64,000 bases of DNA from Thiogranum sp. (GCA_030148775.1 JASBST010000020.1:1-64000); one strand, 5' to 3'. Counted from the stretch's first letter, positions 1 through 64,000 are shown. Notes: generated by a model from the letters alone, not told the origin. Program-made: numbers and translations.

Positions 1-248
1 GGCACGCACGGCGGGTCCTCGCAGTGCAGGCAGCTTTTCGGAAAATGCACGGTCTCGGTGTTGGGGAATTCACCGACCTCGAAGGTCTGCACCCGGTTGA
101 AGAAGGTGCCGGTCGGGTCGTGACCGAAAGGGTTCATGTCCGACAGATAGCCGGCGCTGCCGGAGGTGTTCCACTCCTTGCAGCTGGTGACGCAGGCGTG
201 GCAGCCCACGCAGACGTTCAGGTCGATAACCAATGCGAGTTGAGTCAT
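1..248 (-). CDS. soeB: SoeB-like 4Fe-4S subunit of sulfite dehydrogenase (N-terminal part)
   Basis: Iron-sulfur electron-transfer subunit of a DMSO-reductase-family complex, most likely the cytoplasmic sulfite-oxidising SoeABC. Only the first 82 residues are present; the gene runs off the left edge. It starts at ATG 248-246 with MTQLALVIDLNVCVGCHAC. Cysteines 13, 16, 19 and 23 form one ferredoxin-type cluster motif, and a second motif begins at CLHCEDPPC. It lies 3 nt downstream of soeA on the same strand, so the two are surely cotranscribed. The SoeB assignment rather than PhsB, PsrB or DmsB is inferred from the partner subunit and the adjacent sat gene. Confidence 0.8.
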   Translation of the reverse strand, partial: MTQLALVIDLNVCVGCHACVTSCKEWNTSGSAGYLSDMNPFGHDPTGTFFNRVQTFEVGEFPNTETVHFPKSCLHCEDPPCV

Positions 249-251
249 GAT

Positions 252-3164
252 TCAGGCCTTTTTCCGGCCGGCGAAATATTTCAGCCAGCGCATGCTTCGT
301 TTTTCCCCGGGCTGGCCGGGCACGGTATGCAGGGGTTCGAACTGCGGTGAGGACAGCGCGGGTTCGTCGGCGGCGGCGGGATAGATGCGCACATGCACGT
401 CATACCAGCCGGCCTGGCCTGTTACCGGGTCGGAGTTGGACAGGTGGGCGCCGGCCTCGCTCGCGGGCAGCTCTTCGCTGATCACATGGTTGAGCAGAAA
501 ACCCTGCGTGGCTTCGTTGGCGTCGCGCTCCAGCCCCCAGGCGCCGGAAGCCTTGCCGATGGCGTTCCAGGTCCACACGGTTCCCGGTTCCACCGATTCG
601 GAATAACGGCACAGGCAGCGCACTTTGCCGTGCATCGATTCCACCCACATCCAGGCGCCGTCCTCGATACCGGCCTCGCGCGCGGTTTTGCTGTTCACAT
701 ATAAATAGTTGTAGGTGTGGATCTGGCGCAGCCAGGCGTTCTGCGAATCCCAGGAGTGGTACATCGCCATCGGGCGCTGGGTGATGGCGTTGAGCGGATA
801 CTTGTGCAGGTCGGTGGCCTGCGACTCCAGTGGCTGGGAATAGAACGGCAGCGGGTCGAAATGCGTTTCGATGCGTTTGCGCAGCCGCTGCGGCGGCTGC
901 TTGCCGTCGGATTTGCCCTGCGCCGCCAGCCGGAACTTCTGCAGCACTTCCGAGTAAATATGAATATTGATCGGCTCGGCATAGCGCGTCAGGCTGTGGC
1001 GCTTGGCCCATTCGAGATAGCCCTGGTTCCAGTTGCGCATATATTGGTACGACTTGGGCAGCTCGTAGTGGAACACGCAGTTGTTCTTCTCGTACATTTC
1101 CCACTGCTGCGGGTTGGGCTCGCCCTTCATGAACTTCTCGCCGCCCTTGCCGCGCCAGCCGGCGAGAAAACCGATGCCGGAGTCGGGCGCGGTCTCGTAG
1201 TTGATGACAAAGTCGGGGTAGTCGCGGAACTTGCGACTGCCGTCGGCGTTGGTGAAGGCGGGCAGTTTCAGTCGCGAGCCCAGCTCGATCAGCACTTCCT
1301 GGAACGGGCGGCATTCGCCGGTCGGCGGTACCACCGGGATGCGTACCGAATCCACCGGACCGTCGAACTCGGAAATCGGCCGGTCGAGCATCGACATGCA
1401 GTCGTGCCGTTCCAGATAGGTGGTGTCGGGCAGTACCAGATCGGCGTAAGCCACCATTTCCGACTGGAAGGCGTCGGCGACAATCAGGAAAGGGATTTGG
1501 TACTCGCCGTTCTCGTCCTTGTCGTTGAGCATCTTGCGCACTTCGGCGGTGTTCATCGACGAGTTCCAGGCCATATTGGCCATGAAAATCAGCAAGGTGT
1601 CGATGCGGTAGGGGTCGCCGCGCCAGGCGTTGGTGATGGCGTTGTGCATCATGCCGTGCACCGACAGGGGATATTCCCAGGAGAAGGCCTTGTCCAGGCG
1701 TACCGCTTCGCCCTGCGCGTCGACGAACAGATCGTCCGGGTCGGCCGGCCAGCCCAGCGGCATGCCGTTGAGCGGCGTGTTGGGCTGAATATCGTCCGGG
1801 CTGGTGGGCGTCTTGGCGCAGGGCGGAATCGGCCGCGGGAACGGCGCCTTGTGGCGGAAGCCGCCGGGCCGGTCGATGGTGCCGAGAATGCTCATCAGAA
1901 TGGACATGGCGCGAATAGTCTGGAAGCCGTTGGAGTGCGCCGCCAGCCCGCGCATGGCGTGGAAGGCCACCGGATTGCCGGTGACGTGATCGTGTTCCTT
2001 GCCCCAGACGTCGGTCCAGGAGATCGGCAGCTCGATTTTTTCGTCGCGCGCGGTGATGCCCATTTCGTGCGCCAGGCGCTTGATGGTCTCGACCGGGATA
2101 CCGGTGATCCTGGAGGCCCAGTCGGCCGTGTATTGCTTGACGCGGTCGACCAGCAGCTGGAACGCCGGCTTGACGGGGGTGCCGTCTTCCAGCGTGAATT
2201 CACCCAGCAGGTAGGGGTCGGCGCCCTCGGTGTGCATGGAGATGGGTTTGTCCAGGTCGCGGTCCCACCACAGCTTGTTCTGCGGATCGAAACAACCCTC
2301 CTCGGGCGGAACCTCGAAGCGCACGAACATGCCGTATTCGCTGGAATCCGGGTCCAGATTGACCAGTTCGGCGGCGTTGGAGTACTGCACCAGATAGTCG
2401 CGGTCGTACAGCCCCTGGCGGATGATCTCGTTGGTCAGCGCCAGGAACAGCGCGCCGTCGGTGCCGGGCTTGATCGGGACCCATTCGTCGGCGATGGCGG
2501 AGTAGCCGGTGCGCACCGGGTTAATGGAGATGAACTTGCCGCCCGGGCGCTTGAACTTGGAAATGGCCATTTTCAGCGGGTTGGAGTGGTGGTCCTCGGC
2601 GGTGCCGATCATCACGAACAGGCGCGCCCGATCCAGGTCGGGGCCGCCGAATTCCCAGAACGAACCGCCGATGGTGTAAATCATGCCGGCGGCCATGTTG
2701 ACCGAGCAGAAACCGCCGTGGGCGGCGTAATTGGGTGTGCCGTACTGGCGCGCGAACAGGCCGGTCATGGCCTGCATCTGGTCGCGACCGGTGAACAGGG
2801 CGAACTTCTTCGGATCGGTGGCGCGGATGTCGGCCAGCCGCTCCTCCATCATACCGAGCGCCTTGTCCCAGGAGATTTCCACGAATTAGTTGTCGCCGCG
2901 GTCGCTGCCGGGCTTGCGCATCAGCGGCTTGGTCAGTCGCGCCGGCGAATACTGCTTCATGATGCCCGAGGACCCCTTGGCGCAGATTACGCCCTTGTTC
3001 AGCGGGTGGTCGGGGTTGCCCTGGATGTAGCGGACTTCGCCGTCGCGCAACGTGACGCGGATGCCACAGCGGCAGGCGCACATGTAGCAGGTGGTGTTTT
3101 TGGTTTCGACACGGCTGTTTTCGTCGAGCGACTTCGACAGCGGATCGTGCAGCGGACTGGACAT
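252..3164 (-). CDS. soeA: SoeA-like molybdopterin sulfite dehydrogenase catalytic subunit, interrupted by an in-frame stop
   Basis: Molybdopterin-guanine-dinucleotide oxidoreductase that would oxidise sulfite to sulfate in the cytoplasm and pass electrons to SoeB and a membrane SoeC. The reading frame runs from ATG 3164 to the stop at 252, about 970 codons, which is a normal SoeA length. The N-terminal 4Fe-4S site (C-x2-C-x3-C plus a distal Cys, in CYMCACRCGI and GVICAKG) is intact and no Tat signal is present. A TAA at 2888-2886 splits the gene after codon 92 (RGDN), and the frame resumes at once with FVEISWDKAL, a conserved stretch, so nothing but this one codon is missing. If the stop is real, the product lacks its cofactor domain; an internal GTG at 2882 could start only an Fe-S-less fragment. 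The family (sulfite versus thiosulfate or polysulfide) is inferred from context. Confidence 0.8.
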
Positions 3165-3206
3165 AAGGCAATGATCTCTGTAGGCGTATGGCGACAGCCA
3201 AAAGGC

Positions 3207-3244
3207 CGAGTAATCTACTCGACTATTAGCGCCGCTGGCTAATA
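3207..3244. promoter_or_regulatory. Two adjacent inverted repeats upstream of soeA
   Basis: CGAGTA-ATC-TACTCG (3207-3221) is a perfect palindrome around a 3-nt centre, and TATTAGC-GCCGCTG-GCTAATA (3224-3244) follows 2 nt later. They lie 43-80 nt upstream of the soeA ATG in the divergent soeA/sat spacer, where transcription factors could bind. The rest of the spacer (3245-3499) is AT-rich, contains another 10-bp palindrome CAAGCGCTTG near 3314, and shows no gene. The regulator is unknown. Confidence 0.4.
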
Positions 3245-3499
3245 AGCGTTACTGAAAGACGCATAAAATATCATAATATGCTAATATACTGCTGACAGTT
3301 TAAGCAAGTCAGAACAAGCGCTTGCGTATAGGTTATAGCATAAACAAAACAATAAGGTGGCTTTATGCTGGAGTAAATTAAACCTGCTGGATTTCCCCCG
3401 GGGCATCATTAAGGTAACAGCCCCTGCGGGGGGTTGCGTTGTAGGCGGTCCGCCCGTGCACAATTCTTTAAATATAAAGTCAGGATGTCGAGGAGTCTC

Positions 3500-4717
3500 A
3501 TGTCCAATCTTGTGAAGCCGCACGGTGGCGGTGAGCTGAAACCCCTATTGCTTGAAGGCGACGCACTCAGCGCGGAAAAAGAACGCGCCGCAGGGTTGCC
3601 CCGGATCACCATTTCCTCCCGCGAAGCCGGCGACATCATTATGATGGGGATAGGCGGTTTCACCCCCCTGGAAGGTTTCATGACGCGCGCCGACTGGGAA
3701 GGCGTGTGTGACGGCATGAAGATGGCCAACGGCCTGTTCTGGCCGATTCCGGTGACGCTTTCCACCGACCCGGCCAGCGCCGATGGCATCAAGGAAGGCG
3801 ACAGCGTCGCCCTCTACGACGGCGAGCGCGATGAAGTGCTGGCCACCATGACGGTCACCGAGAAATACAGCATCGACAAAAACCACGAGTGCATGATGGT
3901 CTACAAGACCACCGACATGGAGCACCCGGGGGTGAAAATGGTCATGGAGCAGGGTGAGGTCAATCTCGCCGGTCCGATCAAAGTGCTGTCGCAGGGGGGG
4001 TTCCCGGAACAGTACGGCGATCAGTTCATGACGCCGGCCCAGACCCGTGCCGAGTTCGAAAAGCGCGGCTGGAAAACCGTCGCCGCCTTTCAGACCCGCA
4101 ACCCGATGCACCGCTCGCACGAATACCTGGCGAAAATCGCCATCGAGACGCTCGACGGGGTATTGATCCATTCGCTGCTGGGCAAGCTCAAGCCCGGCGA
4201 TATTCCGGCCGACGTGCGTAGCAACGCCATCGGCACGCTGATCAAGAACTATTTTTCCGACAACACCGTGATCCAGGCCGGCTACCCGCTGGATATGCGC
4301 TATGCCGGCCCGCGCGAGGCCCTGTTGCACGCGCTGTTCAGGCAGAACTACGGTTGCTCGCATCAGATCGTTGGCCGCGATCACGCCGGTGTCGGCGACT
4401 ATTACGGCCCCTTCGACGCCCACCATATTTTCGACGAGATTCCCAACGGGGCGCTTGAGACCGAGCCGTTGAAGATCGACTGGACCTTCTGGTGCAACAA
4501 GTGCGACGGCATGGCCTCGATGAAGACCTGTCCGCACGAGGCCGCCGACCGCATTCTGCTGTCCGGCACCAAGCTGCGCAAGGCGCTGTCGGAAGGCGAG
4601 GACGTGTCGGATAAATTCTCCCGGACCGAGGTCCTGGAAATCATGCGCGCATACTACGGCGGTCTGAAGGACGAGGATAAAGTCGAAATCAAACTGTCAG
4701 GCCATTCAGCCAAATAA
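3500..4717 (+). CDS. sat: Sulfate adenylyltransferase (ATP sulfurylase), dissimilatory type
   Basis: In sulfur oxidisers this enzyme converts APS plus pyrophosphate to sulfate plus ATP, the substrate-level phosphorylation step after sulfite oxidation through APS. The protein has 405 aa from ATG 3500, preceded by AGGAG with short spacing; upstream in-frame ATGs lack a good ribosome site. The active-site motifs [11 protein letters not shown] and [13 protein letters not shown] are intact. A cysteine set ([15 protein letters not shown]) typical of the homo-oligomeric dissimilatory/archaeal enzymes lies near residue 335. It is divergent from soeAB, so direct (Soe) and APS-dependent sulfite oxidation genes sit side by side. 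No aprAB is visible in the window. Confidence 0.95.
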
Positions 4718-5011
4718 TTTCTCGCACACGCTAGCGGCCGTTGGCGGGCTGCTGCCGGCGGAAAGTCTGATATTGCGATGAAGTAGAGCGGAGATAGCGC
4801 CACTGTGGTCGAGCCCGGCGCACTTTGCTGGTGGAAGACGATCTGGCGCTCAAGCTCCGCGAACGTATGATCCGCCGGATCATGTCGGTGAGGAAAGCAT
4901 AGAAAGGAGCGCCGAGGCGCTGCGAGCGCTGGCGAAACGGCGCGAAGAACAGCGTCGCCTGAGTGAGGGATTGGGCGGCGACGAAGCCACCCGGGGCGGG
5001 TAATTCTTTAT
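4718..5011. other. Intergenic stretch, no supported gene
   Basis: Short frames such as LLVEDDLALKLRERM (about 4827-4871) and a charged frame ending at the TAA near 5001 (ALRALAKRREEQRRL) are present but shift frame relative to each other and lack good starts. They could be the decayed end of a gene. I recognise no family. Confidence 0.3.
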
Positions 5012-5983
5012 CTACCAGATGCCGCTCAGCAGCGCCAGGCCGTGCGCGTTGTGGCGCATTCCCTGTTCCAGCAGCTCGGTGCGCATGCCGCCCAGGGCGA
5101 ACACGGGCATGGGTAGATCCCGGCACAGTTGACTGAAGGTTTCCCAGCCCAGCGCCGGCGCGTCGGGATGAGTGGGTGTGGGCAGCACGGGCGAGAGCAC
5201 GGCAAAGTCGACGCCGATGGCGGCGGCGTGTAGCAGCTCCTCCCGATTGTGACAGGAGGCGGCGCAGAGCGGGAACGACGGCCGCTCGCGGCAGCGCATC
5301 AAGGCCTCGGTCTGCAGGTGGATGCCATCGGCCTGTGCCGGCGTCTCATGGGCGCTGTTGCACAACACCCGGGCGCCATACGCGTGTGCCAGCGCGCAGA
5401 CCGCGGCAGCGAATTCGGCCAGTGCGGTGCCTTCGAGCGAGGGTTCGCGCAGCTGCACCAGTCGCACTCCTTTTTCCAGCGCCGTGCGCAAACGCTGCAG
5501 AAACTCGTTTTGACCGAACGCCGAGGCTTTGGTGATCGCGTAGATCCGCGGCAGGGCCAACGCCCTTATAATGGTGTGATTGGCCTCCAGTAGCGGCGCG
5601 GCGGCAACCGCGCGCGGGTCTTCCCAGCGCAGCCGCTGGCCCTCGCGGGCCTGCGCGGTGCCGCGCCAGCGCGGTATGCGGAACAAATGCAGCCGCGCGG
5701 TCAGGCGGGGATAAGCGTGCTCACGACTGATCCAGGGTTGCGCCTCGAGCGCCTCGACGCCGAGCTCTTCGCGCAGTTCGCGCTTCAGCGCCGCCACCCG
5801 GTCCTCGCCGGCCTCGATCTTGCCGCCGGGGAACTCCCAGAAACCGGCCTCGGGTTTGCCGGTGGGGCGTTGTGCCAGCAGCACCCGGCCATCCGGGCGT
5901 TGCAGCACGCCGACGGCGACATCGACGATCGGTGCGGGGTTTTTGCTGTCTTCGGGCGGGGGGGCTGACTTCGCCATGGGCAT
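5012..5983 (-). CDS. Nudix hydrolase fused to a thiamine-phosphate-synthase-like (TenI/ThiE) domain
   Basis: A two-domain protein of 323 aa. Residues 20-145 form a MutT-type Nudix domain with a full Nudix box (GGKIEAGE ... RELREELG), expected to hydrolyse oxidised nucleotides such as 8-oxo-dGTP. Residues 150-323 form a ThiE/TenI-like TIM barrel (IYAITKA, VQLREPSL, GVDFAVLSPVLPT, FALGGM). This fusion is widespread in gammaproteobacteria, but the role of the second domain is not settled, and the barrel may not make thiamine phosphate. It stands alone between sat and the csoS1D unit, read toward sat. Confidence 0.85.
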   Translation of the reverse strand: MPMAKSAPPPEDSKNPAPIVDVAVGVLQRPDGRVLLAQRPTGKPEAGFWEFPGGKIEAGEDRVAALKRELREELGVEALEAQPWISREHAYPRLTARLHLFRIPRWRGTAQAREGQRLRWEDPRAVAAAPLLEANHTIIRALALPRIYAITKASAFGQNEFLQRLRTALEKGVRLVQLREPSLEGTALAEFAAAVCALAHAYGARVLCNSAHETPAQADGIHLQTEALMRCRERPSFPLCAASCHNREELLHAAAIGVDFAVLSPVLPTPTHPDAPALGWETFSQLCRDLPMPVFALGGMRTELLEQGMRHNAHGLALLSGIW

Positions 5984-6037
5984 CTGTGTTGGTGGTCGAC
6001 GACGCCGAGTATAGCGACCGGTGACAGTCGGGTCAGC

Positions 6038-6057
6038 TATAGATTATTATCTATCAT
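6038..6057. promoter_or_regulatory. Palindromic CbbR-type operator candidate upstream of csoS1D
   Basis: ATAGAT-TATT-ATCTAT forms a perfect 6-bp palindrome with a 4-nt centre (6039-6054). The 20-bp site matches the element before cbbL (7447-7466) at 17 of 20 positions. It contains TTA-N7-TCA, fitting the LysR/CbbR pattern TNA-N7-TNA. It lies about 180 nt upstream of csoS1D. Binding by CbbR is inferred. Confidence 0.45.
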
Positions 6058-6235
6058 TGTTCGGTGTATGACTTATTGGTATCGAAGTTTCCTCTTGTTT
6101 TAAGCTTCGTCTTTGTTTTTAGCGGCCGGTCAGCGGTGACCGGGGTATTCGGGTGCGCAGGTCCTGACGGACGCCGGGGCAGCCGCGGGCCTCGTCAGCG
6201 CGCTGTCGCGCCCACTTACCGGTGATCCTGAAGGC

Positions 6236-6850
6236 ATGGTAAAGCTCAGAACCTACGTCTACATCGACTCGCTGCAGCCGCAATTGGCGGAGCTGATGGC
6301 GTCGGTGTCGCAGGGCTTTCCGCCGGTTCCGGGGGATTCGTGCCTGTGGGTGGAAGTGGCCCCCGGCATGGCCATCCACCGGGTGACGGACATCGCGCTC
6401 AAGGCCACCCAGGTGAAGTTGACCCAGCAGGTGGTCGAGCGCGCCTTCGGTTCGATGGTGATCCATCACCGCGACCAGAGCGATGTGCGCGAGGCCGGGC
6501 GCATTCTGCTGTCGCGTCTCGGCGCCGAGCTGGGCGATCGCGAGCAGGGTACCGTGGCATGGCAGGAGATCATTCGCGGCCTGAGTTCAGATCACACCGT
6601 GCTGATCAACCGGCAGCACCGCGGCGGCTCCATGATGCTGCCGGGCGAGAGCATGTTCATTCTCGAAACCGAGCCGGCCGGCTATATCGTCTATGCCGCC
6701 AACCAGGCCGAGAAGGCCGCCAATATCACTTTGATCGATGTGCGCGCCGTGGGAGCGTTCGGGCGTCTGACGCTGTCCGGGCGCGAGGCCGACGTCGAAG
6801 AGGCGGCCGCGGCCGCCATCAGCGCCGTGCAGAATCCGCCGGGGACCTGA
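6236..6850 (+). CDS. csoS1D: CsoS1D tandem-BMC carboxysome shell protein
   Basis: A pseudo-hexameric shell trimer with two bacterial-microcompartment domains per chain; in known members two trimers stack and gate a large pore for metabolites such as RuBP and 3-PGA. The 204-aa sequence shows the family hallmarks [20 protein letters not shown] and, in domain one, VVERAFGSM, which holds the Glu-Arg pair that gates the pore in CsoS1D. Domain two carries the [28 protein letters not shown] block. The start has only a weak ribosome site (GAAGG), and an in-frame extension upstream lacks ATG or GTG. It is followed 2 nt later by a Nudix gene and lies upstream of cbbL, not at the far end of the cso operon. 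Confidence 0.88.
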
Positions 6851-6852
6851 AC

Positions 6853-7431
6853 ATGCACCGTCAGGCGCTGATTCAATTGCTGTCCGACTACAAGCCCTAT
6901 TTCCTGGACGAGGCCGGGTTCGTGCAGCGCGCGCTGGATTTTGTGCGCAGCCATGAAAACTGTTTCGACCGTCAGCACCTGCCGGTGCACGTCACCGGTT
7001 CGACCTGGGTGGTCAATCCGGACTGCAGTCGCGTGCTGATGGTGCACCACGGCAAGCATCATCAATGGTTTCAGCCCGGCGGCCACGCCGACGGCGATGG
7101 CGACATCCTGCGAGTGGCGCTGCGGGAAACGGCCGAGGAAAGCGGGCTCGACCCGAGTCTGATCCGCCTGCTTGGCGAGCGCATCTTCGACGTCGACATT
7201 CACGCCATTCCGGCCGGTCACGGTTGTCCGCCGCACCATCATATCGATATCCGTTTTCTGGTCGAAATCGACGACCGGCATCCGGTTCCGGGCAGCGAGG
7301 AGTCGCACGCGGTGGTCTGGGTCGAGCTGCACCAAGTGCCGGCTTTTAACAGCAATCGATCGACTTATCGAATGCTGGAAAAAACGCGGCGCTTAAAAAA
7401 TACGTTACGTTTCAAATCTATAGGCAAATAA
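6853..7431 (+). CDS. Nudix hydrolase coupled to csoS1D
   Basis: A 192-aa Nudix-family hydrolase. The catalytic half of the Nudix box, RETAEESG, is intact inside a GGHADGDGD variant in which the usual first Glu is Gly. A conserved His-rich stretch (GHGCPPHHHIDIRFLVE) lies near residues 122-138. The start is ATG 6853, 2 nt after the csoS1D stop, so translation is probably coupled. The substrate is unknown. Nudix enzymes near RuBisCO genes have been proposed to clear inhibitory sugar phosphates or to act on nucleotides; the context suggests a carboxysome-linked housekeeping role but does not prove it. Confidence 0.85.
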   Translation: MHRQALIQLLSDYKPYFLDEAGFVQRALDFVRSHENCFDRQHLPVHVTGSTWVVNPDCSRVLMVHHGKHHQWFQPGGHADGDGDILRVALRETAEESGLDPSLIRLLGERIFDVDIHAIPAGHGCPPHHHIDIRFLVEIDDRHPVPGSEESHAVVWVELHQVPAFNSNRSTYRMLEKTRRLKNTLRFKSIGK

Positions 7432-7446
7432 TGCGGATGAATAACA

Positions 7447-7466
7447 TATAGATTAATTTCTATGAT
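7447..7466. promoter_or_regulatory. CbbR-type operator candidate in the cbbL leader
   Basis: ATAGAT-TAAT-TTCTAT is a near palindrome with TTA-N7-TGA inside, as expected for CbbR. It lies 116-135 nt before the cbbL ATG and matches the site before csoS1D (6038-6057) at 17 of 20 positions. The surrounding 7432-7581 spacer is AT-rich and is the obvious promoter region of the carboxysome operon. Confidence 0.5.
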
Positions 7467-7581
7467 ATCCAAATATAATATCGATTTGTGCTTAGTCGGT
7501 GCGCGCCTCTATGATGGGCGCTGATTTTATAAAGTCGCACCAGTTTTCAATTTAGCCAGGTTAACGAAACAGGAGACGAAT

Positions 7582-8997
7582 ATGTCGACAAAATCCTATC
7601 AGGCGGGCGTTAAGGAGTACCGCGACAAATACTGGACCCCGGATTATGTGCCGCTTGACACCGACCTGCTGGCCTGTTTCAAGGTCACCGGCCAGCCGGG
7701 CGTGCCGCGCGAAGAGGTGGCGGCCGCGGTGGCCGCGGAAAGTTCGACCGGCACCTGGAGTACGGTGTGGTCCGAGCTGCTGACCGACCTCGAATACTAT
7801 AAAGGACGCGCGTATCGCATCGAGGACGTACCTGGCGACGCCGAGTCTTTCTACGCCTTCGTGGCCTATCCGCTGGATCTTTTCGAAGAGGGTTCGGTGG
7901 TCAACGTGCTGACCTCGCTGGTCGGCAACGTGTTCGGTTTCAAGGCGCTCAAACACCTGCGACTGGAAGACATTCGTTTCCCGATAGCTTACATCAAGAC
8001 CTGCGGCGGTCCGCCCGCCGGTATCCAGGTTGAGCGCGATCGCCTGAACAAGTACGGCCGGCCGATGCTGGGTGCGACCATCAAGCCGAAACTGGGCCTT
8101 TCGGCCAAGAACTACGGCCGTGCCGTGTACGAGTGTCTGCGCGGCGGTCTGGATCTGACCAAGGACGACGAGAACGTCAACTCGCAGCCGTTCATGCGCT
8201 GGCGCGATCGTTTCGAATTCGTGGCCGAAGCCATCAACAAGGCGCAGCAGGAAACCGGCGAGCGCAAGGGGCACTATCTGAACGTCACCGCCTCCACGCC
8301 GGAAGAGATGTACAAGCGCGCCGAATTCGCCAAGGAAGTCGGCTGCCCGATCATCATGCACGACTTCCTCACCGGTGGCTTCACCGCCAACACGGGTCTT
8401 GCCAACTGGTGCCGCGACAACGGCATGCTGCTGCACATCCACCGCGCCATGCACGCGGTTATCGACCGTCATCCGAAACACGGTATTCACTTCCGTGTGC
8501 TGGCCAAGTGCCTGCGCCTGTCCGGCGGCGATCACCTGCACACCGGTACCGTGGTGGGCAAGCTCGAAGGCGACCGCAACTCCACCCTCGGCTTCGTCGA
8601 CCAGCTGCGTGAGTCGTTTGTGCCGGAAGACCGCTCACGCGGTGTGTTCTTCGACCAGGACTGGGGTTCGATGCCGGGCGTGTTCGCCGTCGCCTCCGGT
8701 GGTATCCATGTCTGGCACATGCCGGCACTGGTGACCATCTTCGGTGACGACTCGGTGCTGCAGTTCGGTGGTGGCACGCAGGGTCACCCGTGGGGCAACG
8801 CCGCCGGCGCCGCCGCCAACCGCGTGGCGCTGGAAGCCTCGGTCAAGGCGCGTAACGAAGGCCGCGAGATCGAGAAGGAAGCGCGCGACATTCTCACCGA
8901 CGCCGCCCGTACCAGCCCGGAACTGGCGATCGCGATGGAGACCTGGAAGGAAATCAAGTTCGAATTCGAGACGGTGGACAAACTGGACGTGGGTTGA
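7582..8997 (+). CDS. cbbL: RuBisCO large subunit, form IA (carboxysomal)
   Basis: Carboxylates ribulose 1,5-bisphosphate to two 3-phosphoglycerates. The 471-aa protein keeps the catalytic motif GATIKPKLG (Lys168/Lys170), the carbamylated lysine with its metal ligands in [12 protein letters not shown] (Lys194), the His region HIHRAMHAV and the loop-6 lysine in [10 protein letters not shown]. The N-terminus ([17 protein letters not shown]) is typical of form IA. A good ribosome site (AGGAG) precedes ATG 7582. First gene of the cso operon; cbbS follows after 58 nt. Confidence 0.98.
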
Positions 8998-9055
8998 TCC
9001 GGTTCATCGCCGGGCAACATTGTATCGATTCTGAATTTATTACGAGGATTAAACC

Positions 9056-9397
9056 ATGGCACAAACCAATACCACGGGTGATTACCAGACCACCCAGACG
9101 CTGGAAACTTTCGGCTTTCTGCCGAAGATGGACGCGTCCGAGATCCAGGCACAGGTCGCCTACATCATCGCCAACGGCTGGTCGCCGGCGATCGAGCACG
9201 AACACCCGAGCAATGCCTTCGATCACTACTGGACGATGTGGAAGCTGCCGTTTTTCGGTGAGACCGATATCAATGCCGTGCTGGCGGAGCTGGAAGCCTG
9301 TCACCGCAGCTATCCGGATCACCACGTACGCTTGATCGGTTACGACAGTTACACCCAGAGTCAGGGCTCGAGCTTCGTGGTATTCGAAGCCCGCTGA
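9056..9397 (+). CDS. cbbS: RuBisCO small subunit, form IA
   Basis: Small subunit of the L8S8 holoenzyme, 113 aa. It shows the small-subunit core motifs [18 protein letters not shown] and HYWTMWKLP. The last of these falls in the family's most conserved region. CsoS2 N-terminal repeats bind at the L/S interface of form IA RuBisCO in known systems, which fits csoS2 following 82 nt downstream. ATG 9056 follows ACGAGGA. Confidence 0.98.
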
Positions 9398-9479
9398 GAG
9401 CCGAAACGACGGCCGCAGTCCTGCTCTAGAGCCGGGCAGAAGGCCGACCTGGATACTGGATAACGAATGAGGCAATGGG

Positions 9480-11789
9480 ATGACGATGGCGCATACAGCT
9501 AACAAAATGAGTGCTCGCGAGTTCGTACTCGCCAGACGCAAAGCGATGTCCACCACGGGCAAAGCGGCGCTGAGTGCCGCTGCGTCGGCTAAACCGGCGC
9601 GTTCGGCTCCGGCCGCGCCCGCGGCGTCGCGGCCGGCTCCTGTTGCCACGCCAAGGGGTGTGGGTAGCGCCACGCCTGCCAACAGCAGCCGCGCCGCTTC
9701 CATGGCGCGTCGCCTGGCGATGTCCAGTGCTGGCAAGGCGGCCATCCAGAGCAAAGACCGTGTGCGTAATCCGCAGACAGTCCAGTCGGCGCCCGCCGCG
9801 CAACCGGCACCGGTACAGGCGACGCAAGATGCCGCGCAGCCGGTGAAAAAAGGTTGCGGTTGTGGCTGTGACGGCACCCGTGCCGAGTGCAGGACGCGCA
9901 TGGAAAACGGCAATAAACCGATGTCGCGCGCGGCCGTGCGCACGGCCAAGCAGAATGTCAGCCGCTCGCCCGGACGGGCCGCCTCGCTGGCGCGACGCGA
10001 AGCCATGGCCACGCGGGGCAAGGCCGGTATCAGCAAAAACGGCATGTCGGCGGCGCAGACCGCGCGCGCCGGCAACCCGAATCTGTCCAGCCGTGACCTG
10101 GCCAAGGTTCTGCGCGAGCAGCGCAGCAAAAACGGCGCCGTGGGACAGAAAAAATCGCAGCCCTGTGGCCGGAAACGCGCCAAGGCCGAGACCCGCGCCG
10201 GGGCGCAGGATGCCCCCTGGAAGGTCGGTGCGAGCGAAACCGTGCGCGGCCAGGTTGTCACCGGCACGATGGTCGGGCGCAGCCAGAGCGTGACCGGCGA
10301 CGAGCCGAGCACCTGCCGCCCAATCACGGGTACTGAATACCTTGGCGCGGATATCTTCAAGCAGTTTTGCCAGACCGATCCGGTCGGCGCCCCGCGCAAG
10401 GTGATGTTGAGCCCGACGTCGCATGGCAATAGTGTTACCGGTAACCGCATCGGCCGCGGGACCAACGTTACCGGTGACGAGCCCGGTACCTGCAAAAACA
10501 TCACCGGCACCGAGTATGTCGGTGCCGATCAATCGCAGGCCTATTGCGGCACGGCTGCGGGGCGTACCCCGGGCAAGGTGACGCAGAGCCAGACGCAGAA
10601 AGGCAAGACCCTGACCGGCAACAATGTCGGCCGCTCGGAGAAGGTCACCGGTGACGAGCCCGGTTCGGGGCGCACCCTGACCGGTACCCAGTACGCTCCG
10701 TCGGCCGAAATCGGCATGGCGCCGGCCAAGGTCGGACTCAGTGCGACGCTGCGCGGTGGCAGCGTCACCGGCACCTTGGTGGGTCGTTCCACCCGCATGA
10801 CCGGCGACGAACCCGGTTCGTGCCGTAACGTCACCGGCGACGACTACCTGGGCCAGGAACACTTCGGCGAGTTCTGTGAGAGCGTGCCGAAACCTACCGA
10901 TCAAAAAATCGGTGTGTCTGCCACGCCCAAGGGCCTGGCGGTGACCGGCACCATGACCGGCCGTGGCGAAAAGGTTACCGGTGACGAGCCGGGTACCTGC
11001 AAGGCCATTACAGGCACGCCCTATGCTGGTATCGAGCAATACCAGGGTTTTTGCGACGTCACCGACACGGCCATGGTGAAGGTCCGCAACCGTCAGGCGC
11101 GCAGTACGCCCGGTCCGAGCATGACCGGCTTGCAGCCTGGTTTGGGCGGTGTCATGACCGGCGATCAACGTGGCGCCTGCGAGCCGGTAACCGGTACGCC
11201 TTATGTTGGCGCGGATCAGTTTGCCGACGCCTGTCCGGCGACGCCGGCCGATAGCGCCAGCCCGGATTTTCCCCAACCGATGAGTCCGGTGCCCTGGCAG
11301 CAGTTCAGTGTATCGCCGCCGGCCGGTGCCGCCAGTGCGGCCGGTTCCACCGGTGTGACCGGCAACCGCTACGAGCAGGGCCATATCACAGGTCCGTTCG
11401 GCAAGGCTACGGGCAAGGTTACCGGTACCGAAGAGGCGCGTTTTGGTCACAAGAATGTGCAGGCCGAGCAATTGCGGCCGGCGCCTGTCGGTGAGGTTGA
11501 AGGCAGGGTGAAATCGCGTATCACGGGCGAAGGTATGGACGCGGGGCTGACCATCACCGGCGATGACTGGGACCGGGGCAGCAACGTCACCGGTACCGAG
11601 GGTATGTCGGCGGTGCGTCGTAATCCCACCCGCCGCTCCAGCGTGCCGTCCAGCGCCGGCGTTGATGCCATGGCGATGACGCAGAAGCGTAACGAGGAAG
11701 TCGCCGCCCCGGTGAGCAAAGTGACCGGCGGCAGCGGCAACACCGATCGCGGTGCTCTGATCACTTATTCGGGAGGTGCGCGCGGCTAA
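9480..11789 (+). CDS. csoS2: CsoS2 carboxysome assembly scaffold
   Basis: Intrinsically disordered scaffold that joins RuBisCO to the shell, 769 aa. Residues 1-220 are a basic N-region with about four helical RuBisCO-binding repeats (AREFVLARRKAMSTTGKAAL is one). Residues 240-590 hold six M-repeats with the VTG / TGDEPG(T/S)C / TGTxY / C pattern; the third lacks both cysteines. Residues 610-769 form the C-region (VTGNRYEQGHITGPFGKATG, ITGDDWDRGSNVTGTEG) ending in a conserved tail (GGSGNTDRGALITYSGGARG) that anchors to the shell. In Halothiobacillus a -1 frameshift yields a short isoform; I see no canonical slippery heptamer here. Confidence 0.97.
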   Translation: MTMAHTANKMSAREFVLARRKAMSTTGKAALSAAASAKPARSAPAAPAASRPAPVATPRGVGSATPANSSRAASMARRLAMSSAGKAAIQSKDRVRNPQTVQSAPAAQPAPVQATQDAAQPVKKGCGCGCDGTRAECRTRMENGNKPMSRAAVRTAKQNVSRSPGRAASLARREAMATRGKAGISKNGMSAAQTARAGNPNLSSRDLAKVLREQRSKNGAVGQKKSQPCGRKRAKAETRAGAQDAPWKVGASETVRGQVVTGTMVGRSQSVTGDEPSTCRPITGTEYLGADIFKQFCQTDPVGAPRKVMLSPTSHGNSVTGNRIGRGTNVTGDEPGTCKNITGTEYVGADQSQAYCGTAAGRTPGKVTQSQTQKGKTLTGNNVGRSEKVTGDEPGSGRTLTGTQYAPSAEIGMAPAKVGLSATLRGGSVTGTLVGRSTRMTGDEPGSCRNVTGDDYLGQEHFGEFCESVPKPTDQKIGVSATPKGLAVTGTMTGRGEKVTGDEPGTCKAITGTPYAGIEQYQGFCDVTDTAMVKVRNRQARSTPGPSMTGLQPGLGGVMTGDQRGACEPVTGTPYVGADQFADACPATPADSASPDFPQPMSPVPWQQFSVSPPAGAASAAGSTGVTGNRYEQGHITGPFGKATGKVTGTEEARFGHKNVQAEQLRPAPVGEVEGRVKSRITGEGMDAGLTITGDDWDRGSNVTGTEGMSAVRRNPTRRSSVPSSAGVDAMAMTQKRNEEVAAPVSKVTGGSGNTDRGALITYSGGARG

Positions 11790-11810
11790 GCCGCGGCTCA
11801 TTAGGCTGAC

Positions 11811-13337
11811 ATGATGAATGCACGCAACAAACCGCTGCGCAACCGGGCCTGGAACCAGGCCACGGCTCCGCTCGGTCGCCCGGGTGACCGCGGCGCTGTT
11901 GCCGCGTCCATGTCGCCGGCTGCGCCGCGTGCCTTTGGCAATGGCAGCCTGCACGCGTTGGCCGACGGCAACGAAAATGCGCGCCTGTATGCCTACGAAA
12001 GCGGCGTCAAGGAAGCCTTCGACGCCATCGTGCCTACCCTGAAGCAGATTTCCGCCCTGCAGCACGAAGCGGATTTCGAGCAACGCGCGCAACAGATCGC
12101 ACGCCAACAGCTGGGCTTCGCGTTGCCGCAGATGCTGTTGGCCGATGCCTGGGTCGAGCAGCTGGATATGCGGGCACTGTTCGCCTGGTGTGTGTTAGAA
12201 ACCTATCAGCGTTTCTGCGATGAAGTGTTCACGCGCGATCCGCTGGGTAACAACAGCGAGGCGGCCTTTCAGTCGCTGCTGCAGGAGTGCGGGTTCCACA
12301 TGCTGGATATCTCGCCCTGCGCCGACGGCCGGCTGGCGCACGTGATCCGCTACGTCCTGCGGCTGCCCTACAAGGCGGTGCGCCGCCGCTCCTATGCCGG
12401 CGCCATGTTCGATATCGAAGACAGCCTGGAGAAGTGGGTCAGTACCGAGCTCATCCGCTTCCGCGAAGGCGTGCCCAATACGGCTGACGAACCGACGCGC
12501 TATCTCAAGGCGGTGGTGTATCACCACAGCTCGGTGGATCCGCAACACGAAGGCTGTGCCGCCCATGGTTCGGACACGGCACGGGCGGCGCGCGGCGGTC
12601 TGGAGCGTCTGACAGCCTTCCGCGAGGCGGTGGAAAACACACACTGCTGCGGGGCCTCCATCGGTTGCATGCTGATCGGTCTGGACACGGATACCGATGC
12701 GATCCGCATCCATATCCCGGATGGCGATGGCGCGATCAGTCTGGACGACTACTTCGATGCGCGCGACATGTACGCCAACACGCGGCGCATGAACGCCGCC
12801 GACGCCGAACGCTGGATCGCCGAGCAGGTGGCCAGCCGCGCGCCGGCCGCCAGCGAGGGGATGGCGCGTTTGATCGGGCAGTTGCTGATCAACAATATTT
12901 CACAGATTGAATATGTGTGCGCCTATCACGGCGGACAATACCGCGACATCGGTCACGCCGAGCGCTTTATCGGCGCGGGTATCGGCTTCGAGGAAGTGCA
13001 GTTGCGTAACCTGACCTTCTTCGCGTATTTGCACACAGTGGAAGAGGCCGCCGGTGATCTGGACGTTGGTATCAAGATCTTCACCGGTTTGAACGTGGCG
13101 CACGGCCTGCCGGTCCCTGTGGTGGTGCGTTTCGACTACCACGGTGAGGTCCCGGGTGCGCGCGAGCGCGCCGAAGAGCGTTGTCGTCGGGTCGCCGAGG
13201 CGCTGCATGCGCGCTACCGCGATTTATCCGAGCGCGGTCTGTTGCACACATTGCAGGCCATTCGCGATATCCAGGGTGGCGGCAGCATCGAAATTATGGA
13301 TTGTTCCGTGAACGTCGCAGCCGCGGGGGCGCACTGA
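11811..13337 (+). CDS. csoSCA: Carboxysomal carbonic anhydrase CsoSCA
   Basis: Dehydrates bicarbonate to CO2 inside the carboxysome. The protein has 508 aa. The expected zinc ligands are Cys170 (ISPCADGR), His238 (VVYHHSSVD) and Cys249 (HEGCAAHG), with the same 11-residue His-Cys spacing as the Halothiobacillus enzyme, and Asp172/Arg174 lie beside the first Cys. The first 50 residues are basic and disordered, as in members that bind RuBisCO. The stop overlaps the csoS4A start (TGATG). Confidence 0.96.
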   Translation: MMNARNKPLRNRAWNQATAPLGRPGDRGAVAASMSPAAPRAFGNGSLHALADGNENARLYAYESGVKEAFDAIVPTLKQISALQHEADFEQRAQQIARQQLGFALPQMLLADAWVEQLDMRALFAWCVLETYQRFCDEVFTRDPLGNNSEAAFQSLLQECGFHMLDISPCADGRLAHVIRYVLRLPYKAVRRRSYAGAMFDIEDSLEKWVSTELIRFREGVPNTADEPTRYLKAVVYHHSSVDPQHEGCAAHGSDTARAARGGLERLTAFREAVENTHCCGASIGCMLIGLDTDTDAIRIHIPDGDGAISLDDYFDARDMYANTRRMNAADAERWIAEQVASRAPAASEGMARLIGQLLINNISQIEYVCAYHGGQYRDIGHAERFIGAGIGFEEVQLRNLTFFAYLHTVEEAAGDLDVGIKIFTGLNVAHGLPVPVVVRFDYHGEVPGARERAEERCRRVAEALHARYRDLSERGLLHTLQAIRDIQGGGSIEIMDCSVNVAAAGAH

Positions 13338-13594
13338 TGAAAATCTGCCAGGTCGAAAAACCGCTGGTGGCGACCAACCGCATTCCCGGGTTGGAGCACA
13401 AACACATGCAGGTGGTGCGCGATGGCAGCGCGCTACTGGTGGCGGTCGATGCCGTCGGATGCATTCCCGGCGATTGGGTCATCTGCGTCGGCAGTTCCGC
13501 GGCGCGCGAGGCCGCGGGCAGCAAGGAATACCCGAGCGATCTGACCATCGTCGGAATTATCGATCACTGGGAACCGGCGACGGGAGACAGCTGA
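13337..13594 (+). CDS. csoS4A: CsoS4A carboxysome vertex pentamer
   Basis: Bacterial-microcompartment vertex protein of the EutN/CcmL family, 85 aa, which caps icosahedral corners as a pentamer. MKICQVEKPLVATNRIPGL, the AVDAVGCIPGDWVI turn and the C-terminal VGIIDHWE are family hallmarks. ATG 13337 overlaps the csoSCA stop by one base, and its own stop overlaps csoS4B by one base, so csoSCA, csoS4A and csoS4B are translationally coupled. Confidence 0.95.
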   Translation: MKICQVEKPLVATNRIPGLEHKHMQVVRDGSALLVAVDAVGCIPGDWVICVGSSAAREAAGSKEYPSDLTIVGIIDHWEPATGDS

Positions 13595-13881
13595 TGGAGA
13601 TATTACAGGTAGAGCAACCGCTGGTTTGTACCCGACGCATAGCCGGATTGCGCGATGTCAGTCTGCGCGTGCTGCGCGATCGCAGCGGCAAGCGACAGGT
13701 GGCCGTCGATACCATCGGCGCGCGCGAGGGCAATTGGGTTTTTACCGTCAGCGGCTCGGCTGCACGTTACGCCGCCGACGATTTCAGAGTCCTCACGGAT
13801 CTGACCATCGGCGGCATTATCGATTTCTGGGAGACGGGCGACAGCCCATCGACCGAGAAAGCTGGCGCAACGACTGTATAG
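13594..13881 (+). CDS. csoS4B: CsoS4B carboxysome vertex pentamer
   Basis: Second EutN/CcmL-type vertex protein, 95 aa, paralogous to CsoS4A (MEILQVEQPLVCTRRIAGL, DTIGAREGNWVF, GGIIDFWE) with a 14-residue C-terminal tail rich in Ser, Thr and Ala. ATG 13594 shares a base with the csoS4A stop. It ends in TAG and a second TAG follows four codons later, showing that TAG acts as a normal stop here. Confidence 0.95.
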   Translation: MEILQVEQPLVCTRRIAGLRDVSLRVLRDRSGKRQVAVDTIGAREGNWVFTVSGSAARYAADDFRVLTDLTIGGIIDFWETGDSPSTEKAGATTV

Positions 13882-13938
13882 ACGTTGCAAGCATAGGTTC
13901 AGTAATTCAACCAAGTCTACACTCAGGAGAACTTAGAG

Positions 13939-14244
13939 ATGGCAAATGACAACTACGGCATAGCGCTGGGAATGATCGAAACCCGCGGCTTAGTCCCAGC
14001 GATCGAAGCGGCCGACGCCATGACCAAGGCGGCGGAAGTGCGCCTGATCGGTCGTGAATTCGTCGGCGGTGGTTATGTGACCGTTCTCGTGCGCGGCGAA
14101 ACCGGTGCAGTGAACGCGGCTGTTCGTGCCGGCGCTGACGCCTGCGAACGTGTTGGCGACGGCCTGGTTGCCGCTCACATCATCGCCCGTCCGCACCGCG
14201 AAGTCGAACCGGTGTTGCCGGCCGGCGGCCCCGCGACAGACTAA
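13939..14244 (+). CDS. csoS1: CsoS1 carboxysome shell hexamer, first copy
   Basis: Single-BMC shell protein, 101 aa, forming the hexagonal facets whose positively charged pores admit bicarbonate. IALGMIETRGLVPAIEAADA, LIGREFVGGGYVTVLVRGET and AHIIARPHREVEP are diagnostic. Residues 6 to about 92 are identical to the second copy; only the first residues and the C-terminal tail (PAGGPATD) differ. AGGAG lies 9 nt before ATG 13939. Confidence 0.96.
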   Translation: MANDNYGIALGMIETRGLVPAIEAADAMTKAAEVRLIGREFVGGGYVTVLVRGETGAVNAAVRAGADACERVGDGLVAAHIIARPHREVEPVLPAGGPATD

Positions 14245-14285
14245 AGGCACTTTTTATTCAACTGATTTGATAGGAGAAACAGACC

Positions 14286-14600
14286 ATGGCCGACGTAAAG
14301 TACGGCATCGCTCTGGGCATGATAGAGACACGCGGACTGGTACCCGCCATTGAGGCGGCCGATGCCATGACAAAAGCCGCCGAAGTACGCCTGATCGGGC
14401 GTGAGTTCGTCGGCGGTGGCTATGTCACCGTCCTCGTGCGTGGTGAAACCGGCGCAGTCAACGCCGCCGTGCGCGCGGGTGCAGATGCCTGTGAACGTGT
14501 CGGTGATGGCCTGGTTGCGGCGCACATTATCGCCCGTCCGCATCGCGAGGTCGAACCTGTACTGAGCGATTCGAGTGATAATCGTCCGGCGCGCAGTTAA
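14286..14600 (+). CDS. csoS1: CsoS1 carboxysome shell hexamer, second copy
   Basis: Second facet-forming BMC protein, 104 aa. The core is the same amino-acid sequence as the first copy, but many codons are synonymous variants, so the pair is old and held by selection or matched by partial conversion. The C-terminal tail differs (SDSSDNRPARS) and could tune packing or pore surroundings. A ribosome site AGGAGA precedes ATG 14286. Which copy equals CsoS1A, B or C of Halothiobacillus cannot be told. Confidence 0.95.
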   Translation: MADVKYGIALGMIETRGLVPAIEAADAMTKAAEVRLIGREFVGGGYVTVLVRGETGAVNAAVRAGADACERVGDGLVAAHIIARPHREVEPVLSDSSDNRPARS

Positions 14601-14635
14601 GTGACTGGTTGCTGAACGACCTATGATCCATCGGC

Positions 14636-15073
14636 ATGCTGCCCGCTCAAGTTGATCAGCGCGTCCTCGGGTACCTGGGGAGGGCTCTCAGTCTGGAGCT
14701 CTCCGCGGTACAGCTTTACAGTACCCAGGCGGTGTTGGTCGCCACCTGGGGGTTGCCCGAGGTGGCGAAGAAGTTCCGCGCTGAAGCCGGCGAGGAGCTG
14801 GGGCATGCCGAGCGGATTATCACTCGTATGCTGGCGCTGGGTGTGGCGCCGAACGCCTCGCAGCTGCGACCGGTAAGCCTGGGCCAGAATCTGGCGCAGT
14901 TACTGGAGCACGACTACGCGTTCGAGCTCGACCTGGTCTCCCTGTATACGCAGGCCAGTGCGCATTGCGCCAGGATCGGCGACCGGGAAAACCGCATGCT
15001 GTTCGAGTCGCTGCTGGCCGAAGAGCAGGAGCACGCGCAGGTATTGTTGCAATGGCAACAGGACATGCAATAA
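14636..15073 (+). CDS. Bacterioferritin/ferritin-like protein of the carboxysome operon
   Basis: Four-helix ferritin-like protein, 145 aa, of the kind found after csoS1 in many chemoautotroph cso operons. Carboxylate/histidine pairs EELGHAERI (about residue 48) and EEQEHAQ (about 130), with ELSAVQLY and HDYAFELDL, give a plausible di-iron centre. Its role in carboxysomes is not established; iron storage or redox protection are proposed. It lies 36 nt after the second csoS1. Confidence 0.88.
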   Translation: MLPAQVDQRVLGYLGRALSLELSAVQLYSTQAVLVATWGLPEVAKKFRAEAGEELGHAERIITRMLALGVAPNASQLRPVSLGQNLAQLLEHDYAFELDLVSLYTQASAHCARIGDRENRMLFESLLAEEQEHAQVLLQWQQDMQ

Positions 15074-15124
15074 TCCGGCTGTAACCTTTTGTTGACGGAA
15101 GACTAACCAAATGCGGGACCAGTC

Positions 15125-15385
15125 ATGAACCAGCAATGGCGAGAACGAACCCGCCCGGTACGACTCGAGAGGCGGTACGAATTCAAAGATTACAGCACCT
15201 TACGTGATTTTCTCGATCGCGCCGCGGAGTTGTCCGAGCGCGAGGGCCTGTACCCGGACATGGGATTTGGCCACGATTACGTCAATATTACCATCCACGT
15301 CGACGAGGGCGACGAAGCCTTGGGCGAACACCAGCACCGTTTTGCCCGCGAGCTCGACGTCCTTGCTGAACAGACCACGCACTGA
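15125..15385 (+). CDS. acRAF: RuBisCO assembly factor acRAF (pterin-carbinolamine-dehydratase-like)
   Basis: An 86-aa protein with the PCD fold, found in alpha-carboxysome operons and shown in other species to aid form IA RuBisCO assembly rather than pterin recycling. Visible motifs are YEFKDYSTLRDFLDRAAELSE, GFGHDYVNITIHVDEGD and LGEHQHRFARELD. The second His of the usual PCD catalytic HHP motif is absent, fitting loss of dehydratase activity. It lies 12 nt before mcdA. Confidence 0.88.
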   Translation: MNQQWRERTRPVRLERRYEFKDYSTLRDFLDRAAELSEREGLYPDMGFGHDYVNITIHVDEGDEALGEHQHRFARELDVLAEQTTH

Positions 15386-15396
15386 GTGTCTCCCGA

Positions 15397-16023
15397 ATGC
15401 CCATCATCGCGGTAGTCGGGAACAAAGGGGGCGCTGGTAAAACCACCCTCAGCATCAACCTGGCTTCCGGAATGAGCCGGCAGGGCGGTATTGCGGTTAT
15501 TGACGCCGACCCGCAGGGCTCTTCCCTGCACTGGCGGGCGGTCGCCAATCACGAGGATGCCTTTCCTGTGCATTCCGCCAATGGCGCGATGCGGGATCAG
15601 GCGCGGGATCTGGCGCTGCATTATCAGGACGTGCTGATCGATTGTCCGCCTTCGGTGCACGCGCCACAGACCATCGCGGCGCTCGGGTTCGCCGACGTTG
15701 CCCTGATACCGGTGCAGCCTTCGCCGGTGGATCTGTGGGCCACTGTCCATATAGAACGGGCCATCGCCGAGGCCAAAGCGGAAAATCCATCGCTCAAGGC
15801 ATTGCTGGTGATCAACCAGCTGGAGTCGCGCACCACGCTGTCCGGCCTGGTGCGCGAAGTGCTGGACGAAATTGCGCTGCCGGTCGCGCAGGTGGCAATA
15901 CGCCGCCGCGCGGTGTATCGCAACAGCGCCCTGGAGGGTAAAAGCGTCTTTGACGTGGGCAGCCGCGGAGCGGACGCGGTAGAAGAGATCAACGCACTGA
16001 TTCAGGAGCTGAAAACACAATGA
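15397..16023 (+). CDS. mcdA: McdA, ParA-type carboxysome positioning ATPase
   Basis: A 208-aa ParA/MinD-family ATPase that coats the nucleoid and, with McdB, spaces carboxysomes along the cell. The deviant Walker A KGGAGKTT (residues 10-17), the switch DADPQGS and Walker B VLIDCPPS are intact. It stands within the cso operon and overlaps mcdB by 4 nt (ATGA), the usual McdAB arrangement, so a plasmid-partition role is unlikely. Confidence 0.92.
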   Translation: MPIIAVVGNKGGAGKTTLSINLASGMSRQGGIAVIDADPQGSSLHWRAVANHEDAFPVHSANGAMRDQARDLALHYQDVLIDCPPSVHAPQTIAALGFADVALIPVQPSPVDLWATVHIERAIAEAKAENPSLKALLVINQLESRTTLSGLVREVLDEIALPVAQVAIRRRAVYRNSALEGKSVFDVGSRGADAVEEINALIQELKTQ

Positions 16024-16268
16024 CAGAGACAGACAAGACACGCCAGAAACTGGTCGAGTCGATGCGCATGAGCAAATCCACCGGATCGTCGGGCAATGCG
16101 CCAGCCGCCGGCGGCGGTTCCGCCGCCCAGTCAAGCGCTGCCAGCAAAAAAGCGCCGGCCAGAAAAAAGGCGCCTGCCCGTAATACCCGCAAAACGAGCG
16201 CCAAGGGCAAGACCAGCGCTTCGGGTGACGATCGCTATCAGTCTTCCGGGCGCGTCTGGCCGGACTGA
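16020..16268 (+). CDS. mcdB: McdB carboxysome positioning adaptor
   Basis: Small, low-complexity, basic protein, 82 aa, rich in Ala, Ser and Lys, and probably disordered. The short C-terminal segment RVWPD with a terminal-region Trp is typical of alpha-McdB. The adaptor stimulates McdA ATPase and links it to the carboxysome. It is assigned mainly by position (start overlapping the mcdA stop) plus this composition, because McdB sequences are poorly conserved. Confidence 0.82.
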   Translation: MTETDKTRQKLVESMRMSKSTGSSGNAPAAGGGSAAQSSAASKKAPARKKAPARNTRKTSAKGKTSASGDDRYQSSGRVWPD

Positions 16269-16348
16269 TGTCAGCCTGTCCGGCCGCGCGGCGGGTGGCC
16301 TGTTGAACGCAGCACCCGCCCCGCCCGCCGCCGTGCCGCCGAGGGCCC

Positions 16349-17416
16349 ATGCCCAGCGATAATCCCAGTCACAGCTCGGCCAAAGCCTCTATCCCGGACT
16401 ATCTGATTCGTCACGCCACCCTGCGCCAGTTGCAGGTGTTCGAGGCGGTCGTCCGGTTGGGCAGTTTCACGCGTGCCGCCGAGGAGTTGTTTCTGACCCA
16501 GCCGACCGTTTCCATGCAGACGCGCAAGTTGGGCGAGGCGATGGGCCTGCCCTTATTCGAACACATCGGTCGCAATGTAAAGCCCACCGAGGCGGGGCTC
16601 GAACTCTACGACGCCTGTCGGCGCATTTTCGAGACTTTGGCCAATCTGGAGATGAAGCTGGCCGACCTCAAGGGCATGCGCCGCGGTCGCCTGCGTCTGG
16701 GGGTGATCACCACCGCCAAGTATCTGGCGCCGGAGATACTCGGCCAGTTCAGCCGCCTTTATCCGGGCGTCGACCTGACGCTCAAGGTGACCAACCGCGA
16801 GCGTATCATCGAGCGCATGCACGCCAACGAAGATGACCTGTATATCACCGGTTTTGTGCCCAAGGACGAAATCGAGGTGGAAGCTTTTCCCTTCGCGCCC
16901 AATCCGCTGGTGATCATCGCCCCGCGCGGGCATCCGCTGGTGGGCAAAAAGCGCATCAAGCTGGACGAGATCTGCAAAGATCCTTTCATCCTGCGCGAAC
17001 CCGGCTCGGGCATCCGCGACGCGGCCCTGAAGGTTTTCAAGGCGCACGGCCTGCATCCGCTGGTGCGTATGGAGTTGGGGAGCAATGAGGCGATCAAGCA
17101 CGCGGTCGTCGGTGGTCTCGGCCTGGCGGTCCTGTCGCTGCACACGCTGATGCTCGACGGCGTCGATGGCGCGGTCGCGGTGCTGGATGTGGAAAACTTC
17201 CCTATCGTCCGCCACTGGGACATCGTGTATCCCAAGGGCAAGGAACTGTCTCTGGTGGCACGGACCTTTCTCGATTTCGCCATCGCCAGTCAGCCCGAAA
17301 TTCACAAACGCATGGAAACCCTCTGGCCGGCGCTGCGCCACCAGCTCAAGGCGCCGAAAAAACGCGCCAACGATGTTGTCAAGCGCACTGGTAGAAGCGC
17401 TGCCCGCAAAAGCTGA
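16349..17416 (+). CDS. cbbR: CbbR, LysR-type regulator of Calvin-cycle genes
   Basis: LysR-family regulator, 355 aa. The N-terminal HTH (TLRQLQVFEAVVRLGSFTRAAEELFLTQPTVSMQTRKL, residues about 25-62) closely fits CbbR, and the periplasmic-binding-like effector domain follows (LGVITTAKYLAPEIL, GSGIRDAALKVFKAHG). The last 30 residues are a basic tail. Unlike the classical layout, it is not divergent from cbbL but lies downstream of mcdB in the same direction, 80 nt away, and converges with the dab/CPII operon. It would bind TNA-N7-TNA sites such as those at 6038 and 7447. Confidence 0.9.
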   Translation: MPSDNPSHSSAKASIPDYLIRHATLRQLQVFEAVVRLGSFTRAAEELFLTQPTVSMQTRKLGEAMGLPLFEHIGRNVKPTEAGLELYDACRRIFETLANLEMKLADLKGMRRGRLRLGVITTAKYLAPEILGQFSRLYPGVDLTLKVTNRERIIERMHANEDDLYITGFVPKDEIEVEAFPFAPNPLVIIAPRGHPLVGKKRIKLDEICKDPFILREPGSGIRDAALKVFKAHGLHPLVRMELGSNEAIKHAVVGGLGLAVLSLHTLMLDGVDGAVAVLDVENFPIVRHWDIVYPKGKELSLVARTFLDFAIASQPEIHKRMETLWPALRHQLKAPKKRANDVVKRTGRSAARKS

Positions 17417-17444
17417 ATACCGACAGCATCTGGCTGGCGTCCGC

Positions 17445-17774
17445 TCAGTTCTTGAACTTGACCAGGCGCGTCACCTGGATGTCGGAAACGAACACCACAC
17501 CCGAGTGCTCGTTGAAGAACGGCGCGAAACCTTCCAGGATGGGTTCGACCAGCTCCTCGGGAATGGCCGCGATGATCATGATCAGCACGGCGTCCTCGTT
17601 GAACATCAGATGACCTTCGTGGAAGCCGTGCCGACCCTTGCCGGACAGGTTGTTGACGATGGTATAGCCTTTCACCCCGGCGCGATCGAGCAAGTCGGTG
17701 GCGAATTCCTGATGTTCGCCCTCGAGGATGATTTCGACCTTTTTGAGCTGACTGAGATTGACGTTTTTCATCAT
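17445..17774 (-). CDS. PII-like carboxysome/bicarbonate-associated regulator (CPII)
   Basis: Small PII-fold protein, 109 aa (KKVEIILEGEHQEFATDLLDRAGVKGYTIVNNLSGKGRHG). It resembles CPII, described next to carboxysome and bicarbonate-transporter genes, which binds ADP/AMP and is sensitive to bicarbonate. The T-loop region lacks the uridylylated Tyr of GlnB/GlnK. The start overlaps the dabA stop (ATGATGA, 17774 or 17771), so it is the last gene of the dab operon. It probably tunes the DAB pump or reports carbon status; this is inferred from family and position. Confidence 0.85.
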   Translation of the reverse strand: MMKNVNLSQLKKVEIILEGEHQEFATDLLDRAGVKGYTIVNNLSGKGRHGFHEGHLMFNEDAVLIMIIAAIPEELVEPILEGFAPFFNEHSGVVFVSDIQVTRLVKFKN

Positions 17775-20700
17775 GCGATCGGCTCCAAGAGAGTATTGGG
17801 ATCGGTGGCGGATGTCAGTGGGCGGTGCTGCCATCCGCCGTCTTCATAAAGTGATACCTGGGCGCCTTTCGGGTCGACCACCAGCATTTTCAGCCAGCCG
17901 TTTTCCACCAGATGCTTGACCGCGACCACGCTTTCGATGGCGCGCAGCGCGTGCTCGAAAGGCGCTTCGATCAGCGTGATCAGGCGCAGGGGTTCGTGGA
18001 ACGGCTGGCCGTCCTTGAGTACCGTCTGCGAGGGCAGCCCGGTGCGCAGGTCGCTGAGATTGCCGCTCATCACGCCAAAGCGCCCGGCGACATTATGGTA
18101 GACCTTACTGCCGCTGCCGAAGGATTCGTTGTCGACGGTGGAGAAATAATGTTCCATGTTGATCCACTGCCCGACCACCAGCGGGCCGGTCAGAATGGTC
18201 GCCAGCAGCCGCTGGCGGGGATCGAGCCGATAGTCGTAGGAATGCAGAAAGGCGCGCCCCTCCAACGTCAGTCCCTGCGTCAGCTGGCGCCGGCCGATGA
18301 CGAAATAGGCGTTGCGCGACAAACCCCATTCCGGCCGCACCTGCGACCAGTCCATGGCGTTGCGCAGCGCCCGGCGGTAGGCGTCGGACGGGTCGCGTGT
18401 CTGGGTGCCGGGGGTGTCGAGCGTGGGCATGCGCTCGGCCGCGCACAGCCGCGAGGCGGCGGTCAGTCCGTTGCGCAGGCGATCCAGATAGACCAGGTGC
18501 GAGGGCGGCAGCAATTCCAGATCGTACAACTTGAGCTCATCCGTGGTGGTGTTGTGCAGCGCCGGCACGAACCAGGCATCGTCGGGGATTTCGATACCAC
18601 GGCGTTGCAGCCGGCGGCGCACCTCGGGTTTGTTGGCCATCTGCGCCAGCACGCGCGCGCTGACCAGGCCGTGGTTGCCGCCGCAGGCGCCGCAGTCGAG
18701 CGCCGACTCGTAAGGGTTGTTTTCCGAGCTGCTGCCGTGGCCGACCAGCAGAATGAAGCGCGAAAAACTTTCGTTCAGACCGATGGCGCGCAGCGCCTGG
18801 CCGACGAAATGCGTCTGTTCGTCGATGCTGAAGCCGATGCGCCCCAGGCGCTCGAGCTGCACCTGGGCGAAAGAGGGATTGATGCGATATTCGGTTCTCA
18901 GCCTTTCGACAAAGGTGCGCTCGCCCTCGCCATCCAGCCCCAATTCGGTCGCGACCAGCTCCGAGCTCTGCTGGTGACCCAGCGCGGTCTCGCGCAATTC
19001 GCGGATCATGGCGTCGGTGATGCGTTCCGGTTCCAGCCCGAACTCCTGTTCGACGGCTTTGACGATCACGGCCCGCTGCACCGCGCGTACGATGGAATCG
19101 GCTTGCTCGCGGCTGAGCTTGTCCAGCAACAGGCGGGTCGGCGGTTTTTCCGGGTGCAGCCGTTTGCGCCAGCGATTGTAGGTTTGCGGGATCAGCGTTT
19201 TGCCGATCATATCGAAGCCGAACAACAGCCCGATCGCCTCCACGGTGACAAAAGGCGTCAGCACGGATTCCTTCAGCTCGTGCATGGCCTTTTCCAGCGC
19301 GGTCACGGCCGGCTCGTCCTGTGTGGCGGCGGCGCTGATTTCGGGGACCAGGTTCTTGGGGGTCAACAGCACCGGGCAGAGGTGGGTTTCGCTGCCCTTG
19401 CCGATGTCCATGAAACTTACCGGTACACCGAAGAAGCCGGCGATGCCGAAGGTCTGATAGTCGCCGACGGATTCCAGCTGCCGGCGAATGCGTTCGGAGC
19501 GCGTATCGATACAAAACAGCGCCTGCACGAACGGGCGTTTTTCCCGTGGCGGCGGCGTTTGCAGGTCGATGCCCTGCAACAGGCGACCCATCGCGTGGGC
19601 CTCCATGGAATCCAGCCACAAGCTGCCTTCCTGCTGTTCGAAGGCGTATAAGGTTTGCAGCAGCCGCTCAAGCGCTTCCGCCGGAAGCTGTTTCAGTTCG
19701 CTCTCCTGGCCCGCGGCCCGGGCCAGCGCGAGCAGCCGTTGCGCCTGGCGGCCGGCCTCGTCGGCGCGCTGGCGCCTGGTGTACTCGTCGAACACCTTGG
19801 CGATGCGCCGTTGCCCGCCCAATGCCAGCGCCTGTTCCACTCTGGATGCCATAGCGGGGATGAGTCGGCCGCTGTGGAACTGTTGTCGCAGGTGGATTTC
19901 CTCGTGGCGTTTTTCGATCGCCTCTTCAATGGCCGTCGCGGTGCAACTCATGTTGCGCCGCCCACGCTCGTTGAGCAGGGCCAGTGCCAGCGTCAGGCGT
20001 ATCGCCATGAAATCGACCAGATCGCCGGCATAGCGCTGATTCCAGTAATAGTGCTTGGCGCTGGCGCGCCAGCGGATGAAGCCGGCCCAACCGTGCAGGC
20101 GTGCCAGTTCGCGGGTAAAACACTCCATCCAGCGGTCCTGCTCGATGCCGAGCGTCTGCATCACATGCGCAATGATGCCTTCGGCCGTCTCGTCCTGGTC
20201 GAGAATGCGGTTGATGTGCAGGCCGCGCAGAAACAGCCGCACGTTGCGTCGGGCGACGTCGCGCCAGGCGGTAAAAAAGCCCTGTTCGCGCTCCGGCATC
20301 TCCCACACCGACTGCCCTTCGTCAAAGAAATCGAGGCAGCTTTTGATCACCAGCTCGTCCAGCTCGGTGCCGATATCGGTCCCGTAAAGCGCGTCGACGG
20401 CCTCGTACACCGGCCGGTCGCCGAGCAGTTCGGCGCGCAGGCGCTGGCGCAACGCACCCACATCGACCGGTTCGGCGGCCACCGGCCGCCCGTTCAGCGC
20501 CGCCTGCACATCGGCGGCGCTGGCGAGCGGCCGCGGCAGGCAAGAGCTTTCCTGTGAATCGTTGAGAGACGCCGTCAGCCAGCGTTCCAGATCGATCCCC
20601 GGAACGGCCGACTGTGCGGCGGCGAAGGCGGCCACCCGGGCAGACAGTCGCTCGCGGTCGACCTTTCCCTCGGCCAGATACTGCTGATAAACCGAGCGCG

Positions 20701-20887
20701 GTAGATAGCCGCGGGCGTGAAACAGGCGCTCGCCCTGTTTCACCGCTTCGGCGAACGGCAGATGCTCGAGGCCGTGCAGCGGGTTGTGGTGTATGAAGGT
20801 GCGCATCGGCCAGAAGAACGGAATAGGTTCGGCGGCCACGTGCACCATGGCGCGGATTTTCAGACTCTGACCCAGTGCCAGGCTCAT
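17771..20887 (-). CDS. dabA: DabA, zinc-dependent subunit of the DAB inorganic-carbon pump
   Basis: DUF2309 protein, 1038 aa, distantly related to beta-carbonic anhydrases. With DabB it is thought to hydrate CO2 vectorially, driven by a cation gradient. The expected zinc and catalytic residues are present: Cys459 and Asp461 (ALFCIDTRSE), His717 (LLVGHGSSSENN) and Cys732 (ALDCGACGGNHG). The N-terminus (FFWPMRTFIHHNPLHGLEHLPF) is the family signature. The start overlaps the NuoM-like gene by 4 nt. Confidence 0.95.
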   Translation of the reverse strand: MSLALGQSLKIRAMVHVAAEPIPFFWPMRTFIHHNPLHGLEHLPFAEAVKQGERLFHARGYLPRSVYQQYLAEGKVDRERLSARVAAFAAAQSAVPGIDLERWLTASLNDSQESSCLPRPLASAADVQAALNGRPVAAEPVDVGALRQRLRAELLGDRPVYEAVDALYGTDIGTELDELVIKSCLDFFDEGQSVWEMPEREQGFFTAWRDVARRNVRLFLRGLHINRILDQDETAEGIIAHVMQTLGIEQDRWMECFTRELARLHGWAGFIRWRASAKHYYWNQRYAGDLVDFMAIRLTLALALLNERGRRNMSCTATAIEEAIEKRHEEIHLRQQFHSGRLIPAMASRVEQALALGGQRRIAKVFDEYTRRQRADEAGRQAQRLLALARAAGQESELKQLPAEALERLLQTLYAFEQQEGSLWLDSMEAHAMGRLLQGIDLQTPPPREKRPFVQALFCIDTRSERIRRQLESVGDYQTFGIAGFFGVPVSFMDIGKGSETHLCPVLLTPKNLVPEISAAATQDEPAVTALEKAMHELKESVLTPFVTVEAIGLLFGFDMIGKTLIPQTYNRWRKRLHPEKPPTRLLLDKLSREQADSIVRAVQRAVIVKAVEQEFGLEPERITDAMIRELRETALGHQQSSELVATELGLDGEGERTFVERLRTEYRINPSFAQVQLERLGRIGFSIDEQTHFVGQALRAIGLNESFSRFILLVGHGSSSENNPYESALDCGACGGNHGLVSARVLAQMANKPEVRRRLQRRGIEIPDDAWFVPALHNTTTDELKLYDLELLPPSHLVYLDRLRNGLTAASRLCAAERMPTLDTPGTQTRDPSDAYRRALRNAMDWSQVRPEWGLSRNAYFVIGRRQLTQGLTLEGRAFLHSYDYRLDPRQRLLATILTGPLVVGQWINMEHYFSTVDNESFGSGSKVYHNVAGRFGVMSGNLSDLRTGLPSQTVLKDGQPFHEPLRLITLIEAPFEHALRAIESVVAVKHLVENGWLKMLVVDPKGAQVSLYEDGGWQHRPLTSATDPNTLLEPIA

Positions 20888-21618
20888 GCGACACCTCCGG
20901 AGAAAACGGCGCCGCCGACAACCAGTGTCAGCAGCGCGGCGGTGTAGGTCCAGGCGCCGGCGCGCTCAAGGTCGACGGCCGCCTCACAGGTCCCGGGGCC
21001 CACAATCAGCCCTTGCAGCAGCCGGGCGGCCGCCCAGGTCCATAACAACCAGACCGCGACCAACCCCGACATCAGTCCGGGGGTCGCGTTCAGAAAAGCC
21101 GACAGCATACTGAAGAAAGTCGGTGCCGGCGGCGTGGCCACCGCCGCCAGAACGGTGATCACCAGCACCGCGGAGAAGCGTGGCATCGCCTGCGCCAGCC
21201 CCTGATAAATGCCGGTATAAGCGCCGCCGAAACGCCGCTCCAGCGAGGCGGTCAGCAGCGCCAGCAGCAGTAGCGGCAGGCTGAACCACAGTGCATGGAG
21301 CGCGGCCTGCGCCGCAGGCAACAACCACAGCAGGCCCCAGGCGGCGGTCGCCAGAAACGCGATCCAGCGGCCCAGCTCGCGCACCGCCAGCAGGCGCAGA
21401 CTGTAGAGCAGCGATGTGGCCATGGCCCAGGTCACTATCCAGGCCGGCGGTGCTCCGTCGGTCTGGGCCAGCAACAGCAGGCCTATCTGCGGCCAGGCGA
21501 GCAGCAATATCAGTCTCAACGGCAGGTTCGTGACGCGCGTCAGCAGCGCGTTGAAACCGATGCTGAACGGAAACAGCGGCAGGAAAAAACCGATCAGCAG
21601 ATAGCCCAGGGTCGACAT
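20884..21618 (-). CDS. Short NuoM/antiporter-like membrane protein between dabB and dabA
   Basis: Very hydrophobic protein, 244 aa, with about seven or eight predicted transmembrane segments. The C-terminal half (MPRFSAVLVITVLAAVATPPAPTFFSMLSAF) resembles the end of NuoM/MrpD-type proton-conducting subunits, but the protein is only about half their length and lacks their usual mid-membrane Lys/Glu motifs. It is coupled to dabA (4-nt overlap) and starts directly after the dabB stop, so it is almost certainly an extra membrane subunit of this DAB complex. The exact family is not recognised. Confidence 0.7.
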   Translation of the reverse strand: MSTLGYLLIGFFLPLFPFSIGFNALLTRVTNLPLRLILLLAWPQIGLLLLAQTDGAPPAWIVTWAMATSLLYSLRLLAVRELGRWIAFLATAAWGLLWLLPAAQAALHALWFSLPLLLLALLTASLERRFGGAYTGIYQGLAQAMPRFSAVLVITVLAAVATPPAPTFFSMLSAFLNATPGLMSGLVAVWLLWTWAAARLLQGLIVGPGTCEAAVDLERAGAWTYTAALLTLVVGGAVFSGGVA

Positions 21619-23295
21619 CTATACCCACCTCAGCCAAACATTGAGACGTTCCGCGACCGATAGCAGCGCACGGGTCAGGCGGCTGTAAAGGTCGACGATG
21701 TAGAACTCGCGCGAAAACAACGCATACAGATTCAACCACACCGGCCCCGGGCGTTTGACGCCGGCGTTGCGTTCAGCGTAATAGGCGCGCAACCAGCCGA
21801 CGACGATCACCACGCTCATGATGCCGACCAGCGCGTCGAACCAGCGCAGGTCGATACCGGCGGCGGCGTAGATGCTGGCGCGGAACTGTTCGTCCGGGTA
21901 CAGGAAGACATCGAACACATGGCTGATCATGGTGTAGCCGAGCACCACCACCGTGAAAGAGAAAATGATCAGCGCGATGAGCCTCAAGGGATTTTCCGAT
22001 TGCATGCGGTAGGTGGAAAACAGCAGCTGGGCGCCAGTGACCCAACCGAAGAACAGCAGCACCACGGCGCCCTGCTTCTGGAAGAAATCCTCCGCCACCA
22101 ACCAGTGGGCCAGCACCAGGACGACAATGGGCACGGCCAGGGTGATCGCGGCCATCAACAGCCAGGGTTGGCGACTGCGCGCCGGTCTGCGCTGCACGAC
22201 AAAGGTGTAGAGATCGTCCTTCGGCACGCCGTCATTCTGACGCGCCTCACCGATCACCGTGCCGGCGCTCAGGAATAAGGTGCCTTTGAAGACGCCGTGG
22301 GCGATCAGATGATAGATGGCCAGCGAAAAGGCGCCGACCCCGCACTCCATGATCATGAAGCCCATCTGGCCCATGGTGGAATAACCGAGCGACTTCTTGA
22401 CGTCGTTTTGCGTCAGCATCAGCACTGAGCCGATGATCGCCGTGACCAGTCCGACGACGAAGATCCAGTGCAGCACGCCGCCGGTATGGACATAAATGGC
22501 GGCAAAGCGGTTAATGAGAAAACCACCGGCGTTGACGATGCCGGCGTGCATCAGCGCCGACACCGGCGTCGGTCCCTCCATGGTGTAGGGCAGCCAGGTA
22601 TGCAGCAGGAACTGCGCCGAGCGCGCGAACGCCGCCAGCGCGATCAGCGCGGCCACGACTTCGGCCAATGGCAGACCGAAATAGGTCTGTATGTGCGGAT
22701 TGAGCGCGATACCGTCGAAAATCGCCGCCAGCGACCAGGTGCCGAAGGCCTGATAGAGCAACACCGCCGCGATCACCAGCGGCAGGTCGCCGATGCGGTA
22801 GGTGATCAGGGTCCAGAACCCATAACGATAGGCCGATTGGCTGCGCGTGTCCTGCCCGAGAAGAAAATACAACAGCACGCCGATCAGGTGCCAGGCGACC
22901 AGCAATGTCAGCAGATCGGCCGCCGCGACCATCACCAGCAGCGCTGCGGTCATCAGATCGAGCAGGGTGAAAAAGCGCGCGTAACCACTTTCTTCGGCCA
23001 TGTAGCGCACCGAGTAAACATGGACGATAAGACTGATGCCGGCGATCACCAGCGCCATCAGACTGCTCAAGGGATCGAACATCAGGCTGCCGGCCGTGCG
23101 TTCCCCGAACAGGGCGAATACCCGCGTTTCGGCGCCCCCCAGGCTGATACCAAGCAGTATCGCCGTCAGCAGGAAGGTCAGGGTGGCGGCGCCGATGCTG
23201 ATTCGCGCCACGACGGTACGGGTGCCCGCGGTGAGCAGAATCAGGAGGGCGGAAGCCAGCGGTACGGCAGGCAGCAGGAGAATAAGTTTGTCCAT
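21619..23295 (-). CDS. dabB: DabB, NuoL-like cation-conducting subunit of the DAB pump
   Basis: Proton-conducting membrane subunit of the NuoL/MrpA family, 558 aa, with about 14 transmembrane segments. Characteristic motifs include LLVAWHLIGVLLYFLLG, LHTWLPYTMEGPTPVSALMHAGIVNAGGF (residues about 225-253, holding the conserved helix residues) and KKSLGYSTMGQMGFM. It supplies the cation-gradient coupling for DabA. No complex I genes are nearby, which supports the DAB role. First gene of the minus-strand operon dabB, NuoM-like, dabA, CPII. Confidence 0.93.
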   Translation of the reverse strand: MDKLILLLPAVPLASALLILLTAGTRTVVARISIGAATLTFLLTAILLGISLGGAETRVFALFGERTAGSLMFDPLSSLMALVIAGISLIVHVYSVRYMAEESGYARFFTLLDLMTAALLVMVAAADLLTLLVAWHLIGVLLYFLLGQDTRSQSAYRYGFWTLITYRIGDLPLVIAAVLLYQAFGTWSLAAIFDGIALNPHIQTYFGLPLAEVVAALIALAAFARSAQFLLHTWLPYTMEGPTPVSALMHAGIVNAGGFLINRFAAIYVHTGGVLHWIFVVGLVTAIIGSVLMLTQNDVKKSLGYSTMGQMGFMIMECGVGAFSLAIYHLIAHGVFKGTLFLSAGTVIGEARQNDGVPKDDLYTFVVQRRPARSRQPWLLMAAITLAVPIVVLVLAHWLVAEDFFQKQGAVVLLFFGWVTGAQLLFSTYRMQSENPLRLIALIIFSFTVVVLGYTMISHVFDVFLYPDEQFRASIYAAAGIDLRWFDALVGIMSVVIVVGWLRAYYAERNAGVKRPGPVWLNLYALFSREFYIVDLYSRLTRALLSVAERLNVWLRWV

Positions 23296-23683
23296 GGGGC
23301 GTTATCCGGTTGCCGTGGGCATGCGCCCTCGCCTGACGGGCGGGACGGTCGGCGCGGGGTCCGGGTTTGTCCGCCGATTATGGGCCTTGGCAGAGGTAGC
23401 TATGATCGGGTTGCTGTTGTTGTCGATGGGCATGGGCCTATCTCGTGCTCCACGGGTACCTTGCGCGAACGAGTTTAGAAGCTGCTCAACGAAAACAGAA
23501 ATCGATTATTTGAATGATCTGAATCGATGATTGTCTATATTAATCTTATCTTCTATGCTGTGTCTGGCATTTTTTCAGCCCGCTTGACGCAGGCACGCGA
23601 GACGGCTGTACAATATCTTAACAATTCACCCCGTCGCAGCCGGCCTGGCGCCTCGTCGCGGCGCCGACCCTCAGGATTCGAGT
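23296..23683. other. Divergent intergenic region between dabB and an uncharacterised gene
   Basis: 388 nt without a supported gene. The dabB-proximal half is GC-rich; the centre (about 23490-23570) is AT-rich with a repeated AATCGAT (near 23499 and 23522) that may mark regulator sites. The right part holds the promoter-like pair at 23584-23614. No match to the 20-bp element upstream of cbbL is seen. Confidence 0.4.
23584..23614 (+). promoter_or_regulatory. Sigma-70-like promoter candidate
   Basis: TTGACG (23584-23589) and TACAAT (23609-23614) are close to the -35 and -10 consensus, with a slightly long 19-nt spacer. They lie 70-100 nt before the gene at 23684. Confidence 0.4.
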
Positions 23684-23995
23684 ATGCGCAGTCCGAACAT
23701 CCGCAAACCCTATGTCGGTCTCGACAACGACATCAATAACGGCATGACCGAAGTCGGCCGAATTATCCGTGACGCGCGCGTGTTCGGCCTTATCGACGAG
23801 GAGGAGACCTGCGCGGGGTGGTTGCAGCCGGGTCTGGAGGATCTCTGGCACAAGGTCCAGATCGAGTGGGACAAGTACGGTTGTCAGGTCAGCGGACTGC
23901 CCGAGGAATTACGCGAGCGTTATCTGCGCATACAGGGTGAGGCGGTCAAACAGGCGCTTGCCGCGGGATGGACCCCGGGGGAAGACGAGGACTGA
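23684..23995 (+). CDS. Uncharacterised small acidic protein
   Basis: A 103-aa soluble protein with no signal peptide or membrane segment. It contains RKPYVGLDNDINNGMTEVGRIIRDARVFGLI, suggesting a helical domain, and ends in GWTPGEDED. I do not recognise a named family, though the sequence looks conserved rather than random and codon use matches its neighbours. AGGA precedes ATG 23684. It probably forms a unit with the gene 36 nt downstream. Its position after the dab promoter region may be coincidental. Confidence 0.6.
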   Translation: MRSPNIRKPYVGLDNDINNGMTEVGRIIRDARVFGLIDEEETCAGWLQPGLEDLWHKVQIEWDKYGCQVSGLPEELRERYLRIQGEAVKQALAAGWTPGEDED

Positions 23996-24031
23996 TCGGG
24001 CCGGCGCTGTCGGCGCCCGCGGAGCCGGATC

Positions 24032-24445
24032 ATGCTGCACAACTTCGAACGCGGTCGTGAATTGGAACGTGAACGGTGCCAACTGCCGGCCGACTACTAC
24101 CGGAAAATCCTGTTGCTGCGCACGCGTACCGGCGAGGCGCCGCAGTTTGTGTTGATTTCCAGCATGCAATATGTCGCTGTCCTGGACCAAGAGGAAATTC
24201 TGTTTCTCGATGCCCAGGGGCCGCGTTTCGTCGAGTTGGCGTGGCGTGATTTCCACCCGGGTGCGCAGGCCCAGCTGAATGCGCCGGTCGGTTACACCTG
24301 TATCTATTATAAGGTGCAGGCGCGCGCCACCATGGCGCGCCTGCAGGGCGAGTTTTACAAATCGTTGGCGCTGCAGGTTGGGCGACATGCGCGCCGGGCA
24401 GCGGCGGCCAACGTCATTTCCCTGCGGCGTCGTGACGAAACCTGA
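24032..24445 (+). CDS. Uncharacterised protein
   Basis: A 137-aa soluble protein with an acidic/basic N-terminus (MLHNFERGRELERERCQLP), a beta-rich middle (PQFVLISSMQYVAVLDQEEILFLDAQ) and a helical, basic C-terminus. No family recognised. It follows the 103-aa gene by 36 nt in the same direction and converges with the sixA-like gene, from whose stop it is separated by no spacer. Confidence 0.6.
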   Translation: MLHNFERGRELERERCQLPADYYRKILLLRTRTGEAPQFVLISSMQYVAVLDQEEILFLDAQGPRFVELAWRDFHPGAQAQLNAPVGYTCIYYKVQARATMARLQGEFYKSLALQVGRHARRAAAANVISLRRRDET

Positions 24446-24943
24446 TCAGTCGCTGTGGCGGCGGGGATAGTCATAGTGGGTCAGTCGACCGGTGTCGCGC
24501 CATACGGCCTCCCAGCTGTCTTGCTCGAATTCGATGCGCGCCGTGGCGCAGGTTGGCAGATTGTCGATGGCCGCGCTGCTGAGATAGTTGCAGAGCGCGG
24601 TAATGCCGGGATTGTGACCGATCAGCGCGACTTCGCGGGCGTGATCCGGCAGGCCGTGAATCACAGCCATCAGGCGCTCCAGCGTGGCGTCGTAAATGGT
24701 GCTCTCCCATTGCACGCGATCCGGTGCATAGTCGACAGCGGTGGCGATCAAATGCGCGGTGTCCTGCGCGCGCCGTGCCGGACTGCTGACCATAAGATCG
24801 AAGCGCACACCCTGTTGTTTCAAGCTCGCTCCCATCAACGGCGCGTTATCCAGTCCGCGCGCGTTCAGCGGACGTTCGAAATCGCTCAGGCGGCTGTCTT
24901 TCCAGCTCGATTTCGCATGCCGGATGAGCGTCAGCGCGCGCAT
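24446..24943 (-). CDS. sixA: SixA-type phosphohistidine phosphatase
   Basis: Histidine-phosphatase-superfamily protein, 165 aa, close to SixA in length. The catalytic motif is LIRHAKSSW (His9; RHA in place of the common RHG), and the second catalytic His lies in LIGHNPGITAL near residue 109. SixA removes phosphate from HPr-like or HPt-domain histidines; the substrate here is unknown. The ATG overlaps the P-type ATPase stop by one base, so the pair is cotranscribed. Confidence 0.82.
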   Translation of the reverse strand: MRALTLIRHAKSSWKDSRLSDFERPLNARGLDNAPLMGASLKQQGVRFDLMVSSPARRAQDTAHLIATAVDYAPDRVQWESTIYDATLERLMAVIHGLPDHAREVALIGHNPGITALCNYLSSAAIDNLPTCATARIEFEQDSWEAVWRDTGRLTHYDYPRRHSD

Positions 24944-27642
24944 TACCGCGCTCGCGCGGCCCGGTCGCGGCGTCGCAGCCAGGTTTTTTCCACCTCGACG
25001 GCCAGGAACACCACTAGTCCGGCGCCCAGCGACAACAGCCAGTGGAAAGGATCCAGCGCACGCGTTTGGAATAACGACTGCATCGGGCCACTATAAATGA
25101 ACAACAGCTGGAACAATACCACCACCGCGGTCGCGATCAGGGCGTAGGGGTTGCCGGTCAGGGCGTGAACCTTCAGCGAGGAGGCTTTCAGATAACGGGT
25201 GTTGAACAGATAGAAGGCCTCGCCCACCACCAGCGTGTTGACCGCCAGCGTCCGCGCCAATTCCAGCGACTGGCCTTGCTCCCGCGCCCAGATGAACAAG
25301 CCGAAAGTCGCCACCACCATCAGCAGCGAAACCAGACTGATGCGCTCCAGCAGCAAGCCGCTGAGCAGCGATTCCCGTGCGCCTCTGGGCGGGCGCCGCA
25401 TGACATCTTCCTCGGCCGGTTCGAAAGCCAGTGACAGCGCCAGCGTGACAGCGGTGATCATATTCACCCACAGGATCTGAACCGGCGTGATCGGCAGCAT
25501 GTAGCCCAGCAGCACTGCCGCCACCACTACCAGCGCTTCGGCACCGTTGGTGGGCAGAATGAACAGAATCGATTTGCGGATATTGTCATAGACGCGCCGA
25601 CCTTCCTCGACACCGGCGACGATGGAGGCGAAGTTGTCGTCGGTGATGACCATCTCGGCGGCCTCCTTCGCCGCCTCGGTGCCCTTTCGCCCCATCGCCA
25701 CACCGACGTCGGCGCGCTTGAGCGCCGGGGAGTCGTTGACACCGTCGCCGGTCATTGCGGTGATCTGATCGCGGGCCTGCAGGGCCTGCACCAGCCGCAG
25801 TTTGTGTTCGGGGCTGGCGCGGGCGAACACGTCGGTCTCCAGTACCAGTTGCCGCAGCGCGTTGTCATCGAGCGCTTCGAGTTGATCGCCGGTGGCCGCC
25901 GCGCGACCCGAATCGATGCCGAGCCGGGCGCCGATGGCGCGCGCGGTGGTGACATGATCACCGGTAATCATCTTGACCGCGATGCCGGCCTGGTGGCAAG
26001 CGGCGATCGCCTGCCGGGCGTCTTCGCGCGGCGGATCGGAAAAACCGAACAGACCTAGCAGCGTCAAGCCTTGTTCGACATCGCCGAATGACAGCGAGCG
26101 GCAGTGATCCTGCATGCCGCGATACGCGACGGCCAGAACCCGCTGCCCCTGTTCGCCCAGCGCTTGTAGCTGACGGTGCCAGTAGTCCAGGTGTAGTGGA
26201 CGCTCATCGCCATCGAAACGCTCGCCGGAACACATGGCGAACAGCTTCTCGGGGGCGCCCTTGATATAAACAAAAGCGTGGCCCGCGTGGTCGTGGTGCA
26301 GTGTGGCCATAAACCGGTGGGCGGAATCAAACGGGATGCTGTCGTCGCGTGGCCACTGCCTGCGCTCGCGCTCCTCTTCGAGACCGCTTTTGCGCGCCAG
26401 GGAAACAAGCGCGGCATCCATGGTGTCGCCATGCGGTTGCCACTGTCGGCTTTCGTCGTAGTGCAGTTCGGCGTCGTTGCACAGGACGCCGGCGCGCACC
26501 AGTTCCGTCAACCCCGGGCAGTGCGACAGTTCTATCGCCGTGCCCTGAGACAACAGCTCGCCTTCCGGTGCATAGCCGGCGCCGCTGACTTCAATGTCGC
26601 ATTCGGCGTTGACCAGACGGGTGACCGTCATTTCGTTGCGGGTCAACGTACCGGTTTTATCTGAGCAGATGACGGTCACCGAGCCCAGTGTCTCCACCGC
26701 CGGCAGGCGTCGGATGATCACGTGGCGCCGCGCCATGGACTGTACGCCGATCGCCAAAGCGATGGTGATGATCGCCGGCAGCCCTTCGGGGATGGCGGCC
26801 ACGGCCAGGGCGACGCCGGCGAGAAACATCTGGTCCAGGGGCTCGCCGTGGAGTGTCACACCGAATACAAAGGTCAGACCGGCGAGCAGGAGAATGCCGA
26901 CGGTCAACAGCCGGCCGAAACGGGCGATTTCGCTGAGCAGCGGTGTGGTCAGCGGACTGACCGTGCTGAGCAGTTCGCTGATACGGCCGACCTGGGTTTT
27001 CTCGCCGGTGGCGACCACCAGCCCCAGGGCCTGGCCATAGGTCACCAGGGTGCCGGAGTAGGCCATATTCGAGCGTTCGGCGACGGGTGCGTTTGCAGGC
27101 GGGCAGTCGGTCGCTTTCTCGACCGGTAGCGACTCTCCGGTCAGGGCTGCTTCGTTGACGCGCAGGTCGCGCACGTGCAGCAGCCGCAGGTCGGCCGGCA
27201 CGCGGTCGCCGGCCTGCAGTTGCACCAGATCGCCGGGGACCAGATCGCTGGCGTGAATCTCGCGGCGGTGGCCGTCGCGCAGCGCCATCGCCGACGGGGA
27301 CAGCATGTTGCGGATCGCATCCATGGCACGTTCGGCTTTGCCTTCCTGCAGAAAGCCGATAAAGGCATTGATCAGCACCACTGCGAAAATGACGCTGCTG
27401 TCAATCCAGTGACCCAGCAAAGCGGTCACAACAGCGGCGACCAGCAGAATATAGATCAGCACATTGTGGAATTGGGCGAGCAAACGTCGCCATGGGTTCG
27501 GTCCTGGCGGTGGTTTTAAACTGTTGGGCCCGTATTGTTCGAGTCGCCGCCGCGCCTCTTCGCGCGACAATCCGTCAAGACTGCTGTCGAGTTCCCGCAA
27601 GGCCTCTTCGGAGCTTTGTGTGTGCCAGTGGGATTCGCGCAT
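24943..27642 (-). CDS. P-type cation-transporting ATPase (type II, calcium-pump-like)
   Basis: Full-length P-II-type ATPase, 899 aa. It begins with the cation-transporter N-domain (HWHTQSSEEALRELDSSLDGLS). It has the actuator motif LTGESLPVEK, the phosphorylation site CSDKTGTLTRNEM, the KGAPEKLF nucleotide site and the hinge MTGDGVNDSPALKRADVGVAMG. Ten membrane helices are expected. Likely substrates are Ca2+ or Na+/K+; the sequence alone does not decide. It lies upstream of the sixA-like gene in the same operon. Confidence 0.9.
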   Translation of the reverse strand: MRESHWHTQSSEEALRELDSSLDGLSREEARRRLEQYGPNSLKPPPGPNPWRRLLAQFHNVLIYILLVAAVVTALLGHWIDSSVIFAVVLINAFIGFLQEGKAERAMDAIRNMLSPSAMALRDGHRREIHASDLVPGDLVQLQAGDRVPADLRLLHVRDLRVNEAALTGESLPVEKATDCPPANAPVAERSNMAYSGTLVTYGQALGLVVATGEKTQVGRISELLSTVSPLTTPLLSEIARFGRLLTVGILLLAGLTFVFGVTLHGEPLDQMFLAGVALAVAAIPEGLPAIITIALAIGVQSMARRHVIIRRLPAVETLGSVTVICSDKTGTLTRNEMTVTRLVNAECDIEVSGAGYAPEGELLSQGTAIELSHCPGLTELVRAGVLCNDAELHYDESRQWQPHGDTMDAALVSLARKSGLEEERERRQWPRDDSIPFDSAHRFMATLHHDHAGHAFVYIKGAPEKLFAMCSGERFDGDERPLHLDYWHRQLQALGEQGQRVLAVAYRGMQDHCRSLSFGDVEQGLTLLGLFGFSDPPREDARQAIAACHQAGIAVKMITGDHVTTARAIGARLGIDSGRAAATGDQLEALDDNALRQLVLETDVFARASPEHKLRLVQALQARDQITAMTGDGVNDSPALKRADVGVAMGRKGTEAAKEAAEMVITDDNFASIVAGVEEGRRVYDNIRKSILFILPTNGAEALVVVAAVLLGYMLPITPVQILWVNMITAVTLALSLAFEPAEEDVMRRPPRGARESLLSGLLLERISLVSLLMVVATFGLFIWAREQGQSLELARTLAVNTLVVGEAFYLFNTRYLKASSLKVHALTGNPYALIATAVVVLFQLLFIYSGPMQSLFQTRALDPFHWLLSLGAGLVVFLAVEVEKTWLRRRDRAARAR

Positions 27643-27776
27643 TCGGTTGCACCTTCGAGGGTCGGCTGGGCGTCGCGGTTTCGCCGTGTCTACCGTTCGG
27701 CGCCGGACACTCGGGAGCAGGATACAACGTTTTGCGCCACGCGTGGCTTAAAGTGCTCAGGCGCCGCGTTCTATCT

Positions 27777-28910
27777 TCAGGTTGGTGCTGAAAGTTCGTG
27801 CCGGATGGTTTCCGCCAGACGCGCGGCGGCGGTGATATCCTCGCCCAGGCAGGTGAAGTGCCCCATTTTTCTGCCCGCGCGCGCGCGTTGCTTGCCATAG
27901 AGATGGAGCTTCGCCTCAGCGTGGCACAGCAGCCGCTCCCAGGCCGGCGTGCCTTGTTCCCAGAGGTCGCCGAGGAGGTTGACCATGACCGCGGGGGAGA
28001 GCAGTCGGGTGGAACCGGGAGGCAGTCCGCACAGCAGGCGCACCTGTTGTTCGAACTGGCTGGTCAGGGCGGCATCGAGCGTGTAATGACCGCTGTTGTG
28101 CGGTCGCGGCGCCATTTCGTTAATCAGCAGCGCACCGTCGGTGGCGTGAAAAATCTCCACCGCAAGGACCCCGCAATAGTCCAGGGCGGCGGCCAGTTTC
28201 ACCGCCATCCCGGTGGCCCGGTCCGCCACTTCGGCAGGAATGTTTGCCGGTACGCGGGTGGTGTCGAGAATGCCGTCGATGTGTACATTCTGCCCCACCG
28301 GATAGGTCGCGACCTGGCCGTCGACGCTGCGCGCCAGCACCACCGAGATTTCCCGCGCCAGCTCGACGCGTTGTTCCAGAACACAGGGTTTTTCTCCCAG
28401 CGCCCTGAACGCTGCGCGCGCTTCCTGCGGACTGTGGACGACGTACTGGCCTTTGCCGTCATACCCGAGCTGGGCGGTTTTCAGGATCCCGGGCAGACGC
28501 AGCGCCGTGCAGGCCGCGTCCAGTTCCGCCGCATCGGCGATCACGCGAAACGGCGCCGTCGCCAGGCCCTGCGCGTGGATGAAGCGCTTTTCGCGAATCC
28601 GGTCGCGCGCAATCGCCACCGATTGCGGTGAGGGCCGAACTGGGATACGGCTGGCGAAGTATTCCAGCGTCGCGGCCGGGATGTTCTCGAACTCGGTGGT
28701 CACGGCGGCACAGTGCGCGCGCATTTCCCCCAGCGCCTCGGTGTCGTCGTAGCGCGCCTGCAAGTGGCGGTCGGCGAGAGCCCCGGCCGGGCTGTGCGGG
28801 TCGGGGTCCAGCACCCAGACACGATAGCCCATGCGGCGGGCCGCCAGGCAGAACATGCGGCCGAGCTGCCCGCCGCCGAGCACGCCGAGAATCGCCTCCG
28901 GGGTGATCAC
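27777..28910 (-). CDS. purK: N5-carboxyaminoimidazole ribonucleotide synthase PurK
   Basis: ATP-grasp enzyme of purine synthesis that carboxylates AIR to N5-CAIR using ATP and bicarbonate. From GTG 28910 the protein has 377 aa, the family's usual size: [19 protein letters not shown] at the N-terminus, [12 protein letters not shown] and [18 protein letters not shown] further on. The GTG overlaps the purE stop (GTGA), so purE-purK are coupled. No ATG lies at a sensible place. Confidence 0.93.
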
Positions 28911-29401
28911 GGCGGCGGTGGCAGCTCCATGTTCAGCGCCATGTCGGTCTGCTCTGCGCGGAAGCGTTCGAGCCGCGCGGCCAGGTCGGTGTCGTCGCGC
29001 GCCAGCAGGCTGACGGCGAACAGTGCGGCGTTGGCCGCGCCGGCAGCGCCAATGGCGAAGGTGGCCACGGGGACGCCTTTGGGCATCTGTACGATCGAAA
29101 GCAGTGAATCCATGCCCTGCAGGTGACGTGAGGGAACCGGTACGCCCAGCACCGGCAAGGTGGTCTTGGCCGCCAGCATGCCGGGCAGATGGGCGGCGCC
29201 GCCGGCGCCGGCAAAGATGCAGGCCAGGCCCCGGTCGCGGGCGCCGGCGGCGTAATCGAACAGCAGATCCGGTGTCCGGTGGGCCGACACCACCCGCGCC
29301 TCGAAGGCGACGCCGAAGCGTTCCAGGTGGGTCGCGGCAGCCTGCATCACCTCCCAGTCGCTGTTGCTGCCCATCACCAGCCCGACTTGTATGGCGCTCA
29401 T
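28907..29401 (-). CDS. purE: N5-carboxyaminoimidazole ribonucleotide mutase PurE (class I)
   Basis: Converts N5-CAIR to CAIR. The protein has 164 aa from ATG 29401. Motifs [46 protein letters not shown] and [22 protein letters not shown] are diagnostic of class I PurE. It is divergent from purC, with 138 nt between the starts; purC uses the product after the aspartate step, so the cluster is functional. Confidence 0.95.
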
Positions 29402-29539
29402 AAGCGGTCCAAAGTGCAAGGAAAACGCACATTCTACCACCCTCGTCCGCGCTCGCCACAAGGATTCGCGGTGTTCCGGCGCTGCCGGTACAATGCCCAC
29501 GGCCATGGCGGCCGCAACCAAACCGGGTGGAATTCTTCT

Positions 29540-30442
29540 ATGCAGGACGTCCTTTATGAGTCGGATCTTCGCAGCCTGCCGCTGCTGGCGCGAGGCAAGG
29601 TTCGCGATATCTACGCCGTCGACGACGCGCATCTGCTGATCGTCACCAGCGATCGGCTGTCGGCCTTCGACGTGGTGCTGCCCGATCCGATTCCGGGTAA
29701 GGGGGCGGTGCTGACGGCGGTGTCCAATTTCTGGTTCGAGCGCACCCGCGCGCTGGTGCCGAATCATCTGGCGGAGCTGTCGCTGGCCGAGGTGTTGCCG
29801 GATGCGCGGGAACGGGCGCAGGTGGCGGGGCGCGCCATCGTGGTGCGCAAACTGCGGGCGCTGCCGGTCGAGGCCATTGTGCGTGGCTATCTGATCGGCT
29901 CCGGTTGGAAGGACTACCAGGCCGGCGGTACCGTCTGCGGCATTACCCTGCCCGCCGGGCTGCGGATGGCGCAACGCCTGCCGGAGGCGATCTTCACACC
30001 CTCGACCAAGGCCGAGGTCGGTGCCCATGACGAGAATATCGATTTCGTCCGCGCCCGGGATCTGCTCGGCGCGGACGTCGCCGTGCGCATGCGCGAACTC
30101 AGCCTGCGCATCTACAGTGAGGCGGCGGCGTTTGCCCGCTAGCGCGGCATCCTGATCGCCGATACCAAATTCGAGTTCGGCCTGGACGAAGACGGTGAGC
30201 TGTGGCTCATCGACGAGGTGCTCACGCCCGATTCCTCGCGCTTCTGGCCCCAGGATGGCTACCAGGTCGGCATCAGTCCGCCGAGTTTCGACAAGCAGTT
30301 CGTGCGCGATTATCTGGAGACGCTGGACTGGGACAAAACCGCGCCCGGGCCGGCGTTGCCGCCACGGATCATCGCGCGGACTGCGGAAAAATACCGCGAA
30401 GCGCTCAAGCGTCTGACCGGGCATGAGCTGTCTTTTCGCTGA
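29540..30442 (+). CDS. purC: SAICAR synthetase PurC, interrupted by an in-frame TAG
   Basis: Joins CAIR and aspartate to give SAICAR. The frame from ATG 29540 to the TGA at 30440-30442 spans 301 codons, the length of the long (yeast ADE1-like) form. The N-terminal part ([42 protein letters not shown]) and the C-terminal part ([28 protein letters not shown]) are both well conserved. A TAG at 30140-30142 separates AAAFAR from [12 protein letters not shown] with no other loss. Taken literally, the product would stop at 200 aa and lose the conserved C-terminal part. The gene is normally essential for purine prototrophy and no second copy is seen. Confidence 0.88.
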
Positions 30443-30608
30443 CCTCTCCGGGCGGAAGAACACAAACTGGTGGTTTGGACATCAATATTCCTTCGCGGAT
30501 GCCGCTAAGGGCCGTAACCAGCGGTGTGCGGCCGTTATCAGCCGACGCCGCGGTATCCACTGATTGGGCGTCCAACTGCCGGGCGAACCCGTACAAGGAG
30601 ATGCACTC

Positions 30609-30923
30609 ATGCGTAATCTCGGTAAAAAACTGGCCGGTTATCTGTTGGCGGCCACTTTCGCGCTGACGTCGCTGTCGTTGCCGGTGAGCGCGGGCGCGAG
30701 CGATTATTATATGGATGCGGCCGCCGAGCCCAGCGGCGGCGATATGCTCGCCGACGCCTTTCTGTTGCGGCCGGTGATGCTGGTCGGATCGGTGGTGACG
30801 GTTGCCACCTTCGTCGTCACCCTGCCGTTCAGCGCCCTGGGTGGCAATGTGAAAGAATCGGCGGACAAGCTGGTGGTCGAACCGCTGAAATACACTTTTG
30901 TGCGTCCGTTGGGCGATATCTAG
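30609..30923 (+). CDS. Small exported or membrane protein, unknown function
   Basis: A 104-aa protein. Residues 1-27 form a signal peptide (RNLGKKLAGYLLAATFALTSLSLPVSAGA), and one further hydrophobic stretch lies near residues 54-75 (VMLVGSVVTVATFVVTLPFSALGG). ATG 30609 is preceded by AAGGAGA at good spacing, which decides the start over an in-frame ATG at 30564. No family recognised. Confidence 0.7.
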   Translation: MRNLGKKLAGYLLAATFALTSLSLPVSAGASDYYMDAAAEPSGGDMLADAFLLRPVMLVGSVVTVATFVVTLPFSALGGNVKESADKLVVEPLKYTFVRPLGDI

Positions 30924-30934
30924 CTGGGTCGGTG

Positions 30935-31378
30935 TCAGCCGGCGAACAGCCAGAAATAGCCGCTGTTGTAAAAAGCGTGCAGGATTATCGGTGCGGCCAG
31001 GCGGCCGCTGCGGTCTTTAAAAAAACCGAACACCAGCGACGGGGCCAGCACGGCGGCCGCCCACAGCGGCGGGTGGCTGAAAAAGTGCAACGCGGTAAAC
31101 AGCAGGCTGGTCAGCAGGTTGGCATGCGTCAGCGGGCCAAGTGACCAGGGGCGCAGATGCCGGTGTGCCAGATCCTGGATCAGGCCCCGAAAAACCAGTT
31201 CCTCCACCAGCGGATAAAGCAGGGCGGGATAGACGAATCGCCATGGCTCGCGCAACGGCCAGCCGAGGTCCGGAGCCTGACGGGTCAACAGATACAGTCC
31301 CAGCCAGTAGACCAGCGCGGCGGCGATGGCGACAAAAAAAAGCGGATCACGCCAGAAGCGTGGCTGTAACTTGCTCAC
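30935..31378 (-). CDS. CPBP-family intramembrane protease, MrtJ-like
   Basis: Glutamic-type membrane protease of the CAAX/CPBP (ABI) family, 147 aa from GTG 31378, with AGGA about 8 nt before it. The motif EELVFRGLIQDLAHR holds the catalytic Glu pair; further His occur in TALHFFSHP and ILHAFYNSG. The short length and the DPLFFVAIAAALVYWLGLYLL start resemble MrtJ, the processing protease of the JDVT-CTERM sorting system. No JDVT-CTERM protein is visible nearby. Confidence 0.72.
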   Translation of the reverse strand: MSKLQPRFWRDPLFFVAIAAALVYWLGLYLLTRQAPDLGWPLREPWRFVYPALLYPLVEELVFRGLIQDLAHRHLRPWSLGPLTHANLLTSLLFTALHFFSHPPLWAAAVLAPSLVFGFFKDRSGRLAAPIILHAFYNSGYFWLFAG

Positions 31379-31439
31379 CCCTTTTATCCTACGGCAAACA
31401 TCGAGTGCCGCCAGCCGACGGCGGTCTGTGAATCCGGAT

Positions 31440-32300
31440 TCAGGCGGCCCGGGTCCTGGGTAGCAGGGCGGCGCAGGCCTCCTGGAACTGGGCGTCCGCT
31501 TCCGCGACCACGGGTTCCATGATGTCCACGTTGAGGCCGGTCCGCTCCCAGGCGCCGGGTTCCAGCGCCGGCACCTGACCGGTGCCGCTGGCGGTGCCGC
31601 GTGCCATGCCGGCAATGACGTCGGCCAAATGAACGGTGGCGGTTTCCAGCCGGTAGCGTTCGGCCAGCGAAGGCTGGTGGTGATATTGCGCCACCTGACG
31701 GAAGCTTTCCGGCAGGTTCCAGCAGCGCATCAGTTCGGCGCCGACCTCGCCGTGATCGAAACCGAAAACATCCCGTTCCGCCGCCTGCAGCGTTAAGCGC
31801 TTGTCTTTGGCCGTTTCCAGCGCCTGGCGCGACAGCTCCGGCTGTTGCTGATAGAGCACCAGCGAACCGATGTCGTGGAGCAGGCCCATGATGAAACAGC
31901 GCTCGGTGTTGGGCGCCCGCAGGTAACGCGACAGCAGCCGCGCGACGATGCCGGCGTACAAGTTGTGCTCCCAGAAGGTGTGGATATTGACCAGCGGGCT
32001 GGGCAGGCGGGAGAACACATCGATGGCGCTGGAACCGATGACCAGATCGGTCAGCTCGAGCGTGCCGACGATGGTGATGGCGCGCGAGATGGTGTCGATG
32101 CGTGAAGGAAAACCATAGAAGGCGCTGTTGACGATTTTCAGCAGCCGGGCGGTCAGGGCGGGGTCCTCGGCGATGATTTCGCCGATATCCGAGGCCGAGG
32201 CGTCGGCGCTGTTGATCAGCTCCATTGCGCGCATCACGGCGCTGGGCAGCGATGCCAGCTGCAGCGAGTCGTTGACCAGGTCTTTGGCAGAGAGCGTCAT
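31440..32300 (-). CDS. HDOD-domain signalling protein
   Basis: A 286-aa protein made of one HDOD domain (LPSAVMRAMELINSADASASDIGEIIAEDPALTARLLKIVNSAFYG). Such proteins lack the nucleotide phosphodiesterase metal site of true HD-GYP enzymes and usually act as regulatory adaptors in motility, stress or c-di-GMP circuits. MGLLHDIGSLVL keeps an HD pair. The start at 32300 (MTLSAKDL) fits the domain edge. The gene lies upstream of the MrtJ-like protease in the same direction, 61 nt apart. Confidence 0.85.
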   Translation of the reverse strand: MTLSAKDLVNDSLQLASLPSAVMRAMELINSADASASDIGEIIAEDPALTARLLKIVNSAFYGFPSRIDTISRAITIVGTLELTDLVIGSSAIDVFSRLPSPLVNIHTFWEHNLYAGIVARLLSRYLRAPNTERCFIMGLLHDIGSLVLYQQQPELSRQALETAKDKRLTLQAAERDVFGFDHGEVGAELMRCWNLPESFRQVAQYHHQPSLAERYRLETATVHLADVIAGMARGTASGTGQVPALEPGAWERTGLNVDIMEPVVAEADAQFQEACAALLPRTRAA

Positions 32301-32608
32301 CGAAAATCTTCCGTGTCTGTCGTCGATAGAGATTAGCCAACGCGTACGCCGCGACGGAACAAGCCCCCACGGGCAGCGCCATTGAGCAACTGCCCGGTTC
32401 CGTGTCCGCCAGCTCGCCAAACTTCGCCGCTATCCCTGGCGGCCGGTTGCGCCGAGATCCGCAACTATTCGCATCCCGAGCGCGTATAGTACTTATAAAC
32501 TTCTGATCTCACAATAATAAATACTGATGATCAATGAATTTACAGCAACCGGGGGGTTTGCGAAAATAGACTATCGGAATTTTGTCCCGACACCTTGGAG
32601 AGATATCT
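32301..32608. other. Intergenic region before cytochrome c
   Basis: 308 nt between divergent genes, with no supported ORF. It must hold promoters for both. An AT-rich segment near 32485-32525 (TATAGTACTTATA and following) is the likely promoter area for the cytochrome gene; no clear consensus pair is assigned. Confidence 0.35.
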
Positions 32609-32917
32609 ATGAAGAAGTTGTTAACAGCCGGTCTGATGGGTATAGCCCTGGCTGGCATGAACGGCGCCATGGCCGCCGGCGATGCCGCCGCCGGCAAGGC
32701 GAAAGCCGCCGTCTGCGCCGGATGCCACGGCGCCAACGGCATCAGTGCCAACCCGTTGTGGCCGAACCTGGCCGGCCAGAAGGACGCCTACCTGGTGAAG
32801 CAACTCAAGGCGTTTCGTGATGGCAGCCGCAAGGATCCAATGATGACGCCCATGGCCAAACCGCTGAGCGATGCCGATATCGAAAACCTCGCGGCGTTTT
32901 ATTCCAGCCTCAAGTAG
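32609..32917 (+). CDS. Small periplasmic cytochrome c
   Basis: Class I c-type cytochrome, 102 aa with a cleavable signal peptide ([22 protein letters not shown]). The heme motif CAGCH lies at about residues 39-43 and the axial Met is in [11 protein letters not shown]; the [23 protein letters not shown] block is typical of cytochrome c4/c5-like domains. It is likely a periplasmic electron carrier to the terminal oxidase. ATG 32609 is preceded by GGAGA. It converges with ctaA, and a bidirectional terminator lies between them. Confidence 0.92.
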
Positions 32918-32938
32918 TGTTGGGTGGCTGGCGGTAAA

Positions 32939-32968
32939 GATCCGGCTTCAGGGCCGGATTTTTTTTGC
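32939..32968. terminator. Rho-independent terminator between cytochrome c and ctaA
   Basis: ATCCGGC ... GCCGGAT stem with a short loop, followed on the plus strand by a run of eight T. The stem overlaps the last codons of ctaA. It terminates the cytochrome c transcript; the upstream A residues give only weak activity in the other direction. Confidence 0.75.
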
Positions 32969-34015
32969 CTGCGCGGAGCGCAGGCGGTGGTTGAGCAGCA
33001 GCACCAGCGTCAGTACCAACAGGGCGCCCGTCTGGTGCAGGGATGCCAGCGCCACGGGTACGTGCAGCAGCAGCGTGCTGATGCCCAGCGTGACCTGTAT
33101 GACGGCCATCAGCAGCAACAGATGCGTGGTGGTGCGCACGGCCGGTGCGGGTCGCCGGCGCCAGCACCACAGCCACAACAGCAGCACCGAGGTGAAGGTC
33201 AGCAGGGCCAGGACTCGATGGTCGAACTGGACCGTGGCGATGTTCTCGAACAGATTGCGCCAGCCCGGCTGTAGCGCCCAACCGGCGGGCGGCAGCAAGT
33301 GGTCGCCCATTTTCGGAAAGGTGTTGTAGGCGTGACCGGCCTTGAGTCCGGCGACGAAACCGCCGGAAACGATGGTGGTGGCGACCAGGCCGAGCAGCAG
33401 CAGGGCCGCTGTTTTCAATCCTGCCGCCCGGTCGCCGGAAGTGTCGGCGGGGGGGAATACCAGCTCGTAAAGCAGCCACAGCAGATAGGCGTAGATCACC
33501 AGCGCGAGGCTGAGGTGCGCGACCAGGCGGTACTGGCTGACATGCGGATTGTCCACCAGGCCGCTTTGCACCATGTACCAGCCGAGCAGCCCCTGCAGGC
33601 CGCCCAGGACGAAGGCGAAACCGAGTCGTGGCACGAGTCGCGCGCTGAGTTTGCGGCGAAAGAGGAAATACAGAAACGGCAGCAGGAAAACCGTGCCGAT
33701 GGTGCGCCCGAGCAGCCGATGGCTGTACTCGAACCAGTAAATCGATTTGAAGCCGTGCAGGTCCATACCGACATTGACCTTGAGGTATTCCGGCGACTGC
33801 CGGTATTTGGCGAACACCTCTTCCCAGGCACTCTGGTCGAGCGGCGGTACGACGCCGAAAATCGGATCCCATTCCACCATCGACAGACCCGAACCGGTCA
33901 GTCGGGTGACCCCGCCCAGTATTACCATGGCGAATATCATGCTGCAGCACACCAGCAGCCAGACGGCGACCTGGCGCCGCGAGCGATCATCCATCTGACG
34001 GGGAAATTGGCTCAT
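32948..34015 (-). CDS. ctaA: Heme A synthase (CtaA/COX15)
   Basis: Oxidises the C8 methyl of heme O to give heme A for aa3-type cytochrome oxidase. The protein has 355 aa with eight transmembrane helices. Conserved histidines lie in FEYSHRLLGRTIG and VQFDHRVLALL, plus later in VALASLHQTGALL; VILGGVTRLTGSGLSMVEWDPIFG is the family signature. ATG 34015 (MSQFPRQ) is preferred over an upstream in-frame start because of the following membrane segment. It implies an aa3 oxidase encoded elsewhere. Confidence 0.93.
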   Translation of the reverse strand: MSQFPRQMDDRSRRQVAVWLLVCCSMIFAMVILGGVTRLTGSGLSMVEWDPIFGVVPPLDQSAWEEVFAKYRQSPEYLKVNVGMDLHGFKSIYWFEYSHRLLGRTIGTVFLLPFLYFLFRRKLSARLVPRLGFAFVLGGLQGLLGWYMVQSGLVDNPHVSQYRLVAHLSLALVIYAYLLWLLYELVFPPADTSGDRAAGLKTAALLLLGLVATTIVSGGFVAGLKAGHAYNTFPKMGDHLLPPAGWALQPGWRNLFENIATVQFDHRVLALLTFTSVLLLWLWCWRRRPAPAVRTTTHLLLLMAVIQVTLGISTLLLHVPVALASLHQTGALLVLTLVLLLNHRLRSAQAKKIRP

Positions 34016-34117
34016 TGTGACTGACTCTACCGCCAAAATCCGACATTGTAGCCGAACTCCCTGTGCTATGCTGCCCAAACAGGGGCATTTCCCGGTCGCA
34101 AGAGGAAAGGACGCGAA

Positions 34118-34624
34118 GTGATGCTAGGGCGCAGTCTGCTGCTATTGCTGCTGGCGATCGGCGTATTCTGGCTGGCGGCCAGCCGGCTGGTGCGCGGCCC
34201 CGAGGTGGCGCCGGCGTCGGTGGTCGTGGCGCCGCCGGAGCGCATCGCCCCCAGCGGTCCCCCGGCCTACAACCTGCTGGCGGATATCCGCGTCGGTACT
34301 GTCGATGAGCTTCAGCTCTTGTTCGACCGGGTCGAACATCTGCTGGACCGTCCGCTCAGCGAAGGCGAGCAGCCGTTGGTGTCACTGGTTCTCCACGGCT
34401 CGGAGGTGGAGTTCTTCGCCCTGCGCAACTACGACAAATACAAAGACGTGGTGGACCGCGCGGCAAAACTGGCCGCGCTCGGCGCGGTGGATATCAGTAT
34501 CTGCCGGACACAGATGGAGACCTACGGTATTCAGCCCGACCAGGTGCCCGGTTTTCTGCGCCAGGTTCCCTATGGCCCGGGAGAAGTGGAGCGCCTGCGC
34601 AATAACGGCTACGTTTCCATGTAG
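34118..34624 (+). CDS. DsrE-family protein with N-terminal membrane anchor
   Basis: A 168-aa protein with one N-terminal hydrophobic segment (LLLLLLAIGVFWLAA, about residues 7-21) followed by a DsrE/DsrF-like domain (LVSLVLHGSEVEFFALRNYDKYKDVVDRAAKLAALGAVDISIC). One Cys near residue 130 (SICRTQMETYGI) sits where sulfur-carrying cysteines occur in related proteins. The domain probably faces the periplasm. GTG 34118 or ATG 34121 could start it; AAAGG fits the GTG. A role in sulfur trafficking is plausible in this organism but not shown. Confidence 0.75.
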   Translation: MMLGRSLLLLLLAIGVFWLAASRLVRGPEVAPASVVVAPPERIAPSGPPAYNLLADIRVGTVDELQLLFDRVEHLLDRPLSEGEQPLVSLVLHGSEVEFFALRNYDKYKDVVDRAAKLAALGAVDISICRTQMETYGIQPDQVPGFLRQVPYGPGEVERLRNNGYVSM

Positions 34625-34641
34625 CCTGGCGGTGCCGTCGG

Positions 34642-34908
34642 TCAGACGAGCTCGGCGTGCTCCACCTGGCCGTAGCGGTCCAGTGTGAGGCGCAAACAAC
34701 CCTGGTGCGGAATACGGCCGGCAATACGGCCGCCGCCCTCCATCAGGATCTCCTCGAACTGAACGAAGGCCAGCACGTGGTGGTCGTTCTTTTCGAGAAT
34801 TTCGTAGTCCAGGGTTTTGTTGTCGATCCAGCCGTTGTGGGCGCAGAACGCGGTCAGTTCGCGGCATGCCATGAGATACCGCTCCACGTGTTCCATCAGG
34901 TAGTGCAT
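34642..34908 (-). CDS. Small uncharacterised protein
   Basis: An 88-aa soluble protein (MHYLMEHVERYLMACRELTAF ... LDYEILEKNDHHVLAFVQFEEILMEGG). I know no family. Its ATG has almost no ribosome site of its own but lies inside the end of a 27-codon leader frame that does have a strong one, so translation is probably coupled. It converges with the DsrE-like gene. Confidence 0.6.
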   Translation of the reverse strand: MHYLMEHVERYLMACRELTAFCAHNGWIDNKTLDYEILEKNDHHVLAFVQFEEILMEGGGRIAGRIPHQGCLRLTLDRYGQVEHAELV

Positions 34909-34979
34909 GGTGGTTCTTGCGGGAGACTATCCGGATCCGACGCCCGAGCGGAAGCCGGGTCCATCGCGACAACGGGCAT
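34896..34979 (-). CDS. Leader peptide candidate (27 aa) coupled to the downstream small gene
   Basis: ATG 34979 is preceded by a near-perfect ribosome site (AAGGAGGTAAC). The frame MPVVAMDPASARASDPDSLP continues to a TGA at 34898-34896, 10 nt inside the next gene. The product has no recognisable domain. It may serve to open the downstream start or to sense translation. Confidence 0.4.
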   Translation of the reverse strand: MPVVAMDPASARASDPDSLPQEPPCTT

Positions 34980-35145
34980 GCGTTACCTCCTTGCTGTGAA
35001 TCAGCGCAAGTCTTGAGGGATCTTTTGACCTGCAAGCAGTATAGATGGTCGCGGGTGATGTGCAAGGTGAGGCATGGCGCCTGTTTTCTGACGCCTGCGC
35101 CTGGCCCGGGCGGTTGTCGCTGGCGGTGCCGGGTTGTAACCGCAC
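34980..35145. other. Intergenic stretch upstream of the leader frame
   Basis: About 165 nt between the FIST gene stop and the leader frame; both are read on the minus strand. TTTTGACC near 35022 and other AT-rich bits could belong to a promoter, but no pair is convincing. Confidence 0.25.
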
Positions 35146-36276
35146 CTACATAAACAGGGTCAAGACGCCGGTATAGCCGTAGAGTCGCTGGTTGAAAATT
35201 TCGCCGTTGGCGAAAAAACCAACCAACGGAAAGTCGCCGAGTGCGGCGTGGATCATTTTCACTTCCGCCGAGTCCGCGCCGAACAGATCCTCGCCACGCC
35301 CCAGGCACGAATAATAGAGCCCGCCCCGTGGCCTGGCGCCGCCTAAACGGGTCTTCAGTTCCCGCAGCATCCGTTGCATGTCTTCCCACGCCGTCTGTCC
35401 GTCGCGGCGGCAGAACTGGATTTTCTGCCCCGGGTGCAACAGGTCGCCGATAGCGATGCGTTTGCCTACGGTATCGACACCGATGAGATTTCGCACCAGA
35501 TAGTCGCCGGTGTCCGAGCCCTCCACCGGCAGGCCGGCGAAAATATAACCCGCGGCGCGATTCAGGTCGCGTGCCAGTATTTCGCCGATATCCTCCTTGA
35601 AGACGTCCAGTGCCGGACGCTTGTCGATGCTGTTGACAATGTTGTTGTTGCAGTCGGTGATGCTGCGTTTATCCGCTATCGGGCTGCAACCTTGGCTGAG
35701 GGCCGTTGCGACGGTCACACGGTTGTTGAAAACGACGCCGGACAGACCGTTCTCCAACAGCTCATCGGCGATCTGCGGATGGCTGCCGCGCGACGAACTC
35801 AGTCCGCCCACCAGATAGCCGCCGGGCAATTCGGCGTAGAGCTGCTTGATCAGCTCCGGCAGCATGCCGTTGCTCGGGTCACCGTGCAGCACGGCCACGT
35901 GGCTGGCCGAGTCGCCGAGCCAGGGGTCCCAGGTGGCCGGCAGATGGTCGGCCGCCCGGCCGTAGAAACTCAGTACCTTGAAGCTATCGTCGGGGAAGGA
36001 GCCGATCATGACCGCCAGGGCCGGCTGCTGATGATATTCCTGTCGCGTGGCACAGATGCTCAGGCCCACGGTGCCGGTCCAGTGGGTCACGCCGGTCGTG
36101 CGGCGCAGACGCTCCAGGATGCGCTGCAGGTGATCGGCGTGATGGTCGCTGACGTAGACGAAGCCCAGGTTGGCCGCCGGCGGGATTTCGCCGAGCTGCG
36201 ACGCGCACGCGGCTACGCCCTGCTCCCAGTCGGCGGTCTGCGCATGGCCGAGTAAAAAATTGTCATCATCACGCAT
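35146..36276 (-). CDS. FIST-domain sensor protein
   Basis: A 376-aa protein with an N-terminal FIST_N domain (about residues 30-220) and a FIST_C domain (about 225-365; RNLIGVDTVGKRIAIGDLLHPGQKIQFCRRD, GLYYSCLGRGEDLFG, PLVGFFANGEIF). FIST domains are thought to bind small ligands, perhaps amino acids, and usually feed into kinases or cyclases. Here it is a stand-alone protein with no output domain and no signal peptide. It follows prk on the same strand, with a terminator between. Confidence 0.85.
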   Translation of the reverse strand: MRDDDNFLLGHAQTADWEQGVAACASQLGEIPPAANLGFVYVSDHHADHLQRILERLRRTTGVTHWTGTVGLSICATRQEYHQQPALAVMIGSFPDDSFKVLSFYGRAADHLPATWDPWLGDSASHVAVLHGDPSNGMLPELIKQLYAELPGGYLVGGLSSSRGSHPQIADELLENGLSGVVFNNRVTVATALSQGCSPIADKRSITDCNNNIVNSIDKRPALDVFKEDIGEILARDLNRAAGYIFAGLPVEGSDTGDYLVRNLIGVDTVGKRIAIGDLLHPGQKIQFCRRDGQTAWEDMQRMLRELKTRLGGARPRGGLYYSCLGRGEDLFGADSAEVKMIHAALGDFPLVGFFANGEIFNQRLYGYTGVLTLFM

Positions 36277-36294
36277 AGCAAAGAGAACCGGCGT

Positions 36295-36330
36295 AAAAAG
36301 GGGGCGGCAGCGCCAGGCTGAACGCCCCCT
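36295..36330 (-). terminator. Rho-independent terminator after prk
   Basis: Read on the minus strand, AGGGGGC ... GCCCCCT is followed by TTTTTA. It lies about 30 nt after the prk stop and before the FIST start, separating the two transcripts. Confidence 0.65.
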
Positions 36331-36359
36331 GGGGTGTCAAGGCTGTCCGACTGCCCGGC

Positions 36360-37238
36360 TCAGGCGCTTTTGCGAGCGTCCATCATACGTTCAATTATAG
36401 GTGCCAGAATGATTTCCATGGCGAAGCCCATTTTGCCGCCGGGAACGACAAGAGAGTTGCGTCGTGACATGAACGAGGCGTCCAGCATGTTCAGCAGATA
36501 GGGGAAGTCGATCTCCAGCTTCTTCGGGTCACGGAAACGGATGACGACAAAACTTTCATCGGGCGTCGGGATGTCGCGCGCGATGAAGGGATTCGAGGTG
36601 TCGACCGTGGGCACGCGCTGAAAGTTGATGTCGGTGCGCGAGAACTGCGGCGTGATGTAGTGCACGTAGTCATGCATGCGGCGCAGGATGGTGTCGGTCA
36701 CCGCCTCGGCGGAATAGCCGCGCTGGGCGCAGTCGCGATGGATCTTCTGGATCCATTCCAGATTGACAATCGGGACCACACCGATCAACAGATCGACGTA
36801 CTGGGCCACATTCACCGAGCCGTCCACGGCGCCGCCGTGCAGACCTTCGTAGAACAGCAGATCGGTGCCGGGCGGAATGGCTTCCCACGGCGTGAATTCG
36901 CCGGGTTTCTGGCCGAAGGGCTCCGCTTCTTCGTCACTGTGCAAATAGTAGCGGCGGTCGCAGCTGCCGGTCTCGGCGTAGGTCTTGAACGTTTCCGCCA
37001 GCTTGTCGAACAGATTGGCTTCCGGGCCGAAATGGCTGAAATTGCGGTTGCCTTCGTTTTCCGCCCGCGTCATGGCTTCTTTCATGGCGGCGCGATCGTA
37101 GCGGTGGTAGCTGTCGCCCTCGATGACCGCGGGGTTGACCCCTTCACGCCGGAAAATGTGCTCGAAAGCCACTTTGACGGTCGTGGTGCCGGCGCCGGAT
37201 GAGCCCGTAACCGCGATCACTGGATGTTTCTGGGACAT
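36360..37238 (-). CDS. prkB: Phosphoribulokinase (proteobacterial class)
   Basis: Phosphorylates ribulose 5-phosphate to ribulose 1,5-bisphosphate, the RuBisCO substrate. The protein has 292 aa. P-loop GSSGAGTTTVK (about residues 12-22), the DSYHRYDRAAMKEA and HFGPEANLFDKL blocks and FYEGLHGG are typical of the octameric bacterial enzyme. ATG 37238 follows GAGGAG. It lies about 13 kb from the dab operon, apart from the cbb operon, and no 20-bp CbbR-like element is seen in its upstream spacer (37239-37439). Confidence 0.96.
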   Translation of the reverse strand: MSQKHPVIAVTGSSGAGTTTVKVAFEHIFRREGVNPAVIEGDSYHRYDRAAMKEAMTRAENEGNRNFSHFGPEANLFDKLAETFKTYAETGSCDRRYYLHSDEEAEPFGQKPGEFTPWEAIPPGTDLLFYEGLHGGAVDGSVNVAQYVDLLIGVVPIVNLEWIQKIHRDCAQRGYSAEAVTDTILRRMHDYVHYITPQFSRTDINFQRVPTVDTSNPFIARDIPTPDESFVVIRFRDPKKLEIDFPYLLNMLDASFMSRRNSLVVPGGKMGFAMEIILAPIIERMMDARKSA

Positions 37239-37439
37239 GCCAATCTCCTCAAAACTAAAAACGCAAAAGTGTTGGGCGCCCTACCTGGACGGGGCAGGCA
37301 CAGCGCCGGAATGCTTGAATGTTGTCGCGCGAACACCGGCAGATAGAGCGGCGGGCCGGGCGGCGTCAGAAACGGCGTATTGAACCATGTTGGCCGGTGG
37401 CCGACAACTTCATTATAACCCACTGTTTCAAAGGATAAA

Positions 37440-38174
37440 TTAAGAGCCGGCGGGTTCCGTCCGAGGTTGGCGGCGATAAAACAGGTCGCTAACCTGGTGT
37501 CCCAGGCGCTGTGCGCGTTGTTCGAATTTGGTTCGGGTCCGGGGCGGGTGGGCATTGGCCCCGGTCGGGTCCGGCGCGAACAGCGGAGATTGATCGAGCA
37601 CCTCACGCATGTGCGCCGCGTAAGGCTGCCAGTCGGTCGCCAGATGAAACAAGCCGCCGGGTTTGAGTTTGCCTGCCACCAGGGCGGCGAAGTCGGGCTG
37701 CACAATGCGTCTTTTGTGGTGTTTCTTCTTCGGCCAGGGATCCGGGAACAGCAGCAGCACCCGATCGAGGCTGGCCTCCCCCAGGCACTGGCGCAGAATC
37801 TCCAGCGCATCGTGACAGTAGACACGCACATTGCGAATGTCGCGGTTTTCCAGCGCCCGCAACAATTGGCCGACCCCCGGGCGGTGGACTTCGATGCCGA
37901 TGAAATCCTGTGTCGGCTCGGCCGCCGCCATCGCCGCCAGGCTGGCGCCGTTGCCGAATCCGATCTCCAGGGTCAGCGGTGCCGCGCGCCCGAACACCGC
38001 CGCGGCATCCAGGCTGTGTTCCGGGGGCAGGCCGTAACGCGGCCACAAACGGTCGAGGGCGTTCTGCTGGCCGGGGGTGAGCCGGCCTTCGCGGCGCACG
38101 AAGGAGCGAATGCGCCGGATGAACGGAGCGGATTTAAAAGAAGGTTCCGTCAAGGGGCGACGAGGCGCTGGCAA
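37440..38174 (-). CDS. trmB: tRNA (guanine-N7-)-methyltransferase TrmB
   Basis: Methylates G46 in the variable loop of tRNAs. The protein has 244 aa with a SAM-binding motif ([17 protein letters not shown]), [11 protein letters not shown] and the hallmark [18 protein letters not shown]. The start at 38174 overlaps the end of thiG by 41 nt; a start closer to [14 protein letters not shown] would shorten the overlap, so the first 10 or so residues are uncertain. Confidence 0.93.
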
Positions 38175-38949
38175 AGCGCTTTTTCGGAATCCGGCCGGCC
38201 AGCCAGGATTCGCGCCCGGCCTCGACGGCTTTTTTCATCGCCGAGGCCATCAGCACCGGGTCGCGCGCGCCCGCGATGGCGGTGTTCATCAGCACACCGT
38301 CACAACCCAGTTCCATCGCGATGGCGGCGTCCGAGGCGCAACCGACGCCGGCGTCGACCAGTACGGGGACGCCGGCGTTTTCGATGATGGTGCGGATATT
38401 GTGCGGATTGCGGATGCCCAGGCCCGAGCCGATCGGCGCCGCCAGCGGCATGACCGCGACGCAGCCCATGTCTTCCAGGCGTTTGGCGACGATCGGGTCG
38501 TCGTTGGTATAGACCATGACACGGAATCCTTCGGCGATGAGCACCGCGGCCGCTTCCAGGGTCTGGACAATGTCCGGAAACAGGGTTTTTTCGTCGCCCA
38601 GCACCTCCAGTTTCACCAGCGTATGGTCGTCCAGCAGCTCGCGCGCCAGGCGGCAGGTGCGCACCGCTTCCTCGGCGCTGTAGCAGCCCGCGGTATTGGG
38701 CAGGTAGGTATAGTGTTGCGGCGGCAGTACATCCAACAGGCTGGGTTCGTCCTGATTCTGGCCGATATTGGTCCGGCGGATAGCCACGGTGATGATCTGC
38801 GCGCCGCTGGCCTCGATGGCCAGACGGGTCTGTTCCAGGTCGCGGTACTTGCCGGTCCCGACCAGCAGGCGCGATTGATACGCCGTACCGTCGATGCGCA
38901 ACTCATCGGAATTCGCCGCGGTGGCGGTAGACATCACTGTGGACATCAC
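38134..38949 (-). CDS. thiG: Thiazole synthase ThiG
   Basis: Forms the thiazole phosphate of thiamine from DXP, dehydroglycine and ThiS thiocarboxylate. The protein has 271 aa; the Schiff-base Lys lies in [16 protein letters not shown], followed by [16 protein letters not shown] and [16 protein letters not shown]. The first 14 residues vary, and starts at 38949 or a few codons later are possible. It is downstream of thiS and overlaps trmB. Confidence 0.94.
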
Positions 38950-38962
38950 GTCATGCTCCTGT

Positions 38963-39169
38963 TCAATGGCCGCCGCCGCCGATAGCGCGCACTATCTCGA
39001 CCCGGTCGCCGGAGTTGAAGTAATAGCTGTCGAAGCGGCTGCGCGGCACGATTTCCCGATTGACCTCCATCGCCAGGCGCGACGACTGCAGGCCCAGGTG
39101 GGTGATCAGCGCGCTGGCGCTGAGCCCGTCGGGCAGCTGTTCGGGTTTGCCGTTGATGACAAGTTCCAT
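38963..39169 (-). CDS. thiS: Sulfur carrier protein ThiS
   Basis: Ubiquitin-like sulfur carrier, 68 aa, which is adenylated at its C-terminal Gly by ThiF and loaded with sulfur for Thi[16 protein letters not shown] and [15 protein letters not shown] fit the family. The C-terminus reads AIGGGGH, with a His after the glycines; a free Gly-Gly end is needed for activation, so trimming or a sequence quirk should be considered. It lies 13 nt before thiG. Confidence 0.9.
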
Positions 39170-39229
39170 GGCGCCGCATTCTACCGGAAAAGTTGCATCA
39201 GCGTAGATTCCATGCACAAATAACAGGTT

Positions 39230-41053
39230 ATGCATGAGCATCAGGAAGACCTGATTAACGTCGACATGGCGGTCACGCTCGACGGATTGTTCAATCAGCG
39301 TGTCCGCCGCAGTCCCGAAGCCACAGCCTACCGCCATTTCGATCGCGCCGCGCAGCGCTGGCTCGACATCAACTGGCGCCAGACCGCCGAGCGGGTCATG
39401 CGCTGGCGGGCCGCGCTGGCCGGCGAGGCCCTGTCGGCGGGCGCGCGCGTTGCCGTCCAGATGCGCAATGGGCTCGACTGGGTGTGCTTCGATCAGGCGG
39501 CGCTGGCCGAGGGGCTGGTGCCGGTGCCGCTGTATACCGACGACCGCCCCGACAACGTCGCTTATATTCTCGGCGACGCCGCGGTGCGGCTGCTGCTGCT
39601 GCAGAATCTGGCGCAGTGGCGAAAACTGGCGCCGGCGCTTAAGGGAATCGACTGTCTGCAGCGGGTGGTGATCCGCGACGCGCCGGACGAGGGCAGGGAC
39701 GCTGCGCTGGCCGCCGACCGGCGGGTGCGATTCCTGACGGACTGGTTGCCGACGCAGTTTCCGCCGCGTCCGGCACGCGTGGGTGACGCCCATGCCCTGG
39801 CGAGCATTGTCTATACCTCCGGCACCACCGGACGTCCCAAGGGGGTGATGCTGAGTCATTATAATATGCTCTCGGTGGCGCACGCCGTTCTGGCCGCCAT
39901 CGAGGTGTATCCGCAGGATCTGTTCCTGTCATTTCTGCCGCTGTCGCACACGCTCGAGCGGACCGCCGGCTATTATCTGCCGATGATGGCGGGCGCCTGT
40001 GTCGCCCATGCTCGCTCGGTGGGACAGTTGGCCGATGACCTGCGGCAGGTCAAACCGAGCGTGCTGATTGCCGTTCCGCGGGTTTTCGAGCGCATCCACC
40101 GGCGCCTGCTCGACCGGCTGGAGGCGGACTCGCCGCTGACGCGTGGCCTGTTCCGCGCCGCGGTGGCCAGCGGCTGGCACGAGTTTCTACGCCGCCAGGG
40201 CGATGCCCGCTGGCGCCCGGATCAACTCTTTCATCCGCTGCTGCGCCGACTCGTCGGCGCCAAGGTCCGCGCCGGCCTGGGTGGCCGGTTGCGCTACGCG
40301 GTCAGTGGCGGCGCGCCGCTGCCCCTGTATGTGGCACGCACCTTCATCGGTCTGGGATTGGAGATTCTGCAGGGTTACGGTTTGACCGAGACCAGCCCGG
40401 TCATCAGCGTCAATCTGCCGGAGTATAACGACCCTGCCAGCGTGGGTGCGCCGCTGCGCGGGATCGAGACCAGGATCGGCGCGGACGACGAGTTGCTGGT
40501 GAAAACGCCGGGCGCTACCCTGGGCTACTGGAACAATCACGCCGCCACTGCTGAACTGATCGATGCCGACGGCTGGCTGCATACCGGGGACCAGGCACGA
40601 ATCAGCCGGGGGCGGATTTATATCACCGGGCGTCTCAAGGACATCCTGGTCATGTCCAACGGCGAGAAAATTCCACCCGCCGATCTGGAGGGGGCGATTT
40701 GTGCCGACCCGCTGTTCGATCAGGCCCTGGTGGTCGGCGAAGGTCGTCCCTGTCTGGGCGCGGTACTGGTGCTCAACCCGGAGCGCTGGTTCGGCTTCGT
40801 CAAGGAACTCGGGCTGGACCCCTACGCGACGCAGAATCTTTGCCATCCGCGCGTGCACAAGCGGGTACTGGCGCGGATCAAGACGCAACTGCACGTGTTT
40901 CCCGGTTATGCCCGGATACGTTGCGCCGTTCTCAGTCTCGATCCCTGGACCGTGGATAACAATCTGTTAACGCCGACGCTGAAGCTGCGCCGGTCCGTTC
41001 TGCTGCAGACATTCGCCGCCCGCATAGACTCGGCGTTCGCCTCAGTGCGGTAA
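39230..41053 (+). CDS. AMP-dependent acyl-CoA synthetase/ligase (long-chain type)
   Basis: ANL-superfamily adenylating enzyme, 607 aa, close to FadD-like long-chain acyl-CoA ligases. It has the P-loop-like YTSGTTGRPKGVMLSH (about residue 197), the A5-type QGYGLTETSPVIS, the A8 motif TGDQARISRGRIYITGRLKDI, and ends near a Lys-containing NLLTPTLKLRRSV. The likely role is fatty-acid activation or recycling into lipids. It is divergent from thiS with a 60-nt spacer. Confidence 0.88.
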   Translation: MHEHQEDLINVDMAVTLDGLFNQRVRRSPEATAYRHFDRAAQRWLDINWRQTAERVMRWRAALAGEALSAGARVAVQMRNGLDWVCFDQAALAEGLVPVPLYTDDRPDNVAYILGDAAVRLLLLQNLAQWRKLAPALKGIDCLQRVVIRDAPDEGRDAALAADRRVRFLTDWLPTQFPPRPARVGDAHALASIVYTSGTTGRPKGVMLSHYNMLSVAHAVLAAIEVYPQDLFLSFLPLSHTLERTAGYYLPMMAGACVAHARSVGQLADDLRQVKPSVLIAVPRVFERIHRRLLDRLEADSPLTRGLFRAAVASGWHEFLRRQGDARWRPDQLFHPLLRRLVGAKVRAGLGGRLRYAVSGGAPLPLYVARTFIGLGLEILQGYGLTETSPVISVNLPEYNDPASVGAPLRGIETRIGADDELLVKTPGATLGYWNNHAATAELIDADGWLHTGDQARISRGRIYITGRLKDILVMSNGEKIPPADLEGAICADPLFDQALVVGEGRPCLGAVLVLNPERWFGFVKELGLDPYATQNLCHPRVHKRVLARIKTQLHVFPGYARIRCAVLSLDPWTVDNNLLTPTLKLRRSVLLQTFAARIDSAFASVR

Positions 41054-41153
41054 GAGTGTAAATTCCGCCGACAGCTGGGATGACTAAACCGAGTTACTAA
41101 GCCGCTGATCTGTCAGTATTATGCCTAAATAATGTAGGAGATTTGTACCTATA

Positions 41154-41174
41154 ACTGTCGGACTGATTGACAGT
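41154..41174. promoter_or_regulatory. Inverted repeat upstream of a sigma-54-like promoter
   Basis: ACTGTC-N9-GACAGT (41154-41159 and 41169-41174) lies about 50 nt before the -24 element. A related CTGTCAG occurs near 41110. This spacing suits an enhancer-binding-protein site. Confidence 0.4.
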
Positions 41175-41224
41175 GATATTTGCTACATAGCCACAACAGA
41201 TTGATATTTAAAATTAATGTTGAA

Positions 41225-41240
41225 TGGAGCGATATTTGCA
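41225..41240 (+). promoter_or_regulatory. Sigma-54-type promoter candidate
   Basis: TGGAGCG-N4-TTGCA keeps the invariant GG-N10-GC spacing of RpoN promoters; the -12 half is a full match and the -24 half matches five of seven. It ends 63 nt before the GTG of the VPLPA/PEP-CTERM gene. Confidence 0.5.
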
Positions 41241-41303
41241 AAGAGTGAGTATTCCGGCCGGCGTAATCTCCGGTGCGACCGTGTAGCGAGATAAGGACAA
41301 ACT

Positions 41304-41942
41304 GTGAGATTTTCTACCCTAATGACTTCGGCCCTCGCCGCCCTCTGCTTGGGGCTGAGCGGCCTTCCGGTGCAGGCGGCATCAATCGCCTACTTTCTTG
41401 ATCAGTCCAACGATATGCCGGACGGCGTCAATTATCTCAAGGTGACGGTCAGCGACAGCGTGGCGAGTGCCGGCGACATCGATTTTCGCGTCGATGTGCT
41501 GACGGCCAATTTCCCTTCGCCCGGCAGCAGCTTCGGGATGCAGACATTCTCCTTCAACTACGACACGGCATTCAATGTGACGCCAAGCAATATCATCGAC
41601 ATCGATCCCTCGTCCTGGACCATCAGCCAGGATGCCAACGCCGGCGGCGGTTTCGGCAAATTCGAGTTCGAGTTCTCCGGTACCGGTGGGAATCGAACGG
41701 AGCTGATGACGTTCTCCATTACCGGCGTCAGCGGCGACTCCCCCTCGACCTATGCCATGGGATCGACATTGAGGCCGGCGGCGACGGAGTTTTTCGCCGC
41801 CCATGTGGCGGGGTTCGATGATGGTAACGGTGTTACCAGTGCGCAGTTCGCCGGTTCCACACCGGTGCCGTTGCCCGCCGCGCTCTGGCTGTTCGGCAGC
41901 GGCCTGCTGGGGCTGGTAGGGCTGGTGCGGCGCAGAAACTGA
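41304..41942 (+). CDS. VPLPA/PEP-CTERM sorted surface protein
   Basis: A 212-aa secreted protein. Residues 1-25 are a signal peptide (SALAALCLGLSGLPVQA). The middle is beta-rich and low in cysteine. The C-terminus is a sorting signal, VPLPAALWLFGSGLLGLVG followed by VRRRN, which is recognised and cut by an exosortase; such proteins often belong to extracellular matrix or biofilm. GTG 41304 is preceded by AAGGAC. The gene ends in a strong terminator, so it is monocistronic. No exosortase is in the window. Confidence 0.88.
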   Translation: MRFSTLMTSALAALCLGLSGLPVQAASIAYFLDQSNDMPDGVNYLKVTVSDSVASAGDIDFRVDVLTANFPSPGSSFGMQTFSFNYDTAFNVTPSNIIDIDPSSWTISQDANAGGGFGKFEFEFSGTGGNRTELMTFSITGVSGDSPSTYAMGSTLRPAATEFFAAHVAGFDDGNGVTSAQFAGSTPVPLPAALWLFGSGLLGLVGLVRRRN

Positions 41943-41964
41943 TTTGGGGAGGTTCCAGGCAGGG

Positions 41965-41993
41965 AAAAAGGCGGTCGACAGACCGCCTTTTTT
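41965..41993. terminator. Rho-independent terminator, bidirectional
   Basis: AAAAAGGCGGTC, a four-base loop and GACCGCCTTTTTT form a long GC stem flanked by A and T runs. It serves the PEP-CTERM gene on the plus strand and the converging OmpA-type gene on the minus strand. Confidence 0.85.
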
Positions 41994-42008
41994 CTTGCCT
42001 GGCGAAGT

Positions 42009-42692
42009 TCAGGTCAGCGGCGTGAGGCGTATTTCCACCCGACGGTTCTGCGCCCGCCCCTGAGCGGTGTCGTTGCTGGCAATCGGCGCTGTCTCGCCCA
42101 TGCCCTGGGTGATAATGCGTTGCGGCAGTACCCGCTGGCTTTCCAGGTAGCGGGCGACACTGCTGGCGCGCGCCTCGGAGAGGCGCTGATTGTAGGCCTC
42201 CGGTCCGGTGCTGTCGGTATGACCGATGACATCGACATAGGTTTTTTCGTACTCGTTGATCACCAGTGCGACGGAGTCCAGGACCTCATAGAAGCCGGAC
42301 GCGATGCTGCTGGAGTCGGTAGCGAACGTGATATTGCTCGGCATGTTGAGGATGATGGAGTCGCCGACACGGGTGACACTCACGCCGGTGCCCTGCAGGC
42401 GGGCGCGCAGCTTGGCCTCTTCCTTGTCCATATAGTCGCCCACGGCAGCGCCGGTCAGCGCGCCCAGGCCGGCGCCGATCAACACGCCCTTGCGTTTGCC
42501 GCCGCTGAGGATGGCGCCGGCCACCGCGCCGCCGAGCGCGCCAACGCCGGCGCCGATGGAGGTATTGGCGGTTTTGCGTTCGCCGGTATAGGGGTCGGTG
42601 GTCTGGCAGCCGGCCAGAATCAGAACAGCGGCGGTGGACAGGCCGATCAGCCGCAGGCCGGGGCGGCGCCGCTGGGTCATGGAATACAGCAT
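42009..42692 (-). CDS. OmpA-family outer-membrane lipoprotein
   Basis: A 227-aa protein. A lipoprotein signal with lipobox LILAGC precedes Cys29 or so; a glycine-zipper segment (GAGVGALGGAVAGAILSGG) follows; the C-terminal OmpA domain (ITFATDSSSI, VDVIGHTDSTG, NQRLSEARASSVARYL, NRRVEIRL) binds peptidoglycan. It resembles YiaD-type proteins. The start at 42692 (MLYSMTQRRR) is chosen because it gives a compact lipoprotein signal. Confidence 0.9.
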   Translation of the reverse strand: MLYSMTQRRRPGLRLIGLSTAAVLILAGCQTTDPYTGERKTANTSIGAGVGALGGAVAGAILSGGKRKGVLIGAGLGALTGAAVGDYMDKEEAKLRARLQGTGVSVTRVGDSIILNMPSNITFATDSSSIASGFYEVLDSVALVINEYEKTYVDVIGHTDSTGPEAYNQRLSEARASSVARYLESQRVLPQRIITQGMGETAPIASNDTAQGRAQNRRVEIRLTPLT

Positions 42693-42874
42693 AAGAGTTC
42701 CTCGTTCAGTGTACCCGGCCAGCATACACCAGGCGCCGACCGCTGTGGATGTTCGGGGTAGCGCCGGTTGCCGTTTGTAGCCGCCGCCCGACAGTCGGTG
42801 ACGGATAGCGCTTGGAGTCCGGGCTGTACCGCGAGTTCCCCGGCCGGTCCCCCGGATGCTTGCGCGTTGCGCTA

Positions 42875-43666
42875 TCAACGTCCGCGGTCCAGGTCGCCGG
42901 CGCGCGCCAGATCGTCCAGGGTGCCGATGTCGACAAAGGGATGCTGCGATACCGTCACCGCCTGCAGGTCCAGCCCCGCGGTGATTCCCGCGCTGATGAC
43001 GTCACCGACATGGAGTTCGCGCGCGCTGGCGTGCGGCTGCTGAGTGGCCAGAAACGCATGCATGAAATCGCTGAAGCGCGGTGTCCACAGCGCGACCCCC
43101 CAGGTCTGGCGCAGATCGGTGCGTGCGGGCTTGATGAGTATTTCCCGCAGGCGCCCGTTCTCGTCGGTGCGTACCATGTCCACCTTTGCGGGCCGATCGG
43201 CCGGAAACAGGCCCAGCACCAGGTCGGCGCCGCTGTGCTGTTGGTGGCGCAGCAGGGGCGGAAAAATATCGCTATCGGCGAAGCACATATCGGGGAAGCC
43301 GAGCGCGACATGGCGCCCGCGCAGGAACGCGTAGGCCTGATCGATGCTGTAGGGCGTGCCCCAGGGATGCGCCATCATCAGATAGGCCAGGTGCAGGTCC
43401 AGGCGCGAGCCGTCGCCCAGGTGGGCCGGGATATCCCACTTGCCGTCCCGGATCACCAGATAGGCCTCGCGAACGCCGGCCAGGCGCAGGGCGCGCAGCA
43501 GGTGCTCGCACACCGGGGCCCGATCTTGCGGCGCTTGCGGATGCGCCGCTGCCAACAACTCCTTGCTGCCGCCGCCCAGTCCTTTCAGCCGGGTGGCGTG
43601 TCCGGCCATGGGAACGACGCCGACGATCTCCGGTTGCTCGGTTGAGGCGGACTGTGCTTCACTCAC
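42875..43666 (-). CDS. Sugar-phosphate nucleotidyltransferase
   Basis: A 263-aa GT-A-fold NTP transferase. The N-terminus carries the pyrophosphorylase signature in the variant form VVPMAGHATRLKGLGGGSKELL, and FPDMCFADSDIFPPL holds the metal-binding Asp. The C-terminal FVDIGTLDDLARAG is typical of glucose- or mannose-1-phosphate nucleotidyltransferases. The sugar is not determined. A spacer of 182 nt without other features separates it from the OmpA-type gene. Confidence 0.82.
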   Translation of the reverse strand: MSEAQSASTEQPEIVGVVPMAGHATRLKGLGGGSKELLAAAHPQAPQDRAPVCEHLLRALRLAGVREAYLVIRDGKWDIPAHLGDGSRLDLHLAYLMMAHPWGTPYSIDQAYAFLRGRHVALGFPDMCFADSDIFPPLLRHQQHSGADLVLGLFPADRPAKVDMVRTDENGRLREILIKPARTDLRQTWGVALWTPRFSDFMHAFLATQQPHASARELHVGDVISAGITAGLDLQAVTVSQHPFVDIGTLDDLARAGDLDRGR

Positions 43667-43763
43667 GGGGTTTTATCTTGACCGATTTTTCGCCGGCCGC
43701 CGCCGTCCGGGTGGTGACGTTGGTGGGCCGGTTTCTGTAGACTGTTGCGCATTCTGACAGATC

Positions 43764-43837
43764 GCGGGTGTAGTTCAATGGTAGAACTGGAGCTTCCCAA
43801 GCTTCAAACGTGGGTTCGATTCCCATCACCCGCTCCA
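43764..43837 (+). tRNA. tRNA-Gly (CCC)
   Basis: 74 nt including an encoded CCA. The acceptor stem GCGGGTG pairs with CACCCGC; the anticodon loop TTCCCAA reads CCC; the T-arm GTGGGTTCGATTCCCAT is standard. It matches the usual gammaproteobacterial Gly-CCC isoacceptor closely. Confidence 0.95.
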
Positions 43838-43854
43838 ATTCACAGGGATGAAGC

Positions 43855-45942
43855 ATGAAAAAGCTATTGCGCATTCTTGCCTGGGTGATAGGCGTCGCGG
43901 TTCTGCTGCTGGTGATCGCGGCGGTGGTGGTCCCCCTGGTGGTGGACCCCAACGATTATAAAGATGAGCTCGCCCGGGCGGTGGAGAAGCACACCGGTCG
44001 CAAATTGACCATGGAGGGTGACCTGGAGCTGTCGGTGTTTCCGTGGCTGGCGGTGGAGATAGGGCCCACCCGTCTGGCCAACGCCCCCGGCTTTTCCGAT
44101 CGGCCGTTCGCCGCGGTGAAGCAGGTCAGTATCCGGCTTAAATTATTGCCCCTGCTGCGCCGCCAGGTGGAGATGGATACGGTGGTGCTCGACGGCCTGC
44201 GGCTGTCGCTGGAAACGCGGGCGGACGGCACCAACAACTGGGCCGATCTGACGGCCACGCAGGGTGCACAGACCGAGCCCGCCGCGCGCGAACCCGGCGG
44301 CGCGGGAGGCCCGGCGCTGGCCGGCCTGGCCATCGGCGGGGTGGCGATCAGCGACGCGGCAGTGGTCTATGACGACAAGCAGACCAACGCCCACTACAGT
44401 GTCGGCGGGCTGGACCTGCGGCTGGGCGCGATCGCGCCGGGCGCCACGGTCCCGGTGAGCGCTTCGATGCAGCTGGATGTGGCCGAACCCGCAGTGAAAG
44501 GACCGCTGAAACTGACCGGACAAGTGACCCTGTCCGATAACAGTGAACGCCTGACGCTGGCCGGTGTGCAGCTCGACACCGATCTCAAGGGGGACGGACT
44601 GCCCGGCGGCGCGTTGGATGCTCAGGTCAATTTTGATGCCGTGTTCGATTTGCAGAACGGCACCCTGGAGGCGCCGGAGCTGGTGGCACAACTGCCGGAC
44701 TTGAAGCTGCGCGCGGCCATCTCCGCTAAACAGCTGTTCACCCAGCCGGCGATAAACGCCGACCTTCGCGCCGAGCCGTTCTCGCCGCACAAACTGCTGC
44801 AAGGGCTGGGCGTCGCGCTGCCCCCGTCGGCCGACGCCACGGTGCTGGACCAGGCCGACGCCAGTCTGAAGCTGGCGGCCGGCGCCGATAGCGTGCAGAT
44901 TAGCGACCTGCGGGTGAAACTGGACGATTCCAACCTCAGCGGCAGCCTCGGCGTGAGCCGCTTCGCCAAACCGGTGGTACGCTTCAAACTGAAACTCGAC
45001 GCGATCGATGCCGATCGTTACCTGCCGCCGCCCGCCGAAGAGCCGGCGGCGCCGGTCACACCGACCGCTGCCGCCGCCGCCGGCGCCGAGTTGTTTCCGG
45101 TGGAGACACTGCGCAACCTCGACGTCGACGGCACGCTGTCCGTCGAACGCCTGAAGATTTCGCGCCTGACCAGCCGTGACATTGTGCTCAAACTCAACGG
45201 CAAAGGCGGGCAGCTGCGGCTGCATCCGGCGCAGGCGAAACTGTACGGCGGCCGCTACGAGGGCAACCTGGGGCTGGATGTTCGCGGCGCGCAACCGAAG
45301 ATCTCGCTCGACGAAAAACTTATCGACGTCCACATGGGCCCGCTGTTGAAAGACTATCAGGGCGAAGACACCCTCACTGGGAAGACCCGGGCGCACATTG
45401 CACTCACCACCAGCGGACAGACCACCGAGGCGTTGAAGAAGCATCTCAACGGCAACCTCGACTTCGGCTTCACCGACGGCGCGGTCAAGGGCTTCAACCT
45501 GGCCGCGTTGATACGGCGCGCCGCGGCGCAGATCAAGGGCCAACCGGCGCCCGCCGAAGACGGGCCCAACCAGACTGATTTCTCCGAGATGACCGGCACC
45601 GCGACCATCGCCGACGGCGTGATCAGCAATCGCGATCTGCTCGCCAAGAGCCCGTTGCTGCGGGTGCAGGGCGAGGGGAAGGCCGACCTCATCGGCGAGA
45701 CCCTGGATTATCTGCTGACCGCGAAAGTGGTCGGCAGCCTGGAAGGTCAGGGCGGCAAAGGTCTCGACGAGGTCAAGGGCATTGCCATCCCCGTTGGCAT
45801 CAGCGGCAGTTTCGCCAAACCGAAGTTTCAGGTGCGCCTGGATAAAGTGCTGAAAGAGACCGCCGGTAAAGAGATCAAGCAGAAACTCGAAAAGAAACTG
45901 GAGAAAAAATTCGGTGACCAGTTCAAGGGGCTGTTCCAGTAG
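43855..45942 (+). CDS. asmA: AsmA-family protein
   Basis: A 695-aa protein with one N-terminal transmembrane helix (residues 5-28) and a long beta-rich region with the AsmA N-domain (VVDPNDYKDELARAVEKHTGRKLTMEGDLELSVFPWLAVEIGPTRLANAPG) and AsmA_2 C-domain (TLTGKTRAHIALTTSG, LNGNLDFGFTDGAVKGFNLA). AsmA-like proteins are seen as bridge-like phospholipid carriers to the outer membrane. It ends in a Lys/Glu-rich helix. The next gene's start overlaps its end by 29 nt. Confidence 0.92.
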   Translation: MKKLLRILAWVIGVAVLLLVIAAVVVPLVVDPNDYKDELARAVEKHTGRKLTMEGDLELSVFPWLAVEIGPTRLANAPGFSDRPFAAVKQVSIRLKLLPLLRRQVEMDTVVLDGLRLSLETRADGTNNWADLTATQGAQTEPAAREPGGAGGPALAGLAIGGVAISDAAVVYDDKQTNAHYSVGGLDLRLGAIAPGATVPVSASMQLDVAEPAVKGPLKLTGQVTLSDNSERLTLAGVQLDTDLKGDGLPGGALDAQVNFDAVFDLQNGTLEAPELVAQLPDLKLRAAISAKQLFTQPAINADLRAEPFSPHKLLQGLGVALPPSADATVLDQADASLKLAAGADSVQISDLRVKLDDSNLSGSLGVSRFAKPVVRFKLKLDAIDADRYLPPPAEEPAAPVTPTAAAAAGAELFPVETLRNLDVDGTLSVERLKISRLTSRDIVLKLNGKGGQLRLHPAQAKLYGGRYEGNLGLDVRGAQPKISLDEKLIDVHMGPLLKDYQGEDTLTGKTRAHIALTTSGQTTEALKKHLNGNLDFGFTDGAVKGFNLAALIRRAAAQIKGQPAPAEDGPNQTDFSEMTGTATIADGVISNRDLLAKSPLLRVQGEGKADLIGETLDYLLTAKVVGSLEGQGGKGLDEVKGIAIPVGISGSFAKPKFQVRLDKVLKETAGKEIKQKLEKKLEKKFGDQFKGLFQ

Positions 45943-46576
45943 CGTCGTGCCCCTTGCCCTGGTGATGCTCGGCCTGTGCGCACCTCTGCGGGCCGCGCAG
46001 ATCGGCATGGCCAACGCCGAACGGGAGGGTCAACGCTATCGCGTGCATGTCGAGGCGCGTCTGGCGGCGCCGTTGGACGCTGTGCGCGCACTGCTGACCG
46101 ACTATCCCCATCTGGGGCGTGTCAACCCCAGCATCAAGTCAAGCGTAGTGCTGCCCTCGGCGACCCCCGGGATTGAGCGTGTGCGCCTCGTGAGCGAAGT
46201 GTGCGTGTGGATCTATTGCAAGCGGTTGCATCAGGTACAGGATATGCGACAGAGCGGCGCCGGGGTGCTTGAGGCCACCGTGCTGCCCGATGTCAGCGAT
46301 TTCCGCTATGGGTACGCGCGCATCGCGCTGCGCTCCGTGCCGGGCGGGACGTCGTTCAGCATGCGCGGTGAACTGGAGCCGGACTTCTGGATCCCGCCAT
46401 TTATCGGCCCGTGGCTGATTAAACGCAAACTACTGGAGGAAGCGCGGGTGACCGTCGAGCAGCTGGAACGGTTGGCATCAGGTCGTGAGCGCCCTGATCA
46501 AGTAGGCACAGGCGAAATGTCGCTAACCGGCAGCGCCCAGCCGCTGCCCACTTCCTGCCGGAGTGGCTTGTGTTGA
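45914..46576 (+). CDS. SRPBCC (START/polyketide-cyclase-like) protein with signal peptide
   Basis: About 210-220 aa. A hydrophobic leader (VVPLALVMLGLCAPLRA) is followed by an SRPBCC fold (YRVHVEARLAAPLDAVRALLTDYPHLGRVNPSIKSS), likely binding a lipid or hydrophobic ligand in the periplasm. GTG 45914 or GTG 45947 could start it; the later one gives a cleaner signal peptide but lies 4 nt after the asmA stop with no good ribosome site. Coupled to asmA and to the following dehydrogenase (6-nt overlap). Confidence 0.75.
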   Translation: MTSSRGCSSSVVPLALVMLGLCAPLRAAQIGMANAEREGQRYRVHVEARLAAPLDAVRALLTDYPHLGRVNPSIKSSVVLPSATPGIERVRLVSEVCVWIYCKRLHQVQDMRQSGAGVLEATVLPDVSDFRYGYARIALRSVPGGTSFSMRGELEPDFWIPPFIGPWLIKRKLLEEARVTVEQLERLASGRERPDQVGTGEMSLTGSAQPLPTSCRSGLC

Positions 46577-47847
46577 ATGTGCAGGACGCGCGGATCGGCG
46601 TCGTCGGTCTGGGCTATGTGGGTCTGCCATTGGCGGTGGCCTTCGGCCGCCACTTGCCGACAGTGGGTTTCGATCTGGATGCGCGACGTGTCGAGCAATT
46701 GGTGGCGGGCTACGACAGCACGCGGGAAGTCGACGCTGATGAACTGGCCTCGGCCGCGCAGTTGCGGTTAACGGCGCAGGCCGCGGCGCTGTCGGCATGC
46801 AATGTTTTTGTTCTTGCCGTACCGACGCCCGTCGACCGTCACAAACGGCCTGATCTGACGGCGCTGCGGGCGGCTTGCGTGCTGGCCGGTGAGCGCTTGC
46901 AGGCGGGCGGCGTGGTGATTATCGAGTCCACAGTCTATCCGGGTGCCACCGAGGAGGTCTGTGTACCGCTGCTGGAGCAACACGCCGGCCTGAGACTGAA
47001 CCAGGATTTTTTTGTCGGCTACAGTCCGGAGCGCATCAATCCGGGCGACCCTGAACACCGGTTGGAGACTATCGTGAAAGTCACCGCCGGCTCGACACCG
47101 GCGGCGGCCGATTTTGTCGACGCGTTGTACCGCCTGGTTACCCGGGCCGGTACGCACAAAGCCGGCAGTATCCGGGTGGCCGAAGCGGCCAAGGTGATCG
47201 AGAACACCCAGCGCGATCTGAATATCGCCCTGGTCAACGAGCTTGCGCTGATCTGCAACCGGCTTGAGATCGACACCATGGAAGTGCTGGAGGCGGCCGC
47301 CACCAAGTGGAACTTTCTGCCCTTCCGGCCCGGCCTGGTGGGCGGTCACTGTGTGGGCGTCGATCCCTATTACCTGACCTATAAGGCACAAGAGCTCGGC
47401 CACCACCCGGAAGTCATTCTCGCCGGGCGCCGTATCAATGATACGATGGGGCGCTACATCGCCACGCAGGTCTGCCGGCTGATGAGCCGCGCGCACCTGC
47501 CCTTGTGCGATGCGCGAGTCCTGGTGCTCGGGCTCGCGTTCAAGGAAAACTGCCCCGATCTGCGCAATAGCGCGGTGGTGGATCTGATCCGCGCCTTGCA
47601 GGAGTGGGGTGTCGCGGTGGACGTCTATGACCCATGGGTCGATCCGCACGAGGCGCAGCGCGAATACGCCATCCGGCCGGTGAGCGAGCCCGCGGCAGCT
47701 TGTTACGACGCGACCGTGGTGGCCGTCGCGCACGCGGAGTTTGTGCAGCTTGGCGCGACGGGTATCCGCGCCTTAGGCAAAGCCGGCGGCGTGCTTTATG
47801 ACGTCAAGCACATCCTGCCGCGCAGTGCCGTCGACGGGCGTCTTTGA
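46570..47847 (+). CDS. Nucleotide-sugar 6-dehydrogenase (TviB/WbpO-like)
   Basis: A 425-aa UDP-sugar dehydrogenase: N-terminal NAD domain ([18 protein letters not shown]), central [21 protein letters not shown], and catalytic Cys in [34 protein letters not shown] marks the C-domain. Closest to UDP-GalNAc/GlcNAc dehydrogenases such as TviB. With the epimerase downstream it would make a UDP-hexuronic acid for a surface polysaccharide. GTG 46570 overlaps the previous gene. Confidence 0.9.
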
Positions 47848-47873
47848 TAATTGACTATTACTCGGGAAGCGAT

Positions 47874-48881
47874 ATGAAAGTTCTGATCACTGGCGCCGCG
47901 GGATTCATCGGCAGCGCACTGGCTTTGCGTCTGCTGGAGCGCGGCGATAGCGTCATCGGCATCGACAATCTCAACGACTATTACGATCCCTCGCTGAAGC
48001 AAGCACGGCTGGCGCGCACCATGGCGTATGAAGCGTTCACCGATATCCGCATCGACCTGGAAGACCGCGAAGGAATGGCCGAGCTGTTCTCCACCCACCG
48101 TCCGCAACTGGTGGTGAACCTGGCCGCCCAGGCCGGTGTGCGTTATTCGCTGGAAAACCCCAACGCCTATGTCGACACCAATCTGGTGGGGTTCATGCAT
48201 ATTCTGGAAGGCTGCCGGCACAACGGTGTCGAACACCTGGTGTATGCCTCCAGCAGCTCGGTGTACGGTTCGAACACTAAAATGCCGTTTTCGGTGCACG
48301 ACAACGTCGACCATCCGGTCAGCATCTACGCGGCCACCAAGAAAGCCAACGAACTGATGGCGCATACCTACAGCCACCTGTACCGGCTGCCGGTCACCGG
48401 GTTGCGTTTCTTTACCGTCTACGGGCCCTGGGGTCGGCCGGACATGGCGCTGTTCAAATTCACCCGCCAGATGCTTGCGGGCGAGCCCATTGATGTTTTC
48501 AACTACGGCAAACACCGGCGCGATTTCACCTATATCGACGATATCGTCGAAGGCGTGATCCGTACACTGGATCGCATACCCCAGCCCAACCCCAACTGGT
48601 CGGGGGACGATCCCGATCCGGCCAGCAGCACCGCGCCCTATGCCCTGTACAACATTGGCAACAATCAGCCGGTCGAGCTGATGCGCTATATCGAGGTGCT
48701 GGAGGACTGTCTGGGCAAAAAGGCGGAAAAAAACATGCTGCCGCTGCAACCCGGCGATGTGCCCGATACCTACGCCGACGTCGAGGACCTGGTGCGGGAT
48801 GTCGGCTATAAGCCGGACATGCCGGTGGAGCAGGGGGTGGCGAACTTTGTCGCCTGGTACCGGGATTACTACGGCGTTTGA
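47874..48881 (+). CDS. UDP-glucuronate 4-epimerase-like NAD-dependent epimerase
   Basis: SDR-family epimerase, 335 aa. [19 protein letters not shown] binds NAD, the catalytic Tyr-Lys pair lies in [11 protein letters not shown], with [14 protein letters not shown] upstream; [15 protein letters not shown] is characteristic. Length and motifs fit the UDP-glucuronate 4-epimerase group. ATG 47874 ([10 protein letters not shown]) is preferred to an upstream in-frame ATG. It follows the dehydrogenase by 26 nt. Confidence 0.9.
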
Positions 48882-48895
48882 GCCCGGCCGAACGG

Positions 48896-50008
48896 ATGAC
48901 GCCGGATAGTTTTTCGCGACGGGTCCTGGACTGGTTCGACCGGCACGGCCGCAAGCACCTGCCCTGGCAGCTGCAGGTGTCGCCCTATCGCGTCTGGGTC
49001 TCGGAAATCATGCTGCAGCAGACCCAGGTGCAGACCGTCATTCCCTACTATGAGCGCTTCATGCAGCGCTTTCCCGACCTGCGGGCGCTGGCCGACGCAC
49101 CCCTGGACGACGTGCTGCACCATTGGTCCGGTCTGGGCTATTACGCCCGCGCGCGCAATCTGCACCGCGCCGCCGGCATTGTGCGCGACCAGTTCAACGG
49201 CGAGTTCCCGCGTGATTTCGACGCCGTGACCCGGCTGCCGGGCATCGGCCGCTCGACGGCCGGCGCCATCCTGTCGCTGGCTTGCCGGCAGCGTTTCGCC
49301 ATCCTGGACGGTAACGTCAAGCGTGTGCTGGCACGCTTTTATGCCGTCGACGGCTGGCCGGGCAAGAGCGCGGTGCTGAAGCAGCTGTGGGATCTGTCCG
49401 AAACCCTGACCCCCCATGAGCGGGTGGCCGAGTTCAATCAGGCCATGATGGATCTGGGCGCCACGGTCTGCACGCGCGCCCGGCCGGCGTGCGCTGATTG
49501 TCCGCTGCGCGACGATTGCCGCGCCCACGCCACCGGCCTGCAGTCGCGCTATCCACAGCCGAAGCCGCGCGCGCCGTTGCCGCAGCGCCAAACCCACATG
49601 CTGCTGCTGGTGAGCGAACAAACCGCCTACCTCGAACGCCGGCCGGCGCAGGGCATCTGGGGGGGGTTGTGGAGCTTCCCCGAATTCGACAGCCGCGAGG
49701 CGTTGCTGGCCTTGTGCGACGCGCGCGCGCTGGACAGCGCCGGACTCGAAACCCAGGCGCCGCTGGGCCACACCTTCAGTCATTTCCATCTGACCATCAC
49801 ACCCCACCGGTTGAGGGTGAAAAACCCCGTGTTTTCAGTGATGGAAGGCACCGGTCGGTGGTATACACTGGGGCGTGCCGAGGCCGTGGGCCTGGCCGCA
49901 CCGGTACAGCGCCTGCTCGGGCGCCTGCAACCCAAGACAAACGAGGACAGACAGCATGGCGCGAATGGTGAACTGCGTGAAACTGGGCCAAGAAGCCGAA
50001 GGGCTTGA
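48896..50008 (+). CDS. mutY: A/G-specific adenine glycosylase MutY
   Basis: Removes adenine mispaired with 8-oxoguanine. About 370 aa: catalytic Glu in [12 protein letters not shown], helix-hairpin-helix [16 protein letters not shown] with the following catalytic Asp in [10 protein letters not shown], iron-sulfur loop C-x6-C-x2-C-x5-C ([17 protein letters not shown]), and a C-terminal MutT-like domain. A TTG at 48878 overlapping the epimerase stop is an alternative start. The 3' end overlaps yggX by 53 nt. Confidence 0.94.
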
Positions 50009-50228
50009 GCGTCAGACTTACCCGGGCGAGTTGGGCAAGCGGATTTTCGATTCGGTATCGAAGGAAGCCTGGCAGCAGTGGATGAAACAGCAGACCATGC
50101 TGATCAACGAATACCGCCTGTCGCCCATGGACCCCAAGGCGCGCCAGTTCCTCGAAGAGCAGATGGAAAAATTCTTTTTCGGCGAAGGCGCCGAAACCCC
50201 GGCCGGTTACGTGCCGCCGGCAAAATAA
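49956..50228 (+). CDS. yggX: Oxidative-damage protection protein YggX
   Basis: A 90-aa Fe(II)-trafficking/oxidative-stress protein. [21 protein letters not shown] with the single Cys, [29 protein letters not shown] and the C-terminal EQMEKFFFG are diagnostic. The mutY-yggX order is common in gammaproteobacteria; here the two overlap. Confidence 0.95.
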
Positions 50229-50280
50229 ACCGGCACCGTTCCGTAAGCACCCGTTTTTGCGCAAAAAACCGCCCACGCGC

Positions 50281-50309
50281 TTGACTGCGCCCGAGACTCC
50301 CGGTTTAAT
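50281..50309 (+). promoter_or_regulatory. Promoter of tRNA-Phe
   Basis: TTGACT (-35, 50281-50286), a 17-nt spacer and TTTAAT (-10, 50304-50309), followed by a GC-rich discriminator, lie just before the tRNA gene; the discriminator suggests stringent control. Confidence 0.65.
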
Positions 50310-50326
50310 ACGCGCTCTTTCCCGAA

Positions 50327-50402
50327 GGCCAGGTAGCTCAGTTGGTAGAGCAGGGGACTGAAAATCCCCGTGTCGGCAGTTCGATTCTGTCCCTGGCCAC
50401 CA
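50327..50402 (+). tRNA. tRNA-Phe (GAA)
   Basis: 76 nt with encoded CCA. GGCCAGG/CCTGGCC acceptor stem, anticodon loop CTGAAAA (GAA), T-arm GCAGTTCGATTCTGT. Its 3' half is the probable insertion site of the island that follows. Confidence 0.95.
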
Positions 50403-50470
50403 CATAATCAATAAGTTAGAAGAACACCTCTAGCAATCCCCGTGTCATGCAGTACACTTTCGGAACAGCG

Positions 50471-50486
50471 CCGGAATAACTTCCGG
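50471..50486. promoter_or_regulatory. Hairpin upstream of the integrase
   Basis: CCGGAA-TAAC-TTCCGG is a perfect 6-bp inverted repeat located 27-42 nt before the integrase ATG. It may be an operator or part of the att/arm region. Confidence 0.3.
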
Positions 50487-50512
50487 TACAGCTGTGCCAA
50501 AAGGAGCTGCCC

Positions 50513-51553
50513 ATGGCAACTATCACAAGGACGCCATCCAAAACCTGGAAGGCCATCGTGCGTAAGTCAGGTTGGCCTGCGGCGATTAAAACTTTCCGAA
50601 CGAAGCGGGACGCGCAAGACTGGGCGCGGCGCACGGAAGATGAAATGGTACGCGGCTGTTACATCATGCGCGCCGACGCCGACCGCCTGCTGGTCAACAA
50701 AGCCATGGAGCGCTATCTGAAAGAAGTCTCCGCGCAAAAGAAGCCGAGCACCCACTCTGCCGAACAACAAAAGGCCAAGGCGGTAAAAGCGGCATTGGGT
50801 AAATACAGTCTGGCCGCTGTGACTCCGGACATCGTAGCCGACTACCGTGACCAACGCCTGGCCAAAGGCAAATCCGCCAGCACCGTACGCCTGGAACTAT
50901 CTTTGCTCTCCCATATGTTCACCATCGCCATCCGTGAATGGCGTGTGGGACTGACTTACAACCCGGTAAGCACCATACGCAAACCAACGCCCACCAAAGG
51001 CCGCAACCGACGACTGAGTAAGGAAGAGGAAGGCCGCCTGTTTGCCGCCTTGGATCGATATTCCAACCCGATGTTGGGCTGGGTGGCACGCATTGCCTTG
51101 CATACCGCCATGCGCGCAGGTGAAATCAAGTCTCTTACCCGTGAACAAGTGAACTTGAGCAAGCGGGTTGTTTACCTGAGTGATACCAAGAACGGCAGCG
51201 AGCGTACCGTACCCTTAAGTAAAGAAGCCGCCGACGTCTTTGCCGAGGCCCTGGAGCATCCCATCCGTCCCATGGATACCGACTTGGTTTTCTGGGGAGA
51301 GCCTGGCCGCGACGGGAAGCGGCGTGCCTATGAATTTCGCCCTGCGTGGCATCGCACCGTACGGGAGGCGGGCATTGATAATTTTCGTTTTCATGACTTA
51401 AGGCACGAAGCCGTGTCACGGCTAGTGGAAGCAGGCTTGGGCGACCAGGAAGTGGCTGCTATCTCCGGTCACAAATCCATGCAGATGTTGCGTAGGTATA
51501 CGCATTTACGGGCGGAGGATTTGGTGGCGAGGTTAGATGCCCTGAGAGCCTGA
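50513..51553 (+). CDS. int: Tyrosine-recombinase integrase of the island
   Basis: A 346-aa phage-type integrase. The catalytic residues are visible: Arg in HTAMRAGEIKSL, His-x-x-Arg in HDLRHEAVSRL, His in ISGHKS and Tyr in MLRRYTHLRAED. The N-terminal part holds an Arm/SAM-like domain (TFRTKRDAQDWARRTEDEM). AAGGAG lies 7 nt before ATG 50513. Its place 110 nt from tRNA-Phe marks it as the enzyme for insertion at that tRNA. Confidence 0.93.
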   Translation: MATITRTPSKTWKAIVRKSGWPAAIKTFRTKRDAQDWARRTEDEMVRGCYIMRADADRLLVNKAMERYLKEVSAQKKPSTHSAEQQKAKAVKAALGKYSLAAVTPDIVADYRDQRLAKGKSASTVRLELSLLSHMFTIAIREWRVGLTYNPVSTIRKPTPTKGRNRRLSKEEEGRLFAALDRYSNPMLGWVARIALHTAMRAGEIKSLTREQVNLSKRVVYLSDTKNGSERTVPLSKEAADVFAEALEHPIRPMDTDLVFWGEPGRDGKRRAYEFRPAWHRTVREAGIDNFRFHDLRHEAVSRLVEAGLGDQEVAAISGHKSMQMLRRYTHLRAEDLVARLDALRA

Positions 51554-51756
51554 ACTAATAATTCTAGATAGTTAGGTGACAAGTATTGCTTCGAAAATCG
51601 TGGTAGAGAGAGGACTGCGATCTACAGAATACATTTTTCAGGCATTCGATTTCGCGCAAAAACTCTCTAAGCACCAAAGGAAGGTTTTCGCTGGTTAGGC
51701 GAGCGCGTATTGGTTACAACGGGTCCCTAAGAGGCGAGACAAGGAGACAGTTGACC

Positions 51757-52008
51757 ATGCAAGAACCAATCACTGAACAGAGTAATATCCTGGAGGCGCA
51801 AATCAGACAACGCTACGGCGTGTTGTTATCACAAGCCCAATTGGCGGAACTGCTGGGACGTACCACTGGAGGGCTACGCTATAGCCTGGGGCACCCCAGT
51901 GACCAGCAAACGCGGGCATTGAGAACTTGTGGACGACGAATCGGTAGGCGGGTTTACTATCCGGCGACGGAGGTTGCACAAATTATCGCTGGAGCCTTAG
52001 GTCGTTGA
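51757..52008 (+). CDS. Small HTH protein, possibly excisionase/AlpA-like
   Basis: An 83-aa protein: LLSQAQLAELLGRTTGGLRYSL looks like a helix-turn-helix, and RIGRRVYYPATEVAQIIAG like the wing and C-terminus of an AlpA/excisionase-type domain. AAGGAG precedes; TTG 51751 is an alternative start. The 200-nt stretch before it (51554-51756) shows no gene. The 3' end overlaps the converging HTH gene. Confidence 0.55.
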   Translation: MQEPITEQSNILEAQIRQRYGVLLSQAQLAELLGRTTGGLRYSLGHPSDQQTRALRTCGRRIGRRVYYPATEVAQIIAGALGR

Positions 52009-52260
52009 TGGGGCATTGTTACCAGGATTTTGTGGCACCAGTTCCACGCCCATGAAGAATAGTCGATAGATGGGAATACCCAGACCTTGAGCAATCTTCT
52101 CCAGGTTATCGATTCCGACACTGACCTCGCCACGCTCCACGCGGCCGATATAGCTGCGGCATAATCCGGTCTCCAATGCCAGATACTCCTGGCTCCAGCC
52201 TTTCAGAGACCGGTACCCAGCAATTTGTCTTCCCAGCTTGTATCGGTATGTCGGTTCCAT
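51997..52260 (-). CDS. XRE-family HTH regulator
   Basis: An 87-aa protein with a Cro/C1-type HTH (RQIAGYRSLKGWSQEYLALETGLCRSYIGRVERGEVSVGIDNLEKIAQGL, residues about 10-60). It is divergent from the other HTH gene, and the perfect inverted repeat 52263-52302 lies between them, immediately upstream of this ATG. It probably represses its own promoter. Confidence 0.85.
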   Translation of the reverse strand: MEPTYRYKLGRQIAGYRSLKGWSQEYLALETGLCRSYIGRVERGEVSVGIDNLEKIAQGLGIPIYRLFFMGVELVPQNPGNNAPSTT

Positions 52261-52262
52261 TT

Positions 52263-52302
52263 TACGAGCTATAGCGCGTTGTATTACGCACTATAGCTCG
52301 TA
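52263..52302. promoter_or_regulatory. Operator candidate between two XRE regulators
   Basis: TACGAGCTATAG (52263-52274) and CTATAGCTCGTA (52291-52302) are perfect inverted copies separated by 16 nt. GAGCTATAG itself contains the sub-palindrome CTATAG. The site starts 3 nt from the minus-strand ATG, so bound regulator would block that start. Confidence 0.65.
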
Positions 52303-52335
52303 GACTGCGGTTATTCAAGTAATGACGGCTAAGTC

Positions 52336-52563
52336 ATGGATATCAAAGCGCAATTCGGTTTGGTACTGCGTCAGCGCCGAACCAGCAGGGAATTGACACA
52401 GCAGGCCTTGGCGGATGCTAGTGGTCTGTCTCTTCGTTATATCCAGGAGCTGGAAGCAGGGGACAAGCAACCCACACTGGGGACAGCCTTTGATATTGCT
52501 CTGGGTTTGGATATGACGCCGCAACAACTTGTCGCGGCTGTTTGGAAGACGGTGGAAGGTTAG
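52336..52563 (+). CDS. XRE-family HTH regulator
   Basis: A 75-aa Cro/C1-type HTH protein (FGLVLRQRRTSRELTQQALADASGLSLRYIQELEAGDKQPTLGTAFDIALGLDM). It resembles small repressor or antitoxin-like controllers often found next to restriction or phage genes. Divergent from the 87-aa regulator. Confidence 0.85.
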   Translation: MDIKAQFGLVLRQRRTSRELTQQALADASGLSLRYIQELEAGDKQPTLGTAFDIALGLDMTPQQLVAAVWKTVEG

Positions 52564-52568
52564 GGTGT

Positions 52569-52943
52569 TTATCCCGGTAGCTTGGCCGGTCGTCCCGCTT
52601 TAAGTTCACCACTTTTCCCGGTAGGCCGTAGCCAAGGTCCTTGCAGATGGGGTAACCATTGCTCTTCCTTCTGCAGCGCAAACACCAGGGCACGCATAGT
52701 CAACCAATGTCGATAACGGGTGCTAGCTGAATATTCTTCTGTTCGTGTGGCCAAATACCAACGCAGATATTTCACCCGCCACTGGTAAGGCCCTGCGTGC
52801 CACCGTTTCCAGATCAGCTCTGCGATATGCTTGGCTCTTTTCAAATGTGCGTTGACAGAGCCACGACGCGAACCCGGCAGGGATCTCACTAACAGTGAAT
52901 GCGCTTGGCGCGAAGCCTCCCGTTGATTGGCAGGGCTGGCCAC
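52569..52943 (-). CDS. Uncharacterised basic protein coupled to the second integrase
   Basis: A 124-aa basic protein (HLKRAKHIAELIWKRWHAGPYQWRVKYLRWYLATRTEEYSASTRYRHWLTMRAL) with no known domain. The ATG overlaps the stop of the integrase gene upstream by one base, so the two are one unit. The helical, Arg/Trp-rich sequence suggests DNA binding or a helper of recombination; this is inference. Confidence 0.6.
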   Translation of the reverse strand: MASPANQREASRQAHSLLVRSLPGSRRGSVNAHLKRAKHIAELIWKRWHAGPYQWRVKYLRWYLATRTEEYSASTRYRHWLTMRALVFALQKEEQWLPHLQGPWLRPTGKSGELKAGRPAKLPG

Positions 52944-53893
52944 TACTTGGCACTCCCTATATAGGCTGCGGCAACCTCACTTCGGCTGTGTCCCAGCTCC
53001 TGTGCAATGACGAGTCTTGCGGATTGATCGGATTGCTTATCAGCTTGTCGATACCCGGCAACAGTAGGGGCCGGGTATCCAGTGATCTGCTGGTAGCGAT
53101 CACAGGCGTAGGCTGCGCGCAGATCATGAAAGCCAGCCAGGTTATTTTCATCGGAAACTGATCGCCAGATGGAATTGGCATGATCCCGCCATTGGCGAAA
53201 GTTCAAGGTTATGGGAATCAGGTTGCGTGCATCCCCCTGGATCTCGGCAACGCGTGTTAGGAGTTTGATGCCGTAGTTCGAGACGGGCACCCAACGATCC
53301 ACCTCGCGCCCTCTGCCGCCCTTGGTGCCTTCGGTGATATTGATCTTGCCCTGCTGCAGTGCCTGGTCTAATGCGGCGCGGGTATCCAGTAGGGACGCTT
53401 CACGAAAGCGTAAGCCAAACTCGCGAGCTATCGCTGAAACGGCGGCAACATTCAATTCACTACGTTCGGCTAAGCTTTTCTGCGCACACCTCAGCTTGTC
53501 TCTATCCATGCCCTTTGGCGCAGTGCTGCGCACGTTCACCCGTTGGCCCACGAATTCTGCCGGCTGTATGCGCAACAGGCGATCACCCCGCAAGGTTTCC
53601 AATACCACGTTCACCGTGGACAACAGATTCTGCGCATAGGCCACCGCCATCCTGCCCGCTTGTACTTGCTTCATCAGGTGACTCCCATAGCGGCTAATCA
53701 ACTCAAGACTCACCTTGCAGGCATCCTTCACTTCCAGCTTGTTGGCGAAGTTTACAAACTGACCCCATCGTTCCGCGTGTGCGGCGCGGGTGGCAAAATG
53801 CCCCGCACCGTAGCGGTCCGCCAGAGCGTTCTTGCCTGCCCAGTCCATCTTCTTGCCATAGCCGAAATTTCTTCGGCCACCGACCTTGCCCAT
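52943..53893 (-). CDS. Second tyrosine recombinase (Phage_int_SAM_2/Integrase_1 type)
   Basis: A 316-aa integrase-domain protein of a separate lineage. It has Arg in GLRFREASLLDTR, His-x-x-Arg in HDLRAAYACDR, His in ELGHSRSEV and Tyr in AAAYIG, so the active site seems complete. The N-terminal half (RAAHAERWGQFVNFANKLEVKDACKVSLELISRYGSHL) is the core-binding domain. It points back toward the first integrase and may mark a nested or older element. Confidence 0.8.
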   Translation of the reverse strand: MGKVGGRRNFGYGKKMDWAGKNALADRYGAGHFATRAAHAERWGQFVNFANKLEVKDACKVSLELISRYGSHLMKQVQAGRMAVAYAQNLLSTVNVVLETLRGDRLLRIQPAEFVGQRVNVRSTAPKGMDRDKLRCAQKSLAERSELNVAAVSAIAREFGLRFREASLLDTRAALDQALQQGKINITEGTKGGRGREVDRWVPVSNYGIKLLTRVAEIQGDARNLIPITLNFRQWRDHANSIWRSVSDENNLAGFHDLRAAYACDRYQQITGYPAPTVAGYRQADKQSDQSARLVIAQELGHSRSEVAAAYIGSAK

Positions 53894-54710
53894 TGCCGTC
53901 CCTCAGTTCGGTAAGTGTTAAACCGGTTCAAGCGCCGGTCTCGCCTTGGGCCTCTCACGCTCGGCTGCGCGGTTGTCTCGATCCGACAACGAGATAGTAA
54001 TTCACCGATGCTCGGCACCCCTGGACGAAGCGCATTGCGCGCATCGCGGGTTGGGTGCTGGCGTACTGAGCGTTCCAATGATCAGCCGCCGCATGGGTGA
54101 GTTTTACAGGCTTTTGCATCGGTGCTGCATGCTGTAATGGCCTGTTTGTTCTGGCATTGCGCCAGTAATTTACCGTCCGTCTCTGTGGGGCTGACTGGCG
54201 TCACCACAGAGACTGACGGTTGCTGCACCTCACAAAGGCAGGCGTACACCGCTCGCGCCAGGCCGAAATCCATTGGGCCAGAACGCTCGCGATGTATCCC
54301 GCCCCACTAACAACAGTGGGAGGTAAGGTTGCCGGATCGGCAAATGTGCACTGGACGGGGGGAAGCGCCAGCGCTGTGTGAAAAGTATCCCTGAGTCTTT
54401 CGACCGCCGCACCTGTGGCCGGGATTGGAGGTGCCGGCGCCAGCTTGTCATTGCCGGCTTCGGTTCCGCTGATATACCGCAGCGGTTCGGTTTTAATTAG
54501 TGGTAACAGTAGCAGTGGGTTGGGGCAGGGTCCAGAGAATACCTTCTTTTCGGGGTTGGAGAGTTTTTTCGTCCATGTTTTAGGATCAAATGACAGTTTT
54601 TATTATTTGGCGCAGGTAAAGGTATGCTTAATCCTGCAAGATGATTCAATGTTATTTAATGCTAGGTAACATGTTGTCTTGAAAAGTCTGAACAATAGCC
54701 GCTCGCCTGA
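53894..54710. other. Gene-poor stretch inside the island
   Basis: 817 nt without a convincing gene. Short frames with Gly/Ser-rich content (around 54280-54669, broken by a TGA) could be a decayed surface-protein gene but no family is certain. The stretch contains an 18-bp inverted repeat at 54173-54219, a CCCACT/AGTGGG hairpin near 54303-54320 and CCGCTG/CAGCGG near 54467-54486. The right end (54480-54700) is very AT-rich. Confidence 0.4.
54173..54219. repeat. Imperfect 18-bp inverted repeat
   Basis: Arms 54173-54190 and 54202-54219 match at 16 of 18 positions around an 11-nt loop. No T run follows, so it is not a plain terminator. It may be a recombination site, a mobile-element end pair or a structured RNA. 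Confidence 0.5.
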
Positions 54711-55151
54711 TTATTTGCGTCTCAAATTCCGGAGTGGTTTCCATGTTGAGGATTCTTCGTCATAGTATTCCCAAAAATTCCACCCGTTGGTGTTGGCCGA
54801 TGAGCCTCTCAGCCCCTCAAGATTCTTTGCATGGATTGCTGCTGCCGATGGACTATTGAAAGTCTTGCTCTCGAAAAAAATACCCGTTGACGTAATAGAT
54901 GCGTGGTACGTGTGCCCGTTATACACAGCGCGCAATTTTGTGCCTATAGGTAAACGTTCACCACGAGATAAAAGACACCAACGGATGGGGGATTCAATAT
55001 CGGCGTCAGGAGGGTTTTGCTCCCAATGATCTACAAGTCGACGGATTACTGTGGTTGGGTTATCCACCAGGGGCTCCGCTAATGCCTGGAGCCGTTCGAA
55101 CAACTCGCTGTCAATCTGAATAGTCTGGTTTACAAGATCATTCATCGCCAT
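54711..55151 (-). CDS. RAMA/DUF4357-like protein, possible modified-DNA reader
   Basis: A 146-aa protein. The N-terminal 50 residues (NDLVNQTIQIDSELFERLQALAEPLVDNPTTVIRRLVDHW) look like a ribbon-helix-helix DNA-binding unit. The C-terminal half (GTKLRAVYNGHTYHASITS, KTFNSPSAAAIHAKNL, ANTNGWNFWEYYDEES) matches the NGW.xW pattern of RAMA/DUF4357 domains, which are tied to restriction-modification and predicted to read modified bases. ATG 55151 is chosen over TTG 55160. A strong promoter precedes it. Confidence 0.6.
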   Translation of the reverse strand: MAMNDLVNQTIQIDSELFERLQALAEPLVDNPTTVIRRLVDHWEQNPPDADIESPIRWCLLSRGERLPIGTKLRAVYNGHTYHASITSTGIFFESKTFNSPSAAAIHAKNLEGLRGSSANTNGWNFWEYYDEESSTWKPLRNLRRK

Positions 55152-55177
55152 GGATTCCAAATTAAACCGGTTGCATT

Positions 55178-55207
55178 ACTATAAGTAGACTATTAGTATT
55201 ATGTCAA
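55178..55207 (-). promoter_or_regulatory. Sigma-70 promoter of the RAMA-like gene
   Basis: Read on the minus strand, TTGACA (55207-55202), an 18-nt spacer and TATAGT (55183-55178) nearly match consensus, about 27 nt before the ATG at 55151. Confidence 0.6.
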
Positions 55208-55298
55208 GCTACGTTTTGACAACTATAGTTTTCACATTGCCCTCGATTTGGGCTGTGTATACATGCGAAGCTTGAACTGGCCTGGAAATAGCTGTTTT

Positions 55299-55340
55299 GT
55301 TAAAGACTGCCTTTAACATACGGCAGTTTTTTTCTATACT
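55299..55340 (+). promoter_or_regulatory. Overlapping hairpins and -10 box upstream of fic
   Basis: GTTAAAG-ACTGC-CTTTAAC (55299-55317) and ACTGCC-N10-GGCAGT followed by TTTTTT (55306-55333) share bases and cannot form together, as in an attenuator. A TATACT box (55335-55340) sits right after; with TTTAAC 17 nt upstream it could be a promoter whose -35 lies in the repeats, making them an operator instead. Confidence 0.4.
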
Positions 55341-55373
55341 GAAGTGTACATTTAATAAGGCGGTACTTATACG

Positions 55374-56522
55374 ATGACCCAACCCGCGCGAGCTGGTACA
55401 TATATCAGCCAACCACAAGGTTACCGTGCTTTTCTACCGGCAGCTCTGCCACCGGTGCCGCCCTTGCGCGTGGATGAAGAAACACAGGATTTACTCTCCA
55501 AGGCGGATCGCGCGCTCGGCCGTTTGGATGGTTCCATACAAACACTGCCCAACCCGGACTTGTTCGTCTTCATGTACGTCCGCAAAGAGGCGGTGCTTTC
55601 CAGCCAGATTGAGGGTACACAGAGCTCTCTGAATGACGTGCTGGAAGCCGAAGTCCATATTCTGAATACGGAGCGGCCACGGGACGTCAACGAAGTACTG
55701 AATTATGTAACCGCTATGAACCATGGAATGCAGCGTCTCGAAGACTTGCCTGTATCTGTACGCCTGATCCGCGAAATCCACGAGCGCCTTTTAAAAGGCG
55801 TGCGGGGTGCGAATCATCAGCCCGGCGAACTGCGCACCACACAAAACTGGATCGGTCCTGCCGGTTGTGTGTTGAACGAGGCAACTTTCGTTCCACCACC
55901 CCCCCATGAAATTGCCGCCGCGTTGGGTGGATGGGAAAAATTCGTTCACGACGCAGTCCCCATGCCCATTCTGATCAAGATTGCCCTTGCCCATGCCCAG
56001 TTCGAAACCATTCACCCCTTTCTGGATGGTAACGGGCGTGTCGGGCGGTTGCTGATTACCTTTCTGCTTTGTGAGCGTGAGATCCTGCAAAAGCCCGTGC
56101 TCTATATATCTCATTACTTTAAACGTCATCGGCAGCGTTATTACGAACTGCTGCAGAATACTCGGGATAATGGGGACTGGGAAAACTGGACTAAATTCTT
56201 CCTGGGCGGTATCACCGAAGTCTCACAAGAGGCCACGGAAACTGCACGGCGCATTGTCGAGCTGCGGGAACGACACCGCGCCTTGATCACCACGGAATTC
56301 GGGCGTGTTGCAGCCAATGGCCTGACGGTGCTGGAATCCCTGTATTCCCGGCCCATCATTTCCGTGAATGACATTGTGGATATGACCGACGTGAGTTTCA
56401 CCGCCGCCAGCCAGTTAATGCGCAAGTTTGAAACCCATGGATTGCTCGCCGAGACCACCGGTCAAGCGAGAAACCGGCGGTTTCGCTATGGGGCGTATAT
56501 CGATTTGTTTGTGGATGGATAA
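55374..56522 (+). CDS. Fic-domain AMPylator-type protein with C-terminal winged helix
   Basis: A 382-aa Fic protein. The N-terminal region carries the inhibitory motif SSQIEGTQSS (about residue 80, class II, in cis). The catalytic Fic motif HPFLDGNGRVGR (about residues 220-231) is complete. The C-terminal 70 residues form a wHTH (ISVNDIVDMTDVSFTAASQLMRKFETHGLLAE), suggesting DNA binding or autoregulation. Fic enzymes of this type usually AMPylate a host protein; the target is unknown. Its place beside a restriction system fits a defence or stress role. Confidence 0.92.
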   Translation: MTQPARAGTYISQPQGYRAFLPAALPPVPPLRVDEETQDLLSKADRALGRLDGSIQTLPNPDLFVFMYVRKEAVLSSQIEGTQSSLNDVLEAEVHILNTERPRDVNEVLNYVTAMNHGMQRLEDLPVSVRLIREIHERLLKGVRGANHQPGELRTTQNWIGPAGCVLNEATFVPPPPHEIAAALGGWEKFVHDAVPMPILIKIALAHAQFETIHPFLDGNGRVGRLLITFLLCEREILQKPVLYISHYFKRHRQRYYELLQNTRDNGDWENWTKFFLGGITEVSQEATETARRIVELRERHRALITTEFGRVAANGLTVLESLYSRPIISVNDIVDMTDVSFTAASQLMRKFETHGLLAETTGQARNRRFRYGAYIDLFVDG

Positions 56523-56553
56523 ATCCGCAACTTTGTCAAAGGAGTCATGACTA

Positions 56554-57594
56554 GTGAACAAAGTTTTCATTAGCTCAGTAATTAGCGGGTATGAGTCCTA
56601 CCGGCAGGCAGCCAAAGAGGCTGTTGAGCTTATGGACCACAGGCCTGTTATGAGTGAAAACTTCGGCGCGCGCCCATACCCATCGGAAGTGGCATGTATA
56701 ACGGAAGTCGAGCAGAGCGACATCTACCTGCTTATTCTGGGTGGAAAATATGGCTTTGAAACGGATGAAGGAATATCGGTAACGCAAGCGGAATTCCGCG
56801 CGGCCAAAGCAGCGAATCGAAATATTTTGGCTTTCGTGCAGCGGTGCGAAATGGAACCCAGACAGGCAGAGTTCAAAGGGGAAGTGGAAGCCTATCAAGA
56901 CGGCTTCTTTCGGGCTGCTTTCGATAGCCCGGTACAACTGAAGGATGAATGTATACGCGCCATGCGGCAGTTGGAATCTATGAGCCAAGCCATATCGGAA
57001 GGTGACTTCCAAAAACGAATAGATAAAGTGATAACGGCACTTGACGACAGTTGGGCAGATGAGCCTGCGTTAGTCGCAGTATTCTTACCACAACCAGAAC
57101 GCATTGTGGATATCGTCAAGCTGGAAGACGACCTGGATGGTATGTTCAGAAAACTATGCGATGCCGGTTTAGCGAAACTCAGGGATGGTTACGAGGCAAT
57201 AGGAAAAGCGGACTGGACGGGCTTAAAGACTGGGCGTTATCAGCTGGCCTGCTTTGCGGATGGGCTAGTGGCCCTGGCGACCAATCCGACCTTAAAGAAT
57301 GGCAATACCTTTTCAAGCAATTTTGCGCCTCCCAGCCATATACAGCAGGTCGCAATAGGGTTTTCAGAATTGATTAACACCAATTCAGGTTACATACATA
57401 TTGGTGTTCGCAACATGGGCACTGCCCATGTTGCCGAGTTTCCCGGCGGCAGTTCTTTTAGTCTGAAAATGTTTGGCGAGGATCAGGCCGGTTTTAATCG
57501 TTTATTTGTACCGCTCACCAAAGGTATTTATCAGGAATGGATCGAACAATGTGTTAATCGCATGAAACGAATTTTCCCTTATGGAAACAATTGA
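56554..57594 (+). CDS. DUF4062 protein, predicted conflict-system component
   Basis: A 346-aa protein. The N-terminal DUF4062 domain (KVFISSVISGYESYRQAAKEAVE, ENFGARPYPSEVACITEVEQSDIYLLILGGKYGFETDEGISVTQAEF) has the TIR-like Rossmann layout seen in predicted immunity and signalling proteins. The remaining 200 residues are not recognised and may be an effector or sensor. GTG 56554 follows AAAGGAG at good spacing. A 101-aa gene follows after 12 nt. It is 31 nt after fic on the same strand. Confidence 0.82.
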   Translation: MNKVFISSVISGYESYRQAAKEAVELMDHRPVMSENFGARPYPSEVACITEVEQSDIYLLILGGKYGFETDEGISVTQAEFRAAKAANRNILAFVQRCEMEPRQAEFKGEVEAYQDGFFRAAFDSPVQLKDECIRAMRQLESMSQAISEGDFQKRIDKVITALDDSWADEPALVAVFLPQPERIVDIVKLEDDLDGMFRKLCDAGLAKLRDGYEAIGKADWTGLKTGRYQLACFADGLVALATNPTLKNGNTFSSNFAPPSHIQQVAIGFSELINTNSGYIHIGVRNMGTAHVAEFPGGSSFSLKMFGEDQAGFNRLFVPLTKGIYQEWIEQCVNRMKRIFPYGNN

Positions 57595-57606
57595 TGGAAA
57601 AAGATA

Positions 57607-57912
57607 ATGATTCAGATTCAAATAGGGACTGCGGAGCGATCACTAAATGACGCATCGGAGAGCTGGATCAATGAACAAATAAACCGGCGTAAGGCCGACG
57701 GTCTTACCGTTTGCATAAGAGTCAAATTGAAAACAGATGGTTTGTTTATGGTGCTCACAACACCGAGTTGTTCGCAGGGTGGTGGCGATAGATCGCCAAA
57801 CCATCGGGAGAGTGCTGTGCTGGATCTGTGGGATAAAATGCACATGAATTCAGACAATTTCGCTAGCGGAAATCTAGTCGCATTTCTGAAACAAGTACAA
57901 TCATATATCTGA
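57607..57912 (+). CDS. Small uncharacterised partner of the DUF4062 gene
   Basis: A 101-aa soluble protein. The first half is beta-rich (MIQIQIGTAERSLNDASESWINEQINRRK) and the second contains SCSQGGGDRSPNHRESAVLDLWDKMHMNSDNF then GNLVAFLKQVQ, a well-ordered helical piece. No family named with confidence. The 12-nt gap to DUF4062 and 15-nt gap to hsdM place it in one operon. Confidence 0.55.
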   Translation: MIQIQIGTAERSLNDASESWINEQINRRKADGLTVCIRVKLKTDGLFMVLTTPSCSQGGGDRSPNHRESAVLDLWDKMHMNSDNFASGNLVAFLKQVQSYI

Positions 57913-57927
57913 AGGCTTTACTTAACC

Positions 57928-59592
57928 ATGGCAGCAAAAAAGAAGATCACGAAGAAAAAGGCCACCAGAAAGAAGTCGGCAAATATGCCGGTAAATGGCG
58001 TGGCGGACCTGATAAAGGAGCTATGGCAGGCGGCGGTGGCACTGCGCGGCTCCATTGAGCCGGCGGATTACAAACGTTATGTATTGCCGATCATTTTTCT
58101 GCGCTTTTTGTCCATGCGTTTTGAAGAGCGCCACCAGCAGCTGGAGAGCATGGTCCGGGAGCCGGAGAGCGAGTATTACACTACTAAAAAGAAAATAATC
58201 AAAGCCATACTCAATGACCCTGATGAATACCGTAGTAGTGGCGCCTTCATGGTGCCGGAAAAGGCGCGCTGGTCTTATATCCTGAAAAACGCGCAGGCCG
58301 ATAATATCAAGACCATCCTGGATGATGCGCTGGAATTACTGGAAAAGACCTATCCCGACAAGCTACGCGGGTTATTGCCCCGTGTCTATGCGGGTTCCAA
58401 TATGGGGCGTGAGGATGTCTCCGGCCTGGTTAACCTGTTTTCCAAGGATATCTTCAAGCAGGATCATGGCGGCCTGGATATGCTGGGTCGGGTATATGAG
58501 TATTTCATCGGTGAGTTTGCCTCCAGCGAAGGCAAGCGGGGCGGGGAGTACTTCACACCGGAAAGCATTGTCACCTGCCTGGTGCGTATGTTAGAACCCG
58601 AGGAAGGCATTGTCTATGACCCCTGCTGCGGTTCCGGCGGCATGTTTGTGCAATCGGATATCTTCACCCATCACAACCACAAACTGTCCTTTGTCGGTCA
58701 GGAATCCAAGGACTTCACCTACCGCCTGTGCAAGATGAATCTGTTTATCCACGGCATCGATGGCAATATCGGAATGGGCAATACCTATACCGACGACAAG
58801 CACGCCACAGTCAAGGCGGACTACATCCTGGCCAATCCACCCTTCAATGATGGCGCAAAGAGTGAAAAAGGCTGGGGCGCCGATCGTATCCAGAACAAAG
58901 ACCCGCGCCGGGATCTGGGCACGAAAAATGAGAAAGGCGAAAAGGCCTATATGCCTCTGGCGCCGCGCAACGCCAACACGATGTGGATCATGCACATGCT
59001 GCATCACCTGAATGAAGGCGGCACGGCAGGCTTTGTTATGGCTACCGGCGAGTTGTCCAATTCGGAAACGGCGCGCCTGGCGGTGCGCAAGATGCTTGTG
59101 GAAGAAGGTTATGTGGATTGTATCGTACAGCTCTCCGGCCAGCTCTTTGCCAATACCCAGATCCCTTGTGCACTGTGGTTTCTATCCAGGAACCGCAACG
59201 GGAAAAAAGGTTATAGAAAGCGCAAGGGCGAGGTGCTGTTTATCGATGGCCGCAAGCTGGGTGCACTGATCCCGGGTAGCCGTAAGCAAAAAGAATTATC
59301 TGAAGAGCAATTGGAGACAATCGCTGCCGTTTATCGGGAGTTCAAATATAAAGGCATGCCCGATGAGGTCGCCGGATTTTGCCGGACGGCGACGCTGGAT
59401 GAAATTCGGGAACACAATTATGCTCTGACACCGGGCCGGTATGTGGGTACGGAAGAGCCGGAAGACGAGGATGAGCCATTTGATGTGCGGATGCCGCTTC
59501 TTTTGAAAAAATTAGACAATGAATTCAAACGCGGCAGGAAACTTGAAATATCTATCAAGAATAGCCTAAAGGAGGCGGGGCTTGAATTCTGA
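57928..59592 (+). CDS. hsdM: Type I restriction-modification methyltransferase subunit HsdM
   Basis: N6-adenine DNA methyltransferase, 554 aa. A Lys-rich leader (AAKKKITKKKATRKKS) precedes the HsdM N-domain (ELWQAAVALRGSIEPADYKRYVLPIIFLRFLSMRFEE). The SAM motif is YDPCCGSGGMFVQS (about residue 233) and the catalytic motif NPPF (about residue 308, ILANPPFNDG). Its stop overlaps the hsdS start by 11 nt. Confidence 0.96.
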   Translation: MAAKKKITKKKATRKKSANMPVNGVADLIKELWQAAVALRGSIEPADYKRYVLPIIFLRFLSMRFEERHQQLESMVREPESEYYTTKKKIIKAILNDPDEYRSSGAFMVPEKARWSYILKNAQADNIKTILDDALELLEKTYPDKLRGLLPRVYAGSNMGREDVSGLVNLFSKDIFKQDHGGLDMLGRVYEYFIGEFASSEGKRGGEYFTPESIVTCLVRMLEPEEGIVYDPCCGSGGMFVQSDIFTHHNHKLSFVGQESKDFTYRLCKMNLFIHGIDGNIGMGNTYTDDKHATVKADYILANPPFNDGAKSEKGWGADRIQNKDPRRDLGTKNEKGEKAYMPLAPRNANTMWIMHMLHHLNEGGTAGFVMATGELSNSETARLAVRKMLVEEGYVDCIVQLSGQLFANTQIPCALWFLSRNRNGKKGYRKRKGEVLFIDGRKLGALIPGSRKQKELSEEQLETIAAVYREFKYKGMPDEVAGFCRTATLDEIREHNYALTPGRYVGTEEPEDEDEPFDVRMPLLLKKLDNEFKRGRKLEISIKNSLKEAGLEF

Positions 59593-60928
59593 CTGGCAGC
59601 GAGTACAAGTTTCCGATCTCGAAAAGGAAGGCATCCTTCTGGTTCAGGATGGTAACCATGGTGAATACCGACCACGTCCAAACGAGTTTGGTTCCGGCAA
59701 TACTGCCTTTATTCGAGCCGCAGATATGGCGGAAAATCGGGTGCTATTTGATACGGCGGGTCGTATAAATGATGTAGCCGTGGAGCGTATAACTAAAGGT
59801 AAAGCGGAAGGTGGTGATGTAATCTTTTCACATAAAGGAACCGTGGGGAAAATTGCCATAACACCGCTTGATTCACCACCATTCGTATGTTCGCCGCAAA
59901 CAACATTTTGGCGAACCCTGGACACGAATAAGCTTGATCGCAAGTATCTTTATTGTTTTATGCGTTCCTGGGAATTTAGTAAACAGTGGGTGGCTAGGAA
60001 GGGTGAGACAGACATGGCCGACTATGTCAGTCTAACTGCCCAACGGAATCTGCACGTAATTTTGCCCTCTATCGCCGAACAACGCGCCATCGGTGAGATA
60101 CTTGGCACCCTTGACGACAAAATCGAACTCAACCGCCAAATGAACCACACCCTGGAGGCCATGGCCCAGGCCATCTTCAAATCCTGGTTTGTGGACTTCG
60201 ACCCCGTCACCGCCAAGGCGGAAGGCCGTCAGCCCTATGGCATGAACGCCGAGACCGCCGCGTTGTTTCCGTCGCATTTTGTGGAAAGCGAGCTGGGATC
60301 GATTCCAGAGGGATGGAGGGCTTCCGAAATCGGCAAGGAGGTAAGAGTTGTTGGCGGCGGCACACCCCGAACAAAACGAGCAGAATTTTGGGACGGCGGA
60401 AAACATTGTTTTGTAACGCCCAAGGACATGTCGGGCTTACCTTCTGGGGTTCTCTTGGGGTCAGATCGGCACATCACAGATCTTGGGGTTAATGCAATTA
60501 GCTCGAAACAATTACCTGTTGGCACAGTGCTATTGTCTTCCCGGGCGCCTATTGGATACTTGGCGATTGCTTCTGTTCCGGTAAGTGTTAACCAGGGAAT
60601 GATAGCGATGGTTTGCGAAGGTGGTTTATCCAACTATTTCACGTTGAACTGGACACACTTTAATATGGATGAGGTTGAATCGCGAGCGGGAGGAACAACT
60701 TTCCCGGAGATTAGTAAAAAGAGTTTTCGACCCATTCCGTGCTTGGTGCCGATTCCGGAACTTGTACAAACGTTCAATAACATTGTAGGACCAATATATA
60801 GAAAGATTGAGAATAACTTGAGAGAATCAGGGGCACTGGAAACAATTCGCGATTCACTCCTTCCCAAACTTCTCTCCGGCGAAATAAGAATTAAGGGCGC
60901 CGAGAAAGCTGCGGAGGCCGTTGCGTGA
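59582..60928 (+). CDS. hsdS: Type I restriction-modification specificity subunit HsdS
   Basis: DNA-recognition subunit, 448 aa. Two target-recognition domains (about residues 1-160 and 230-390) are separated by the conserved helix SIAEQRAIGEILGTLDDKIELNRQMNHTLEAMAQAIFKSWF, and a second helix (GALETIRDSLLPKLLSGEIRI) closes the protein. A TTG at 59582 is the start, as AAAGGAGG lies 6 nt upstream and no ATG is near. The recognition sequence cannot be read from sequence alone. Confidence 0.94.
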   Translation: MNSDWQRVQVSDLEKEGILLVQDGNHGEYRPRPNEFGSGNTAFIRAADMAENRVLFDTAGRINDVAVERITKGKAEGGDVIFSHKGTVGKIAITPLDSPPFVCSPQTTFWRTLDTNKLDRKYLYCFMRSWEFSKQWVARKGETDMADYVSLTAQRNLHVILPSIAEQRAIGEILGTLDDKIELNRQMNHTLEAMAQAIFKSWFVDFDPVTAKAEGRQPYGMNAETAALFPSHFVESELGSIPEGWRASEIGKEVRVVGGGTPRTKRAEFWDGGKHCFVTPKDMSGLPSGVLLGSDRHITDLGVNAISSKQLPVGTVLLSSRAPIGYLAIASVPVSVNQGMIAMVCEGGLSNYFTLNWTHFNMDEVESRAGGTTFPEISKKSFRPIPCLVPIPELVQTFNNIVGPIYRKIENNLRESGALETIRDSLLPKLLSGEIRIKGAEKAAEAVA

Positions 60929-61647
60929 GCGATCTCTATAACATTTACTGCGATGAATCCTGTCATCTTGAGCATGATGGTATACCCGCTATGTCGCTGG
61001 GAGCGGTGTGGTGTGATCAATCTCAGGTGAGGCGGGTTGCGGATGAGTTGCGCGACCTGAAATCAAAGTACAGGCTGTCCCGTCAGTTTGAAGTTAAATG
61101 GACCAAGATTTCACCGAAACGGTTGGATTTATACCAGGCTCTAATCAGCTACTTTTTCCAGGAACCCGCGTTGCATTTCCGGGGCGTGGTGATACCGGAT
61201 AAGAGATTATTGCGCCATGGTGAATTCGGGCAGGACCATAATACGTTTTATTACAAGATGTTCTTCGTATTACTGAAGCATATTTTTGATCCTGATTCCA
61301 AATACGAAATTTATCTCGACATTAAGGATACGCGTAGCCAGGACCTTGTTTCTGGACTACGTAATGTCTTGAGCAATAGCCGGTATGATTTTGATCGGGA
61401 GCATATCCTGCGCATTCAGCAGATTCGATCCCATGAATCAGAATTGATGCAATTGACGGATTTGTTTATCGGCGCGCTATCCTATTTACATCGAGGATTA
61501 ACGACTAGCCAGGCAAAGCTGACACTGATCGATCAAATTCGAGCCCAATCGGGATATCGACTAACCCAGAATACTTTATATCGCGAGGATAAATTTAATC
61601 TGTTGGTATGGCAGGCGCAGGACGCGAATGATCATGTCGTTTCCTGA
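60925..61647 (+). CDS. DUF3800 protein inside the hsd operon
   Basis: A 240-aa DUF3800 protein. The N-terminal YNIYCDESCHLEHDG, central YEIYLDIKDTRSQD and C-terminal RSHESELMQLTDLFIGALSYLHRG hold acidic residues at the usual places of this family, which is predicted to have an RNase H-like fold and turns up in mobile and defence loci. GTG 60925 overlaps the hsdS stop by 4 nt, so it is translated with HsdS. Function unknown; an accessory nuclease is a reasonable guess. Confidence 0.8.
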   Translation: MSDLYNIYCDESCHLEHDGIPAMSLGAVWCDQSQVRRVADELRDLKSKYRLSRQFEVKWTKISPKRLDLYQALISYFFQEPALHFRGVVIPDKRLLRHGEFGQDHNTFYYKMFFVLLKHIFDPDSKYEIYLDIKDTRSQDLVSGLRNVLSNSRYDFDREHILRIQQIRSHESELMQLTDLFIGALSYLHRGLTTSQAKLTLIDQIRAQSGYRLTQNTLYREDKFNLLVWQAQDANDHVVS

Positions 61648-62104
61648 TCTGGTTGCATTCGGCGGTGATTGGGAAACCTATGTAGATGAACTGTATAGGA
61701 TTTATCTGTCGGATATTGTGAACGGTGGATTACATTTTAATGGTCTCCGCATTAGTTGCCAGTATCGTCCTCCCAGCCAGGGCAAGCATTTCGGTTTCTG
61801 GCATGTGATTTCCGAAGGCCGGGATGAAGAAGAACGAACACCAGATTTCCGGCGCTGCGAACGGATTCGATGGATACGTCACCTCATTGAGGGTGCCGGT
61901 TCCAATGAACGCATTAGCTGGTGGGAAAATACGCGCGGTAGAGATACTCGTGTCGTTATATGGGCTGAAGAAGAAGACTTTGCGGTGATTCTGGCCAAAC
62001 GGCGTGGTTATTACGTGTTAAAGACCGCCTATTGTCTAAGATCACACCGGCGTGCAACCTTCAGGAAAGAGCGCGAGGATTTTTGGAATAGCCAGAAAGG
62101 CTGA
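61628..62104 (+). CDS. Uncharacterised protein with possible BECR/RelE-like nuclease fold
   Basis: A 158-aa protein. The C-terminal part (TRVVIWAEEEDFAVILAKRRGYYVLKTAYCLRSHRRATFRKERE) shows the beta-strand ... LKTAY ... Lys/Arg pattern seen in phage barnase/EndoU/colicin-like (BECR) nucleases. The N-terminal part is not recognised. ATG 61628 lies inside the DUF3800 end (20-nt overlap), so the pair is coupled. The nuclease call is inferred from pattern only. Confidence 0.5.
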   Translation: MIMSFPDLVAFGGDWETYVDELYRIYLSDIVNGGLHFNGLRISCQYRPPSQGKHFGFWHVISEGRDEEERTPDFRRCERIRWIRHLIEGAGSNERISWWENTRGRDTRVVIWAEEEDFAVILAKRRGYYVLKTAYCLRSHRRATFRKEREDFWNSQKG

Positions 62105-62134
62105 AGCCGCCCCAGGTAAACCTGGCACGGCTTC
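62103..62134. repeat. Nested hairpin after the accessory genes
   Basis: GAAGCCG ... CGGCTTC encloses CCAGGT-AA-ACCTGG, giving a long two-part stem at the stop codon of the upstream gene. No T run follows, so it may slow transcription or protect the mRNA 3' end rather than act as a full terminator. Confidence 0.45.
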
Positions 62135-62502
62135 GAATGCTCCTTCTACACATGGTAGATGAGACTATAGGTAGTATCGGAGAAACTGGGCGGTTCTTCA
62201 ATTTTTTATTTGTCATCGCACCTTGTCTGACAGGCTAAAAGTTCGTATGTATTTGAATCTATTTGATTATGTTATTTAACGGGTATTTGATTTAGTGACG
62301 CAAATAAGTAGCTAATTTAGCTCGTAGAGCTTCGCTTAGGAGCTTAAATAACCTTGCTTATTGAATAGGAATCGAGGTAATTCTCTCTCCACGTAATTGA
62401 TACCGCTGATTTGCCTGGCGGACTCAGCGGTCAGATCTTTGGGGATTATCCACCAATCGCAGAGAACCAGCGGGTGTATATGATGCCGGCACGAGGGATG
62501 GT
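62135..62502. other. AT-rich gap before hsdR
   Basis: About 370 nt with no supported gene, clearly richer in A and T than the flanks. TAGCTAATTTAGCTCGTAGAGC near 62307-62330 includes short inverted copies. A separate hsdR promoter probably lies here. Confidence 0.35.
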
Positions 62503-64000
62503 ATGAGCAAAAGAGGCACGGAAACCGAGTTCGAGCTCACTACTATTGAGCGCCTGCTCCAGCAGGACTACGCCTATACCCATGGTGAGGAAATCGAGCG
62601 TGACCATAGGGAGGTGGTCTTGCGAGATATTCTTAAGGCCCACCTTTCCAACCGCTATCCTGATCTACCTGACACCAGTATCGACGAAGCAGTGACCCGG
62701 CTTGCCCGTCCTGAGGGTGTGGATACGCTGCGGCGTAATCGCCAATTCCATGAAGACCTGACCAAAGGATTAGAAGTCCGGGTGGAGCGGGAAGATGGTA
62801 GCGTCGAACATCCGCTGATCTATGGCATCAATTGGGATGAACCGGAGAAAAATGATTTTCGGGTGGTGAATCAGTTTCCGGTCCGCGGGCAAAATGATCG
62901 GCGGCCGGATATCGTGATCTTTGTCAACGGCCTGCCGCTTGTAGTTTTTGAGTTAAAAAATCCCTATGCCATTCAGCCCACGGTGGAAGATGCGCTGAAT
63001 CAAATCGGCCATTACACGAACGACATTCCGCAGTTATTTGAATTTAATGCATTGACGGTCGTCTCGGACGGGATTACCACCTTGCATGGCGTGTGGACCG
63101 CCGAACAAGAATGGTATGCGCCCTGGAAATCCATTGATGGTATCAATGTGGAAGCGAATACCACGGGTAGCATGAAGACCCTGGTCGAGGGTTTGTTTCC
63201 CAAAGCCCGCCTGCTGTCCTATGTACGGGATTTCATCCTGTTCGAGGTGGCCAATGAAAAGATCACCAAGAAGGGCGCCAAGTATCACCAGTATTTTGCG
63301 GTGGGTATCGCCGTTGAAAAAACCATTGAAACCGTATGCGCCGGATCGGACAAACGCATCGGGGTGATCTGGCATACCACGGGCTCGGGAAAGTCGTTAT
63401 CCATGGCCTTTCTGGTGGGTATTCTGCGTCAGCGGCCGGAGTTGGAAAATCCGACCTTTGTTATGCAGGTGGATCGCACCAATCTGGACGATCAGCTCCA
63501 TGACCAGTTTGTGGCGGCGCGCGGATTGGTTGGCGATGTCAAACACGCGGAGTCTGTTAACCAATTGAGAGATTATTTGCAGACTGAGGGTGGGGAGGTG
63601 GTGTTTACCACCATTGAGAAATTCCGGCTAAAAAAGAATGGGGATGGCATTACAGAGGCGGAACACCCGGTACTCTCGGAGCGATCTAACGTTATCATTA
63701 TTGCTGACGAGGCGCACAGTAGCCAGTATGGGTTTCTACAGGGATTTGCACGCTATCTGGCAGAGGCGCTCCCTAACGCCCGGCGTATTGGATTTACGGG
63801 TACGCCGATCAGTTTTTCTGCTGCCGATACGGTCGAAGTATTCGGAGATGTGATTCACAGCTATGACATTAAACAATCTCAGGACGATAAGGCTACTGTA
63901 AAAATATTTTACGACCCCCGGCAGATCAAGCTGCGACTCAACCACGAGGACGTTGACGCGGCATTGAATGAAATTACTAGTGGCACTGAGATCGATGAAC
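62503..64000 (+). CDS. hsdR: Type I restriction endonuclease subunit HsdR (N-terminal part)
   Basis: Motor and nuclease subunit; 499 codons are present and the gene continues past the right edge. The nuclease domain has Asp and Glu-x-Lys in RRPDIVIFVNGLPLVVFELKNP (about residues 134-150). The SF2 helicase part has Walker A HTTGSGKSLSMAF (about 290), IIADEAHSSQYG (about 400) and FTGTPI (about 431). GAGG precedes ATG 62503. It completes HsdRMS, with two accessory genes and an AT-rich gap between hsdS and hsdR. Confidence 0.95.
   Translation, partial: MSKRGTETEFELTTIERLLQQDYAYTHGEEIERDHREVVLRDILKAHLSNRYPDLPDTSIDEAVTRLARPEGVDTLRRNRQFHEDLTKGLEVRVEREDGSVEHPLIYGINWDEPEKNDFRVVNQFPVRGQNDRRPDIVIFVNGLPLVVFELKNPYAIQPTVEDALNQIGHYTNDIPQLFEFNALTVVSDGITTLHGVWTAEQEWYAPWKSIDGINVEANTTGSMKTLVEGLFPKARLLSYVRDFILFEVANEKITKKGAKYHQYFAVGIAVEKTIETVCAGSDKRIGVIWHTTGSGKSLSMAFLVGILRQRPELENPTFVMQVDRTNLDDQLHDQFVAARGLVGDVKHAESVNQLRDYLQTEGGEVVFTTIEKFRLKKNGDGITEAEHPVLSERSNVIIIADEAHSSQYGFLQGFARYLAEALPNARRIGFTGTPISFSAADTVEVFGDVIHSYDIKQSQDDKATVKIFYDPRQIKLRLNHEDVDAALNEITSGTEIDE

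Follow-up and report, generated by a model that had tools for sequence, protein, structure and literature searches.

A conserved two-hairpin RNA accompanies homologues of phage P1 rlfA and rlfB in a type I restriction operon and recurs as solitary copies in phages

Two genes lodged between hsdS and hsdR of a type I restriction-modification (RM) operon of Thiogranum sp. were found to be homologues of rlfA and rlfB of coliphage P1, and to be directly followed by a structured RNA, conserved among relatives and not catalogued before, solitary copies of which are carried by many phages. On the basis of sequence comparisons, and by analogy with known systems, it is tentatively proposed, with a confidence slightly short of even, that RlfA, RlfB and the RNA form one portable defence-like module, in which the RNA would restrain the two putative nucleases and the phage copies would act as decoys.

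The operon, both RNA elements and the two nearest upstream genes lie on the plus strand of the window, i.e. the whole stretch of 64,000 nucleotides which was analyzed. It starts with hsdM, encoding the type I modification methyltransferase (57928-59592; Pfam N6_Mtase, 4.9e-90, and HsdM_N, 9.3e-24), followed by hsdS, encoding the specificity subunit (59582-60928; Methylase_S, 7.9e-27, and Specificity_I, 1e-114), by the rlfA homologue, a DUF3800 gene with a GTG start (60925-61647; DUF3800, 1.3e-12), by the rlfB homologue, encoding a protein of 158 aa (61628-62104), and, after a gap, by hsdR, which covers positions 62503-64000 of the window (HSDR_N, 5.9e-39, and SWI2_SNF2) and extends to 65544 on the contig, where it is intact and encodes 1013 aa. 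All three RM genes are present and intact. Successive overlaps of 11, 4 and 20 nt connect the genes preceding the gap, the first of them holding only if the TTG start of hsdS is used. Gene positions, order and overlaps had already been given in a preliminary description of the stretch, and were borne out by gene calls and Pfam matches. The operon is preceded by a DUF4062 gene (56554-57594; Pfam DUF4062, 4e-23) and by a defence neighbour, a gene for a Fic protein of the SoFic type (55374-56522; PADLOC SoFic, 4.6e-122); Fic genes are also located near rlfAB, or the associated RM genes, in three other loci (L028, L061, L075). Farther upstream, a recombinase-like ORF, recognized by eye (52943-53893), and a tRNA gene (50327-50399) suggest that the RM block may reside on an integrated element.

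Comparison with the PADLOC models revealed that the DUF3800 and 158 aa proteins match, over nearly their entire length, PDC-M04A (1.7e-92) and PDC-M04B (7.8e-59), which define the candidate system PDC-M04 when encoded, as here, by adjacent genes. They share 50% and 41% identity with P1 RlfA and RlfB, respectively. The P1 genes, called rapA and rapB in P7, are located behind repL under the control of C1 and their annotation mentions a possible link to lytic replication; their knockdown by CRISPRi left plaquing unaffected, in a screen which also missed repL (PMC10695390). The PDC entries stem from a guilt-by-embedding survey (Payne et al. 2024, preprint) and are mostly unvalidated (PMC12988326; also PMC13092281). 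The literature search, which did not extend to most subscription papers and preprints, returned no experiment on anti-phage activity of PDC-M04, no paper naming it, and none connecting rlfAB with PDC-M04 or with RM operons. The protein pair is known as a candidate, while its identity with P1 rlfAB, the RNA and the phage orphans are apparently new, although priority is not certain.

Folding of the DNA behind rlfB in the relatives identified two hairpins directly 3' of the gene, which define the class-1 RNA. In the window this element spans positions 62088-62169 (79.0 bits by cmsearch, with the window in the training set) and is very strongly supported by covariation. Hairpin 1 (62102-62135) includes the rlfB stop codon and its sequence varies freely among relatives; hairpin 2 (62139-62162) reads CTCCTTCTACACATGGTAGATGAG and is near invariant, the same sequence or a close variant being found in the relatives, P1 included. 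When 37 sequences were compared, 13 of the 17 pairs were found to change on both sides, with a covariation score of 0.305, against 0.120±0.010 for shuffled controls and 0.04-0.07 for slid pairings; for 70 sequences aligned to the model, an alignment which leans towards the structure, the corresponding values were 14 of 17 pairs and 0.404. One stem position of hairpin 2 is often occupied by a non-standard pair, mostly A opposite C (in 15 of the 37 sequences and in 17 of the 70); located beside an invariant C-G pair, it is possibly a recognized feature rather than noise. The preliminary description had reported a hairpin after the 158 aa gene, which is indeed present, is more stable than shuffled sequences (z -3.0) and corresponds to hairpin 1; the RNA of which it is part had been missed, though it is the most informative portion of the locus.

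Of 90 loci, about 70, P1 among them (L014, 4460-4541, 66 bits), have a match to the class-1 model behind rlfB, whereas 53 control loci containing PBECR2, other DUF3800 or hsdR genes have none; a 54th control, L160, is the window's own locus and was not counted. Variants of the RNA track the RlfA clades, being distributed among class 1, class 2 (see below) and a form present in L065, L066, L068, L080 and L081. No Rfam 15 family matches the class-1 or the class-2 element, at gathering or relaxed thresholds; a ctRNA_pGA1 match (E 0.21, on the opposite strand) was attributed to chance. An intrinsic terminator was discarded, as the hairpin has no T-run and is not among the terminator-like sites of the scan; so were a repeat dispersed in its own genome, the element being single copy, and a recombination or cassette site, each locus containing one copy and none being flanking. 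Weak genome matches of the class-1 model R1 (G105 and G220, 28 bits), devoid of hairpin 2, were also removed. Some rlfB genes appear to be split, truncated or fused, with the RNA behind them retained (L064, 7986-8493; L082, 7935-8288; L083, 3163-3525; L054, 7920-8456).

The two proteins form a conserved pair. Among 84,980 species genomes scanned, 68 RlfB loci were detected, in 65 of which RlfA adjoins RlfB; in an independent genome set RlfB was detected beside 11 of 12 strong PDC-M04A loci, the window's own not counted, and beside none of the weaker DUF3800 matches. The order hsdS-pair-hsdR, which the preliminary description had proposed to look for elsewhere, is found across many phyla: among the 41 loci whose flanks extend for 3.5 kb or more in both directions, type I RM genes flank the pair on both sides in 20 and on one side in 5; these counts, obtained with profiles built from the loci themselves, are probably lower bounds. 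Of 100 whole background genomes, 37 have hsdR above cut-off, so that well under 1% of random 16-kb stretches are expected to contain it. Recurrence of the RM-flanked order in so many phyla indicates that the arrangement is not due to chance.

The pair is also located outside RM genes, as in phage P1, beside a NACHT protein (L017) or beside a DrmD/PLD helicase (L046); when 30 hsdR loci were surveyed, it was present only in the window's own. Within the hsdS-hsdR slot, rlfAB may be accompanied by Kiwa KwaB (L027, 6174-7142) or by a GmrSD/HEC-06-like protein (L038, 8669-10780), and PDC-S08 (L056) and others also occupy the slot, which, as a side reading, accepts insertions of defence genes in general. 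Pairwise distances of RlfA and RlfB are correlated over 81 loci (r 0.81). In 24 type I loci the correlation is 0.95 for HsdM-HsdR and 0.71 for RlfA-RlfB, versus 0.44 for RlfA-HsdM and 0.46 for RlfA-HsdR. Along the RlfA tree, 22 switches between RM and non-RM labels are counted, and well supported branches force no fewer than nine of them. RlfA and RlfB co-diverge as a unit, and only loosely with HsdM and HsdR: with respect to the RM operon, the pair is a tenant and not a subunit.

Structures of both proteins were predicted with AlphaFold2, from alignments which left out the rows derived from annotated phage and plasmid records. The RlfA model (pLDDT 93.7) retrieved 21 PDB matches at E<=1e-3 by Foldseek, all of RNase HII/H2/HIII type (best 5.1e-6), and the protein scores 49.1 bits against the Pfam DUF3800 model, where the cut-off is 21. 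Residues D10, E11, E56, D132 and D179 (numbered with the initial Met) are invariant. An RNase HII-type fold carrying invariant acidic residues is thus predicted for RlfA, in line with the RNase H fold noted earlier for DUF3800 (PMC10910872). The RlfB model is equally confident (pLDDT 95.4), while its resemblance to nucleases is marginal: no Foldseek match to PDB falls below 1e-3, the best being HigB1 of the RelE group (E 0.15), with colicin D found four times (E 0.84-2.1). Comparison by hhalign with 22 PBECR2 domains gave E 2.8e-4 at a probability of 41%; in one scoring mode the value was 22.7, whereas the highest among 40 column-permuted controls was 13 and the reversed profile gave 3.5. No Pfam BECR match exceeds the cut-off, the best member reaching 0.0082 to PBECR2, and L008 scores 14-15 bits to PBECR2/3, where cut-offs are 27-30. 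H59, R70 and R76 are invariant and K53 and T133 near-invariant, a conservation which fits a BECR-type active site. A BECR assignment of the 158 aa protein, as suggested in the preliminary description, is plausible by the HigB1, colicin D and PBECR2 comparisons but stays below the Pfam cut-offs; RlfB is probably a BECR-type nuclease, similar to PBECR2, HigB or colicin D. A gene order unique to this genome, combined with a small protein devoid of any nuclease-like fold, was thus not what was found. No convincing sequence relatives of either protein were detected in PDB, and the sole RlfB match in BFVD is one uncharacterized phage protein. For profile comparison, a search for the colicin D family in 200 genomes gave zero matches, and PBECR3 had too few sequences.

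The class-1 RNA is not restricted to rlfAB loci. In 299 genomes, the model detected three loci which contain rlfAB and three strong matches devoid of it (L180, L181, L183), and the RlfA profile has no match in the genomes of the latter; L183 is located among phage terminase genes, while L180 is near a contig end, its upstream side being incompletely visible. A search of IMG/VR with the hairpin-2 pattern matched at least 120 viral contigs, against none for the reversed pattern. The full class-1 model scores in all 80 of these contigs which were examined; RlfA or RlfB is encoded in the flanks examined in 15, so that about 65 are orphans, although some of them may have partners located farther away. 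The viral RNAs covary as well (0.325, against 0.130±0.009). Phage orphans are mostly intergenic, and no family of flanking genes recurs outside close relatives. Named carriers include two Vibrio phages, phi3T and SPβ, in the last of which the orphan is flanked by yonK and yonN.

Other structured RNAs lie nearby. When 44 phage sources (336 kb) were scanned with Rfam models, DUF3800-VIII or abiF RNA was identified seven times, each at no more than 280 nt from a class-1 orphan, a zone corresponding to about 9% of that DNA; related SPβ-type sites account for five of the seven, which leaves about three independent cases, with a chance probability of about 7e-4. In SPβ-type phages the orphan is divergently oriented, 49-52 nt from DUF3800-VIII RNA (L324, 2371-2561; L325, 1871-2061; L230, L254, L258), and annotation near these RNAs in SPβ and phi3T includes no DUF3800 gene; in L215 and L236 the orphan is 131 and 279 nt from abiF RNA, respectively. 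For the latter, action in trans as an RNA antitoxin is proven (PMC12373285), and an abiF RNA is also carried by cyanophage S-CREM1 (PMC9964418). Genes for tRNA are located within 3 kb of 21 of the approximately 65 orphans, and sometimes abut them (L234, L271, L283, L216).

A second element, the class-2 RNA, is found behind the rlfAB genes of a divergent clade (L006-L013, L132, L133). The window also contains a copy of it, at 62394-62493, in which hairpin 1 is intact and hairpin 2 degenerate; the leave-one-out model R3 matches positions 62394-62463 (23.9 bits, E 8.6e-7), 40 nt upstream of hsdR, while model R2, which includes the window in its training set, scores 62.8 bits. In L140 (1-2184), RlfA, class-2 RNA and hsdR follow each other in that order without rlfB, the start of RlfA being possibly damaged. 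The class-2 copy of the window is likeliest a remnant of an earlier class-2 module, which would have occupied the same slot before being replaced. A general hsdR leader was discarded, the element being absent from 29 other hsdR loci. Orphan class-2 RNAs were observed in bacterial chromosomes without nearby rlfAB (L190, L195, L199, L203), those of L195 and L199 beside other defence-like genes, recognized by eye (DUF1016, RhuM, Doc and a different DUF3800).

In the mechanism put forward, the RNA would bind the nuclease pair in uninfected cells and keep it inactive, in a way similar to the RNA antitoxins of ToxIN and AbiF; alternatively, RlfA might mature the RNA into the inhibitor. Infection would disturb the balance between RNA and proteins, and the nuclease activity thus freed would stop phage growth; phages would respond with solitary RNA copies, able to keep the nuclease neutralized in trans. 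The comparisons establish what the module consists of, the pairing of its proteins, the structure and conservation of the RNA, and the phage orphans with their neighbours; toxicity, inhibition by the RNA, triggering by infection and decoy function are inferred from these, from the trans-acting abiF RNA, from the solitary RNA mimics which phages use as Racrs (PMC10651486), and from embedding of the pair with Kiwa, GmrSD and type I RM genes. Several points count against the proposal: the ToxIN RNA is a repeat array preceding the toxin, while class-1 RNA is present in a single copy, at the 3' end; PDC-M04 is still a candidate; and the BECR assignment of RlfB is marginal. Moreover, the location of the P1 module in a lytic region, together with plaquing unaffected by rlfA/rlfB knockdown (PMC10695390), speaks against regarding it simply as an anti-phage device of bacteria.

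Alternatively, the RNA may be a working part of the system, i.e. the scaffold or guide of a ribonucleoprotein nuclease made of RlfA and/or RlfB, with phage orphans as Racr-like decoys. This explanation, which retains the phage decoys, is the main rival, though a rather unlikely one. Nucleic acid duplexes are the targets of RNase HII-type folds, which RlfA is predicted to adopt; Cas12a2 and type VI-F loci have DUF3800 proteins as accessory components (PMC10910872, PMC12669027); and a near-invariant hairpin 2, next to a freely changing hairpin 1, is expected of a protein-binding handle. However, no variable guide-like segment was recognized in class-1 RNA, and the orphans would have to be pure decoys, yet two strong ones belong to bacterial chromosomes which lack rlfA. 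A cis element within the rlfAB transcript, controlling 3' end formation, stability or translation before hsdR, would agree with a position directly 3' of rlfB and a stop codon within hairpin 1, but appears improbable, as the lack of a T-run, the absence from terminator-like sites and the solitary occurrence of the RNA, both in phages and in bacterial contigs devoid of rlfAB, do not fit it.

The preliminary description had instead envisaged a backup layer working with HsdMS and triggered by failed restriction. The overlap of rlfA with hsdS and the nesting of 20 of 41 well-flanked loci within RM genes, compared to hsdR in 37 of 100 whole background genomes, speak for it; nevertheless half of the loci are outside RM, at least nine context changes are forced by the tree, the pair is found at one only of 30 hsdR loci, and the correlation with RM subunits is about 0.45, against 0.95 for HsdM-HsdR. 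A pair travelling as a unit, and as a tenant, weighs against such coupling, which is unsupported and quite improbable; like the cis element, it fits less well. Least probable of all is that the P1 annotation is correct and that RlfA and RlfB serve lytic DNA replication, having been captured by bacteria: rlfAB is indeed located behind repL and controlled by C1, but the CRISPRi screen, for all that it missed repL too, found it non-essential for plaquing (PMC10695390), P1-like plasmids lose it (PMC6906374), and bacterial rlfAB is located beside defence genes, not replicons. The RNA-restrained module would, in its broadest form, amount to a three-part immunity, with RNase HII-like and BECR-like nucleases under RNA control, opposed by very widespread solitary RNA copies which phages would keep, along with abiF RNA, DUF3800-VIII RNA and tRNAs, in intergenic "RNA antidote" regions; we rate this picture as nearly an even bet.

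Among known systems, type III toxin-antitoxin (TA) systems and AbiF similarly pair a conserved cognate RNA, which is found in phages as solitary copies, with a small protein resembling ribonucleases, and in type III TA systems the RNA is likewise encoded beside the gene for the toxin, the involvement of a toxin being presumed here. They differ in that rlfAB encodes two proteins of unrelated folds and in that neutralization by its RNA is putative; in place of the tandem repeats located upstream of type III toxins, a single copy is found, 3' of the genes. Racr, the RNA anti-CRISPRs, are solitary phage copies of a host-immunity RNA too (PMC10651486), but they are CRISPR repeats with proven inhibition, while class-1 RNAs are putative decoys. 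If these are decoys, many unrelated phages, such as SPβ, phi3T, Vibrio phages and large tRNA-bearing phages, would be predicted to carry RNA antidotes missed by annotation and, should orphan defence RNAs cluster in phages, unexplained intergenic phage RNAs could be used as a search tool, pointing to the host immune system which is countered. The DUF3800 RNAs of Rfam are also structured RNAs tied to a DUF3800 gene; class-1 and class-2 match none of these families, and DUF3800-VIII is a separate RNA, which adjoins class-1 orphans in SPβ-type phages. The PDC-M04 entry consists of protein models only, while the pair of the window has a class-1 RNA, so that an unvalidated candidate gains a defined RNA component. 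P1 rlfA and rlfB differ from the window pair in being located behind repL instead of hsdS, and share with it gene order, overlap and the RNA behind rlfB; a candidate function is offered for two "replication-like" P1 genes, unexplained since their annotation.
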